Virus record (IMG/VR): IMGVR_UViG_3300042516_001499
Coordinates: 1 to 36,149 of that record
Source: a virus
DNA length: 36,149 nt
Strand: one strand, 5' to 3'
Below are positions 1 through 36,149 of this stretch, one piece after another (within the stretch, counting starts at the first letter, position 1; each line of letters starts with the position of its first letter). A program made the translations under genes and the position numbers. The notes under the pieces were generated by a model. It did no database searches and was not told the DNA's origin. It was given only the letters and a program-made list of their open reading frames with translations.

Positions 1-48
1 CGGTGCCATTGCGCCTTCCGTCGCTACGCCTCGTACTGCGCCGCGCGC
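1..48. repeat. Left copy of 48-base terminal repeat (in coding sequence)
   Basis: Bases 1-48 match 36102-36149 at 46 of 48 positions (differences at positions 4 and 31). Both copies encode ARGAVRGVATEGAMAP in the same frame and would join in frame. They mark either a redundant end from circular or permuted DNA or a true tandem duplication. Confidence 0.9.
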
Positions 49-2688
49 CGCACCTGTGGTTAGATCGTTGACGGCGTCCTCTACCCACTGAATGCCATAC
101 TTCTTACCGATATTAATAGCTTCATTAATTTTGGCAGGGTCAAATTTTTGCACTCTAGGAGCAACTGCCTCAAACACTTTGACGGCGTCTGCTGGGTTCA
201 ACAGTAGCGCCTTCAGTTTTTGTTCCGTCGCCTTGGACGCAGCATTCGCCCAAAACTTACTAAACGTAGAAGTTACAGCGTAAAGCCATCCGGATACAGG
301 GTTGTAGATACGCGAGATGATCTGCTCAGGCGGCACACCAGTCAACTCTTCGATCGGTGTGCGCGGCACTGTCTCACCACGGAACGATACCTGCGTCGGG
401 TCTTTGGATAGACGTTCGGCAGCCACAGCGAAGTCGGCCACCTTCTGCGCGTAGGTCGGGCCGAACACGCGGTTGAACACCGCTGCACGGTTGCGATCGT
501 TGAGCATTGCGACCGGGTCAGCGGCCTGCACAATGTCGTCCAACATGTAAGACCGCACGGCGTTCAAGATATCCTTGTTCGCGCCATACTGGTTCAACAG
601 TTTGTTGGTAAAACTGCGGTCGCTGTACATGCGCGACACTAGCTCTGCCGGGTTAGAGAACCCGCGGTCACGGATGAGCTGCTCACCGGCCACGCGGCGG
701 AAATCGGATTCGAGCGCGGCTTTCTTGCCCAACAAACGCTGGACGTCAGTCACGGTACCGCGCAGCTCTTCCTCTAGCCCTGGAATGAGCGCCATCGCGC
801 TGCGATTCTTGGATAGCCACTTATTGGCCGCCTTGGGATCAACCACGTCGTTCTTAAGCGCGGCGCGGGTAAAGCTGTCGTAGAACGCATCGCGAGCAAC
901 ACGTACACCTTCCTCGCCGGTCGCGCGGATGAAGTCATCCACGTTAGATTTGTTACCGATGATGGCCGGCGCGATCTGCTCGACAAACTTCTTACGATCG
1001 ACGTTCTTTAGCGTCTCGCTGCTAAACGGCAGACCGACCTTTTCTAGATATGTTTGATCAGCGTTGCGGTATGCAGCGACAAAATCTGGGTCTAGGTTGT
1101 TAATGTGGCCAGACACACGCGTCTTCAATTCGCTCAACAGACGGATGTCGGCAGGGTCGTTCGCCTTGCGCAGTTGCTTGTTGATCTCGCGCTTCAGCGA
1201 ATCCAAGTCCTCAACGGTCGCTTCGGCAAACTTGACGCCTGCTGGCGTGGCAGGCACACCTTCTGCGGTCAAAATGGCGCTCGGTTCGGTTTCCGCTGGA
1301 CGGAAGCGCGAGCGCACTTTGTTATAGATGTTTGGGAATGTCTTGAAGATGTCCGACGCTTGCGTACCTGCGACAAAATTGTAGATGTCGTCCACCGACG
1401 AAGCAGGCAACGTCACGCCTTTAGCGGCGGCAATGTTGAACGCCTCGGTGTAAAGCGGACGTACTTCAGCAATTGCTTTCTTCTCTTTGTCGGCGACCAA
1501 CTTTTCAATCCGAGCGCCGAATGCATTAGGATCAAGCACCGGCGCGTTGTAGGCGTCGGCGATTTGTTGATCGAGCGAGCGCACCTGACGCTGAACGGAC
1601 TTTTCAGTCGCGCCCGTGATTACCGCCAGCTCTTCCGGCTTCAATGACGACAGCTCAACTTTGGATGGATCGCCAAACAGACGGATTTGGTTAGCGCGCA
1701 GATCAGTCTTGGCACGCGCAAACTGTTCGCCATACTTGGCCTTGAAGACCGGATCACGCGACGACAGGTTCTCAATGAAACTGATGATGACCGGGTTGTC
1801 GGCCATCAGCGCGCTAATCGGCATCTGCACGCGTGGACTGCCGGGCGCTTTCAAAGAAACGCCCTCTTGTGCCTTGGCTGCGTTTTGCAGTGTGGTCAGG
1901 AAGTTGGGATCGGCCGCGCCGGCTGCGATAAAGATGTTATTGATACGGCTATCAACATCACGTAGCAGTTCGTTCTCTGGCTGCACGCCGCGCAACTTGT
2001 CGACAACTTCCTTCGCCTTGTCGTAACCCTTACCAACCAATGGGCCGGTCTTTAAGCCAGTGCCTGCTACGTAACCCGCGCCCATACCGCCGAATAGCGA
2101 ACCGACAACGCGGCCAGGCGTGCCACCAACGGCTTCGCCAGCAGTGCCGCCGGTTTCAGCGCCAGTGCCAACGATAAACTGTTCGGCTGGACGAGCGACA
2201 ACTTGCGCAGGGACGCCCATACGGCGCACTGCGGCCAATGGTGGGAACAAGTAAGACGCAGGATCAGTCACCGCTTCAATACCTGTGGCTACTACGCGCT
2301 CACCAAACGTCTGCGGTAGCGCGCCCGTCATCGGCATACCTAACGCTGAGAACAGTCGAGCAGAAGGCTCCGTCACCGCAGCCTGACCGCGTCTGAACGA
2401 CTCGCCGGGCGTCGCCGCAGGCACTTCAGGTCGCAGACCCGCAAGACGGGAACCTAATTCGTAGGGGTTCAGATTAAGCCGTGTCAGGTAGTCCGAGATC
2501 ATCTGACTAACGCCTGTGGCGGCACCCAACGTGCCTGTCACACCGCGCTGGGCAGCCTCGACACGGTAGTCGCCAAAATCTGCTTCGGTAGCAAGACCTA
2601 GCCCAATAGCCCGTTCTTTAACTTGCTCTTTAGTGGCGTTATCAGGTACATCAGTAATTACGTTGCCATTTGGGAGTGTGATATTCAT
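1..2688 (-). CDS. Large internal virion / DNA-ejection-type protein (N-terminal 896 codons; continues at the other window end)
   Basis: The frame is open from an ATG at 2688 to the left edge with no stop. The ribosome site AAGGG lies 9 bases before the ATG. Most of the protein is predicted helical and rich in A, K, E, D and R. It begins MNITLPNGNVITDVPDNATK, a short beta-like start often seen in large phage virion proteins. A Gly-rich hydrophobic stretch spans about residues 166-215 and could contact a membrane. It is the third and largest of three consecutive structural-type genes downstream of the tail genes, the position of the ejection proteins (P22 gp7/gp16/gp20, T7 gp14-16). No lytic transglycosylase or protease motif was seen. 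The C-terminus is at 36081-36149, so the full protein is 902 or 918 aa depending on whether the end repeat is real. The virion role is inferred from position and composition. Confidence 0.75.
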   Translation of the reverse strand, partial: MNITLPNGNVITDVPDNATKEQVKERAIGLGLATEADFGDYRVEAAQRGVTGTLGAATGVSQMISDYLTRLNLNPYELGSRLAGLRPEVPAATPGESFRRGQAAVTEPSARLFSALGMPMTGALPQTFGERVVATGIEAVTDPASYLFPPLAAVRRMGVPAQVVARPAEQFIVGTGAETGGTAGEAVGGTPGRVVGSLFGGMGAGYVAGTGLKTGPLVGKGYDKAKEVVDKLRGVQPENELLRDVDSRINNIFIAAGAADPNFLTTLQNAAKAQEGVSLKAPGSPRVQMPISALMADNPVIISFIENLSSRDPVFKAKYGEQFARAKTDLRANQIRLFGDPSKVELSSLKPEELAVITGATEKSVQRQVRSLDQQIADAYNAPVLDPNAFGARIEKLVADKEKKAIAEVRPLYTEAFNIAAAKGVTLPASSVDDIYNFVAGTQASDIFKTFPNIYNKVRSRFRPAETEPSAILTAEGVPATPAGVKFAEATVEDLDSLKREINKQLRKANDPADIRLLSELKTRVSGHINNLDPDFVAAYRNADQTYLEKVGLPFSSETLKNVDRKKFVEQIAPAIIGNKSNVDDFIRATGEEGVRVARDAFYDSFTRAALKNDVVDPKAANKWLSKNRSAMALIPGLEEELRGTVTDVQRLLGKKAALESDFRRVAGEQLIRDRGFSNPAELVSRMYSDRSFTNKLLNQYGANKDILNAVRSYMLDDIVQAADPVAMLNDRNRAAVFNRVFGPTYAQKVADFAVAAERLSKDPTQVSFRGETVPRTPIEELTGVPPEQIISRIYNPVSGWLYAVTSTFSKFWANAASKATEQKLKALLLNPADAVKVFEAVAPRVQKFDPAKINEAINIGKKYGIQWVEDAVNDLTTGAARGAVRGVATEGAMAP

Positions 2689-2700
2689 TTTTGAACACCC

Positions 2701-4041
2701 TTATTTCTTTTCAGGCAAGTCAGACCAAGACTTCTGTTTAGCGCCTGTGCCGGATTTTCCTACTGAAGGTACTGTAGGTATTGCCGTATCATCAAACAAT
2801 ATGTTAATAGTATCTTCATCAATTTTGGCTTTAGCAGCAATTTTGCGTTGTTTAGTAATTTCTCTAGAGTATTTGTTAGCAGCTACTTCACGCAAAGTGT
2901 TTACAGTACTAAGTATGTCGTCTATTGTGTATTTAGATGGGCGGCCAAATACTGCGTTAGCTATCATATCCGTAGCTCGGCTGATTAGCGCCGGGTCTTT
3001 ACGTGCAAGTTCCACGTCTTGATTACTCAACCGACCACCACCTTGAGTCATTTTTGCCAGCTCAGTAATACCAGCGTTAAACGACGATGCATTGTTAGTA
3101 GCTTTAGCTTGATTAAGCAAAACTATAGCGTTATCGCCCGCGTCGATAGTAGACTTATACGGATCCAAAGATTCCAATAAAGTTTTGCGGTATTTCGGTA
3201 TGTCAATCGGCTCTTTTTGCCCTGTCATGCTAAACCTAGGCGCAACCTTTTCCGCTTGCTGATCAACTGCTCTGTTTACTGCTGCCTGTTGTGTTTGGGT
3301 CAATTCACCAAACCGTTTTCCATACCTAGCCATAGATTCGGCTTCTCGATCGGTGCCATATGCCGGCGCTTTATCCGCTTTCTCGCCCTCGACGCGTATC
3401 GCGTCGTTTACAGACTTTCGTTCCGCAGTCGTTAATTGTGAGTAAGGTTTGTCGAACAGCTCAAACGACTTACCCTCTACTTTTTCACCAAACTTCGGCA
3501 CGTCGTCTGTTTCCGGCAGACCGGCTAATGTATCGTTAACCATCTGCAACGCTCGATCGCGGCCTTCCGCATCAGGAGGCAATGCTTCTATCTCGCGGCG
3601 CTTTTGCATTAGATCAGCACGAGTCCTTGCAATCCGAACCTTCTCTGGCTCATTTGCTACACGTCCTTCACGCTGACGTTGCGCCACCAACGCCGCGTCG
3701 GCCTGCGCTTTGCGGCCGTAGTCGGCTAGCGTCAATGCGCCTTGCTGATCGCCTGCATCGGCGAGTTGTTGGGCGGCAGTGAATATCGACTCGGGGTCGC
3801 CTAAGTTGATACCGCGTAAGGCCGACTGACGCGCGCTGATCATGCGCAACTGCGGGTCTTCCGCACCCAGGACGCTTGCCAAACCTTGCCCGAACCGCTG
3901 ACCCGCACGGATCGCGTTGTATCGAATGCTCTGAAACGGATCGAGCCGCGCCATTTCCGCCGCCTGACGCTGCATCATCAAATCGCGTTGCTGCTGGTAA
4001 TCTTCCGGCGAAGTGAACAAACCTAAGATTTCGCTTGCCAT
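2701..4041 (-). CDS. Probable internal virion protein, 446 aa
   Basis: ATG start at 4041 with AGGAG 6 bases upstream; only 12 bases separate its stop from the next gene. The protein is highly charged, Gln/Ala-rich and largely helical, with no signal peptide or membrane segment. The N-terminal 150 residues (DYQQQRDLMMQRQAAEMARL onward) look like a long helical or coiled-coil section. The rest is rich in short helices with several GTDRE/YGKRFGELT-like patches. It is the second of three consecutive large genes between the tail-fibre module and the lysis module, as expected for podovirus ejection proteins. I recognise no catalytic motif. A structural role is inferred from gene order and composition. 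Confidence 0.7.
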   Translation of the reverse strand: MASEILGLFTSPEDYQQQRDLMMQRQAAEMARLDPFQSIRYNAIRAGQRFGQGLASVLGAEDPQLRMISARQSALRGINLGDPESIFTAAQQLADAGDQQGALTLADYGRKAQADAALVAQRQREGRVANEPEKVRIARTRADLMQKRREIEALPPDAEGRDRALQMVNDTLAGLPETDDVPKFGEKVEGKSFELFDKPYSQLTTAERKSVNDAIRVEGEKADKAPAYGTDREAESMARYGKRFGELTQTQQAAVNRAVDQQAEKVAPRFSMTGQKEPIDIPKYRKTLLESLDPYKSTIDAGDNAIVLLNQAKATNNASSFNAGITELAKMTQGGGRLSNQDVELARKDPALISRATDMIANAVFGRPSKYTIDDILSTVNTLREVAANKYSREITKQRKIAAKAKIDEDTINILFDDTAIPTVPSVGKSGTGAKQKSWSDLPEKK

Positions 4042-4049
4042 GATGGCTC

Positions 4050-5168
4050 CTATATTCCGAACAACGAAGAGTCTTGCCTGTTGTTACCAAAAATGTTGCC
4101 GTAGTAGTTTATAAAGGGGCTATTTCCGGCGTTTTCGCTTGTTAAATACGTCCGGTTGTAGGCTGGGCCGCTACTTCCGCCGCTAAACAGACCTCTCAAC
4201 TCTCGGCCTAACATAGACGCGAAGTCTTGACTAGTCCGTGTGCTACCTAAACCTTGCAAAAAGTCAGCCGTTGGGTTCAGCATACCCGCTTGCATTTGAA
4301 TATCTGCTGCACGTTGCCCGCCGCTTAACAGTGCTTGCGCGCCTGCTGGCGATGCTTGACGGCCGCCCAATTGCGCGCCGATATCCAATGCCTGTTGACC
4401 AAGCGCCTCGATATCGCCCGCTGCGCCAAGATAGGATTGAAACGGCGCAAGTGAGCCAACCAAACCGCGCTGATACCCACCTAGCAAATCAGCACCAGTA
4501 CCAAACAGCGTAGTGCCGAAAGCTAACTGACGTTGACCTTGCTCCTGCGCTCTAGCTGCCAACTCGGCATCCTGCTGCGCGAGCGCGTTGTAGTACGCCT
4601 CCATCTCGGGGTTTGTTGCTACTAGCCCCGCACCCCCGCCAGGACGCAGACCAGTTGCACCGACAGCTAAACCTGTGCGACCTGCTTGGAACTCTCGGTT
4701 ACGCAGTTCAGCTAAAGTACGCTCGCGCTGCGGTGCCAAGATGTCGAGCTGCGACGTCATGTAGCGTTGTGCTACATCGGCAGGCGACTCAGCCAGATAT
4801 TGCTGCCCTAACTGAAACAACCGCCCCGAAGCGTCTGCCATCGGTGCGTATAGCCCTGGCGCAGCAGCGGCAAGATTTAACCCTGTTTCGCCGCCTAACC
4901 CGAGTAGTTCATCTTGAAAAGCGCGTAGTTCAGGTGAAAGTTGATACGACGCGGCAGCCACGCGGCCGCTTGGGCCATAGTTAAATTGACTAGCGCCAAA
5001 ACGTGTCGTAACGCCTACAGGACGAAAACGCGCTTCCTCCGCAGCAATCCGCGCAGCTTCTATGTTAGACGCCGCTGCTTGCGCAGCAGCTTTTCTAGCC
5101 GAACGCGACTGCAACGCGCCACCAAGTAGGTTTCCACCCGTCATTATGGCCGCAGCAGTAATAGGCAT
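4050..5168 (-). CDS. Probable DNA-transfer/internal virion protein, 372 aa
   Basis: ATG at 5168 with the strong ribosome site AAAGGAG 6 bases upstream. The N-terminus (MPITAAAIMTGGNLLGGALQ) is a hydrophobic, Gly/Ala-rich segment followed by an Ala-rich helix (about residues 20-48). The middle and C-terminal parts are rich in A, G, Q and L with repeated GAQ/GGQ-type turns. This composition (hydrophobic start, then Ala/Gly/Gln-rich helices) is typical of small ejection proteins such as P22 gp7 or T7 gp14, which enter the host envelope during infection. It is the first of three consecutive large structural-type genes. The C-terminal tail is Ser/Asn/Tyr-rich. The family match is by style and position, not by a defined motif. 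Confidence 0.68.
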   Translation of the reverse strand: MPITAAAIMTGGNLLGGALQSRSARKAAAQAAASNIEAARIAAEEARFRPVGVTTRFGASQFNYGPSGRVAAASYQLSPELRAFQDELLGLGGETGLNLAAAAPGLYAPMADASGRLFQLGQQYLAESPADVAQRYMTSQLDILAPQRERTLAELRNREFQAGRTGLAVGATGLRPGGGAGLVATNPEMEAYYNALAQQDAELAARAQEQGQRQLAFGTTLFGTGADLLGGYQRGLVGSLAPFQSYLGAAGDIEALGQQALDIGAQLGGRQASPAGAQALLSGGQRAADIQMQAGMLNPTADFLQGLGSTRTSQDFASMLGRELRGLFSGGSSGPAYNRTYLTSENAGNSPFINYYGNIFGNNRQDSSLFGI

Positions 5169-5169
5169 G

Positions 5170-5490
5170 TTACTCTCCTTTAATCAACACGTTGTCCACT
5201 TTGGCTGGGTCTTTCTCGTCAGTCGCGTGGATGCAATACCAAACACAATCTTCAATGGCTTTCACGCCGTGCGTGACGCCTGCCTTAATTTCTAAACATG
5301 CTGGCGCGTTGATAATCTGAATCTCGTCGCCCACCAGCACTGCTACCTTACCTCTAGCCAAAATCGACAGATGGCTGAAATCATGCGTATGCTTCAATAT
5401 CGCTTGCCCAGCTTTAACATAAATCTCTTTTGCGTACAGCCCATCAGAAAAATGATGGACTATACCGTTGAGCAAAAGGTCGACCTGCAT
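5170..5490 (-). CDS. Small cupin-fold protein, 106 aa
   Basis: The sequence fits a single-domain cupin. The first cupin motif is at residues 34-47 (HTHDFSHLSILARG) and the second at 67-76 (EIKAGVTHGV). H34, H36 and H74 fall where cupins place metal-binding histidines; H40 replaces the usual Glu of motif 1. The length of about 106 aa matches a minimal six-stranded barrel. It lies between the second tail fibre (3 bases from that gene's stop) and the ejection-protein genes (2-base gap after it), so it is co-transcribed with late structural genes. Cupins bind metals and small molecules and include isomerases, dioxygenases and sugar-binding proteins; the substrate cannot be read here. It could be a virion decoration or an enzyme acting on a sugar or surface ligand. 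Confidence 0.75.
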   Translation of the reverse strand: MQVDLLLNGIVHHFSDGLYAKEIYVKAGQAILKHTHDFSHLSILARGKVAVLVGDEIQIINAPACLEIKAGVTHGVKAIEDCVWYCIHATDEKDPAKVDNVLIKGE

Positions 5491-5493
5491 CGC

Positions 5494-6309
5494 TTACCTA
5501 AAAATAGCAATATTGACCATTTGATACCCTACTCTACTAGCTGCGCCATCGACAGTCATTATCCTTAACGAACCAGCAGAAACGGTGTGTATGTTGATTT
5601 GCGGCGGCGCATTTTGGGTAGTGCCAGTAGCAATATCGCCAGTACAAATAGCAGCGTAATTAGCGTCAGCCATTGCGTTTGTAAAAGTGATCGTATAGTC
5701 CCCGTTAGGCTGCCCCGCTGTTACCGCCACGCTTGCAATGTTACCGCTGCCCCTAATAGTTGGTGGGGTAGTAGTGCCATCAAAACTTACCCATGCTTTA
5801 CACTCAAACATTGTTATCGCGCCAGTACTACCATTGACGCTAGTAACACCACCGTTAGCAATCGTCGGGTTTCCAGATACGCCGTCGCCGTCAGTTACCG
5901 TAATACCAGTTCCAGCAGTAATCGTTCTCGGCGTTAACGTATTAGCGGAAGTTCTAACAGCTATGCCGTTAGACGCTGTATCCGCAACAGTCCCTAAATT
6001 TGCTCTGGCATTTGCAGCAGTCGATGCGCCAGTCCCTCCGTCAACAATAGCTAAATCAGTTATCCCAGATATAGACCCACCAACAATCGTTGCGGTTAAG
6101 GAAGTAACGGTCGCTGTCCCCGCAGCTAACGTCCCCGCAGTAACGGTGCCGGTAAACGTCGGAGACGCAAGATCAGCTTTAGTCGCGACCGCCGTAGCAA
6201 TATTGTTGAACTCCGTGTCAATTTCAGTGCCTTTGACAATCTTATTGCCGTTGCCTGACGCTAAAGCATCTTTTGCCGCGAAATCTGTACTTTTTACGTA
6301 GTTAGTCAT
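5494..6309 (-). CDS. Tail fibre protein with C-terminal domain shared with the long fibre, 271 aa
   Basis: The start ATG overlaps the stop of the upstream gene by 4 bases. The N-terminal 45 residues (MTNYVKSTDFAAKDAL...) resemble the attachment region of small phage fibres. Residues 46-165 are low-complexity T/A/G/V-rich repeats (FTGTVTAG, VDGGTGAS) typical of trimeric beta fibre shafts. The last ~100 residues (KAWVSFDGT to VNIAIFR) align by eye with the end of the 1035-aa fibre at 12667-15774; both end NIAIFR/NVAIFR. The protein probably forms or tips a tail fibre and contacts the host surface. It sits directly after the tail connector genes and before the cupin. Confidence 0.8.
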   Translation of the reverse strand: MTNYVKSTDFAAKDALASGNGNKIVKGTEIDTEFNNIATAVATKADLASPTFTGTVTAGTLAAGTATVTSLTATIVGGSISGITDLAIVDGGTGASTAANARANLGTVADTASNGIAVRTSANTLTPRTITAGTGITVTDGDGVSGNPTIANGGVTSVNGSTGAITMFECKAWVSFDGTTTPPTIRGSGNIASVAVTAGQPNGDYTITFTNAMADANYAAICTGDIATGTTQNAPPQINIHTVSAGSLRIMTVDGAASRVGYQMVNIAIFR

Positions 6310-7865
6310 AGCACCCGCCCATTCTTGCTAAGGATTTCAATTTTCTGTATAGACAGTTCCGAAGAATTTATTTCCGCTTCGTAACCTGTCTGCACGATAC
6401 GTCCTGATCCGGTACCTTGCGCGTAAAGCGTTTGCAAGGCAATACCGCCGCTATATTGCGCCACCGGAACACCATTCGCGCCGTACTCAGCAATACCGTA
6501 TTCGGACACACCTTGTGTCGGTATCTGTACGTTCTGAGAGTAAAAATTTTCAGTAAAGTCAAAAGCCCACTTAACTGTTAGCGCCTGGTTCGTTCCGCCA
6601 ATGACTACCACACCAATACGTTTAATTATCGACGTTATGTTTTGGTCGCCTAAGTCTGCTTGATTTGTGTAGTAAGAAAAGCGATAGGTAGAAGTATCGT
6701 CTAAGTACGTGTTGTACTTGCCGATATACCCTGTTTTCCCAAACAACAAATCGCCGTTGCGCCGGGATAAAAGCGCAGTAGGTATGTTGTCAGTCCACGT
6801 AGTTACTCTTGAGGAACCGTCATCTAGTACGCCGCGCGTATCAAATACGTAGGCAATACTAGCCGTCGGAAACGTAATTAGGTAAAACGCATTCAGCTCG
6901 GAATATACCGCTTTGATGTTGCCTGCCGCCTCGCCAGCCGCTGCTTGGACAAGGTCGTTGCGAACATTCTTACTAAGATCACGAAACGGCGCGGACTTTT
7001 CTTGAATGGTGCGCAGCACGGAGCGCACGCCACTGTTTGATAGGAAAACAACGTCTGTATTAGTGTTCTGCACCGAGTCACGGGAGATACAGCCGATACC
7101 CCCTACCGTGTCATATAGCGACATCGTCGACGGCGCTGTCGCACCTTGGTACACAAGAATCTGGCGCTTACCGAATATGAACAAAAAGCCGTTATGCGCA
7201 GCTAAAGCGGTAATTTCATCCGGCCCGTTTGGCCATACGGTATTAACGTTAAGTGATCCGGCCGTGCCGGTTGACCATACGTGTCCGGCGGTTAGATCAG
7301 AAAAATACAGAGTTTGTTTGTTGCTTGCCGTATTCGCCGCCCACAGACGTCCGTAGGCAGAAATTACGATATCAGCTTGCGGCACTGTAGCCGCGTAGCC
7401 TGTTTTCTCACTGACGCGGCGGTAGGTCGTGCTGCTTACTGCTGGATCGTAAATTAACGGATCGTAACCACTTTGAAAAAAATACGTGATGCCGTTTAGC
7501 GAAGCGCAATGCCAATTACTCGCGCTAATTGTTGGGGCAGTCCCCCCACCGCCATAAGTCAGCTCAACAACAGCGTTACTTCCGTCTAGCTTAAACAGTT
7601 TGTTATTGCCTGCGAACAAAACGGTATATGTGCCGTCCGCACCAACTAGCTCATGAATGACGGTAACATTGTTCGCGCCCAAGTTGCCCGAGGATGAATT
7701 AACTCTTGACCAGCCCTTACGCGCGCCGATTCTGCCGTACTGATCGATGACGCAGTTATTTGCCTGCAAGGCAAATCCGGCGGATAAATCAAGCGGCGAA
7801 TCTTGGGTGTTCAGGCCGTAAAAGCCTGGTGCAGAAATCGTATTGACCTGTAGCGCTTGGCTCAT
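6306..7865 (-). CDS. P22 gp10-like packaged-DNA stabilization / tail tube protein, 519 aa
   Basis: The protein begins MSQALQVNTISAPGFYGLNT, with the early motif LDLSAGFALQANNCVIDQYG-RIGARKGW that recurs in podovirus stabilization or tail tubular B-like proteins. The whole length is beta-rich with repeated FxxRRNGDLLFG and GxxWHCASLNG-like blade elements, consistent with a propeller or beta-rich hub. No membrane segment is present. Its start overlaps the stop of the connector gene upstream (7862-8512) by 4 bases, the same order as P22 genes 4 and 10. Expected role: closing the portal channel after DNA packaging and joining the tail tip. Confidence in the role is good; assignment to the P22 type rather than the T7 gp12 type is less sure. 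Confidence 0.78.
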   Translation of the reverse strand: MSQALQVNTISAPGFYGLNTQDSPLDLSAGFALQANNCVIDQYGRIGARKGWSRVNSSSGNLGANNVTVIHELVGADGTYTVLFAGNNKLFKLDGSNAVVELTYGGGGTAPTISASNWHCASLNGITYFFQSGYDPLIYDPAVSSTTYRRVSEKTGYAATVPQADIVISAYGRLWAANTASNKQTLYFSDLTAGHVWSTGTAGSLNVNTVWPNGPDEITALAAHNGFLFIFGKRQILVYQGATAPSTMSLYDTVGGIGCISRDSVQNTNTDVVFLSNSGVRSVLRTIQEKSAPFRDLSKNVRNDLVQAAAGEAAGNIKAVYSELNAFYLITFPTASIAYVFDTRGVLDDGSSRVTTWTDNIPTALLSRRNGDLLFGKTGYIGKYNTYLDDTSTYRFSYYTNQADLGDQNITSIIKRIGVVVIGGTNQALTVKWAFDFTENFYSQNVQIPTQGVSEYGIAEYGANGVPVAQYSGGIALQTLYAQGTGSGRIVQTGYEAEINSSELSIQKIEILSKNGRVL

Positions 7866-8512
7866 GTCGGCACAAACTCCTGCATCTCGGGGAAGCGCGT
7901 GGCTTCCAGCGCTATATAGTCAGACAGCATGCTTCTGTAGAGCGCATATGCTTCTGAGGAATTTAGACCGCCATCTTCGCCGCGCTCAACCAACGCTCTG
8001 GCGTAAGCATTCTGGGCGACTAGCACGTCTGGCACTAGCACCATCGTCGAGTCCGACGACAATACCGCCTGCGGCACAGTCAAAAAGAACTTAATGGTGT
8101 AGACGCCGTTAGGGCGACCCCATAGCTGCACTTTAGCGTCGCCGCTATTGTCGACGCCTTCAAAACAGTATTGTGTCGGCACGGAATCTACAAACGGCTG
8201 GAGGTTCTGCTTTCTACGCATATCTCCAACTGAGATATTCTGCATCACGACGTTGGACGTCGTGTTGAGCGGCTCACTGCTTACGCGGAACTTCTGACCA
8301 GCACCAGTCAGAGCGTATTCGTACACACTTGCGGAAGTCGTCACCGTCACTTCGGTGCCGAGCGCGTTCCAATCGTAGGCGTCTTCGATCTGGCGCTTGG
8401 CGTCGTTGACGAACTTACCAATTAGCGTGGAGTATGTGGTCAGACCGACGGTCGATACCGTCTGCTCTCGCAGGCGGATCAGCACATCGTTGACGAGTTC
8501 TAAGTAGGTCAT
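7862..8512 (-). CDS. Head-tail adaptor (P22 gp4 / tail tubular A-like), 216 aa
   Basis: The protein starts MTYLELVNDVLIRLREQTVS, a helical N-terminus common to podovirus head-tail connectors. A FVNDAKRQIEDAYDWNALG segment follows (about residues 33-52), then beta-rich central sections (VTVTTSASVYEYAL, FRVSSEPLN). A C-terminal helical region (residues 165-205) contains AQNAYARALVERGEDGG. Length and layout match proteins that form the ring below the portal. The gene overlaps both neighbours by 4 bases (ATGA type), showing tight translational coupling, and is followed by the gp10-like gene as in P22-type phages. Confidence 0.78.
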   Translation of the reverse strand: MTYLELVNDVLIRLREQTVSTVGLTTYSTLIGKFVNDAKRQIEDAYDWNALGTEVTVTTSASVYEYALTGAGQKFRVSSEPLNTTSNVVMQNISVGDMRRKQNLQPFVDSVPTQYCFEGVDNSGDAKVQLWGRPNGVYTIKFFLTVPQAVLSSDSTMVLVPDVLVAQNAYARALVERGEDGGLNSSEAYALYRSMLSDYIALEATRFPEMQEFVPT

Positions 8513-8811
8513 TTGCTTTTCGCCTTATTCCTTGCGGATATAGCGCTAGCTTTTGCCTTTGCGTCCGCCTTGGAGGATGCGCCCCAGGCTTTCAAAGAGA
8601 GCAAGAGCCGTGTAGGCTTGCCATCCTTGAACTCGGGGCCGGGCATGTTGCCCATCCTGGCGAGAAAAGAAGCTCGTCGTGGGTTGTCGCCAGATTTGAC
8701 TGGCGCTTTCAGGGTTCCCCCTGTTGCTGCATTATAAGACGCGCGGCCTGTAGCGTTCAAGCCGCCCTTTGGGTTTTGACCGGCTTTTCGCTGCCAGGCA
8801 GGTGTCTTCAT
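8509..8811 (-). CDS. Small basic phage protein (DUF6321-like), 100 aa
   Basis: The sequence is strongly basic with the recognisable phage pattern WQRKAGQNPKGGLNATGRAS followed by NPRRASFLARMG (about residues 6-25 and 63-75). I associate this pattern with the DUF6321 family; its function is unknown. The C-terminus is an Ala/Lys tail (KADAKAKASAISARNKAKSK). Its start overlaps the stop of the 52-aa gene upstream by 4 bases. It is the second of two successive small Lys-rich genes immediately before the connector genes, so these could be DNA-binding virion components or assembly factors. That role is inference from charge and position. Confidence 0.6.
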   Translation of the reverse strand: MKTPAWQRKAGQNPKGGLNATGRASYNAATGGTLKAPVKSGDNPRRASFLARMGNMPGPEFKDGKPTRLLLSLKAWGASSKADAKAKASAISARNKAKSK

Positions 8812-8966
8812 TTTTTCCTCGCTGCTCGCATGTTGTCGATCAGGTTCGGGTAGGGTCGACCGGCGGCCTTGGCCATCTTCTTCGCCGCCGTCTTCTTGGC
8901 AGGCGACAACGGCTTGGGCGGCCCTAGACCTTTAGGCCGTTTCTTATCCCAGACCGGCGACTTCAT
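8808..8966 (-). CDS. Tiny Lys/Pro-rich basic protein, 52 aa
   Basis: ATG at 8966 overlapping the upstream stop (ATGA) and a TGA at 8808-8810 overlapping the next start. The product begins MKSPVWDKKRPKGLGPPKPL and continues with Ala/Lys-rich sequence to RAARKK. The Trp near the N-terminus and the basic character mirror the next gene (MKTPAWQRK...), so the two may derive from an old duplication at their N-termini. No known domain was recognised. The overlapping stop/start signals on both sides strongly support that it is translated. It is too short for most default gene finders. Confidence 0.6.
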   Translation of the reverse strand: MKSPVWDKKRPKGLGPPKPLSPAKKTAAKKMAKAAGRPYPNLIDNMRAARKK

Positions 8967-9127
8967 TTTTTAGCCTTTTTCTTGGCCAAACCGGCCATGC
9001 TAAGACCAATGGCCACCGCTTGTTTCTGTGGGTAGCCTTCTTTGCGCAGCTTGCTAATCTTGGCCGAAGCGGCAGCTTGCTTGCCTTTCTTCGTGTATGG
9101 GTACTTCTTTCCGTCAACCATTGGCAT
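8963..9127 (-). CDS. Small basic protein MPMVDGKKYPYT-type, 54 aa
   Basis: I chose the ATG at 9127 because an AGGGG ribosome site lies 7 bases upstream and the protein then starts MPMVDGKKYPYTKKGKQAAA, a pattern seen in many phage genomes. A longer in-frame start at 9163 would add 12 unlikely residues and overlap the upstream gene. It has a Lys/Ala-rich core and the ending SMAGLAKKKAKK. Function is unknown; the charge suggests nucleic-acid or scaffold contact. It is coupled to the next gene by an ATGA overlap. Confidence 0.6.
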   Translation of the reverse strand: MPMVDGKKYPYTKKGKQAAASAKISKLRKEGYPQKQAVAIGLSMAGLAKKKAKK

Positions 9128-9131
9128 GATG

Positions 9132-9341
9132 TCACCCCTTAAAAAAGAGTCGATCTGCAACAAACGTGATCACGCCGCCGATGGCAGACGCGACCGACAT
9201 GCCAACCCAAAGTCCACCTTTGGACTTGTTGGCCATTTCCAGCAACTGCTTGACGTCGTCGCGCAGCGCGTGGACTTCCTTCTGTAAGGCTTCGACTTGG
9301 GCTTCCAATTTCCCAAATTCTCTTGGATCAATGTCAGACAT
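9132..9341 (-). CDS. Coiled-coil plus transmembrane protein, XhlA/holin-accessory-like, 69 aa
   Basis: Residues 8-40 form a clear heptad coiled coil (FGKLEAQVEALQKEVHALRD and onward). A short linker (NKSKGGLW) and one hydrophobic segment at about 45-65 follow (VGMSVASAIGGVITFVADRL), then a basic end (FFKG). This layout is that of XhlA-type small membrane proteins and holin accessories. It lies far from the lysis cassette, between coat and connector genes, so it may instead act in entry or head assembly at the membrane. Its start overlaps the upstream gene by 8 bases. Confidence 0.6.
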   Translation of the reverse strand: MSDIDPREFGKLEAQVEALQKEVHALRDDVKQLLEMANKSKGGLWVGMSVASAIGGVITFVADRLFFKG

Positions 9342-9537
9342 TTTCCATCTTCCTTGGTCGTCCCGGCCGCCGAGCTACTTCAGGCGGTCGCATGACTACT
9401 GTGTGGGATGAATCCTCGACCGGCGCGTCGTCGTCAATACGAACGTAGCCAGCGTGGCCCTTCATACTGTCAATGTCGTGCTGGAGCGTAAACGTAACAG
9501 TTTGCCCGCTTTGCAAACAGCGGAATGTCGCGACCAT
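9334..9537 (-). CDS. Small protein with AT-hook-like tail, 67 aa
   Basis: ATG at 9537 with GGAGG 4 bases upstream. The N-terminal ~35 residues form a short beta-type module (MVATFRCLQSGQTVTFTLQH), then an acidic stretch (RIDDDAPVEDS). The tail at residues 56-63 reads RRPGRPRK, close to the AT-hook core (R)GRP flanked by basic residues. Homologous small proteins are common near phage coat genes, but I know of no defined role. DNA-minor-groove contact is possible but inferred only from the tail. It is the first gene after the UUCG terminator at 9554-9575. Confidence 0.55.
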   Translation of the reverse strand: MVATFRCLQSGQTVTFTLQHDIDSMKGHAGYVRIDDDAPVEDSSHTVVMRPPEVARRPGRPRKMENV

Positions 9538-9552
9538 GGTGCCTCCAGAAGT

Positions 9553-9575
9553 GAAAACAGGGGCCGAAGCCCCTG
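9553..9575 (-). terminator. Rho-independent terminator with UUCG tetraloop
   Basis: On the minus strand CAGGGGC-TTCG-GCCCCTG forms a perfect 7-base-pair stem with a UUCG loop, followed by TTTT. It lies 5 bases after the stop of the 108-aa virion gene and before the 67-aa gene. The strength of a UUCG-capped GC stem makes it a likely true terminator or mRNA 3'-end stabiliser. Confidence 0.8.
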
Positions 9576-9579
9576 GGTA

Positions 9580-9906
9580 TTACGCCAACGAACGAACGAC
9601 GACCAAACGCAACGTGGCAGAAGCCAAGTCGACAGTGCCGCCAGTTTCGTTTTGGAAACGGATGCTAACGGTATTAGCTGCGCTAACGTAACCAGTCACA
9701 ATCAGACCTGCTACATCAACGGCTAGAGAAGCACTCAGCACCATGTCGCCCAAGGCAACGCCTGGAACAGCTACGGTGTCGGTATCCCCCGCGCCGTCAG
9801 ACAAACTGTCTGCGTTCAGCGTGGCGCTAACCAGCCAAGTATTGGAGTAAAGACCGCGAAACTGGTCATCGCCAGCACGAACGGTCACGGAAGTTGCATT
9901 TGCCAT
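9580..9906 (-). CDS. Minor virion/head decoration candidate, 108 aa
   Basis: ATG at 9906 with TTAGGAG upstream. The protein is neutral to acidic, beta-rich, and dominated by A, V, T, S, G and L, with no Cys, no membrane segment and no low-complexity repeats. Features include TWLVSATLNADSL and a C-terminal FQNETGGTVDLASATLRLVV strand-like region resembling small head or tail decoration proteins. It sits alone between two intrinsic terminators directly after the coat gene, which suggests its transcript level is set with the coat protein. The virion role is inferred from position, composition and the strong ribosome site. Confidence 0.6.
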   Translation of the reverse strand: MANATSVTVRAGDDQFRGLYSNTWLVSATLNADSLSDGAGDTDTVAVPGVALGDMVLSASLAVDVAGLIVTGYVSAANTVSIRFQNETGGTVDLASATLRLVVVRSLA

Positions 9907-9926
9907 GATGTTCTCCTAATTAGGTT

Positions 9927-9953
9927 GAAAATCCCCCGACCAGCGGCCGGGGG
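9927..9953 (-). terminator. Rho-independent terminator after coat gene
   Basis: On the minus strand CCCCCGGCC-GCT-GGTCGGGGG gives a 9-pair stem with one G-U wobble and a 3-base loop, followed by ATTTTC. It starts 7 bases after the coat stop. The short T tract suggests partial read-through, so downstream genes are probably transcribed at a reduced level. Confidence 0.7.
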
Positions 9954-9960
9954 AATTTAA

Positions 9961-10935
9961 TTAGGCCGGAACTGCCAGAGCGAATGCCGACGAAGAGAGC
10001 GCCGCGCCGACAGTAGCTGCCGTACGCATTGCCTTAACACCGTACAGCGTGTCAGCCGTGAACAGGGTACCGAGGTATTCCTGCTTGTACTGAGTCTGCG
10101 AACGGATAGCCATCTGCTCAACCAGCACCATCGAGTCACGATGACCCATCAGGCAGATACGGTCAGCGCCCGAGTTACCAGCACCGAAGTCGGCATTGGA
10201 GGTCACGAACACAGGGATACCGTACAGGTTGCCGATCTCACCGTTGCGGATGGCGTTGCCGTCGCCCACGAAGGCTTGTTCGGTGTAGCGAGCCAGACCC
10301 ATCAACGTGTTACGCGATGATGGTGGGATGATGAAGAAACGACCATCCATTGGGGTGTCGTTGTCATCCAGGCGCTGGATCGTGCGGCGGATAGCAGCAT
10401 CAGTTAGTGCAGCCGCGTTCGACGAAGTCGAGTTGTACGCAGTGGTGCCGTCCGAACCGATGAAGGCTTTGGTGGAGGTATTGCTTGTAGCGTAGTCGTT
10501 GGTGCCGATAGTTGCACCGTTGAAAGCGCGGCCGAGCTGGATCAGGTCAGTATCAACCTGGCGAGCCAGAGCGTAACCAGCGTCGGCAGTGTAAAACTGA
10601 CGCAGGCTGTTCAGGGCTTGAGCTTCGACGATGTCTTCGATCAAGCGGCTGTACTCATAGTGCTTGTTGATCGACACTTGAACTTCAGACTCGTTTGCAG
10701 CAATCAGCGTAACAGCGTCGGTGGACACTTTAGCCGAAGCCGAACCACGGGTCGGTGCAGGGATATGAACGGTGTCACCCTTCTTGCCACGGAAGTTCAT
10801 CTTCATGACCAAGTTGGCCAGAACGAGGTTCTTCTTATAGGCGGCAACAATTTCATCACTCCAAATCTCTGGAATGAAGGTTGCTGCTGTTGTTGGGGTA
10901 ACGCTATTTGCTGGGCTAAATGCGGTATTTGCCAT
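9961..10935 (-). CDS. Major capsid (coat) protein, HK97-fold, 324 aa
   Basis: ATG at 10935 with AGGAG upstream. The sequence starts MANTAFSPANSVTPTTAATF and contains FIPEIWSDEIVAAYKKNLVL (about residues 20-39), the N-arm motif typical of phage coat proteins that assemble on a scaffold. Further hallmarks are NKHYEYSRLIEDIVEAQALN (E-loop/spine-helix region), DGRFFIIPPSSRNTLMG and IGNLYGIPVFVTSNAD, then MGHRDSMVLVEQMAIRSQTQ. These occur in this order in T7-like/P22-like podovirus coats. The immediate upstream gene is the scaffold and the downstream side has two terminators, as expected for the most abundant late product. Confidence 0.9.
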   Translation of the reverse strand: MANTAFSPANSVTPTTAATFIPEIWSDEIVAAYKKNLVLANLVMKMNFRGKKGDTVHIPAPTRGSASAKVSTDAVTLIAANESEVQVSINKHYEYSRLIEDIVEAQALNSLRQFYTADAGYALARQVDTDLIQLGRAFNGATIGTNDYATSNTSTKAFIGSDGTTAYNSTSSNAAALTDAAIRRTIQRLDDNDTPMDGRFFIIPPSSRNTLMGLARYTEQAFVGDGNAIRNGEIGNLYGIPVFVTSNADFGAGNSGADRICLMGHRDSMVLVEQMAIRSQTQYKQEYLGTLFTADTLYGVKAMRTAATVGAALSSSAFALAVPA

Positions 10936-10959
10936 GTCTAACTCCTAAGTATCAAAAGG

Positions 10960-11718
10960 TCATTTCACACGACCCTCCGCATACGCCGCCATAATCTCAT
11001 CAGACAAGGCGTCATAACGCGCTGGGTCGGTCATTTTCAGCCGAATAAGGTCAGCACGTCGGTAAACTCGCTTCGAACTCTCCCCGGTACCCCCACTGTC
11101 TACTTGCGCGGCTTTCATCGTCTGCTGGCGGGCGGCAGTTGCCTGCTGTTCCACTTGCTTAGTACGAACCCCACGCAGTTCCTTGTAGGTACTCAGCAAC
11201 TCATTTGCCGCATCGAAATCAGCTTCAGCATCCGCTTTGGCGTAGAGGCCGATACGCACGGGTGAAGATTTCACCCAGTTCGTAAAGTCCTCGTTTTGCA
11301 CAACCTGCTCATAGTCAGGATGGCTTTGCGCGAGCTTTTGCTTGGCCTGCAACAGTCTGAACTGGGCGCTCGCCTCGCGGGCGGCCAGAACATCCGGGTG
11401 CGTTTCGATCGTCTTATGAATCGCCTTTTTCGGGTCTTCAAAGAAGTCTACTTCCGGCTCTTCTTTTTCAACAGGTTGCGATTTAGCGCCAAGATTCTGC
11501 TTGATCAGCTCGTCGGCCAGTTTCCGCACTTCCCCGACTTCCTGCGCCTGGCGTCCGATCACTTTTTCCGCCTCTTGATGCATCTTAATGATGTCCTCAA
11601 GCGACTTGTTTCGGTACCGATCCGGTAATTCCGGTTTGGCATCAGGTACTGCTTCGGGTAGTTTCGCTTCTTCTGCCTCCAACTCGCTAGGCGTCTCGGG
11701 GTCTCTATCTATCAACAT
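10960..11718 (-). CDS. Scaffolding protein, 252 aa
   Basis: The N-terminus is acidic (MLIDRDPETPSELEAEEAKL). Long helical, heptad-bearing segments follow (SLEDIIKMHQEAEKVIGRQA; LLQAKQKLAQSHPDYEQVV), then a basic C-terminus with RVYRRADLIRLKMTDPARYD. This acidic-helical-basic layout, with a coat-binding C-terminal helix-turn, is characteristic of podovirus scaffolds. The gene lies immediately before the coat gene with a 24-base gap. AGGAAAAGGA lies upstream of the ATG at 11718. No protease domain was seen. Confidence 0.85.
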   Translation of the reverse strand: MLIDRDPETPSELEAEEAKLPEAVPDAKPELPDRYRNKSLEDIIKMHQEAEKVIGRQAQEVGEVRKLADELIKQNLGAKSQPVEKEEPEVDFFEDPKKAIHKTIETHPDVLAAREASAQFRLLQAKQKLAQSHPDYEQVVQNEDFTNWVKSSPVRIGLYAKADAEADFDAANELLSTYKELRGVRTKQVEQQATAARQQTMKAAQVDSGGTGESSKRVYRRADLIRLKMTDPARYDALSDEIMAAYAEGRVK

Positions 11719-11782
11719 GTCGTGATTCCTTTTCCTGCCATCTTTTGGTTCCCAGGATTAAACATAAACGGGGCAAAAATGC

Positions 11783-12010
11783 TTATCCGTTCGCTTTGCG
11801 TTCCGATTCTAACTTTTCGCGGTGTTTGCGGTCAAATTGATGATACGCCGTCGGGAAAGCTCCCGACCACCCCTCCAACTTAAACTTCGGAACTGATAAT
11901 GTGCGGCGGGCTGACTTGCCACACTTACAACTAACGACTTGCTCATCGAATGTTGCCAGTCGTTCAATTTTTTCGCCGCTTTCGCAGCGGAAATCATACA
12001 TCCTGCGCAT
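11783..12010 (-). CDS. FmdB-like zinc-ribbon protein, 75 aa
   Basis: The sequence begins MRRMYDFRCESGEKIERLAT, followed by SCKCGKSARRTLSVP. This matches the FmdB-type zinc-ribbon pattern (YxYxC...ER...C-x-CG...rr). Only three of the usual four cysteines are present (C9, C28, C30); the partner normally two or three residues after the first is replaced (CESG). The remaining ~35 residues form a basic, aromatic tail. Small FmdB-like proteins are frequent in phage structural regions with no proven role. The start could be at 12010 or three codons downstream at 12001 (MYDFRC). It overlaps the end of the upstream gene by 17 bases. Confidence 0.65.
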   Translation of the reverse strand: MRRMYDFRCESGEKIERLATFDEQVVSCKCGKSARRTLSVPKFKLEGWSGAFPTAYHQFDRKHREKLESERKANG

Positions 12011-12233
12011 TTAAGTCCTCATAGGCTTGTTCGCTGACCGTTTTTAGGTTTCTCAGCCAAGTCAGAATAGACAATTCGCCTTTCTTAAATTGTAAATCTT
12101 TCTCACCGTCAATGGTGGAAATATCCTGCAACGTCGCTATTATTTTGTCAACATCATCTAGCAGATCGGCCCACCCAGGTGTGGCCATCATGGAGAACCG
12201 ATCTTCATAGTATTTTTGCAATTCAGGCGTCAT
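11994..12233 (-). CDS. Conserved phage protein of unknown function, 79 aa
   Basis: The product starts MTPELQKYYEDRFSMMATPG and is helical and acidic, with the conserved-looking core FKKGELSILTWLRNLKTVSE at about residues 48-67. I have seen this pattern in many phage structural regions but do not know a function. There is no membrane segment or signal peptide. It is placed between the tail-fibre accessory genes and the FmdB-like gene, whose start it overlaps. A virion or assembly role is likely but unproven. Confidence 0.65.
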   Translation of the reverse strand: MTPELQKYYEDRFSMMATPGWADLLDDVDKIIATLQDISTIDGEKDLQFKKGELSILTWLRNLKTVSEQAYEDLNAQDV

Positions 12234-12241
12234 AAATATGG

Positions 12242-12463
12242 CTAGGCTTTTAATGCACTGAGTTCATCTAACGTAGTGCAAGCATCTACAAGATTAGTGA
12301 TGTCTCTTAACCGCTGTTTTTCGGCAACTATAGCTGTAGTGTCTGCGCCGGACTCTAATGCTCGTTGAAAAGCAATATCCTGTGCGGCAAGCAAAGGTAT
12401 TCGTTCAGCACGAAGCCTATTTTTTGTGGTTTCTTTAGCTTTTGTAAAATCAATCGTAATCAT
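12242..12463 (-). CDS. Tail-fibre-associated small protein, 73 aa
   Basis: The product has MITIDFTKAKETTKNRLRAE and the core DIAFQRALESGADTTAIVAE-KQRLRD. That motif is found in short C-terminal domains or separate small proteins next to phage tail fibres. It is helical throughout, with no membrane segment. Its ATG overlaps the upstream stop (ATGA). It is likely a tail-fibre assembly helper or adaptor; the function is inferred from motif and position. Confidence 0.65.
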   Translation of the reverse strand: MITIDFTKAKETTKNRLRAERIPLLAAQDIAFQRALESGADTTAIVAEKQRLRDITNLVDACTTLDELSALKA

Positions 12464-12657
12464 GCTTTTATCTCAGCACCAGTAAAGTCAACAGTCCAAG
12501 CACTACGAAATTCACGATCACTCGGAACATCAGCCACATCAATAATGTAATACGGTTTTCCGCTAGGAATATCTTTCATCGCGGCTTCGACGGATTCGAT
12601 TGGAACGATGATAGAAATACCGCCTTCATCGTTTAAGTAAACAATTCGTTTGTCCAT
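12460..12657 (-). CDS. Tail-fibre-associated small protein, 65 aa
   Basis: MDKRIVYLNDEGGISIIVPI followed by DVADVPSDREFRSAWTVDFT. This short domain (beta start, Pro-Ser-Asp-Arg-x-Phe-Arg-x-Ala-Trp end) recurs next to tail fibre genes in many phages, usually immediately before the partner gene found here at 12242-12463. The two are translationally coupled. The gene lies 9 bases after the long tail fibre. It is likely an assembly or attachment factor for the fibre tip. Confidence 0.65.
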   Translation of the reverse strand: MDKRIVYLNDEGGISIIVPIESVEAAMKDIPSGKPYYIIDVADVPSDREFRSAWTVDFTGAEIKA

Positions 12658-12666
12658 GGCTACTTT

Positions 12667-15600
12667 TTACCTAAATATAGCTACGTTCACTATCTGAAAA
12701 TCAAGTGCTGAACCTGCGTTATCGTTAGTTAATATTCTTAGAGAGCCAGAAGCAAACGTATGGTAGTTAATGACTGACGGCCCGTTTCTCGTTGCGCCTA
12801 TGGTGTTTTCGCCAGACGCAGGTGCGGCATAGTCTGCGCTTCCTATAGCTGTACTAAAGTTTATCGTGTAGTCTCCTGTGCCGTTATCTGTAATACTTGA
12901 CACGTTCTGAGACGCTCTAATAGCAATAGTTCCGGTTCCGTTAAAGTTTACAAAGGCTCTTGCGCCATAATAAAGCGCGCTTCCTGAAGTAGTTTCAACA
13001 AGCTCACCAGTAAGCTCATGTGTATGCGTTGTGCCAGACGCAGAATTTGTTGTTGTATTGGTGAGAGTACTCGGCGTACCCATTGCAACTGAACCGCTAG
13101 TCGTAATGGTAGTAAAGTTCATGCCAGCGCCAGCAGATACGCTGGTCACTGTTCCAGACCCACCACCGCCACCAGATGCCGCAATCGTAATCGAACCCGC
13201 GCCGTTCGTTATGCTGATACCTGACCCAGCAGTTAACGTGGCTTTGGCAAGTGTATTACCTGTTGAGTTACCGATTAAAAGTTGACCGTCCGTGTAAGAC
13301 GTCTGCCCTGTGCCGCCATTAGCCACCGCTAATGTTCCAGTAACACCTGGCGTAATATCTGCTGAACCATTAAACGATGCCGATGAAGTGCTGGCAAGGT
13401 TTGTTTGTATAGCTCTAGCGGTAGTTAATGTCGCGGCGCTGCCCGTCGTATTCTGATTTAACGTCGGTACGTCGGCCGCTTGAATGGCCGACATGACGAC
13501 GTCAGTTCCATCGCCGCGCAAATAGAAGCCGGATGTAACTGCGCCGGCCAATGCGTCCATAGCCGCCTGGCGAGTAGTCTGGCCTGTACCGCCATTAGCA
13601 ATCGGCAGCGTACCTGTTACTTGCGACGTTAAGTCAACGCCCGTTAACGTGCCACCTAATGTCAAACTGCCGCTAGAAGTTACGGTACCAGTTAAGCTAA
13701 TACCGTTGACTGTGCCAGTACCTCCCACACTTGTTACTGTGCCGGCGTATTGATCGTTCGATGTGATCGTAAAGTTAGGGTACGTACCTGTGATGCTAGT
13801 CGTACCAGCACCTGTCAACGACACCGTTTGATCAGGCGCAGAGTTAGTGATGGTGAAATTTGGATACGTACCACTAGTACTAATACCCGTACCAGCCGTT
13901 AAACCCACTACTTGATCAGGCGCAGAGTTGGTAATCGTAAAGTTAGGGTACGTGCCTGACGTACTAATGCCAGTGCCGCCAGTTAACGCCACTACTTGAT
14001 CAGGCGCAGAATTATTAATCGTAATAGCCGTCGAGCCGTTGTAGGTCGATCCAGTGCTGTACGAAATCCCCGTGCCGGCAGTCAAAGCATTAGCAACGCT
14101 GCCCGCTTGACCTGTCGTATTAGCATTAATCGTGGACGGCAAACTAAGTGTGACCGATCCAGTACTCGCCGATACGTCAACCTCATTTGCGGTGCCGGTA
14201 AGACTTGTGACGCCAGTATTAGTAAACGTCACGGAGCCAGTGCTACCCGACACAGAAATGCCTGTGCCTGCGGTAGCGCTAGTAACACCAGTATTGTTAA
14301 TCGTGATCGACCCTGGGCCTTCGGTGATGCTGATTGCCGTACCGTCAGTAAGAGTGTTTTTCTCCCACAGACTAGTCGATGCGTTATAGATCAGCACCTG
14401 ACCATTAGAGGGGTTCTGCGCAGAGACGTTGTGCAGCTCATCCATCTCATAGCCGTTCTGCACGCGCACGTACAGTCGACCGTTACCTGCATTAGCACGT
14501 TCAACCACGCCGATATACACCAAATGATTTGGTGCGTACGGCTTCACATTAGTCAGCGTGCCAGCAGTCGCGCCCAGATATAGTGTGTCGCCTGGGCTGT
14601 AGGCGCTCATGTCTAAACCGTCTTGCACACCTTGGCAAAGAATGAGACCTGCTTGTCCTGCGGCGATATTTTCTGCGCAAATGCCTAGCGTCTTCGCGGA
14701 GGTAGCGTCGCCCGTGTTGTACGCAAGTTTGACCGACACCCGATCGCCTTGCGCGGCGAACATGTAGACCGGTTGACCTTTATTGATCGTGATCGCTTCG
14801 TCGTTCGTCGCATACGCGTAAAGCGTTTGGCCAATGTCCGCCGAAATGTTGGCGTTCAAACCAACTGTTAGCGTCTTTTGTGTGTCGTCCCAGTACAGTC
14901 GGCCTGCGGCATTCGTAACCGTTGCAGTAGTGTCGAATTGAACGAAATCTGGCGTTGAAATACCACCAGTCAACCCCGTCATCGACGTGATATTGCTGTT
15001 AGCGCCGGCTGTCGCCCAACTCTGATCTATCTTCTGCCACTCGGTGCCGTTGAAGATTACCCAGTCGCCCGGTTGCCAATCTGTGATGCCGTCTAGATTC
15101 GTTGTGCCAGCGACCGACACAATGTAGTAGTGGCCTGAATTACCTACGCCGGAGGCTAGTGTCGGTGTGTTCGTCGATGCATTCCACGTACCGTCATAGA
15201 CCAGATCGCCTAGCGCATCGATCTGCGCTTGCAACGACGCTAATGCATCAATCACTGTCTGCGACGTACCGCCACCGTTCGTGATGACCTTAATGCGCTC
15301 GGCCAAATCAGGTGCGACAACCTCACCGACGTTAATCTCACGGCCATTTGATAGTGTAATGACGAGCGAACCGTCAAAGTCAATCTTTGCATCGATGACC
15401 GACACACCATCTTCACCGTCGACACCATCACGACCGTCGCGGCCTGCCGGCCCCATCGGCCCAGCGGCTCCATCACGGCCAGGACGACCATCTTTACCGT
15501 CTTTACCGTCTCGACCATCGATGCCATCGCGGCCGTCTTTGATCGAATTAACGCGTGTGGTGATCTGATTGCCTAAATCGTCGTACTTAGCGCGAATGTC

Positions 15601-15774
15601 CGCCTCGATCTTCTTTAGCGCATCGACCACCATGCCGACGTTCTCACTGACACGTCGTTTTTGGTTGTTTCTTGCCTCAAGCAGCGATGCTCGAACCGAC
15701 TCCAGAACAGCATTCTGCTGCTCTGGCGTCATATTTTGAAGAATGAGCTGTTTGGCGAGGCTTTCAACGTCCAT
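12667..15774 (-). CDS. Long tail fibre with collagen-like shaft, 1035 aa
   Basis: The N-terminal ~78 residues are helical. Residues 81-125 are about 15 Gly-X-Y collagen triplets (GRD GID GRD GKD GKD and on), expected to form a trimeric rod. Next come beta domains with the phage fibre motif ITDWQPGDWVIFNGTEWQKI (about residues 230-250). A long T/G/S-rich shaft includes three ~28-residue repeats (about residues 591-675). A second trimer-type segment (VANGGTGQTS) precedes the C-terminal ~100 residues, which match the end of the 271-aa fibre (ending FQIVNVAIFR). This is the main host-recognition fibre candidate. Its start overlaps the portal stop by 11 bases. Confidence 0.88.
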   Translation of the reverse strand: MDVESLAKQLILQNMTPEQQNAVLESVRASLLEARNNQKRRVSENVGMVVDALKKIEADIRAKYDDLGNQITTRVNSIKDGRDGIDGRDGKDGKDGRPGRDGAAGPMGPAGRDGRDGVDGEDGVSVIDAKIDFDGSLVITLSNGREINVGEVVAPDLAERIKVITNGGGTSQTVIDALASLQAQIDALGDLVYDGTWNASTNTPTLASGVGNSGHYYIVSVAGTTNLDGITDWQPGDWVIFNGTEWQKIDQSWATAGANSNITSMTGLTGGISTPDFVQFDTTATVTNAAGRLYWDDTQKTLTVGLNANISADIGQTLYAYATNDEAITINKGQPVYMFAAQGDRVSVKLAYNTGDATSAKTLGICAENIAAGQAGLILCQGVQDGLDMSAYSPGDTLYLGATAGTLTNVKPYAPNHLVYIGVVERANAGNGRLYVRVQNGYEMDELHNVSAQNPSNGQVLIYNASTSLWEKNTLTDGTAISITEGPGSITINNTGVTSATAGTGISVSGSTGSVTFTNTGVTSLTGTANEVDVSASTGSVTLSLPSTINANTTGQAGSVANALTAGTGISYSTGSTYNGSTAITINNSAPDQVVALTGGTGISTSGTYPNFTITNSAPDQVVGLTAGTGISTSGTYPNFTITNSAPDQTVSLTGAGTTSITGTYPNFTITSNDQYAGTVTSVGGTGTVNGISLTGTVTSSGSLTLGGTLTGVDLTSQVTGTLPIANGGTGQTTRQAAMDALAGAVTSGFYLRGDGTDVVMSAIQAADVPTLNQNTTGSAATLTTARAIQTNLASTSSASFNGSADITPGVTGTLAVANGGTGQTSYTDGQLLIGNSTGNTLAKATLTAGSGISITNGAGSITIAASGGGGGSGTVTSVSAGAGMNFTTITTSGSVAMGTPSTLTNTTTNSASGTTHTHELTGELVETTSGSALYYGARAFVNFNGTGTIAIRASQNVSSITDNGTGDYTINFSTAIGSADYAAPASGENTIGATRNGPSVINYHTFASGSLRILTNDNAGSALDFQIVNVAIFR
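13752..14010. repeat. 84-base in-frame tandem repeats in tail fibre shaft
   Basis: The anchor GATCAGGCGCAGA occurs at 13830, 13914 and 13998, exactly 84 bases apart, and a diverged copy begins near 13752. Each unit encodes about 28 residues (SAPDQVV...TYPNFTIT). Units differ at synonymous positions, so the repeat is not an assembly echo. Confidence 0.85.
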
Positions 15775-17803
15775 TCGACAGCTCCTTGGTCAATTCTTCC
15801 AAGAAATCCTCTTCCATACCGCTGATTTTGTTCTGCTTGTCAGCCATTTGCAGTTCAACGATCTTCGATTTGTTCTTGATGTCGGCTTCTTTCAACATCA
15901 ATTCGGCAATCTTGACGCGTTTGTCGAACTCTTTGCTGGCCAGCTCGTCATTCGTCGGCAGATTCTGCGTGTTGGCGGCCATAATCTTCGCTTCGGCCTC
16001 GACCGGCTTCAATCTGGCCTCAATCAACGTCTTCGTAGCTTCCGCACGGTTCTGTTCGGCTTGCGTCTGATTAACCGCGATCTGTGCTTGCGCCGCTTGT
16101 ACCGCTAATTGCTGCTGCATCTGCTGTACCGCTAGCTGTTCTGGGTTCGGCTGGGCCATCTGCGACAACGACTCCATCAACTCCATGCGGTTCGACAGCG
16201 AGCTGTTGGCCACAATACCCTTCAAAATTAGCGGCAGCACCGGTGTATCGGGGCCAAGTGTCTGCAAGAGCGCAATAAACTGCGCTTGCTCGTACTCACG
16301 CGCAATGATGCCCAAGGTAGCTGTCGGGATGAAGTTCATATCGACCGACGGATACCGCTCGGGATCGAACTGCATGTATCTAAACGACGCCTTCTTGATG
16401 AACGGCATCAAGAAATCTTCTTGGAAGTTGACCAGCGTGCGCTTGTACTTCTTGATGATCGAAGCAACAGCCATCGACATGCCCGCATTGCCACCATCAC
16501 GCGCCACTTGACTGACCATACCTTGGCTATCCAACGTACCTGTTGCCTGCAACAGCATCGTTTCGAACCGCTGGGCGGTGGCCAGATTGTCGCCCGACGA
16601 CTGACCAAACTTGAACGGGAACAAAATCTCGTTCGGGTTGCCGTTCGTCAGAATCGCCTTGCCTGGACGCACTTCAAACTTCGCGCCGCGCGGCAGACGC
16701 GTCGCATCCATCGCCATCATCGGTGCAGAGGTCAGCGCCAGACCATCCAGGTGCGAGCGCACTTCGGCGTCAATCGCCTTCTGCATGTTGTACGCCTTCT
16801 CGATCGTCCCGCGGCCCAGCAGACGATTCGGCACCGTATCATCTTGATAGGACAGCACAGGGCGATCCTTCATCATGTACGGATTTTCTTCGGCCTTCAA
16901 CAGCAGTCCGTCGTTGGCAATCACAACGATCGCCTCGACCATGTCCTGATAATCTTCCGCCGCCGAGTCCTCGGGGAACAGCTCGACCACGTCTTCGTCG
17001 TTGCCCGTCAGATACTCACGCGGCACCAGACCATAGTAGGTCAGTAGCTTGACCTTCTCATCTTGGTACTGACTGATCTCTTGCGTCGGCTCCAGATCAG
17101 TCTCTTCATACGTCGGTGTGATGTTGACCTTGCGGTAGATGCCGCGCTCGATGTTGCGCACGACCTTGTGGATCGAGACATACTTCTCAATCGCCACGCC
17201 CATGCAGTCGTCAATCGTCGTGCCGTTGGGGTCAAACAAGAAGTTCTTCGGGTTGACCGGCACCAGTTTCACCGACACGCGCGGCTTCTCGATCACGCCA
17301 ATCGCTGCTTGGCCCATTTGGCCTGGAATCGCCTGCGTGGCAGGGATGTATTCCTTCTCCATGCCGACGACGATCTCACCGATACCGGTGCCATAGATTT
17401 CAGCTAACAACTCGATATGATCGATAGACTTCCTGATCTTGTCCTTCTTGAAGTCTTCCATCAACTGGCGCTTGATCATCTCAACATCCAGCGGACTGCC
17501 GTCGATGTCCTTCAAGTCGTCTTCGATGTCGAAGTACTCGCCCGAACCAAAGATCGCCTCCATGACCTCGGCGTGGCGTGTCTCCACCGCCTGCTGCGTC
17601 ATCGGTGTGACCAGGCGGGAGCGTTCGGAATCGCGGGTCTTGTCTTCGACTGCCCATTCGCCACGGAAGATACGCTCGTATTCTTCCCAGCTCGGCAGGA
17701 AATTGATATCTCGGTAGGTACGCCACCGATCACAATGGTCGGTAACAAAAGCAACTAACTCTTTATCGGCCTCATCCGGCTGATCAAAGTCGTTTTGATC
17801 CAT
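15764..17803 (-). CDS. Portal protein, P22-like, 679 aa
   Basis: ATG at 17803 with TGGAG 6 bases upstream. N-terminal features include WEEYERIFRGEWAVEDKTRD and SRLVTPMTQQAVETRHAEVM (about residues 40-85), typical of podovirus portal proteins. The central region has PRVSVKLVPVNPKNFLFDPN and VLSYQDDTVPNRLLGRGTIE. The C-terminal ~110 residues are an Ala/Gln/Glu-rich helix (QQMQQQLAVQAAQAQIAVNQ onward), like the barrel or crown helix of P22 portal. Length is close to P22 gp1 (725 aa). It forms the dodecameric DNA gate and docks the terminase. It lies 1 base after the terminase stop. Confidence 0.9.
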   Translation of the reverse strand: MDQNDFDQPDEADKELVAFVTDHCDRWRTYRDINFLPSWEEYERIFRGEWAVEDKTRDSERSRLVTPMTQQAVETRHAEVMEAIFGSGEYFDIEDDLKDIDGSPLDVEMIKRQLMEDFKKDKIRKSIDHIELLAEIYGTGIGEIVVGMEKEYIPATQAIPGQMGQAAIGVIEKPRVSVKLVPVNPKNFLFDPNGTTIDDCMGVAIEKYVSIHKVVRNIERGIYRKVNITPTYEETDLEPTQEISQYQDEKVKLLTYYGLVPREYLTGNDEDVVELFPEDSAAEDYQDMVEAIVVIANDGLLLKAEENPYMMKDRPVLSYQDDTVPNRLLGRGTIEKAYNMQKAIDAEVRSHLDGLALTSAPMMAMDATRLPRGAKFEVRPGKAILTNGNPNEILFPFKFGQSSGDNLATAQRFETMLLQATGTLDSQGMVSQVARDGGNAGMSMAVASIIKKYKRTLVNFQEDFLMPFIKKASFRYMQFDPERYPSVDMNFIPTATLGIIAREYEQAQFIALLQTLGPDTPVLPLILKGIVANSSLSNRMELMESLSQMAQPNPEQLAVQQMQQQLAVQAAQAQIAVNQTQAEQNRAEATKTLIEARLKPVEAEAKIMAANTQNLPTNDELASKEFDKRVKIAELMLKEADIKNKSKIVELQMADKQNKISGMEEDFLEELTKELSNGR

Positions 17804-17804
17804 C

Positions 17805-19064
17805 TCACACTCCAGCGATCACGTCGATTGGTTCCCAATCATCATCCGCGTCGTCCGCAAAGTAAGAGGTTACGGCCAACTGGTCTATGTAGGACAATGC
17901 ATCGGGCAGGTCATCATGCACGCCCTGCGCAGGAAACAACAGCAGTTGGTCGAGGAATGTTTCCCAATCGCCATCTTCGTTTAGCACGATCCTGCCATGC
18001 TCGAAGCGACCTTGGAGTCCCCAGATTATCCGGTCGGCTTTTTTTCGGTTGCCATGCGTCAGGTCAACTATGTGCGAATATACATTATTCTTCCGCATCA
18101 AGTCACTCAAATACGGCAAAACCGCGTTCTTTAGCGCCCCCCGCTCGATCCCCACACTCAAGGGCCGGTAGTCGCGCATGGCCATCAGAATCTTCGCCGC
18201 CGTCTCCCGGATGTCCCAGCGCCCATGTTGGATCTCCTTGACCCACCAGGTGCCGTCCTCCGTCACCTTGACAATCGCGATCGCCGACTCGTCCAGCCGC
18301 TTCTTGGAATTCGCCGCCTGCTTGGCCACTTCCTCAAACCCCGCCAAGTCCACCGCCACGTAGTAACTACCGTAGCTCGGCTCTTCACTGTACTTGATCC
18401 ACTCTTCCTTGAACACGTCCGAGCCAGCGTTATCAAAGCTGGCCATGTATTCTTGCTTAAAAGCAAACGTCGACAGGGTTTTCTTCGCCGACTCGATCTC
18501 GGTCGGGTCGATTAACGGGTTGTCCTTGGTCGTGAAGTGCCAGCTCTTCCAGTCGCTGTCCGTGTCCGTCTGCCCCAACTTGTACAAGTCGTGGAACCAG
18601 TTGCGCCCCTTGGGCGTGCCGATGAACAGCCCGCGCCCCTTCTTGTCCGACAAAGACGCTCGAATGACCTGCTCCCACGCCTCGGGCTTGATATCCGCCA
18701 CTTCGTCCAGCACGGCGTAGGTCAAGCTCACCCCGCGCAGGGTGTCAGGCCGGTCAGCGCCTCTGACGTAAATGGTCGCCCCGTTGATGAGCGTGATGTC
18801 CTGGTTGTTGATGTGACTGTTGGCGATCACGTCGCGCCCCAGGTCGAGCAACACGTTCCAGATAATCTGCCGCGCCTGGCCCTGGGTGGGCGCGACATAC
18901 AGCACGGCGGAGCCGGGCGGGCAGCGCAGCCCCTCGATTAGCAAGGTGGTTGCCGCCAGTCTCGATTTACCGCACCGGCGTCCGGCCGCCACGACCTTAA
19001 AACGCGTCTGGTCGGAGAAGACCGTCTGCTGCCACGGCAGCAGTTGAAAGTTCAGATCGGCCAT
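17805..19064 (-). CDS. terL: Terminase large subunit, 419 aa
   Basis: I chose the ATG at 19064 because it gives MADLNFQLLPWQQTVFSDQT and overlaps the upstream stop by one base (TGATG); a longer frame from 19142 only covers the upstream gene. The ATPase has Walker A AGRRCGKS at residues 27-34 and Walker B AVLDEVAD (D120, E121). The RNase H-like nuclease has acidic motifs VAVDLAG (D239), GIERG and VHDDLPDAL (D384, D385). It packages DNA into the prohead through the portal and cuts concatemers. Length is normal for podovirus large terminases, slightly short of P22 gp2. Confidence 0.93.
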   Translation of the reverse strand: MADLNFQLLPWQQTVFSDQTRFKVVAAGRRCGKSRLAATTLLIEGLRCPPGSAVLYVAPTQGQARQIIWNVLLDLGRDVIANSHINNQDITLINGATIYVRGADRPDTLRGVSLTYAVLDEVADIKPEAWEQVIRASLSDKKGRGLFIGTPKGRNWFHDLYKLGQTDTDSDWKSWHFTTKDNPLIDPTEIESAKKTLSTFAFKQEYMASFDNAGSDVFKEEWIKYSEEPSYGSYYVAVDLAGFEEVAKQAANSKKRLDESAIAIVKVTEDGTWWVKEIQHGRWDIRETAAKILMAMRDYRPLSVGIERGALKNAVLPYLSDLMRKNNVYSHIVDLTHGNRKKADRIIWGLQGRFEHGRIVLNEDGDWETFLDQLLLFPAQGVHDDLPDALSYIDQLAVTSYFADDADDDWEPIDVIAGV

Positions 19065-19558
19065 CAGTCCGGCGCTCCGAACGGGTCTTTGTACATGAAC
19101 GCCGGCTCGAGCGACATCGTCGGCGTCTGTCGCATGTGCCACATACGGGCTTTCTCATACGTGTCTAGCCCTAACGCGTCCGGGTCTTCGCCGTACTGTT
19201 GCATAAAGAACTCTTTCCACGCGGTCGGGTGGTTGGGGTCTTTTAACATGCGTCCTTCCGGCGTTGCGGATGGCCAGTGCGGCCGGTTGTCGTATGGGCT
19301 AATGACCTCTTTCACGCCCGCTTTCCACGCGCCACGGTAATCGTAGTCGGGCTGCTCAAGCATTAGCTTTAGCGCTTTTTCATTACTCAGCTTCTCTAGC
19401 GGAACGCCTGCGTCTTGCGCGAGGTAAGGCTTAACCGAGCTGAACAGTTGCGTACCTTGCAGCCATTTCTGAAACTCTTTTTCTTCTTTTGGCGCCAGTT
19501 TCGTGGGCGTCCAAGGTGTACTTCTAAACTTTTCGTAGGTGGTAAGCCAGTCAGCCAT
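19064..19558 (-). CDS. Conserved phage protein between terminase subunits, 164 aa
   Basis: The core YDYRGAWKAGVKEVISPYDN followed by HWPSATPEGRMLKDPNHPTA matches a motif (YDxRG...G...HWPd...K.PNHPTf...E) that recurs in phage structural and head-proximal proteins. The motif occupies about residues 72-120. The C-terminal 45 residues are helical with a conserved MWHMRQTPTMSLEPA end. There is no membrane segment or signal. It overlaps the small terminase gene by 8 bases and the large terminase by 1. A packaging or virion role is inferred from position. Confidence 0.65.
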   Translation of the reverse strand: MADWLTTYEKFRSTPWTPTKLAPKEEKEFQKWLQGTQLFSSVKPYLAQDAGVPLEKLSNEKALKLMLEQPDYDYRGAWKAGVKEVISPYDNRPHWPSATPEGRMLKDPNHPTAWKEFFMQQYGEDPDALGLDTYEKARMWHMRQTPTMSLEPAFMYKDPFGAPD

Positions 19559-19901
19559 TGCTGTCTCCTTGGGGGATCGCGACGCTTTCCATCTCCAGCG
19601 TCAGCGGTTCGGGGGTGCTGGATGCGCCGATCTGAAGTGGCGCGCCGTCTAAGCCGGTGATATTGATGGTAACAGCGCTACGCTGGCCGTTGCCTTTTTC
19701 GAACATGCTCATGGGCAGGGTGCGGTCGACGCACATCTTTAGCGCCGCCATCTGGCCAGGGTGGCCATCATCTAACGCAATATCGAGGATTTTCTGCACG
19801 ACCGCCTTGCCGCGCCCCTCGATCATCATCTTGCGCAGCTCCTTCAACTTCTGACTCTCAGTCATCGGCAGTTTGCGCGGAGCTTTGTATTCCGTTGCCA
19901 T
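19551..19901 (-). CDS. terS: Small terminase subunit candidate, 116 aa
   Basis: The ATG at 19901 has GGAG 8 bases upstream and gives MATEYKAPRKLPMTESQKLK; an in-frame start at 19943 lacks such a site. Helices with KELRKMMIEGRGKAVVQKIL and HPGQMAALKMCVDRTLPMSM (about residues 20-70) resemble small-terminase or terminase-associated proteins. The C-terminal part is flexible (GASSTPEPLTLEMES). It is the first gene of the late block, two genes before the large terminase. Small terminases recognise the packaging site and form rings. The assignment rests on position plus a modest pattern match. Confidence 0.68.
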   Translation of the reverse strand: MATEYKAPRKLPMTESQKLKELRKMMIEGRGKAVVQKILDIALDDGHPGQMAALKMCVDRTLPMSMFEKGNGQRSAVTINITGLDGAPLQIGASSTPEPLTLEMESVAIPQGDSNG

Positions 19902-20015
19902 CGCTTTTTCTCCAAGTGGAAAGCTGGCAAGCATTGTAGCCATTTTTGCTTTTTTTGTGGGTTGGAGGGTGCCGCTATTTTAGTAAGACAAGCAGACCCC
20001 CTCCCCCCCATCAAG

Positions 20016-20031
20016 GTTAGTGAGCACTAAC
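20016..20031. promoter_or_regulatory. Operator-like palindrome 1
   Basis: GTTAGTG-AG-CACTAAC is a perfect 7-base inverted repeat with a 2-base spacer. A related half-matching site starts 53 bases further right, about five helical turns, placing both on the same DNA face. It lies about 115 bases upstream of the first late gene (start at 19901). Confidence 0.5.
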
Positions 20032-20068
20032 TATCGCTATCAGCCGCATGCAGCCTACATTCTGCCAG

Positions 20069-20084
20069 GTTAGTGAGTACTTAC
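20069..20084. promoter_or_regulatory. Operator-like palindrome 2 (imperfect copy)
   Basis: GTTAGTGAGTACTTAC shares its first nine bases with the site at 20016 and has a diverged right half. The conserved left half and regular spacing suggest a second, weaker binding site for the same protein. Confidence 0.42.
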
Positions 20085-20170
20085 TTACGCAAATAACCGC
20101 AAGCGGCCGCGCGGCGCGGTATCGGTAGGGTATAGGTACAGGCTATTAACGGCCGGCCGCGCGCGTTTTA

Positions 20171-20247
20171 CATAATGCTGCTTATGTGGCGCAAATTGCG
20201 CGGCGATAGTGGTGAACTATTGGGGAGAGGGTTGGCTATCAATAGCC
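20171..20247. repeat. Cluster of four short inverted repeats
   Basis: CATAA-TGCTGC-TTATG at 20171-20186, GCGCAA-A-TTGCGC at 20189-20201, ATAGT-GGTGA-ACTAT at 20206-20220 and GGCTAT-CA-ATAGCC at 20234-20247 follow each other with 2-13 base gaps. All are perfect. Each could be a binding site or a cruciform/hairpin element; together they resemble control or origin DNA. Confidence 0.55.
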
Positions 20248-20344
20248 TGGGACCGATAGCATTTTACTTTTTGGTAACGAATGAAGGTGAGCGGGTGCAT
20301 TTTCCTGGTACCTGCGCGGCCGACAATCTATAGGCAAAAAACCC

Positions 20345-20554
20345 TCATCTATTCGATTGACTCATATTCGAAAGTAATAATGCTAATTTGTCATCATTCT
20401 TGACGCCAGCATTAAAAAGCAATTGATAGCAATTTAGCACTACGTCAAGACCTTTTGTGGTATTGCCGGCGCCGGCCGCCAATAATATTGATAGTTGTTT
20501 TTCCGTCAATTTTCTTTGGAACTTTTTCGGCGCTAATGTGGGCGGTTTTGGCAT
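20345..20554 (-). CDS. Small protein of unknown function, 69 aa
   Basis: I chose the ATG at 20554 (MPKPPTLAPKKFQRKLTEKQ). The frame is open further upstream to a TTG at 20623, which would add a DVHDVHDVH stretch encoded by the 9-base repeats; that extension is probably untranslated. The product has a basic, Pro-rich start and helical segments (LSILLAAGAGN, LDVVLNCYQLLFNAGV). No recognised domain. A weak leftward promoter lies at 20656-20684. Being a single leftward gene beside the repeat array, it could encode the protein that binds the array; that is inference. The ribosome site is poor. Confidence 0.45.
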   Translation of the reverse strand: MPKPPTLAPKKFQRKLTEKQLSILLAAGAGNTTKGLDVVLNCYQLLFNAGVKNDDKLALLLSNMSQSNR

Positions 20555-20570
20555 ACTTGTCAAAATTGTA

Positions 20571-20597
20571 TGCACGTCATGCACGTCATGCACGTCA
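20571..20597. repeat. Nonamer array, group A: three direct copies
   Basis: TGCACGTCA occurs at 20571, 20580 and 20589 as perfect head-to-tail units. They lie just upstream of the ATG of the small leftward gene, within its probable 5' leader. Confidence 0.88.
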
Positions 20598-20655
20598 TGC
20601 GTTTTTAATCGCTCGCTCCCCAAATGTTACACGGCGCGGCCGATCAAATTTAACA

Positions 20656-20684
20656 CTTATATGGTTTTTAGCCAACCTTGAAAA
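20656..20684 (-). promoter_or_regulatory. Candidate leftward sigma70 promoter
   Basis: On the minus strand TTTTCA (20684-20679) and TATAAG (20661-20656) are 17 bases apart: -10 matches 5 of 6, -35 matches 4 of 6. It would transcribe the small gene at 20345-20554 through repeat group A. Confidence 0.45.
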
Positions 20685-20688
20685 TTAA

Positions 20689-20706
20689 TGACGTGCATGA
20701 CTTGCA
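20689..20706. repeat. Nonamer array, group B: two inverted-orientation copies
   Basis: TGACGTGCA at 20689 is the complement of the group A unit; TGACTTGCA at 20698 is the same with one change. They adjoin the -35 of the candidate leftward promoter. Confidence 0.82.
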
Positions 20707-20740
20707 TAGGGCCAAAAGCCGCGCCCAGCCTAGGAAAACA

Positions 20741-20794
20741 TGCACGTCATTTGTCCCAAAATCATGACGTGCATGATGACGTGCATGACGTGCA
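20741..20794. repeat. Nonamer array, groups C and D: four copies
   Basis: One TGCACGTCA at 20741-20749, then TGACGTGCA at 20765, 20777 and 20786. The last two are contiguous and the first is offset by a 3-base TGA insertion. Together with groups A and B this makes nine copies in 224 bases. Confidence 0.85.
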
Positions 20795-20835
20795 TCGTAA
20801 GGCATTTTGATACATACCTGACTAATTTAATCAAG

Positions 20836-20878
20836 AATGTAAAAAAATTCTTTACATTTAGAATTTCGTCGCTATAAT
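20836..20878 (+). promoter_or_regulatory. Near-consensus rightward early promoter with overlapping operator
   Basis: TTTACA at 20851-20856 and TATAAT at 20873-20878 with a 16-base spacer: -35 is 5 of 6, -10 is perfect. The inverted repeat AATGTAAA (20836-20843) / TTTACATT (20851-20858) covers the -35, and a second nested repeat AATTCT...AGAATT overlaps it. This is a strong host-RNA-polymerase promoter that is likely repressed or controlled by a dimeric protein. It drives the first early gene group. Confidence 0.82.
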
Positions 20879-20929
20879 GGTTTTCAAGGCGAGCGCAAAT
20901 GAGCGAGCGCCGACAATGCGACATAAACC

Positions 20930-20943
20930 GTGACAATTGTCAC
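20930..20943. promoter_or_regulatory. Perfect 14-base palindrome in early leader
   Basis: GTGACAATTGTCAC is a gapless perfect palindrome located about 45-58 bases after the predicted transcript start and 21 bases before the first early start codon. It could be a protein operator; as RNA it would give only a short hairpin. Confidence 0.6.
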
Positions 20944-20964
20944 GATATCCTGGGAGCTAAAACG

Positions 20965-21093
20965 ATGATCACATACCAATATGCGACAACGAAAACCGAA
21001 GCAAACCGCGCGGCGCTTGCGGCCCGTGCGGCCGGCCGGCGCGCTTACGTGTTAACTCTGCGCGCGGGTCATTATGAAATCCGTATCTGGTAA
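20965..21093 (+). CDS. Small basic early protein, 42 aa
   Basis: The ATG at 20965 has GGGAG 8 bases upstream and gives MITYQYATTKTEANRAALAA followed by RAAGRRAYVLTLRAGHYEIR. The longer open frame from 20899 lacks a ribosome site and would lie across the palindrome. The layout (beta strand, Ala/Arg-rich helix, two beta strands) is that of a small compact basic protein. First gene of the early operon, so its product would appear first after infection; host takeover or DNA binding is possible. Family not recognised. Confidence 0.62.
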   Translation: MITYQYATTKTEANRAALAARAAGRRAYVLTLRAGHYEIRIW

Positions 21094-21107
21094 CTAAGAG
21101 GCTGACA

Positions 21108-21326
21108 ATGACTAAACTAAACCGAATCTTTTATATCTACTCTCAGGCGTCAATGGCCGCGCTTTTTATCGGCGGCGCGGCGCTCGAATTGCTTTGCTTT
21201 GCCTATTTCACCTATATCGGCGCGCCGGCGCTCCAATGGTTTACCGGCGCGGCCGCGGCCGGCTTTGCGTTAATCGCGGCGCTGAATGTCCGCTACATTG
21301 TCAAAAGTGAGCGCGGCCATGAATAA
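21108..21326 (+). CDS. Small membrane protein with two hydrophobic segments, 72 aa
   Basis: AGAGG lies 7 bases upstream of the ATG. Hydrophobic segments are at about residues 14-35 (SMAALFIGGAALELLCFAYF) and 40-62 (LQWFTGAAAAGFALIAALNV). A positively charged start and charged end (KSERGHE) fit an inner-membrane hairpin. No family recognised. It follows the first early gene by 14 bases. A role in superinfection exclusion or host membrane modification is possible but is only inference. Confidence 0.6.
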   Translation: MTKLNRIFYIYSQASMAALFIGGAALELLCFAYFTYIGAPALQWFTGAAAAGFALIAALNVRYIVKSERGHE

Positions 21327-21402
21327 AATTCTCGAGATGATCGCGGCGCTATTTATCGGCGCTTGGCTATACGTAATGCTCGTTTTCATTATGTCATTCT
21401 AA
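21319..21402 (+). CDS. Single-span membrane peptide, 27 aa
   Basis: The ATG at 21319 overlaps the end of the upstream gene by 8 bases and the frame ends in TAA at 21402. The product, MNKILEMIAALFIGAWLYVM plus seven residues, is one hydrophobic helix with a short polar start. The gene's overlap and its position before the GP88-like gene's ribosome site support translation, but tiny hydrophobic frames can arise by chance. Confidence 0.45.
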   Translation: MNKILEMIAALFIGAWLYVMLVFIMSF

Positions 21403-21423
21403 ACAATTCGGGAGCCTATAAAA

Positions 21424-22068
21424 ATGAAAATCTCAGTAACTTCAAAACTTGACGGCGTGCGCTCTTGGTCTTTGCAAGCGCTTGAAACTTGCCCAGGATC
21501 AATCGCGGCGCCTGGCGTGCTCGTCGACGCGTGCGCAGGTTGCTACGCCACTACCGGAAACTATCGCTTTGAGAATGTCAAAGCGCCGCGGCGTCACAAT
21601 AAGGAAGACTGGCAGCGCATGGCATGGGCGGATGACATGGTCAATGAATTGTCAAAAGATACGCATTTTCGATGGTTCGATTCAGGCGATATGTATACCT
21701 TGGCGCTAGCGGAAAAGATTCTCGAAGTAATGAAGCGCACGCCATGGGTGAAACATTGGCTACCGACGCGCATGCATAAGTTTCCAAAATTCCGTCAAGT
21801 GTTAACGGAAATGCAAGCGCTCAAGAATGTTTCCGTGCGCTTTTCTAGCGATTCAGTCACGGGTCAATATACCAAGGGTTTGCACGGTAGCGTCATCATA
21901 CCGACGCCGGATGACGTCAAGCGCGGGATGACATTGTGCGGCGCTTATGACAATGGCGGCGCTTGTGGCCCTTGCCGCGCCTGTTATGACAAGCGCGTCA
22001 AGGTCATTGCGTACCCTGCGCACGGCGTCAAAATGAACAAGGTTATCAAAATCAAATTGGCCGCTTAA
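21424..22068 (+). CDS. GP88-family protein with seven ordered cysteines, 214 aa
   Basis: The pattern SKL...ETCPGS...DACAGCYA at residues 7-42, the central RWFDSGDM (83-90) and HWLPTRMHKF (111-120), and a C-terminal cluster C172, C181-GP-C184-RA-C187 match the phage Gene Product 88 family. No reaction is established for that family. C23, C37 and C40 at the start plus the C-terminal quartet could hold iron-sulfur clusters or zinc, and the layout recalls radical-enzyme-like proteins. The ATG at 21424 has GGGAG upstream. It is the longest protein of the first early operon, so it probably acts on host or phage nucleic acid or metabolism early in infection. Confidence 0.75.
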   Translation: MKISVTSKLDGVRSWSLQALETCPGSIAAPGVLVDACAGCYATTGNYRFENVKAPRRHNKEDWQRMAWADDMVNELSKDTHFRWFDSGDMYTLALAEKILEVMKRTPWVKHWLPTRMHKFPKFRQVLTEMQALKNVSVRFSSDSVTGQYTKGLHGSVIIPTPDDVKRGMTLCGAYDNGGACGPCRACYDKRVKVIAYPAHGVKMNKVIKIKLAA

Positions 22069-22084
22069 TTTATTGGAGCTCATC

Positions 22085-22333
22085 ATGCCTACACTTTCAA
22101 ATTCTACGTTTTCCGTCGTTTTAGACGATTCAGGAAACCGCGCGGTTTATAGCGTGCAACCGCAACACTTGATCGATAGACCAGGCTCGACATTGGCCGA
22201 GCGCGCGCGGTTCTATGGTGAACAATTGGCCGTCAAAATCGGCGGCCAATGGTACAAAACCGGCGCCAAAGAATTGATAACCGATCTACGCACAATTGCA
22301 TTATTGGAGCGCGTACCAAGCGCCCACTATTGA
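22085..22333 (+). CDS. Early protein of unknown function, 82 aa
   Basis: The ATG at 22085 has GGAG 6 bases upstream, better than the in-frame ATG at 22073. The protein begins MPTLSNSTFSVVLDDSGNRA and is mixed alpha/beta, with IGGQWYKTGAKELITDLRTI near the C-terminus. No domain recognised, no membrane segment. Part of the tightly spaced early operon after the GP88-like gene. Confidence 0.58.
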   Translation: MPTLSNSTFSVVLDDSGNRAVYSVQPQHLIDRPGSTLAERARFYGEQLAVKIGGQWYKTGAKELITDLRTIALLERVPSAHY

Positions 22334-22350
22334 TCGGAAAGGGTAAACCT

Positions 22351-22581
22351 ATGAGCACACTTTTCAAGCTTGGCGACGTCGTCACCTACCGTCGCGAATT
22401 CTTGCGCGCGACGGGCCAATTAACCGGCCCTGTACCCTTCGCACGCGGCCGCATCATTAGTTTGTCGCCAGTATCGAAAGCGCTCGATATCGCGACAATT
22501 GATTGGAGCGAGCCGGATATACCGGCGCGCGTATTGACGTCGAATCTGATCCGCGCGGATCGCCTACACTTGGAGAGTTAA
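22351..22581 (+). CDS. Small KOW/SH3-like beta protein, 76 aa
   Basis: The ATG at 22351 has GGAAAGGG upstream. The sequence MSTLFKLGDVVTYRREFLRA followed by FARGRIISLSP and VLTSNLIRADRLHLE reads like a small SH3/KOW-type beta barrel: a GDxVxY strand, a GxI strand and a final 'ADRL' strand. Such modules bind RNA, DNA or proteins. The longer frame from 22249 overlaps the upstream gene and has no ribosome site. Function is not known; the fold is inferred from strand spacing. Confidence 0.58.
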   Translation: MSTLFKLGDVVTYRREFLRATGQLTGPVPFARGRIISLSPVSKALDIATIDWSEPDIPARVLTSNLIRADRLHLES

Positions 22582-22585
22582 CATT

Positions 22586-22864
22586 ATGCAAACTATACAG
22601 ATTGACGGAACAACCTATCGCGTCAAATTTGATCGGGATCCGCTCGAATTAGCCAAGCTTGCGCGCAAACCTTGGAAACCTAAAAAGCCGAAAGATATCC
22701 GCAAATTTCCGGTTTACACGGCCGGCGTTACGTCGACGGCCGAGTATATAAAACGATTCGATTCGCTCAATTGTTTACAGGCGCTCGATTATCACGGCGC
22801 AAGCGAAACAAGCGCGGCCGAATACGATCCGACAATGCCCTTGATTGAAGAGGTGACAGAATGA
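22586..22864 (+). CDS. Early protein of unknown function, 92 aa
   Basis: ATG 4 bases after the upstream stop with GGAGAG before it. MQTIQIDGTTYRVKFDRDPL is followed by a strongly basic Lys/Pro/Trp patch (ARKPWKPKKPKDIRKFPV) at about residues 26-43, then an acidic C-terminus (MPLIEEVTE). The basic patch could bind nucleic acid. No family recognised. It overlaps the next gene by 4 bases. Confidence 0.58.
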   Translation: MQTIQIDGTTYRVKFDRDPLELAKLARKPWKPKKPKDIRKFPVYTAGVTSTAEYIKRFDSLNCLQALDYHGASETSAAEYDPTMPLIEEVTE

Positions 22865-23061
22865 AACTAGTTAATCAACACGAAAACGCGCACGCGCTGA
22901 TTGAATTTGCCGAGTTAGACCTAGGTTTAAGCGAATCTGACACGGCGGCCGCGCTCATTATGGCCGCCGGTATCTTAGCCGGCGGTAATTGCGACAATGT
23001 TTTCACTATTATCAAATCAGTAATCGACATTCACAAAATAGTGAGGGAAGACAATGAATAA
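22861..23061 (+). CDS. Small helical early protein, 66 aa
   Basis: Its ATGA overlap with the upstream stop shows coupling. MKLVNQHENAHALIEFAELD and LSESDTAAALIMAAGILAGG describe an all-helical, mildly acidic protein with a hydrophobic Ala/Leu/Ile segment (residues 31-43) too short and Gly-rich for a sure membrane span. No domain recognised. It overlaps the next start by 8 bases. Confidence 0.55.
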   Translation: MKLVNQHENAHALIEFAELDLGLSESDTAAALIMAAGILAGGNCDNVFTIIKSVIDIHKIVREDNE

Positions 23062-23332
23062 CGCACGCGACGACGCGCGCGCAGTGGCCGGATCAAACCT
23101 GCGCGCCTATCCGCACTATTTGCAGCATGTCGACATTCTGCTAGACGACGTGCTTTTTTCAGTGTGGGTTGATTTTGAACCGGCCGACCCTGAACTCGGG
23201 TTCAATGCCACCGCTTGGATTGTTCACGCGCATGTGGCCGACAATCCGGCCGATATAGCGGACTATTTGAACGACGCGACGATTAAGCGCCTGGAAAGCG
23301 AAGCGGCCGATTATCTGTCGGAGGGTGACTAA
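23054..23332 (+). CDS. Early protein of unknown function, 92 aa
   Basis: GGGAAGAC lies upstream of the ATG, inside the previous gene. MNNARDDARAVAGSNLRAYP is followed by a beta-rich, acidic middle (VDILLDDVLFSVWVDFEPAD) and a helical end (IADYLNDATIKRLESEAADY). No family recognised. The net charge is strongly negative; small acidic early phage proteins sometimes mimic DNA or inhibit host enzymes, but nothing specific shows that here. Confidence 0.57.
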   Translation: MNNARDDARAVAGSNLRAYPHYLQHVDILLDDVLFSVWVDFEPADPELGFNATAWIVHAHVADNPADIADYLNDATIKRLESEAADYLSEGD

Positions 23333-23385
23333 TGGTTATCATCAAAATTTTCGCCGCCTTGCTTATTCTTATGCGACGATTATAG
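23332..23385 (+). CDS. Possible 17-aa hydrophobic peptide
   Basis: The upstream stop TAA overlaps an ATG (TAATG). The frame encodes MVIIKIFAALLILMRRL and stops with TAG. The TAATG coupling and a hydrophobic core with basic ends resemble the 27-aa peptide at 21319, but the frame is short enough to be chance. Last possible gene of the first early operon. Confidence 0.3.
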   Translation: MVIIKIFAALLILMRRL

Positions 23386-23430
23386 GGCCGGCTCGCTCCC
23401 GCCGGCGACGCGTCAAGCGTCACTCTTTTA

Positions 23431-23468
23431 CCCTGCGCACGGAACCAAGGGCCGGCGCAGGGTTTTTT
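23431..23468 (+). terminator. Rho-independent terminator of first early operon
   Basis: CCCTGCGC (23431-23438) pairs perfectly with GCGCAGGG (23455-23462), followed by six T. The loop of 16 bases is long, but the stem is GC-rich. It ends rightward early transcription; its T tract touches the stop codon of the opposing primase gene. A related unit (GCCGGCGCAGGGTTTT) is repeated at about 23488. Confidence 0.8.
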
Positions 23469-25768
23469 CATTTCACCCGCACCAAAGCCGGCGCAGGGTT
23501 TTCCTCTACCATGCGTCGGAGTTCGGCCTTCGGCCGGTCTACCATGTCCGGCGCGCAGAATAGTTGCTTTTTGCTTGTATGCTCGCGCGTATTGACGCGG
23601 CCTAGGTCAACCCAGCCGGCTTCACTGAGCGCGTGCAAAAGCGCCACCGGCGGGATTTTTACGCCGGCCGGCGCGCCGCCTGCTAACCGATCGCAAAGCG
23701 AATAGAACGGCGACGCGACGACGCCGGCGGCAAACTCGCCGATTCGGCCGGTGATGAGTTCGACTAGGTAGGACTCGGCCGTGCTGCGGCCGTGATCGAT
23801 CATAATCGCCTTGGCTTCTGTCATCGGCGGCGCGGCGCCTGGGTTAAACGCAGACACGTCGCGATCGTGCAACCAAGACGCAACGGCCGCAAACCCGCCG
23901 CCGTGCTTGTACCACGTCCAAAGCCGCCGCGCGTCGGCTTCCGGTAGCCGGCCGGCGTCAGACCATAGACAGAACCATCGCCGGTCATTAGTTGGAATCG
24001 AGATGGCGGCCCGCTCGTTAGTAAACGCCACCACCAGGACGCGGTTGGGGGCCATGTACGGGTGCAAACCCTTGCGATTGATCTGTAAGAACTCAGGCGG
24101 AGCCGCGATAATAGGCTTTAGCGCATTCTCAAGCGCGCGCCGATCGCGGGCTTCGGATTGACGCAGCTCGGCGATCTCCAAGACTTCACACTCGAGCGCA
24201 TAGCCCCATTGGGACGTGATTTCTTCGTTACGCACCAAGCTACAGTTGGTTTTCGAGTCGCCGCCAATGGCCCAGAAAAACGGCGCGAGCATCGTATCTT
24301 TACCGCTGCCAGGTTGACCGCCTACCAGTACCGCGTGATTGATCTTGACCGACGGGTTTTGTACCTTGTAGGCCAGGACGTTCAAAAGATGCTCGCGCTC
24401 GTCCTCGTTCGGCACCATGCGCTCGACATGCGCGAGCCATGGGGACGCGTCACCAGGCACTGGCACCGGCCGCGCGTTGCGCCAGCGGTTGCCGTACTGC
24501 GCGCCGTTGCGCTCGACAACCACGCTCTCGCCGGCCGCATACGTGATGCCGGTTAAGGCCAGCGCGCCCTTCGCGTCGCGGTTCTCATCAAAGCAAACGG
24601 ACGCTTCGATCTTGCGGCCATTGTGAATCGACGTGCAGTTGATATGCCGGTAGACCGCGTTGAACGCACTGCGCGTTTTCTCAAGACGTGTGATCAGGTC
24701 AAAATAAGCCTCGTCCTCGATCACGTAGGCGTAGCGCTCATACCAGCCTTCGCGCTCGACGCGGGCCGACTGCCGGCGGTCGGTGGCCTCGACGATCTCG
24801 GACGCAACATCGGGAAATTCCTCGGTCGGCTCGAGCTGGGCCAAGGCGGTATGCATGGTCGACGCGATCAGCTCATCCCGCACGCCTGGCGGACGCGCAG
24901 GCCCGCCGTTAAGGGCTACCCATCTCAGGAAATCAACAGACGTCAAATCGATACAGTGTGAGTGCAGGCAGCAATACGCCCGCGAGGACGGGTTATAGCG
25001 GCCTTCGGGGTTGCCGTCGGTGTGCTGGCCATTGTTCGGGCAAATGACGCCGGCCCAGCCCTCAGCATTGGGTTTAGTTAACACCAGTCCGTTGTCGCCC
25101 AGCCATGCGAAGACGTCGTCGCCACCATCGTCGGCGAGTTTGATCGGCGAGACGCCAAGCGACTCCACCGGCACCGGCTCGACGTTTAATGCCGTGCAGA
25201 TTTCGTCCAGCGTGTACTCGCGCGTCGGGTCGAACTCGATCAACTGCGCGGCAAAGTTATTGCGGCCGGGTTTTAGGTTAATCGAGCCGGGCAGGCGGAA
25301 GTTGCGCACCGGATTGCCGGCGCCTGGGTCGCTATAGCCGGCCTTGATGATCGCCTTGATCGCGGCGGCGTAGTCGGCCTTCGTGGGCTGCTCGGAGAAC
25401 GCGTAGCCCCACTGGAACGAGCCGGCCGACGTCTCGATGATCCACGTCGGCGGCAGCGCCGGTTTGTTGGGTGCCTTTACAGGGTCGCCGACGTCGTCCA
25501 AGACCATCACCAAGACGAACTCGCAATTCGCGGCGCTGGCGGATGGTTTGCCGTCCGTGAAGCGGTCGACAATGAAGGACGCCGTGTTGCCGTACCATGC
25601 TTCGCCATCGCGGCGCTTGTGGTCGGGGTAGAACGCAGGCCAGACGGCTTTTACGGCCCCGTCGGCGTGCAGTTCGATTTGTCCGTTTTTGAGTTTTGGC
25701 TTCTGCCGTACGATGAGTGCCGTTTCGCCTTCAGGCGCTAGTTTTGTAATATACTCAAGGAACTCCAA
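23468..25768 (-). CDS. Primase-helicase (RepB-type primase plus DUF5906/D5-like helicase), 766 aa
   Basis: The start is TTG at 25768 with TGGAG 7 bases upstream. The N-terminal half has TWIIETSAGSFQWGYAF and RNFRLPGSINLKPGRNNF, typical of RepB-like or archaeal/eukaryotic-type primase domains of mobile elements. A Cys/His module (VICPNNGQHTDGN, AYCCLHSHC) at about residues 232-265 suggests a zinc site. The C-terminal helicase has Walker A GGQPGSGKDT (residues 483-492, K490) and the DUF5906-like motif NRVLVVAFTNERAAI. It should prime and unwind DNA at the fork. Two bodies in one chain is common in small phages lacking a DnaB-type helicase. The polymerase gene lies immediately upstream. Confidence 0.82.
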   Translation of the reverse strand: MEFLEYITKLAPEGETALIVRQKPKLKNGQIELHADGAVKAVWPAFYPDHKRRDGEAWYGNTASFIVDRFTDGKPSASAANCEFVLVMVLDDVGDPVKAPNKPALPPTWIIETSAGSFQWGYAFSEQPTKADYAAAIKAIIKAGYSDPGAGNPVRNFRLPGSINLKPGRNNFAAQLIEFDPTREYTLDEICTALNVEPVPVESLGVSPIKLADDGGDDVFAWLGDNGLVLTKPNAEGWAGVICPNNGQHTDGNPEGRYNPSSRAYCCLHSHCIDLTSVDFLRWVALNGGPARPPGVRDELIASTMHTALAQLEPTEEFPDVASEIVEATDRRQSARVEREGWYERYAYVIEDEAYFDLITRLEKTRSAFNAVYRHINCTSIHNGRKIEASVCFDENRDAKGALALTGITYAAGESVVVERNGAQYGNRWRNARPVPVPGDASPWLAHVERMVPNEDEREHLLNVLAYKVQNPSVKINHAVLVGGQPGSGKDTMLAPFFWAIGGDSKTNCSLVRNEEITSQWGYALECEVLEIAELRQSEARDRRALENALKPIIAAPPEFLQINRKGLHPYMAPNRVLVVAFTNERAAISIPTNDRRWFCLWSDAGRLPEADARRLWTWYKHGGGFAAVASWLHDRDVSAFNPGAAPPMTEAKAIMIDHGRSTAESYLVELITGRIGEFAAGVVASPFYSLCDRLAGGAPAGVKIPPVALLHALSEAGWVDLGRVNTREHTSKKQLFCAPDMVDRPKAELRRMVEENPAPALVRVK

Positions 25769-25788
25769 TTGTTTTCTCCAGTTGGTTG

Positions 25789-25812
25789 AGCCGCCCCGCC
25801 AGGCGGCTTTTT
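25789..25812 (+). terminator. Rightward-facing hairpin with T tract between primase and polymerase
   Basis: AGCCGCC-CCGCCA-GGCGGCT followed by TTTTA fits an intrinsic terminator on the plus strand, although both neighbouring genes are on the minus strand. The T tract overlaps the polymerase stop. It could stop antisense transcription or act as an mRNA hairpin between two minus-strand genes. Confidence 0.6.
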
Positions 25813-27757
25813 ATTTGCCATACCGCGTCATGATCTCCGTCTCCGCGTTCAGTGGCAGGCCCGACGCCCACGCAGGCGTCGTACACATCACTCTGCGCAG
25901 TAGTTCAGCATCAGTTTCGGGATCGGGTGACTCTAGGACGATTTCATCATGCACATGCAGCACGACATTCGGAAGTTGGCGTAAAGCCTCCCGTAGCAAG
26001 TCGTGTGCGATTGCTTGAGTGATGTTCTCACAGGCGAGTCCTCGCCACAAGCGGGCGCGGGGCCATTCTTTTGCGTCCGCCGCCGGTTTCCATGCCGCTT
26101 TGATATAAGTGATCTCGTCACCCTCGAATTTTGCAAACGGGTAACAAAGAATCCGACCCGATGGCAGCGCGTACCAGAGATGCTGCTTGTCGTACAGGTA
26201 CGTCACACGGCCGGCCGAGAACTCGCGTCCAGGGTTGCGCAGAGCGCGTGTATACGCATCCTCGAGCTTGCCCCAGTAACGTACCGCCCACGCGTTAGAA
26301 CGCCGCCAGGCGTCCACAATCCGGCGAGAATCGGACTCGGGCATGATGACGCCGTAGTTGCGGCCCATCGCCGAGAACGCGCCGACCGAACCGCCGAAAC
26401 CGAGTGAGAGAATCGCGACCTTGCCGATCTGGCGCTGGTCTTTGTTGACCGTGTCTTCTGGCACGCGGTAGATGCCGGCGGCCTCGCGCTTATAGATGTC
26501 GCGGCCGTCGCGAAAGACTTGCAAGACGTCATCGGCCTGCGGATCAGCGGACGCCCACGCGGTGACGCGGGCCTCAACGGCCGACCAGTCGGCCACGACA
26601 AACGAATGCCCAGGCGCCGGTATCAGTGCGGGCCGGAGCATCGACCGGAGAACATCTGTAACGCGCGCTCCAAATCTTGGGGTGACGCGGTGGCCTCTGA
26701 CCATAGCGTTCCGTACAGCCTCGGGTTCATCTGCGCACTTTCGGGTAAAGTTGTGGACTTGCGCGCCATAGCTAGACGCACGCCCGGTGGCAGACCCTCC
26801 GGCGAAGACAAATGCACCTCGTACTCGGTAATCAACTTCGTCAGCCAACTCGCTAAGGCGGCTGAACTTCGCAACCGACGACGCCCAGAGATCGTCGGCG
26901 CATTGAATGACGTCCGCAACATGGGTCGGAATCTCATCGGGGTTTTCCTCCGCAAAAAGTAACAGATTGGCGCGTACCGACTTATCGATACTGTACTTCT
27001 TTTCGCCGTCCTTGTAGACCTCCATCATCGCCAGCGCCTGCGGGCCGACGCGATCCATGACCCACTGCTTCATGCGCGGGCTGCGCACGGAATTGATCTC
27101 ACCCTTGGTGATGTCTTGCACCAGGCTTTCGATCTCTTCCATCTCGGCGGCTGCGTACTTGATCGCCGCCTGCGCAAGCGGCAGGTCGAGCAATACGCCG
27201 CGATCGTTGATACGCTCGTTGACGTGATAGTCGGCGAGTTCTTGATCTGAGAGCGGACGCATGGCCTGGCTGATCGATCGCATGGCGCGCACGTCTTGCT
27301 CGCAGTAGGCGATCATCTCGGCCATCAGTGCCGGGTCTTCGTTAAAGGTGCCGTCAGCGCGGGGGATCGACAGCGCGCGGATCAGTTGATTGCCGCGATG
27401 ATCCTTGCGCATGTTGCTGGAGATCGCACGGCCTACATCTTCAAGGCTGCCCGGTAGGCAGTTAGCACGCGCTTGAGCAGCGGTGCAGACGAATTGCTCG
27501 AGCCGAAAGTTACATTGTAGGACGTACCAAAAGATAAGACGTTCGAATGCAGCGTTGTGAGCGGATATGGTTCCCATGTGATTCTTAACAGAATCCGGAA
27601 AAGGCTGGTCGGGAGTCCAGGTTCTAACGTCATCCTCGTCAAACGCGTAGGACATACATAGGACATCCGTACTGGCGTCTTGTGCATAGTTATAGACTCC
27701 CTTACTAAAGAGATCGCACCGACTGCGCGTCTCGAAATCTACCCAAAGTGTTTTCAT
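25811..27757 (-). CDS. polA: Family A DNA polymerase with 3'-5' exonuclease, 648 aa
   Basis: Exonuclease motifs: WVDFETRS (D7, E9), AHNAAFE and YCEQDVRAM. Polymerase motifs: A (VVADWSAVEARV), B (RQIGKVAILSLGFGG) and C (VLHVHDEIVLE). In motif B the residue at the E. coli Phe762 position is Leu450 and the Tyr766 position is Phe; the catalytic Lys is K446. There is no 5'-3' nuclease domain, and the size is like T7 polymerase. It replicates the phage genome with the primase-helicase encoded next. The start ATG lacks a good ribosome site but MKTLWVDFETRS is the normal beginning. About 95 bases separate it from the upstream gene. Confidence 0.93.
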   Translation of the reverse strand: MKTLWVDFETRSRCDLFSKGVYNYAQDASTDVLCMSYAFDEDDVRTWTPDQPFPDSVKNHMGTISAHNAAFERLIFWYVLQCNFRLEQFVCTAAQARANCLPGSLEDVGRAISSNMRKDHRGNQLIRALSIPRADGTFNEDPALMAEMIAYCEQDVRAMRSISQAMRPLSDQELADYHVNERINDRGVLLDLPLAQAAIKYAAAEMEEIESLVQDITKGEINSVRSPRMKQWVMDRVGPQALAMMEVYKDGEKKYSIDKSVRANLLLFAEENPDEIPTHVADVIQCADDLWASSVAKFSRLSELADEVDYRVRGAFVFAGGSATGRASSYGAQVHNFTRKCADEPEAVRNAMVRGHRVTPRFGARVTDVLRSMLRPALIPAPGHSFVVADWSAVEARVTAWASADPQADDVLQVFRDGRDIYKREAAGIYRVPEDTVNKDQRQIGKVAILSLGFGGSVGAFSAMGRNYGVIMPESDSRRIVDAWRRSNAWAVRYWGKLEDAYTRALRNPGREFSAGRVTYLYDKQHLWYALPSGRILCYPFAKFEGDEITYIKAAWKPAADAKEWPRARLWRGLACENITQAIAHDLLREALRQLPNVVLHVHDEIVLESPDPETDAELLRRVMCTTPAWASGLPLNAETEIMTRYGK

Positions 27758-27852
27758 AGTTATAGGGTGGGCCTACTCGCTGCGCCTGAAGCCTTCTCTT
27801 GGCCAGTGGTGAGGTCTGGCGCTCTTCAGTATCCGCTTTCGGCCCGTAAAAC

Positions 27853-28467
27853 TTAGGCTGCGCGACGACGACGTGCTGGCGCGGCTTCCTCGGCTTTTTC
27901 GTCCGACTTACCGTCCATGCTCATCCACTCTTGAATCTCGAACACGGGCGTATAAATCTTGCCGTAGCTCTTGTGAGTGTAATGATCACGCTTCAACATG
28001 ACGACAGGTACCGGCTTGGTTTGATCGCTTTCCACTTGCTGCGCGATCGCAACGGCCAGACCTTGCACGGCACGCTTGCCGCCGACTGACGTGACGTTGT
28101 AGCGCACTTCGAGGCCATTGTCCGGCCCGCTGATGCACTTCAACGACATACCAACCTGCGTCTCCCAACCACGCTTGGCACCTGCCGGCGCGGCTTCCAT
28201 CTCTGGCAAGGGCTGCGACACCGATACCATTTTCTCACCCAACACTTCGCCGTCTCCCCAGGCGATATAGCCGTGGACAAACGAAAACGGATTGACTGCC
28301 CAGAGAGTGCCGTCATCCACTTCAGTTTGATCTGCGCCGAAGACCCAATCGCCGCGCTTGTCCATCTTCAGAATGACGCTGCCCGCTGGGCCGACGTCCT
28401 TCTCAAGTTGACGCAGAGCGACTGACAGGGAAGAAACAGGTGGGAGGTTTGCTAGTTCGAAGGCCAT
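27853..28467 (-). CDS. Conserved replication-module protein, possible single-strand DNA-binding or annealing protein, 204 aa
   Basis: AAAGGAAAG lies 5 bases before the ATG. The protein is beta-rich in the middle (GSVILKMDKRGDWVFGADQT, NPFSFVHGYIAWGDGEVLG) and has the conserved-looking KRGWETQVGMSLKCISGPDN. The C-terminus is acidic-then-Arg-rich (EKAEEAAPARRRRAA) and not the acidic tail of classical SSBs. It lies between the DUF2800 nuclease and the polymerase; that pairing of a recombination-type nuclease with a small beta protein suggests an SSB or annealing partner. I do not recognise a named family, so the role is inference from context. Confidence 0.65.
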   Translation of the reverse strand: MAFELANLPPVSSLSVALRQLEKDVGPAGSVILKMDKRGDWVFGADQTEVDDGTLWAVNPFSFVHGYIAWGDGEVLGEKMVSVSQPLPEMEAAPAGAKRGWETQVGMSLKCISGPDNGLEVRYNVTSVGGKRAVQGLAVAIAQQVESDQTKPVPVVMLKRDHYTHKSYGKIYTPVFEIQEWMSMDGKSDEKAEEAAPARRRRAA

Positions 28468-28483
28468 TTGACTTTCCTTTATC

Positions 28484-29602
28484 TTAGAGTTTCGAGAGGG
28501 CCGCAGTTAACTGCTTCCCGATTTGTAAAACCGCCGGCCTCGGATCAGACTCCGGTGCCAACGTACTACCTGACGACACGGTCGTAACCAGATCGCTCGG
28601 TAATTCTTTGCCGTGCTTCTTCAGCACTTTTTCCATCTGCGCAGGCGACTTAATCTTCACGTCGTACGCATCTTTGATGTTGTTCGCGTCGACCCACGCT
28701 TCGATCGCCGCTTCTTCAACCCACTGCCGAGTGCCGCGCTTGGCTACCAGTTTGTAGCCTGGCACTTCTGCACCTGATTCTAGCACTTGGAACGCCAGCG
28801 CCCGCAGGTCTTTGATCCAGTCTTCCATCATGTCAGCCTTGGCGAGATATTCACTAAGCTGATCTTTGTTCAGGTTAACTATCTGCTGGTGAATAACACG
28901 ATCGATCGCGCCGTTCATCTGAGGGCAGATCGGTTTGGCTGCGCACCACCGGCAGTGTTCGCCAGTCTTGATCGGCGCGTCGTCTTGCTGCGCGCGTCTT
29001 ACGGCCTTGGCGAGTTCTTGTTCGAAAGAAACAACCCGTGCCTTATCAGTAACCCAGCGCCGGATTTCTGGGGGTTGAACGATGATGAGTTCAATTTCAT
29101 CGGCCCCCTCGAAAACCCACTTGCACGCGTCGGTGCGCATGGCAGCGGCTGCGTAGAAGAGAAGTTGGTCGTTATCTTGTGCGTTGACCATAACACCATC
29201 GCCAAACTTCCAATCAAGCACAATTGCACGATTACCAAGCCGCCCAAGAAGGTCAGTGCTACCAAAGACGCCAGGTAGATAGTCGCCGAAACCAACACGA
29301 GTCTCCACCATGTATTCCATGGCTTTGTCGGGGTCGACCACATCAAGGGCCGCGAGAGCGGGAATAATTTTCTCATCGAGCAACTCCTGTGTCAGAACTT
29401 GATCGTTATACTGCGCGCCGATGCACTGCTGCGGTGGCTTATCAAACTCTAATAGCTCGGCGATTACATCATGTAGAAGCGTACCACGGTCGGCGTGTTC
29501 GGAAGAAGGCTTGGGCGGCATTTGCTGCACAAGTTTGACACTGCCTGGGCAGTTGATGACGCGCTTGGCGGTAGACCCGCCGACGATATTGGAATGGTTC
29601 AC
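28484..29602 (-). CDS. DUF2800 / Cas4-RecB-like nuclease, 372 aa
   Basis: I chose GTG at 29602 because AGGAG lies 6 bases upstream and the protein then begins VNHSNIVGGSTAKRVINCPG. A frame from 29659 has an unrelated start. PD-(D/E)XK motif: D117 in FGSTDLL, then D130-W-K132 in VLDWKFGDG. Cysteines C18, C217, C220 and C226 (HCRWCAAKPIC) are placed like the iron-sulfur cluster of Cas4/AddB-type nucleases, though the fourth must be identified. It probably trims DNA ends for recombination or replication. It leads the leftward replication block and is divergent from the VRR-NUC gene. Confidence 0.85.
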   Translation of the reverse strand: MNHSNIVGGSTAKRVINCPGSVKLVQQMPPKPSSEHADRGTLLHDVIAELLEFDKPPQQCIGAQYNDQVLTQELLDEKIIPALAALDVVDPDKAMEYMVETRVGFGDYLPGVFGSTDLLGRLGNRAIVLDWKFGDGVMVNAQDNDQLLFYAAAAMRTDACKWVFEGADEIELIIVQPPEIRRWVTDKARVVSFEQELAKAVRRAQQDDAPIKTGEHCRWCAAKPICPQMNGAIDRVIHQQIVNLNKDQLSEYLAKADMMEDWIKDLRALAFQVLESGAEVPGYKLVAKRGTRQWVEEAAIEAWVDANNIKDAYDVKIKSPAQMEKVLKKHGKELPSDLVTTVSSGSTLAPESDPRPAVLQIGKQLTAALSKL

Positions 29603-29652
29603 TGTACTCTCCTGAACTGTTTGTGTGCATAGTCTGCCGCACAAAAAAATCC

Positions 29653-29681
29653 TTGTCAAACACTTTTTTAGCCTTTATATT
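29653..29681 (+). promoter_or_regulatory. Rightward sigma70 promoter of second early group
   Basis: TTGTCA (29653-29658), 17-base spacer, TATATT (29676-29681): 5 of 6 and 5 of 6 matches. The predicted transcript start falls at or within a base or two of the ATG at 29688. The complementary strand carries TTGACA at 29659-29654, so a leftward -35 could overlap this one, but no good leftward -10 follows at normal spacing. Confidence 0.72.
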
Positions 29682-29687
29682 TCGGCC

Positions 29688-30002
29688 ATGCGTGAATCCG
29701 AGGTTGAGAATTATCTGGTCTGGCTGGTCGAGACGTCTGGCGGCAAGGCATTCAAGTTCAAGTCGCCGAACCAGCGCGGCGTCGCCGACCGGATTGTTTG
29801 TATGCCCAACGGAGAGACGTGGTTTATCGAATTGAAACGCCCCAAGGGCGGGCGCTTGGCACCGTTGCAGGCGATCTTTCGTGACCAGGTAATCGCGCTA
29901 CAGCAACGCTATGCCCTACTAATAAGTAAATCGGAGATTGATACATGGCACCATATGTACCTCACGCGTTGTTCGACGAAATCATCCGGGTCTACGGATT
30001 GA
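29688..30002 (+). CDS. VRR-NUC domain nuclease, 104 aa
   Basis: MRESEVENYLVWLVETSGGK begins the standard VRR-NUC fold. NQRGVADRIVCMP gives D34, TWFIELKRPKG gives E48 and K50, and LAPLQ gives Q61, the expected PD-(D/E)XK-type active site. The family includes structure-specific (junction or flap) nucleases. An in-frame ATG at 29625 would add 21 residues lying in the promoter, so 29688 is preferred, which leaves essentially no 5' leader. The C-terminal 18 residues overlap the HTH gene in another frame. Likely partner of the SNF2-like helicase downstream. Confidence 0.85.
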   Translation: MRESEVENYLVWLVETSGGKAFKFKSPNQRGVADRIVCMPNGETWFIELKRPKGGRLAPLQAIFRDQVIALQQRYALLISKSEIDTWHHMYLTRCSTKSSGSTD

Positions 30003-30160
30003 AGAGCGACGCTGCGCTTGCGCGCATGTTGAAGATTTCGCCGGCCAACATCAGCCGCTTTCGCTACAACCGCCGCCCGATTGGCGCGAGTTTGATCCTA
30101 GCTGTGCATGACGCGACTAACTGGCCCATCAAAAAGATCAAGGAGCTGCTCAATGACTGA
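29945..30160 (+). CDS. Helix-turn-helix DNA-binding protein, 71 aa
   Basis: GGAG lies 8 bases before the ATG, within the previous gene. The HTH reads LKSDAALARMLKISPANISR followed by FRYNRRPIGASLI (about residues 19-50), a Cro/CI-like phage regulator type with the recognition helix SPANISRFRY. The C-terminal helix is IKKIKELLND. It could control the early promoters or act as a replication initiator. The overlap with the VRR-NUC gene is 58 bases. Confidence 0.8.
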   Translation: MAPYVPHALFDEIIRVYGLKSDAALARMLKISPANISRFRYNRRPIGASLILAVHDATNWPIKKIKELLND

Positions 30161-30353
30161 CACTAAATTCTGCACCAGTTGCCAGGCAATGCGGTCACTC
30201 GAAGGCGGCGTAGTTCGACAGACGCGCGGTGTGCCGCGGTGGATTTGCCAGCCGTGTTTAGCGAAGAAGTCGCCGAGCATCTACCGTAACCAATCAGGCC
30301 GCCCCGCTGACGTTGAAAAGATTATGCGTGGCCTGTACGCGAGACAACGATGA
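30153..30353 (+). CDS. Small zinc-ribbon protein, 66 aa
   Basis: AAGGAG precedes the ATG, which overlaps the upstream stop by 8 bases. MTDTKFCTSCQAMRSLEGGV has C7 and C10, and CQPC has C32 and C35: a four-cysteine zinc ribbon with a 21-residue loop. The C-terminus is basic (NQSGRPADVEKIMRGLYARQ). Phage proteins of this type often bind DNA or RNA; the partner here is unknown. It overlaps the helicase start by 4 bases. Confidence 0.72.
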   Translation: MTDTKFCTSCQAMRSLEGGVVRQTRGVPRWICQPCLAKKSPSIYRNQSGRPADVEKIMRGLYARQR

Positions 30354-31690
30354 AGCTGCGCCCCTATCAAGAAGAGGCGGCCGACTTCCTGTACGAACAC
30401 GACCGCGCGATGATCTTGGCGCCTGTGGGCGCTGGCAAGACGGCGATCACACTGTCTGCGATGGATGAGTTTATTGCCGATTATGTAGTCAATCGCTTTT
30501 TAGTTCTCGCACCCAAGCGCGTCTGCACCAGCGTCTGGCCCGTCGAAGCGCTTAAGTGGACAACGATGCTACACGTCGGCGTTGCGATTGGTTCGGCCAA
30601 AGAGCGCCAGCGCGTGATAGACGATTGGACGTATAACGTCGTCGTCATCAACTACGACAACATTCAGTGGCTACAAGGCCAAGACTTGTCGTCGTTCGAC
30701 GCGATCGTATTCGACGAGCTGACCAAGCTGAAGAACCCTTCTGGCAAACGCTTCAAGGCGCTCGCCCGCGTGTTGGATCAGTTCAAAGTGCGCTGGGGTC
30801 TGACCGGATCGTTTACCAGCAACGGCCTCGAGGACGTGTTCGGGCAGTGCAAAGTCGTCGACGAGAAACTCTTGGGCCGCGCCAAGGGCGCGTTTCTGCA
30901 ACAGTACTTCGTCTGCACCAACCGCGATTTCGGCGAATGGATGCCACGCAAAGGCGCGTTGGACGCGATCATGCAGCGGATCAAGCCGGCCACCTTCGTG
31001 CTAGAGCCGGGCGAGTATCGCGACAAACTGCCGCCGTGCCATGTCGTTGAGATGCGCTGCGCGATCGAGGATCGCACGCCTTACGAGAAGATGAAGCGCG
31101 ACTTCGTGGTCGACTTCCCCGACGCGCAGGCAGTCGCCGCTAATGCCGCGGTCGTCACGGGCAAACTCCAACAGATGGCTTCTGGCTTCGTCTACGACAC
31201 GACTAAACAGGCATCGATTACGCCAGGCAAGTTCACGACTAGCCGACAGGCGGTGTGGTACAGCAATCATAAGTTCGATTTGTTAGCCGATCTTCTGGAG
31301 GAAAATCAACATGCCAATACGATCCTGGTCTACCAGTTTGAAGAGGAACTGGCGGAAATTAAGCGTCGCTATCCGAAGGTTCAGACGCTTGATGATGCTG
31401 ATGCGGTGGAACGCTGGAATAAGGGGTTGGTTGAGCTGTTGGCGGTTCACCCCAAAAGCGCGGGGCACGGACTCAACCTCCAGCACGGCGGCCACCACAT
31501 GGTTTTCATCTCGCTCCCGTGGAGTCTCGAGCTGTACGAGCAGACCGTCGGACGTCTGCATCGTTCCGGGCAACTGCGCGACGTATGGGTGTATGCACTT
31601 CTGGCCGAAAAAACCGTCGACGAAAAAATCTGGGGCGCGCTCCAAGACAAACGAACCATCTCAGACATCGCCATGGAGTCTTTGAAATGA
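30350..31690 (+). CDS. SNF2-like superfamily 2 helicase/ATPase, 446 aa
   Basis: Motif I LAPVGAGKTA (K30), motif II VFDELTKLKN (D122, E123), motif III LTGSFTSN, motif V HPKSAGHGLNLQHGG and motif VI QTVGRLHRSGQ (residues 398-408) give a complete two-domain SF2 core with the SNF2-type 'GxGLNL..A' and RxGQ elements. Length is compact, like phage SNF2/UvsW-type proteins. It probably remodels or branch-migrates DNA with the VRR-NUC nuclease encoded two genes upstream. The start overlaps the zinc-ribbon stop by 4 bases. Confidence 0.9.
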   Translation: MKLRPYQEEAADFLYEHDRAMILAPVGAGKTAITLSAMDEFIADYVVNRFLVLAPKRVCTSVWPVEALKWTTMLHVGVAIGSAKERQRVIDDWTYNVVVINYDNIQWLQGQDLSSFDAIVFDELTKLKNPSGKRFKALARVLDQFKVRWGLTGSFTSNGLEDVFGQCKVVDEKLLGRAKGAFLQQYFVCTNRDFGEWMPRKGALDAIMQRIKPATFVLEPGEYRDKLPPCHVVEMRCAIEDRTPYEKMKRDFVVDFPDAQAVAANAAVVTGKLQQMASGFVYDTTKQASITPGKFTTSRQAVWYSNHKFDLLADLLEENQHANTILVYQFEEELAEIKRRYPKVQTLDDADAVERWNKGLVELLAVHPKSAGHGLNLQHGGHHMVFISLPWSLELYEQTVGRLHRSGQLRDVWVYALLAEKTVDEKIWGALQDKRTISDIAMESLK

Positions 31691-32043
31691 GATGGCTGCT
31701 TATGTTGGCTTGCCTGCCGGCTTTTGCTGGAGTCAGGCTAGTGGAGACGCCGCCTGCGCCGCCGCCGCCAACGCGGGGCGCAACGATATTAGTGCCGGCG
31801 CCAGACGCGCTTTATACCGTTTACTTGACCGGCACCGGGATGCGCGCAGTGCTGACGTCAGAGCAAGGCGGTTCATGCTGGAAACGCTACAAGATGTTTG
31901 CGATCACCGCATACAGCGAGGCATTACACGGTTGCTGGTCGCAGTCAAATGGGATTGTGCATATCGAGCTGCAAGATGGCGACCGCCGCGCGATTCCAGC
32001 AGTGCAGTTTATCCAGGCGACGCCGGAATCTTTGCGGTTTTGA
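31687..32043 (+). CDS. Secreted protein with signal peptide and two cysteines, 118 aa
   Basis: I chose the ATG at 31687, which overlaps the helicase stop (ATGA) and opens with MRWLLMLACLPAFAG, a short Sec-type signal with cleavage after AFA. A Pro-rich linker follows (PPAPPPPTRG, residues 22-31). The mature part has C64 and C83, likely to form a disulfide in the periplasm, and is beta-rich. The longer frame from 31519 overlaps the helicase and is not credible. A periplasmic protein in an early DNA operon is unusual; superinfection or entry control is possible but not shown. Confidence 0.6.
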   Translation: MRWLLMLACLPAFAGVRLVETPPAPPPPTRGATILVPAPDALYTVYLTGTGMRAVLTSEQGGSCWKRYKMFAITAYSEALHGCWSQSNGIVHIELQDGDRRAIPAVQFIQATPESLRF

Positions 32044-32073
32044 TTGAGCAATCGCCCAAGTAAGGAGATAACA

Positions 32074-32265
32074 ATGAAGACACCAAAGGAACTCGACGTC
32101 TTACGCCGCGCGGTGTGGTTCGAGGATACGCCCGAACTGGTCGAAGAATTGAAGGGTATGGGCTTTCCTGAGTACGCCAGGCACCTACACCGGATGCACG
32201 TTTATCATAAGTCGTTAATCGCCGAAATTCGCAAACTCCGACGTGAGCTGAAAGGGAAAACTTGA
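32074..32265 (+). CDS. Small helical early protein, 63 aa
   Basis: AAGGAG is 7 bases upstream of ATG 32074. The product (MKTPKELDVLRRAVWFEDTP, ending IAEIRKLRRELKGKT) is helical, with a C-terminal coiled-coil-like basic helix. No recognised family. The upstream in-frame start lacks a ribosome site. Confidence 0.55.
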   Translation: MKTPKELDVLRRAVWFEDTPELVEELKGMGFPEYARHLHRMHVYHKSLIAEIRKLRRELKGKT

Positions 32266-32459
32266 AAAAATTTACTGAACTCGCTGATTACTTGGACGAC
32301 CACGCCCGCAGCGAACTGGACAACGACGCTGCTGCCATGCTGCGCAAGCTAGGCCGCGTGCATCAGGTCGCCTATGAGATGGTCTGGGCGCGGACGCACG
32401 AACAGAGCAAAGCGGCCTATGTCGAGATGATTGACCTGATCAAGGGAAAAGCCGAATGA
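32262..32459 (+). CDS. Small helical early protein with TTG start, 65 aa
   Basis: Starts at TTG 32262, overlapping the upstream TGA stop (TTGA), with AAGGG 5 bases before. Product starts MKKFTELADYLDDHARSELD and ends YVEMIDLIKGKAE. All-helical and acidic; no family recognised. Confidence 0.55.
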   Translation: MKKFTELADYLDDHARSELDNDAAAMLRKLGRVHQVAYEMVWARTHEQSKAAYVEMIDLIKGKAE

Positions 32460-32629
32460 ACCGTCTTGCTTACTGGAAAGCCAAACTAAAGGTTGCGGTG
32501 GCCGAACACCGCCAACGCACTAAGGTCTACAACCAAGCCGCCCGCGCCTGGGCGCGCTCGGGCAACAGAGTCGAACATCTTGAACGGAAAGTGGAACATG
32601 AAACGATTAAGCTGGCGCGCGCTAAATGA
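32456..32629 (+). CDS. Small basic helical protein, 57 aa
   Basis: The ATG at 32456 overlaps the upstream stop (ATGA), AAGGGAAAA precedes it, and the frame ends in TGA at 32629. Product MNRLAYWKAKLKVAVAEHRQ continues with an Arg/Ala-rich single helix. It overlaps the next gene by 32 bases. Coupled signals on both sides support translation. No family known. Confidence 0.52.
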   Translation: MNRLAYWKAKLKVAVAEHRQRTKVYNQAARAWARSGNRVEHLERKVEHETIKLARAK

Positions 32630-32792
32630 CGTGCTGACCTCCAAAACGGAGGATGAAGTGCTGGAGCTACTGAACCAGGAACGCGCGCAGTTCAAGCGTG
32701 TTGCGGTTTTACAACGGTTACATCAGCGCTACTGCGCGCTGCGGGATGCTCGCGAACGACGGGAAATCCTGTCGGAGGCAACGCATCCATGA
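32598..32792 (+). CDS. Small helical early protein, 64 aa
   Basis: Starts at ATG 32598 with GGAA upstream. Product MKRLSWRALNDVLTSKTEDE contains a leucine-rich helix (VLELLNQERAQFKRVAVLQR) and a long basic helix. The upstream in-frame start at 32493 overlaps the previous gene and lacks a ribosome site. It overlaps the next start by 4 bases. Family not recognised. Confidence 0.55.
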   Translation: MKRLSWRALNDVLTSKTEDEVLELLNQERAQFKRVAVLQRLHQRYCALRDARERREILSEATHP

Positions 32793-33034
32793 AATGCATG
32801 ACGTGTGGCGAACGCACTTACGTGGTCAATGTTATCAGAATGGCAGGTGGCCTACGCCGCCAGCGCAAGTGCAAATCCTGCGGGACAGGCGCGTACAGCG
32901 CCGAGGTGTGGTTAAGAGCAACGGCCAATGGGGCCGAACCTGTTTATACTAAGGAAGAGGCAGCGTTAATAAAAAAGAAAGAGGTTAACGTCCGCCGCGC
33001 AAATGAAGATAGGAGAAAAGAAGATGCTTCGTGA
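32789..33034 (+). CDS. NrdR-like zinc-ribbon protein, 81 aa
   Basis: MKCMTCGERTYVVNVIRMAG has C3 and C6, and RRQRKCKSCGTGAY has C28 and C31. The spacing and the preceding Arg-rich stretch match the zinc ribbon of NrdR-type repressors, but the ATP-cone is absent, as in other short phage versions. The C-terminus is highly charged (RRANEDRRKEDAS). It could be a DNA-binding regulator. It overlaps the upstream stop by 4 bases. Confidence 0.68.
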   Translation: MKCMTCGERTYVVNVIRMAGGLRRQRKCKSCGTGAYSAEVWLRATANGAEPVYTKEEAALIKKKEVNVRRANEDRRKEDAS

Positions 33035-33206
33035 TGGTTACTTTATCAAGGAAGAGCCTCCCAAGATCGGCGCGCATTACACGCCGCAGTTCTATTCCAA
33101 ACCCGCAACGCCCGAAGAGCGGTTCGTACAAGACGTGATGCTGGGTATCATGCCGTACAAAGAGTCGCCCATCACCAAGCTGCTTGGGAGACTTCTACGG
33201 ATATGA
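33024..33206 (+). CDS. Small early protein of unknown function, 60 aa
   Basis: ATG 33024 with AGGAG 8 bases upstream; the in-frame ATG 33003 is less well placed. Product MLRDGYFIKEEPPKIGAHYT then PEERFVQDVMLGIMPYKESP and a basic end. Coupled to the next gene by an ATGA overlap. No family recognised. Confidence 0.55.
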   Translation: MLRDGYFIKEEPPKIGAHYTPQFYSKPATPEERFVQDVMLGIMPYKESPITKLLGRLLRI

Positions 33207-33385
33207 AAGACATGGTCGTTGTTTATTACGCGGCCATCGCGGTGGCCACGTTCGCCTTTCTGGCTATTGGGCTACCTGAGCCTAAAGGCCCGTCACCTAC
33301 CGAGTGCAGTACCAAAGACAACGCAATCTGGCAGACGACGCGTGACCGCGTTATTTGCCAGCAGTTGCGCCGCCGCCTAGTTTGA
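33203..33385 (+). CDS. Small membrane-anchored protein, 60 aa
   Basis: Starts ATGA over the previous stop. One hydrophobic segment (VVVYYAAIAVATFAFLAIGL, about residues 5-24), then PEPKGPSPTECSTKDN and a basic end with two cysteines. Likely an inner-membrane or exported protein. Its 3' end overlaps the opposing Rz gene by 35 bases. Confidence 0.52.
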   Translation: MKDMVVVYYAAIAVATFAFLAIGLPEPKGPSPTECSTKDNAIWQTTRDRVICQQLRRRLV

Positions 33386-33845
33386 GCCGGACGGCTTCGT
33401 ACTGGGCGTAGCACTGCTTGAGGGCGAGGCGGATTTCGTCGGCTTCTCTGGCGAGTCCAACAACCACTTCGCTATCCTCTCGGTAAAGCTCTCTTGGGGT
33501 ACAGCCGCCTGATCCAGCACCGGGGGTACCGGACACGGTACCGGCGGGTACGACCGGGCGCTGGGCGCGCTCGCGCAGGCTGTTGTTAAGAGCGGTATTG
33601 CGAGCAAGCAGATCACGCGTCTCACGGTCTTTCTCCTGTCTTAAATGGTCGGCGTCCGCCTGGATCGCCTGCTGTTTTTCGGCCGCCGCCTGCATGGCCT
33701 TGGCGTGCGCCTCCTGCTGCCGGATGCGCTCGGCGTCCCATTCGGCCTGCACGACCATCTTACCGTGCGACGTCCCTTTGACGTAGCCAGCGCCGCCCGC
33801 AACCGCAACCGCGATGACGGCACCGACAAGAAAATAGGGGTTCAT
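33351..33845 (-). CDS. Rz: Rz-like inner-membrane spanin, 164 aa
   Basis: An N-terminal membrane anchor (PYFLVGAVIAVAVAGGAGYV) is followed by a long charged coiled coil (WDAERIRQQEAHAKAMQAAA to ETRDLLARNTALNNSLRERA). This is the i-spanin layout: type II membrane protein, periplasmic helix. An Rz1 frame is embedded inside (33377-33625). It should connect inner and outer membranes and fuse them at the last lysis step. Length is close to lambda Rz (153 aa). Confidence 0.82.
   Translation of the reverse strand: MNPYFLVGAVIAVAVAGGAGYVKGTSHGKMVVQAEWDAERIRQQEAHAKAMQAAAEKQQAIQADADHLRQEKDRETRDLLARNTALNNSLRERAQRPVVPAGTVSGTPGAGSGGCTPRELYREDSEVVVGLAREADEIRLALKQCYAQYEAVRLKLGGGATAGK
33377..33625 (-). CDS. 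Rz1: Rz1-like outer-membrane spanin lipoprotein, embedded in Rz, 82 aa
   Basis: GTG start at 33625 with AGGAG 7 bases upstream, in a different frame wholly inside the Rz gene. The product MRRVICLLAIPLLTTACASA is a lipoprotein signal with acceptor C17, followed by a Pro-rich mature region (YPPVPCPVPPVLDQ), the classic Rz1 composition. It acts with Rz as the o-spanin. The embedded architecture matches lambda-type spanins. Confidence 0.82.
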   Translation of the reverse strand: MRRVICLLAIPLLTTACASAPSARSYPPVPCPVPPVLDQAAVPQESFTERIAKWLLDSPEKPTKSASPSSSATPSTKPSGSN

Positions 33846-34012
33846 TTTGCTGGCGGCACTTTTGTGCCTTCGAGCTTCTTATGGACTTTGATGGTCTTGC
33901 AGACCTCCATGTCCTTACCCTTGACCTTCTCGGTGCGGCAGACCTTCTTCATCTCACCGCCAGCAAACGCCACCAACGGCACAAACGCAATAAGTGCAAC
34001 GAGTTTCTTCAT
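33842..34012 (-). CDS. Secreted small basic protein, 56 aa
   Basis: ATG 34012 with AGGAG 6 bases upstream. The signal MKKLVALIAFVPLVAFAGGE has a cleavage site after AFA. The mature ~40 residues are Lys-rich with two cysteines (EMKKVCRTEKVKGKDMEVCK), probably a periplasmic disulfide. Its TGA overlaps the Rz ATG, tying it to lysis. Too short for many gene finders. Role in lysis timing or envelope contact is inferred from position. Confidence 0.65.
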   Translation of the reverse strand: MKKLVALIAFVPLVAFAGGEMKKVCRTEKVKGKDMEVCKTIKVHKKLEGTKVPPAK

Positions 34013-34021
34013 CGTAGTCTC

Positions 34022-34441
34022 CTAGTCGATCTCAGGTTGGGGAGCTGGGGGCGGCGCTGCTTTGCCACCGAATCCGGTCACAACAGGCGCAGCGTTCAGT
34101 TGCGGTTCTTGACGCGGCGCTGGTGCGGTCTTCTGCGCGGGTGGCGGTGGGTCAGTCCAGTCGCTGGCCTTGGATACGCCAGGCGGTGGATCGATCAGCT
34201 TGGCCACGCCGTCCTTACCTTTGATGGCCAATAATGTTGCCAAAGCACCAAGTATGTACTTGCTCATATCGGACAACAGCATAAAAAATTGCTTGTCCGC
34301 TGGCGCGATGCCCACCATCGGTTGCGTTACGAATACGACGCTGTACATTGCCAAACTTGACATCATTAGCAGCACGACGCAAAACGTCGAGCCGATGATC
34401 AGCTTGATAACGCTGTCGATCTGGTCAGGTGTCCATTTCAT
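34022..34441 (-). CDS. Holin candidate, 139 aa
   Basis: MKWTPDQIDSVIKLIIGSTF leads into a first hydrophobic span at about residues 14-36 (GSTFCVVLLMMSSLAMYSVV), and a second lies at about 57-72 (MSKYILGALATLLAIKGKDG). The C-terminal ~70 residues are Pro/Ala-rich and soluble. Two spans, a short N-terminus and position between endolysin and Rz fit a class II-like holin. The long Pro-rich tail is unusual. It overlaps the upstream lipoprotein gene by 4 bases. Confidence 0.65.
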   Translation of the reverse strand: MKWTPDQIDSVIKLIIGSTFCVVLLMMSSLAMYSVVFVTQPMVGIAPADKQFFMLLSDMSKYILGALATLLAIKGKDGVAKLIDPPPGVSKASDWTDPPPPAQKTAPAPRQEPQLNAAPVVTGFGGKAAPPPAPQPEID

Positions 34442-34644
34442 TGCTTGGGTTCCTCCGGCTTGAAGTCAGACGCGGGTAGTAGCTGATCTGGGCAGGTGCC
34501 GGTCAGCGCGCAGGTCGGTCGTTGGCATTCGGGCTTCGCCCAGTTTTTGTTATCCATACAGGGATATCGAAACCGGTCTTCGCAGCCAACCAGCCAGACG
34601 ACGCCAGCGAGACTAAGCGCCAAGAATATGAAGCGCGTGATCAT
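34438..34644 (-). CDS. Cysteine-rich lipoprotein, 68 aa
   Basis: MITRFIFLALSLAGVVWLVG plus C21 is a lipoprotein signal (L-V-G-C). The mature part has four further cysteines (C29, C40, C45, C51) in a PC...EC..PTC...TC pattern, likely two disulfides. Conserved short Cys-rich lipoproteins of this kind occur in phage lysis regions; the function is unknown. Its start lies inside the endolysin gene by 32 bases. Confidence 0.65.
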   Translation of the reverse strand: MITRFIFLALSLAGVVWLVGCEDRFRYPCMDNKNWAKPECQRPTCALTGTCPDQLLPASDFKPEEPKQ

Positions 34645-35233
34645 AGTGTTTGATCCTATCCTCTAGTCCAATGTAGCCACCGTTGATGCGCCGGGTCAGC
34701 TCTTTGATGTCGCCCGTGTCCGCCCACTTGTTCAGGTTATTCGTCTCCCAGAACCAGCAGGCGCTCTGCGCTGCGCCCTCGAACGTGCCTAAGTACTCCG
34801 GCACGTCGTTGATGTTCATCTCCAAACTGTCAGCAAAAGACTGATAGTTTGATCGTCCAGTAAGCTGAATAAGGCCGCGGCCACGGAAACGATAACCGTC
34901 ACCAGAAGACTCATCGCCATTGCCCATCCGATTAGCATAGATACGATTTGCAATAGCTTCTTGCTTGTTAGGCCGCGCGCAATACTGATTAGCTGTGACA
35001 TCGTCGGAAAAGTATTTCGGAAAGAGACGCCGTAGCGCCTGGGGTTTGTAATTAAGGTTCTCGACGATGGCCGTAAAACCGCCCGATTCATGGGCGCATT
35101 GGGCGAGGAAGGCCGCCATGCGCTTTGGGGTGTTGATATCGTAATCGGGGAAGAGTTGGGTGAGTGCGCGGTGCCAGTACTCGACGTATTTGTTCTGCGG
35201 GATGATCTGACGGAGTTGGGCTTCAGTAATCAT
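34613..35233 (-). CDS. Endolysin, glycoside hydrolase family 19 (chitinase-like), 206 aa
   Basis: FLAQCAHESGGFTAIVENLN at residues 42-61 carries the two catalytic glutamates E49 and E58, and NYKPQALRRLFPKYF and YRFRGRGLIQLTGRSNY are the usual GH19/lysozyme-like loops. There is no signal peptide or membrane segment, so it needs a holin. The reaction is cleavage of peptidoglycan glycan strands. Its ATG overlaps the upstream stop by 4 bases; AAAGGA lies upstream. Confidence 0.9.
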   Translation of the reverse strand: MITEAQLRQIIPQNKYVEYWHRALTQLFPDYDINTPKRMAAFLAQCAHESGGFTAIVENLNYKPQALRRLFPKYFSDDVTANQYCARPNKQEAIANRIYANRMGNGDESSGDGYRFRGRGLIQLTGRSNYQSFADSLEMNINDVPEYLGTFEGAAQSACWFWETNNLNKWADTGDIKELTRRINGGYIGLEDRIKHYDHALHILGA

Positions 35234-35490
35234 TGACCGTACATCCTTTCAATCTGTATTTCACGCCGCAATTGTTTCATGCGTTTGACTTCCGCGACGG
35301 CCGCTTGTGTCGCGTTGTACATGTCCCAGTACATGAATGCCATGACGGGCATTACGATAAAAAAGCACAGTAGAACGGCCATAACGGTTGCTAGTAAGCC
35401 CCAAGGGACATCTTCATTGTCGCGCTTCTTGTCGTTAGCCACATCAGCCCCACCGCCCACGTTACTACGAAAACGACTGCTGAAATCCAT
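35230..35490 (-). CDS. Small membrane protein upstream of endolysin, 86 aa
   Basis: ATG at 35490 (MDFSSRFRSNVGGGADVAND) with AGGG 4 bases upstream; an in-frame ATG at 35535 is possible and would add 15 residues. One clear hydrophobic span (WGLLATVMAVLLCFFIVMPV plus MAFMYW) is followed by a short basic coiled helix (EVKRMKQLRREIQIER). It overlaps the end of the upstream gene by 100 bases. It may be an accessory holin or entry/lysis membrane factor; the function is not shown. Confidence 0.58.
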   Translation of the reverse strand: MDFSSRFRSNVGGGADVANDKKRDNEDVPWGLLATVMAVLLCFFIVMPVMAFMYWDMYNATQAAVAEVKRMKQLRREIQIERMYGQ

Positions 35491-36080
35491 ACCACCCTGG
35501 CTCTTAGTTCCGCTATTTTTCTTCTGCGTCGCCATCTCGCCATCTGGATAAGTTTGAGTTCTTCTGCGTGCGCCGCCTCCTGCTCGGCTACGATGGTCTT
35601 CCACATCTCTTCGAACTTACTCCAGAGCGCGCCTAGTTCTGGCGGGCTGCGGTACACCATCGTCTCGCGTATTTCCGTCAACATCGCGTCTAGGCGCGTC
35701 GTGATGATGATCCGACGCAACGCCCGCCGACCGATGCTTTCCTCACCCTTGTATACCTTCTTGCCGGCCACTTGCTCGGCCAACAGTGCCTTACTCAGCG
35801 CGTCGTAGTTGTCCATCAACGCGCCTAACTGCTCGCCGATCTCGGTGTAGACGTCGTTCGGATCAGCTTTGGCGATCTGCTGAACGCGCTGCACCTCGGC
35901 GTTGTACTGCTGTTTCTGCTCGACTGTCGGATTAGTAAGCTTGTTGAACTGCTCACGCAAATCCTTCAGTACGTCGGACACCTCGCCGCCTGCGCTTTTG
36001 ATGTCCTTGTAAAGCTGACAGCCCTTCTTGACCGCCGCGACCGCAGCATTGGCAGCAGCAAGAAGGGTTAGCGGATCAAT
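35391..36080 (-). CDS. Membrane-anchored coiled-coil virion/entry protein, 229 aa, probable AUU start
   Basis: The frame opens directly after the preceding stop (TAA-ATT) with GGAGGAG just before it. Starting at the ATT gives (I)DPLTLLAAANAAVAAVKK, a helix-forming N-terminus of the kind conserved phage proteins begin with MDPLTLL. A GTG at 35981 is the first ordinary start but would remove 33 residues. The body is coiled coil (LREQFNKLTNPTVEQKQQYN onward). A C-terminal span (WISAVVFVVTWAVGLMWLTT, about residues 198-217) anchors it in a membrane. It lies between the ejection proteins and lysis genes, so membrane contact during DNA entry or lysis is plausible. Confidence 0.7.
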   Translation of the reverse strand: MDPLTLLAAANAAVAAVKKGCQLYKDIKSAGGEVSDVLKDLREQFNKLTNPTVEQKQQYNAEVQRVQQIAKADPNDVYTEIGEQLGALMDNYDALSKALLAEQVAGKKVYKGEESIGRRALRRIIITTRLDAMLTEIRETMVYRSPPELGALWSKFEEMWKTIVAEQEAAHAEELKLIQMARWRRRRKIAELRARVVWISAVVFVVTWAVGLMWLTTRSATMKMSLGAY

Positions 36081-36149
36081 TTACTCCTCCATCTCAGGCA
36101 CCGGCGCCATTGCGCCTTCCGTCGCTACGCCGCGTACTGCGCCGCGCGC
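36081..36149 (-). CDS. C-terminal end of the large internal virion protein (wraps from position 1)
   Basis: Read on the minus strand from 36149, the frame encodes ARGAVRGVATEGAMAP followed by VPEMEE and TAA (stop at 36081-36083). The first 16 codons repeat, with two base changes, the last 16 codons at the left window edge, so this is the missing end of the gene that starts at 2688. The stop is followed directly by the next gene, with GGAGGAG just before the stop serving as its probable ribosome site. Confidence 0.8.
   Translation of the reverse strand, partial: ARGAVRGVATEGAMAPVPEMEE
36102..36149. repeat. Right copy of 48-base terminal repeat
   Basis: Second copy of the end repeat, followed on the minus strand by VPEMEE and stop. 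Two base differences from the left copy are both synonymous (GCG versus GCA for Ala; CGC versus CGA for Arg). Confidence 0.9.

Follow-up and report, generated by a model that had tools for sequence, protein, structure and literature searches.

In SaPIs, the C-terminal domain of Rep recognises the iterons of the origin (PMC7581432), and a winged-helix domain of the P4 alpha protein binds the origin repeats, as summarised in PMC4234260 from Yeo et al. 2002. An iteron origin that is read by the winged helix of a self-loading primase-helicase of the SF3/D5 type is thus a known mechanism. NrS-1 has an 8-nt recognition sequence, present twice in its genome (PMC7102993). Precedents also exist for covariation between initiator and origin. 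In PLE satellites, the origin-directed nuclease (Odn) of ICP1 selects for a change in origin specificity (PMC8263062). In geminiviruses, iterons vary among close relatives and interact with the cognate Rep (PMC12548392), and covarying Rep residues have been proposed by comparison (Arguello-Astorga and Ruiz-Medrano 2001, as cited in PMC12548392).

Here, we analysed a stretch of 36,149 nucleotides (the window), which spans positions 1 to 36,149 of the IMG/VR virus record IMGVR_UViG_3300042516_001499, together with relatives that are uncultured phages represented by contigs, that is, fragments. A cluster of nine 9-bp iterons in this window is very probably the place where this phage group begins to copy its DNA.

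The array and the primase-helicase of these phages are best read as a pair that would work like SaPI Rep and P4 alpha. As in the SaPI Rep-ori system (SaPI5 PriRep1), the protein is a fusion of an AAA+/SF3-type (D5-like) helicase and a primase, with a C-terminal domain that is here predicted to recognise several short origin iterons. The origin of SaPIs is immediately downstream of rep, whereas the array is found 2.7 kb away from the primase gene, beside the packaging operon. SaPIs are islands, whereas the carriers here are whole phages of aquatic bacteria, and, unlike in SaPI Rep-ori, one wing loop covaries with the 9-bp sequence of the iterons (the word) across dozens of switches. P4 alpha shares the fusion of primase, helicase and origin-binding parts with a winged helix (here predicted), but its primase is of the TOPRIM type, whereas the N-terminus here weakly matches an AEP-like RepB primase. 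The origin repeats of P4 differ from our array in unit length and layout. We claim no membership of the SaPI or P4 systems, because the origin and the initiator gene are not adjacent and because, as far as testable, the primase is of another type than in P4. The NrS-1 primase-polymerase is the best structural match to the ATPase/C-terminal region, but NrS-1, with its two recognition copies, has no iteron array. In PLE, the RepA_N initiator has a fold unrelated to that of our primase-helicase, whole modules are swapped between two types, and the iterons measure about 30 bp. Geminivirus Rep is a rolling-circle HUH protein without a winged helix, and its iterons, in ssDNA viruses of plants, are 5-6 nt long.

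Results

The 9-mer TGACGTGCA/TGCACGTCA occurs in eight exact copies and one copy with a single mismatch inside 224 bp. The eight are the only exact copies in the whole window, all at 20571-20794; in dinucleotide shuffles of the window, the mean was 0.25 copies and the largest number 3, and none of 100 shuffles reached 8. The iterons start (plus-strand coordinates) at 20571, 20580, 20589, 20689, 20698, 20741, 20765, 20777 and 20786, with start-to-start spacings of 9, 9, 100, 9, 43, 24, 12 and 9. Position and strand of all nine, and the mismatch in the copy at 20698 (TGCAAGTCA), agree with a preliminary description of this DNA. By orientation, the array consists of blocks of three, two, one inverted and three. 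The first block (20571-20597, TGACGTGCA on the minus strand) comprises three head-to-tail iterons located, as had been described, in the leader of a leftward gene, a 69-aa ORF (20345-20554, minus strand), 17-43 nt 5' of its ATG at 20554; relatives whose arrays use other 9-mers keep this block in the same place and orientation. Two tandem iterons, the second being the mismatched one, are found at 20689-20706 (plus strand), the lone inverted iteron at 20741-20749 (minus strand), one iteron at 20765-20773 (plus strand) and two tandem iterons at 20777-20794 (plus strand).

Two other readings of the repeats were considered and rejected. As coding sequence they would specify HDVHDVH or DPHDPH in the leader frame, and they are out of frame in L016, L017 and others. 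As arm-type sites of an attP they would belong with an integrase, and none was present among the window proteins in a non-exhaustive scan.

The AT-rich neighbourhood noted earlier is even more pronounced than had been claimed. The AT-richest 60 bp of the entire 36-kb window (80% AT) start at 20807 and abut the array, which makes 20807-20866 a candidate DNA unwinding element by composition. A 60-bp stretch in the top 1% for AT lay inside or adjoining all 36 of 36 well-called arrays, compared with 20% of random placements; since intergenic DNA is AT-rich in general, we take this as supporting evidence only. The rightward early promoter was also found again, as the promoter-like TTTACA-16-TATAAT (20851-20878, plus strand; a consensus match only, 11/12), which adjoins the putative origin and lies outside the iterons. 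The GC skew of the window shows no more than a change of slope near 20 kb, which fits gene-strand bias too.

Two further features of this region were observed. The perfect inverted repeat AATGTAAA-N7-TTTACATT at 20836-20858, the sole copy in the window, overlaps the -35 of the early promoter; similar palindromes adjoin the array in L021, L022, L029 and L091, and on sequence grounds this repeat is a candidate operator for a separate repressor. In the early operon, the window encodes a GP88-like protein (PF17338; 21424-22068), a place filled across the phages by three different relatives of 214, 227 or 250 aa.

The exact sequence TGCACGTCATGCACGTCA was found in 12 IMG/VR contigs, all of which carry arrays in both orientations and encode proteins similar to those of the window; most are clearly syntenic to its packaging or replication genes. 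In L009, L013 and L015, the array is kept, the packaging module is different, and a homolog of the 69-aa product was undetected. Use of the primase as query yielded 80 further contigs. Most of them lack TGACGTGCA and have a different array of 9-bp units at the same place, with words such as TTGCCCTCA, TTGCCCGCA, TGACCCACA, TTGTCCACA, TTGCTTACA, TTGCCTACA, TGACCATTT and TGACTAACA, among others. An exact search with the window's own word would therefore miss most relatives.

The layout is rigid while the word changes. To the base pair, the window, L019 and L023 share the same spacings (9, 12, 24, 43, 9, 100, 9, 9) and orientation (<<< > << >>>); L006, L017, L022, L026 and L027 have a layout close to that of the window, though the 9-mer differs. 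In alignments, the flanking DNA between iterons is retained while every iteron changes. Two words occur within one array in L018, L021, L066, L075, L086 and L093, and these arrays look, from their sequences, like intermediates. The preliminary description had proposed to look for a conserved array at the same place in related genomes, and conservation at that place was found. The refutation proposed there, no conservation of the motif among relatives, would be misleading, because the layout is kept while the word and the wing of the primase change together.

Among annotated phage genomes, megablast found no near matches, and a protein search returned only the primase of MW202483 (49% identical). 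In this distant, complete circular genome, an array of 9-bp units (TTGGTAGTG) occupies the corresponding region, and the wing is unrelated. A genome scan for the host yielded only phage contigs binned into draft genomes, and a partial literature search returned no description of these phages.

Some relatives have additional elements near the array. Only two iterons of the array are left in L025 (7180-7220), and they run straight into the mid-part of the 69-aa ORF, either because of a deletion between array and gene or because of an assembly error; their word, TGACCCACA, is still in keeping with the wing of this phage, HSRDFK. In L048, L053, L058, L073, L074, L077, L079 and L080, short repeats of a second class, distinct from the iterons (ACTAACTTA, CTAACTTAG or AAGTTAGTG, up to 11 copies), are located just beyond the iteron region. 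Between the iteron groups of L009, L013 and L015, whose arrays have the window's word, there are also an inverted repeat (GTGAAACATGTTTCAC) and a perfect DnaA box (TTATCCACA; about 2270-2420 in L015). In L005, L008, L010-L012, L014, L066, L075 and L086, a conserved palindromic region with ACAGTACTGTATA and GTACATATACATGTAC lies between iteron clusters, upstream of the 69-aa gene, and its sequence looks like that of another operator.

The proposed initiator is a primase-helicase of 766 aa (23468-25768, minus strand), whose gene is convergent and separated from the array by early genes. The protein matched PF19263 (E 5.8e-11; DUF5906/SF3-like ATPase) and the PHROG DNA primase profile (E 1.2e-23). 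Its N-terminus matched RepB_primase with an E value of 0.0018, below the cut-off of that profile, and gave no TOPRIM match. The protein thus combines a primase-like N-terminus with a superfamily 3/AAA+ ATPase. The full-length AlphaFold2 model had a mean pLDDT of 69.9 and was good over the ATPase and the C-terminus. When the C-terminal 127 residues were modelled alone, the pLDDT was 82.9, with values of at least 90 over most of the domain. Both models predict a C-terminal winged helix (residues about 663-756, codons 23501-23782, minus strand; pLDDT 82-96 over most) of the form H-H-H-beta-wing-beta-H, for which the matches in the PDB are weak. Since the hairpin strands are residues 720-725 and 734-738, residues 726-733 (NTREHTSK; codons 23570-23593, minus strand) constitute the wing loop. 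In a Foldseek search with the whole model, the nearest solved structures were the C-terminal region of the NrS-1 primase-polymerase (6k9c, E 2e-14), SaPI5 PriRep1 with dsDNA (E 1e-6), and also MPXV E5 and ASFV PrimPol. The isolated C-terminal domain matched mostly winged-helix regulators in the PDB (E > 0.05).

Sorting the primases by array showed that a short segment just behind the motif ALLHALxEAGWxDxGR varies along with the array class. NTRE(H/L/Y) is found with TGACGTGCA, HSR(D/E)F with TGACCCACA, HS(A/S)EHQ with TGACCATTT, GTREHQ with TTGCCCGCA, STREHQ and ATRELT with TTGCCCTCA, KSRDYD with TTGTCCACA, ASRAHS with TTGC(C/T)TACA, and MSREYT with TGACTAACA. To keep the choice of segment free of visual judgement, arrays were called by a script blind to the primase (six clear arrays without an exact tandem pair were added by hand), and each 6-aa window of the primase was compared with the iteron distance after removal of overall primase similarity (residues 1-650 regressed out). 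In 70 phages, the top window started at residue 726, with a partial r of 0.357, compared with a maximum of 0.138 in 2000 permutations, none of which reached the observed value; partial correlations on pairwise distances are rough, although they are in agreement with both the permutation controls and the replication in held-out phages. In the same taxa, no window of the other shared proteins exceeded the primase segment (terminase best window 0.317, primase segment 0.476). When only phages below 80% identity were used to predict the word, window 726 ranked first of 760, with a mean of 1.59 mismatches (random, 3.33); at a cut-off of 75% identity it ranked second, behind window 723.

On a tree of primase residues 1-640, at least 35 changes of the word and at least 33 changes of the wing were counted. 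Individual positions could be linked as well. In 66 of 66 phages, Arg728 agrees with CA at positions 8-9 of the iteron, as do six of six independent contrasts. Asn, His or Met at 726 is linked to GA at iteron positions 2-3: about eight contrasts show this and none the opposite, with four exceptions (L049, L066, L091 and L168).

The association was replicated in a held-out set of 71 phages with called arrays, which came from two more scans and three genome-contig loci. The array caller returned no array in 36 held-out loci and sometimes took another repeat class. A scan of the held-out set alone placed its eight best windows at start residues 721-728 (r 0.595, compared with at most 0.279 elsewhere; 0/2000 permutations). 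The Arg728-CA rule applied to 70 of 71 phages, L357 being the one that breaks it. The mean error of prediction was 1.65 from the nearest wing and 1.68 from the nearest whole primase (random, 2.96); the wing was no better on average because most held-out clades never switched. Where clades did switch, the wing was right and relatedness wrong. For example, L231 and L240 are 89-94% identical to L085 (KSRRYD with CTGTCCACA), yet their wings are ASRAYQ and ASRGYQ and their word is TAGCCAACA. Similarly, L320-L323 (SSREFQ) have (A/C)TGCCGACA, as does L047 with SSREHT. The wing ASREYQ co-occurs with TAGCCAACA, CTGCCAACA and TGACC[CT]ACA; because of these three kinds of word and of L357, we regard the wing as the main, not the sole, determinant.

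Other candidates for the reader were rejected. The preliminary description had named two possible binders of the array, the 69-aa product and the HTH protein at 29945. A homolog of the latter is present in only four of the taxa examined, and the 69-aa product is considered below. The operon that begins with the first early rightward gene is mosaic, and one and the same first gene can lie beside different arrays, for example MTKFETKQ... in L019, L031, L042 and L046. A search for a second gene that shares the wing domain, for instance one for a nuclease directed at the origin, gave three short matches, all of them incomplete primase copies at contig ends or broken.

Discussion

It is highly likely, in our view, that the array represents the iterons of an origin bound by the winged helix of the primase-helicase, and that residues 726-731 largely set which 9-mer is read. 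The locus has multiple short repeats in a fixed geometry and, by composition, an adjacent AT-rich element, as expected for an iteron-type origin. The earlier suggestion of iterons at a candidate replication origin is supported by the arrays of the relatives and their rigid layout, and the idea of one protein acting on a fixed 9-bp unit is supported as well. We infer physical binding, melting and origin firing, which could proceed as follows. The C-terminal winged-helix domain would bind the nine 9-bp iterons, with wing-loop residues 726-731 largely choosing the 9-mer. Several subunits would assemble on the fixed array, and the adjacent AT-rich stretch (20807-20866) would melt. The primase-helicase would then load itself as a helicase ring and prime replication. 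In a change of specificity, the wing and all iterons would be altered together while the geometry of the array is kept. Occupancy of the three iterons in the leader might, in addition, lower expression of the leftward 69-aa gene, which is possibly transcribed from a promoter that these iterons overlap.

The array could instead be mainly a transcriptional operator, through which the primase-helicase, or a complex with it, represses the 69-aa gene and times the divergent early promoter, while replication starts elsewhere. Indeed, divergent transcription units flank the iterons, which directly precede the 69-aa ORF and adjoin a good early promoter, and initiators of iteron replicons often autoregulate. 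However, the covarying protein is a fused primase-helicase and not a repressor, in the window the promoter of the primase gene itself has no repeat copies beside it, the AT-rich maximum is always at the array, and the 69-aa gene is missing beside the same array in L009, L013 and L015. We therefore consider an operator without origin function unlikely.

Even less probable is a cooperative master switch in which the array is bound by the 69-aa product, perhaps a protein of the ribbon-helix-helix type. This small basic protein (family pattern M..GRPASIRTRxFxRxL...AGxGDxSxGF) has by eye a beta-helix-helix look, and in all 48 homologs the gene adjoins the array wherever it is present. It has no match in Pfam or the PDB, though, and does not covary with the array: the partial r between protein and word is 0.000 overall, with a best window of 0.18. 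Identical 69-aa proteins are found in L022 (TTGCCCTCA) and in L027 and L028 (TGACCCACA), whereas the window, L006, L011 and L067 all have TGACGTGCA with proteins only 30-52% identical, and the three phages that retain the window's word with no detectable homolog argue against it as well. The 69-aa ORF is a conserved neighbour of the array, not the specificity determinant.

The covariation might also reflect hitch-hiking, that is, joint exchange of array and primase by recombination. The phages are mosaic, and array and primase are only about 3-5 kb apart. But the signal remains with primase residues 1-650 regressed out, the intervening genes w22586 and w23054 are unassociated with the word (partial r -0.11 and -0.15), and the flanks between iterons are conserved while the iterons change. 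Moreover, the primases of L031 and L033 are 99.2% identical over residues 1-720, with six differences, and have seven differences within 725-733; their iterons are TGACCATTT and TTGCCCTCA, respectively. We give hitch-hiking very little credence. A host protein that binds the array, with a word that follows the host, would suit the diversity of words across phages of many habitats. It predicts no special signal in the wing, however, yet in two independent sets the signal peaks within the six-residue primase wing, which makes this explanation highly improbable.

Reading of the iterons by the primase-helicase leads to a broader proposal, which we hold with less confidence and still think somewhat more probable than its opposite. 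One origin blueprint, in which a rigid iteron layout is combined with an unwinding element, would have had its 9-bp word rewritten more than 30 times through concerted changes in a six-residue wing and in all 7-10 dispersed iterons, with the wing, and not the recognition helix, as the main reader and with diversifying selection on origin identity as the driver. If this is true, there would be a legible code from residue to base, for instance Arg728 with CA at positions 8-9, and the selection might come from satellite escape, origin-directed nucleases, or cross-replication and incompatibility in co-infection.

What is new here is the covariation at the level of residues, its location in the wing, the scale of the turnover and the rigid layout. 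The specificity of origins and initiators has usually been studied replicon by replicon. These phages offer well over a hundred natural matched sets of initiator and iterons, some with initiators that are near-identical outside the wing and different words, and therefore the recognition code of initiators of the SF3 type becomes directly testable. Since arrays with two words exist, the route that leads a multi-site origin from one word to another can be tested too. The findings raise the question of what drives such rapid turnover of the word, be it antagonists, satellites or co-infecting relatives, and they suggest that phage origins could be typed and sorted into compatibility groups from sequence.
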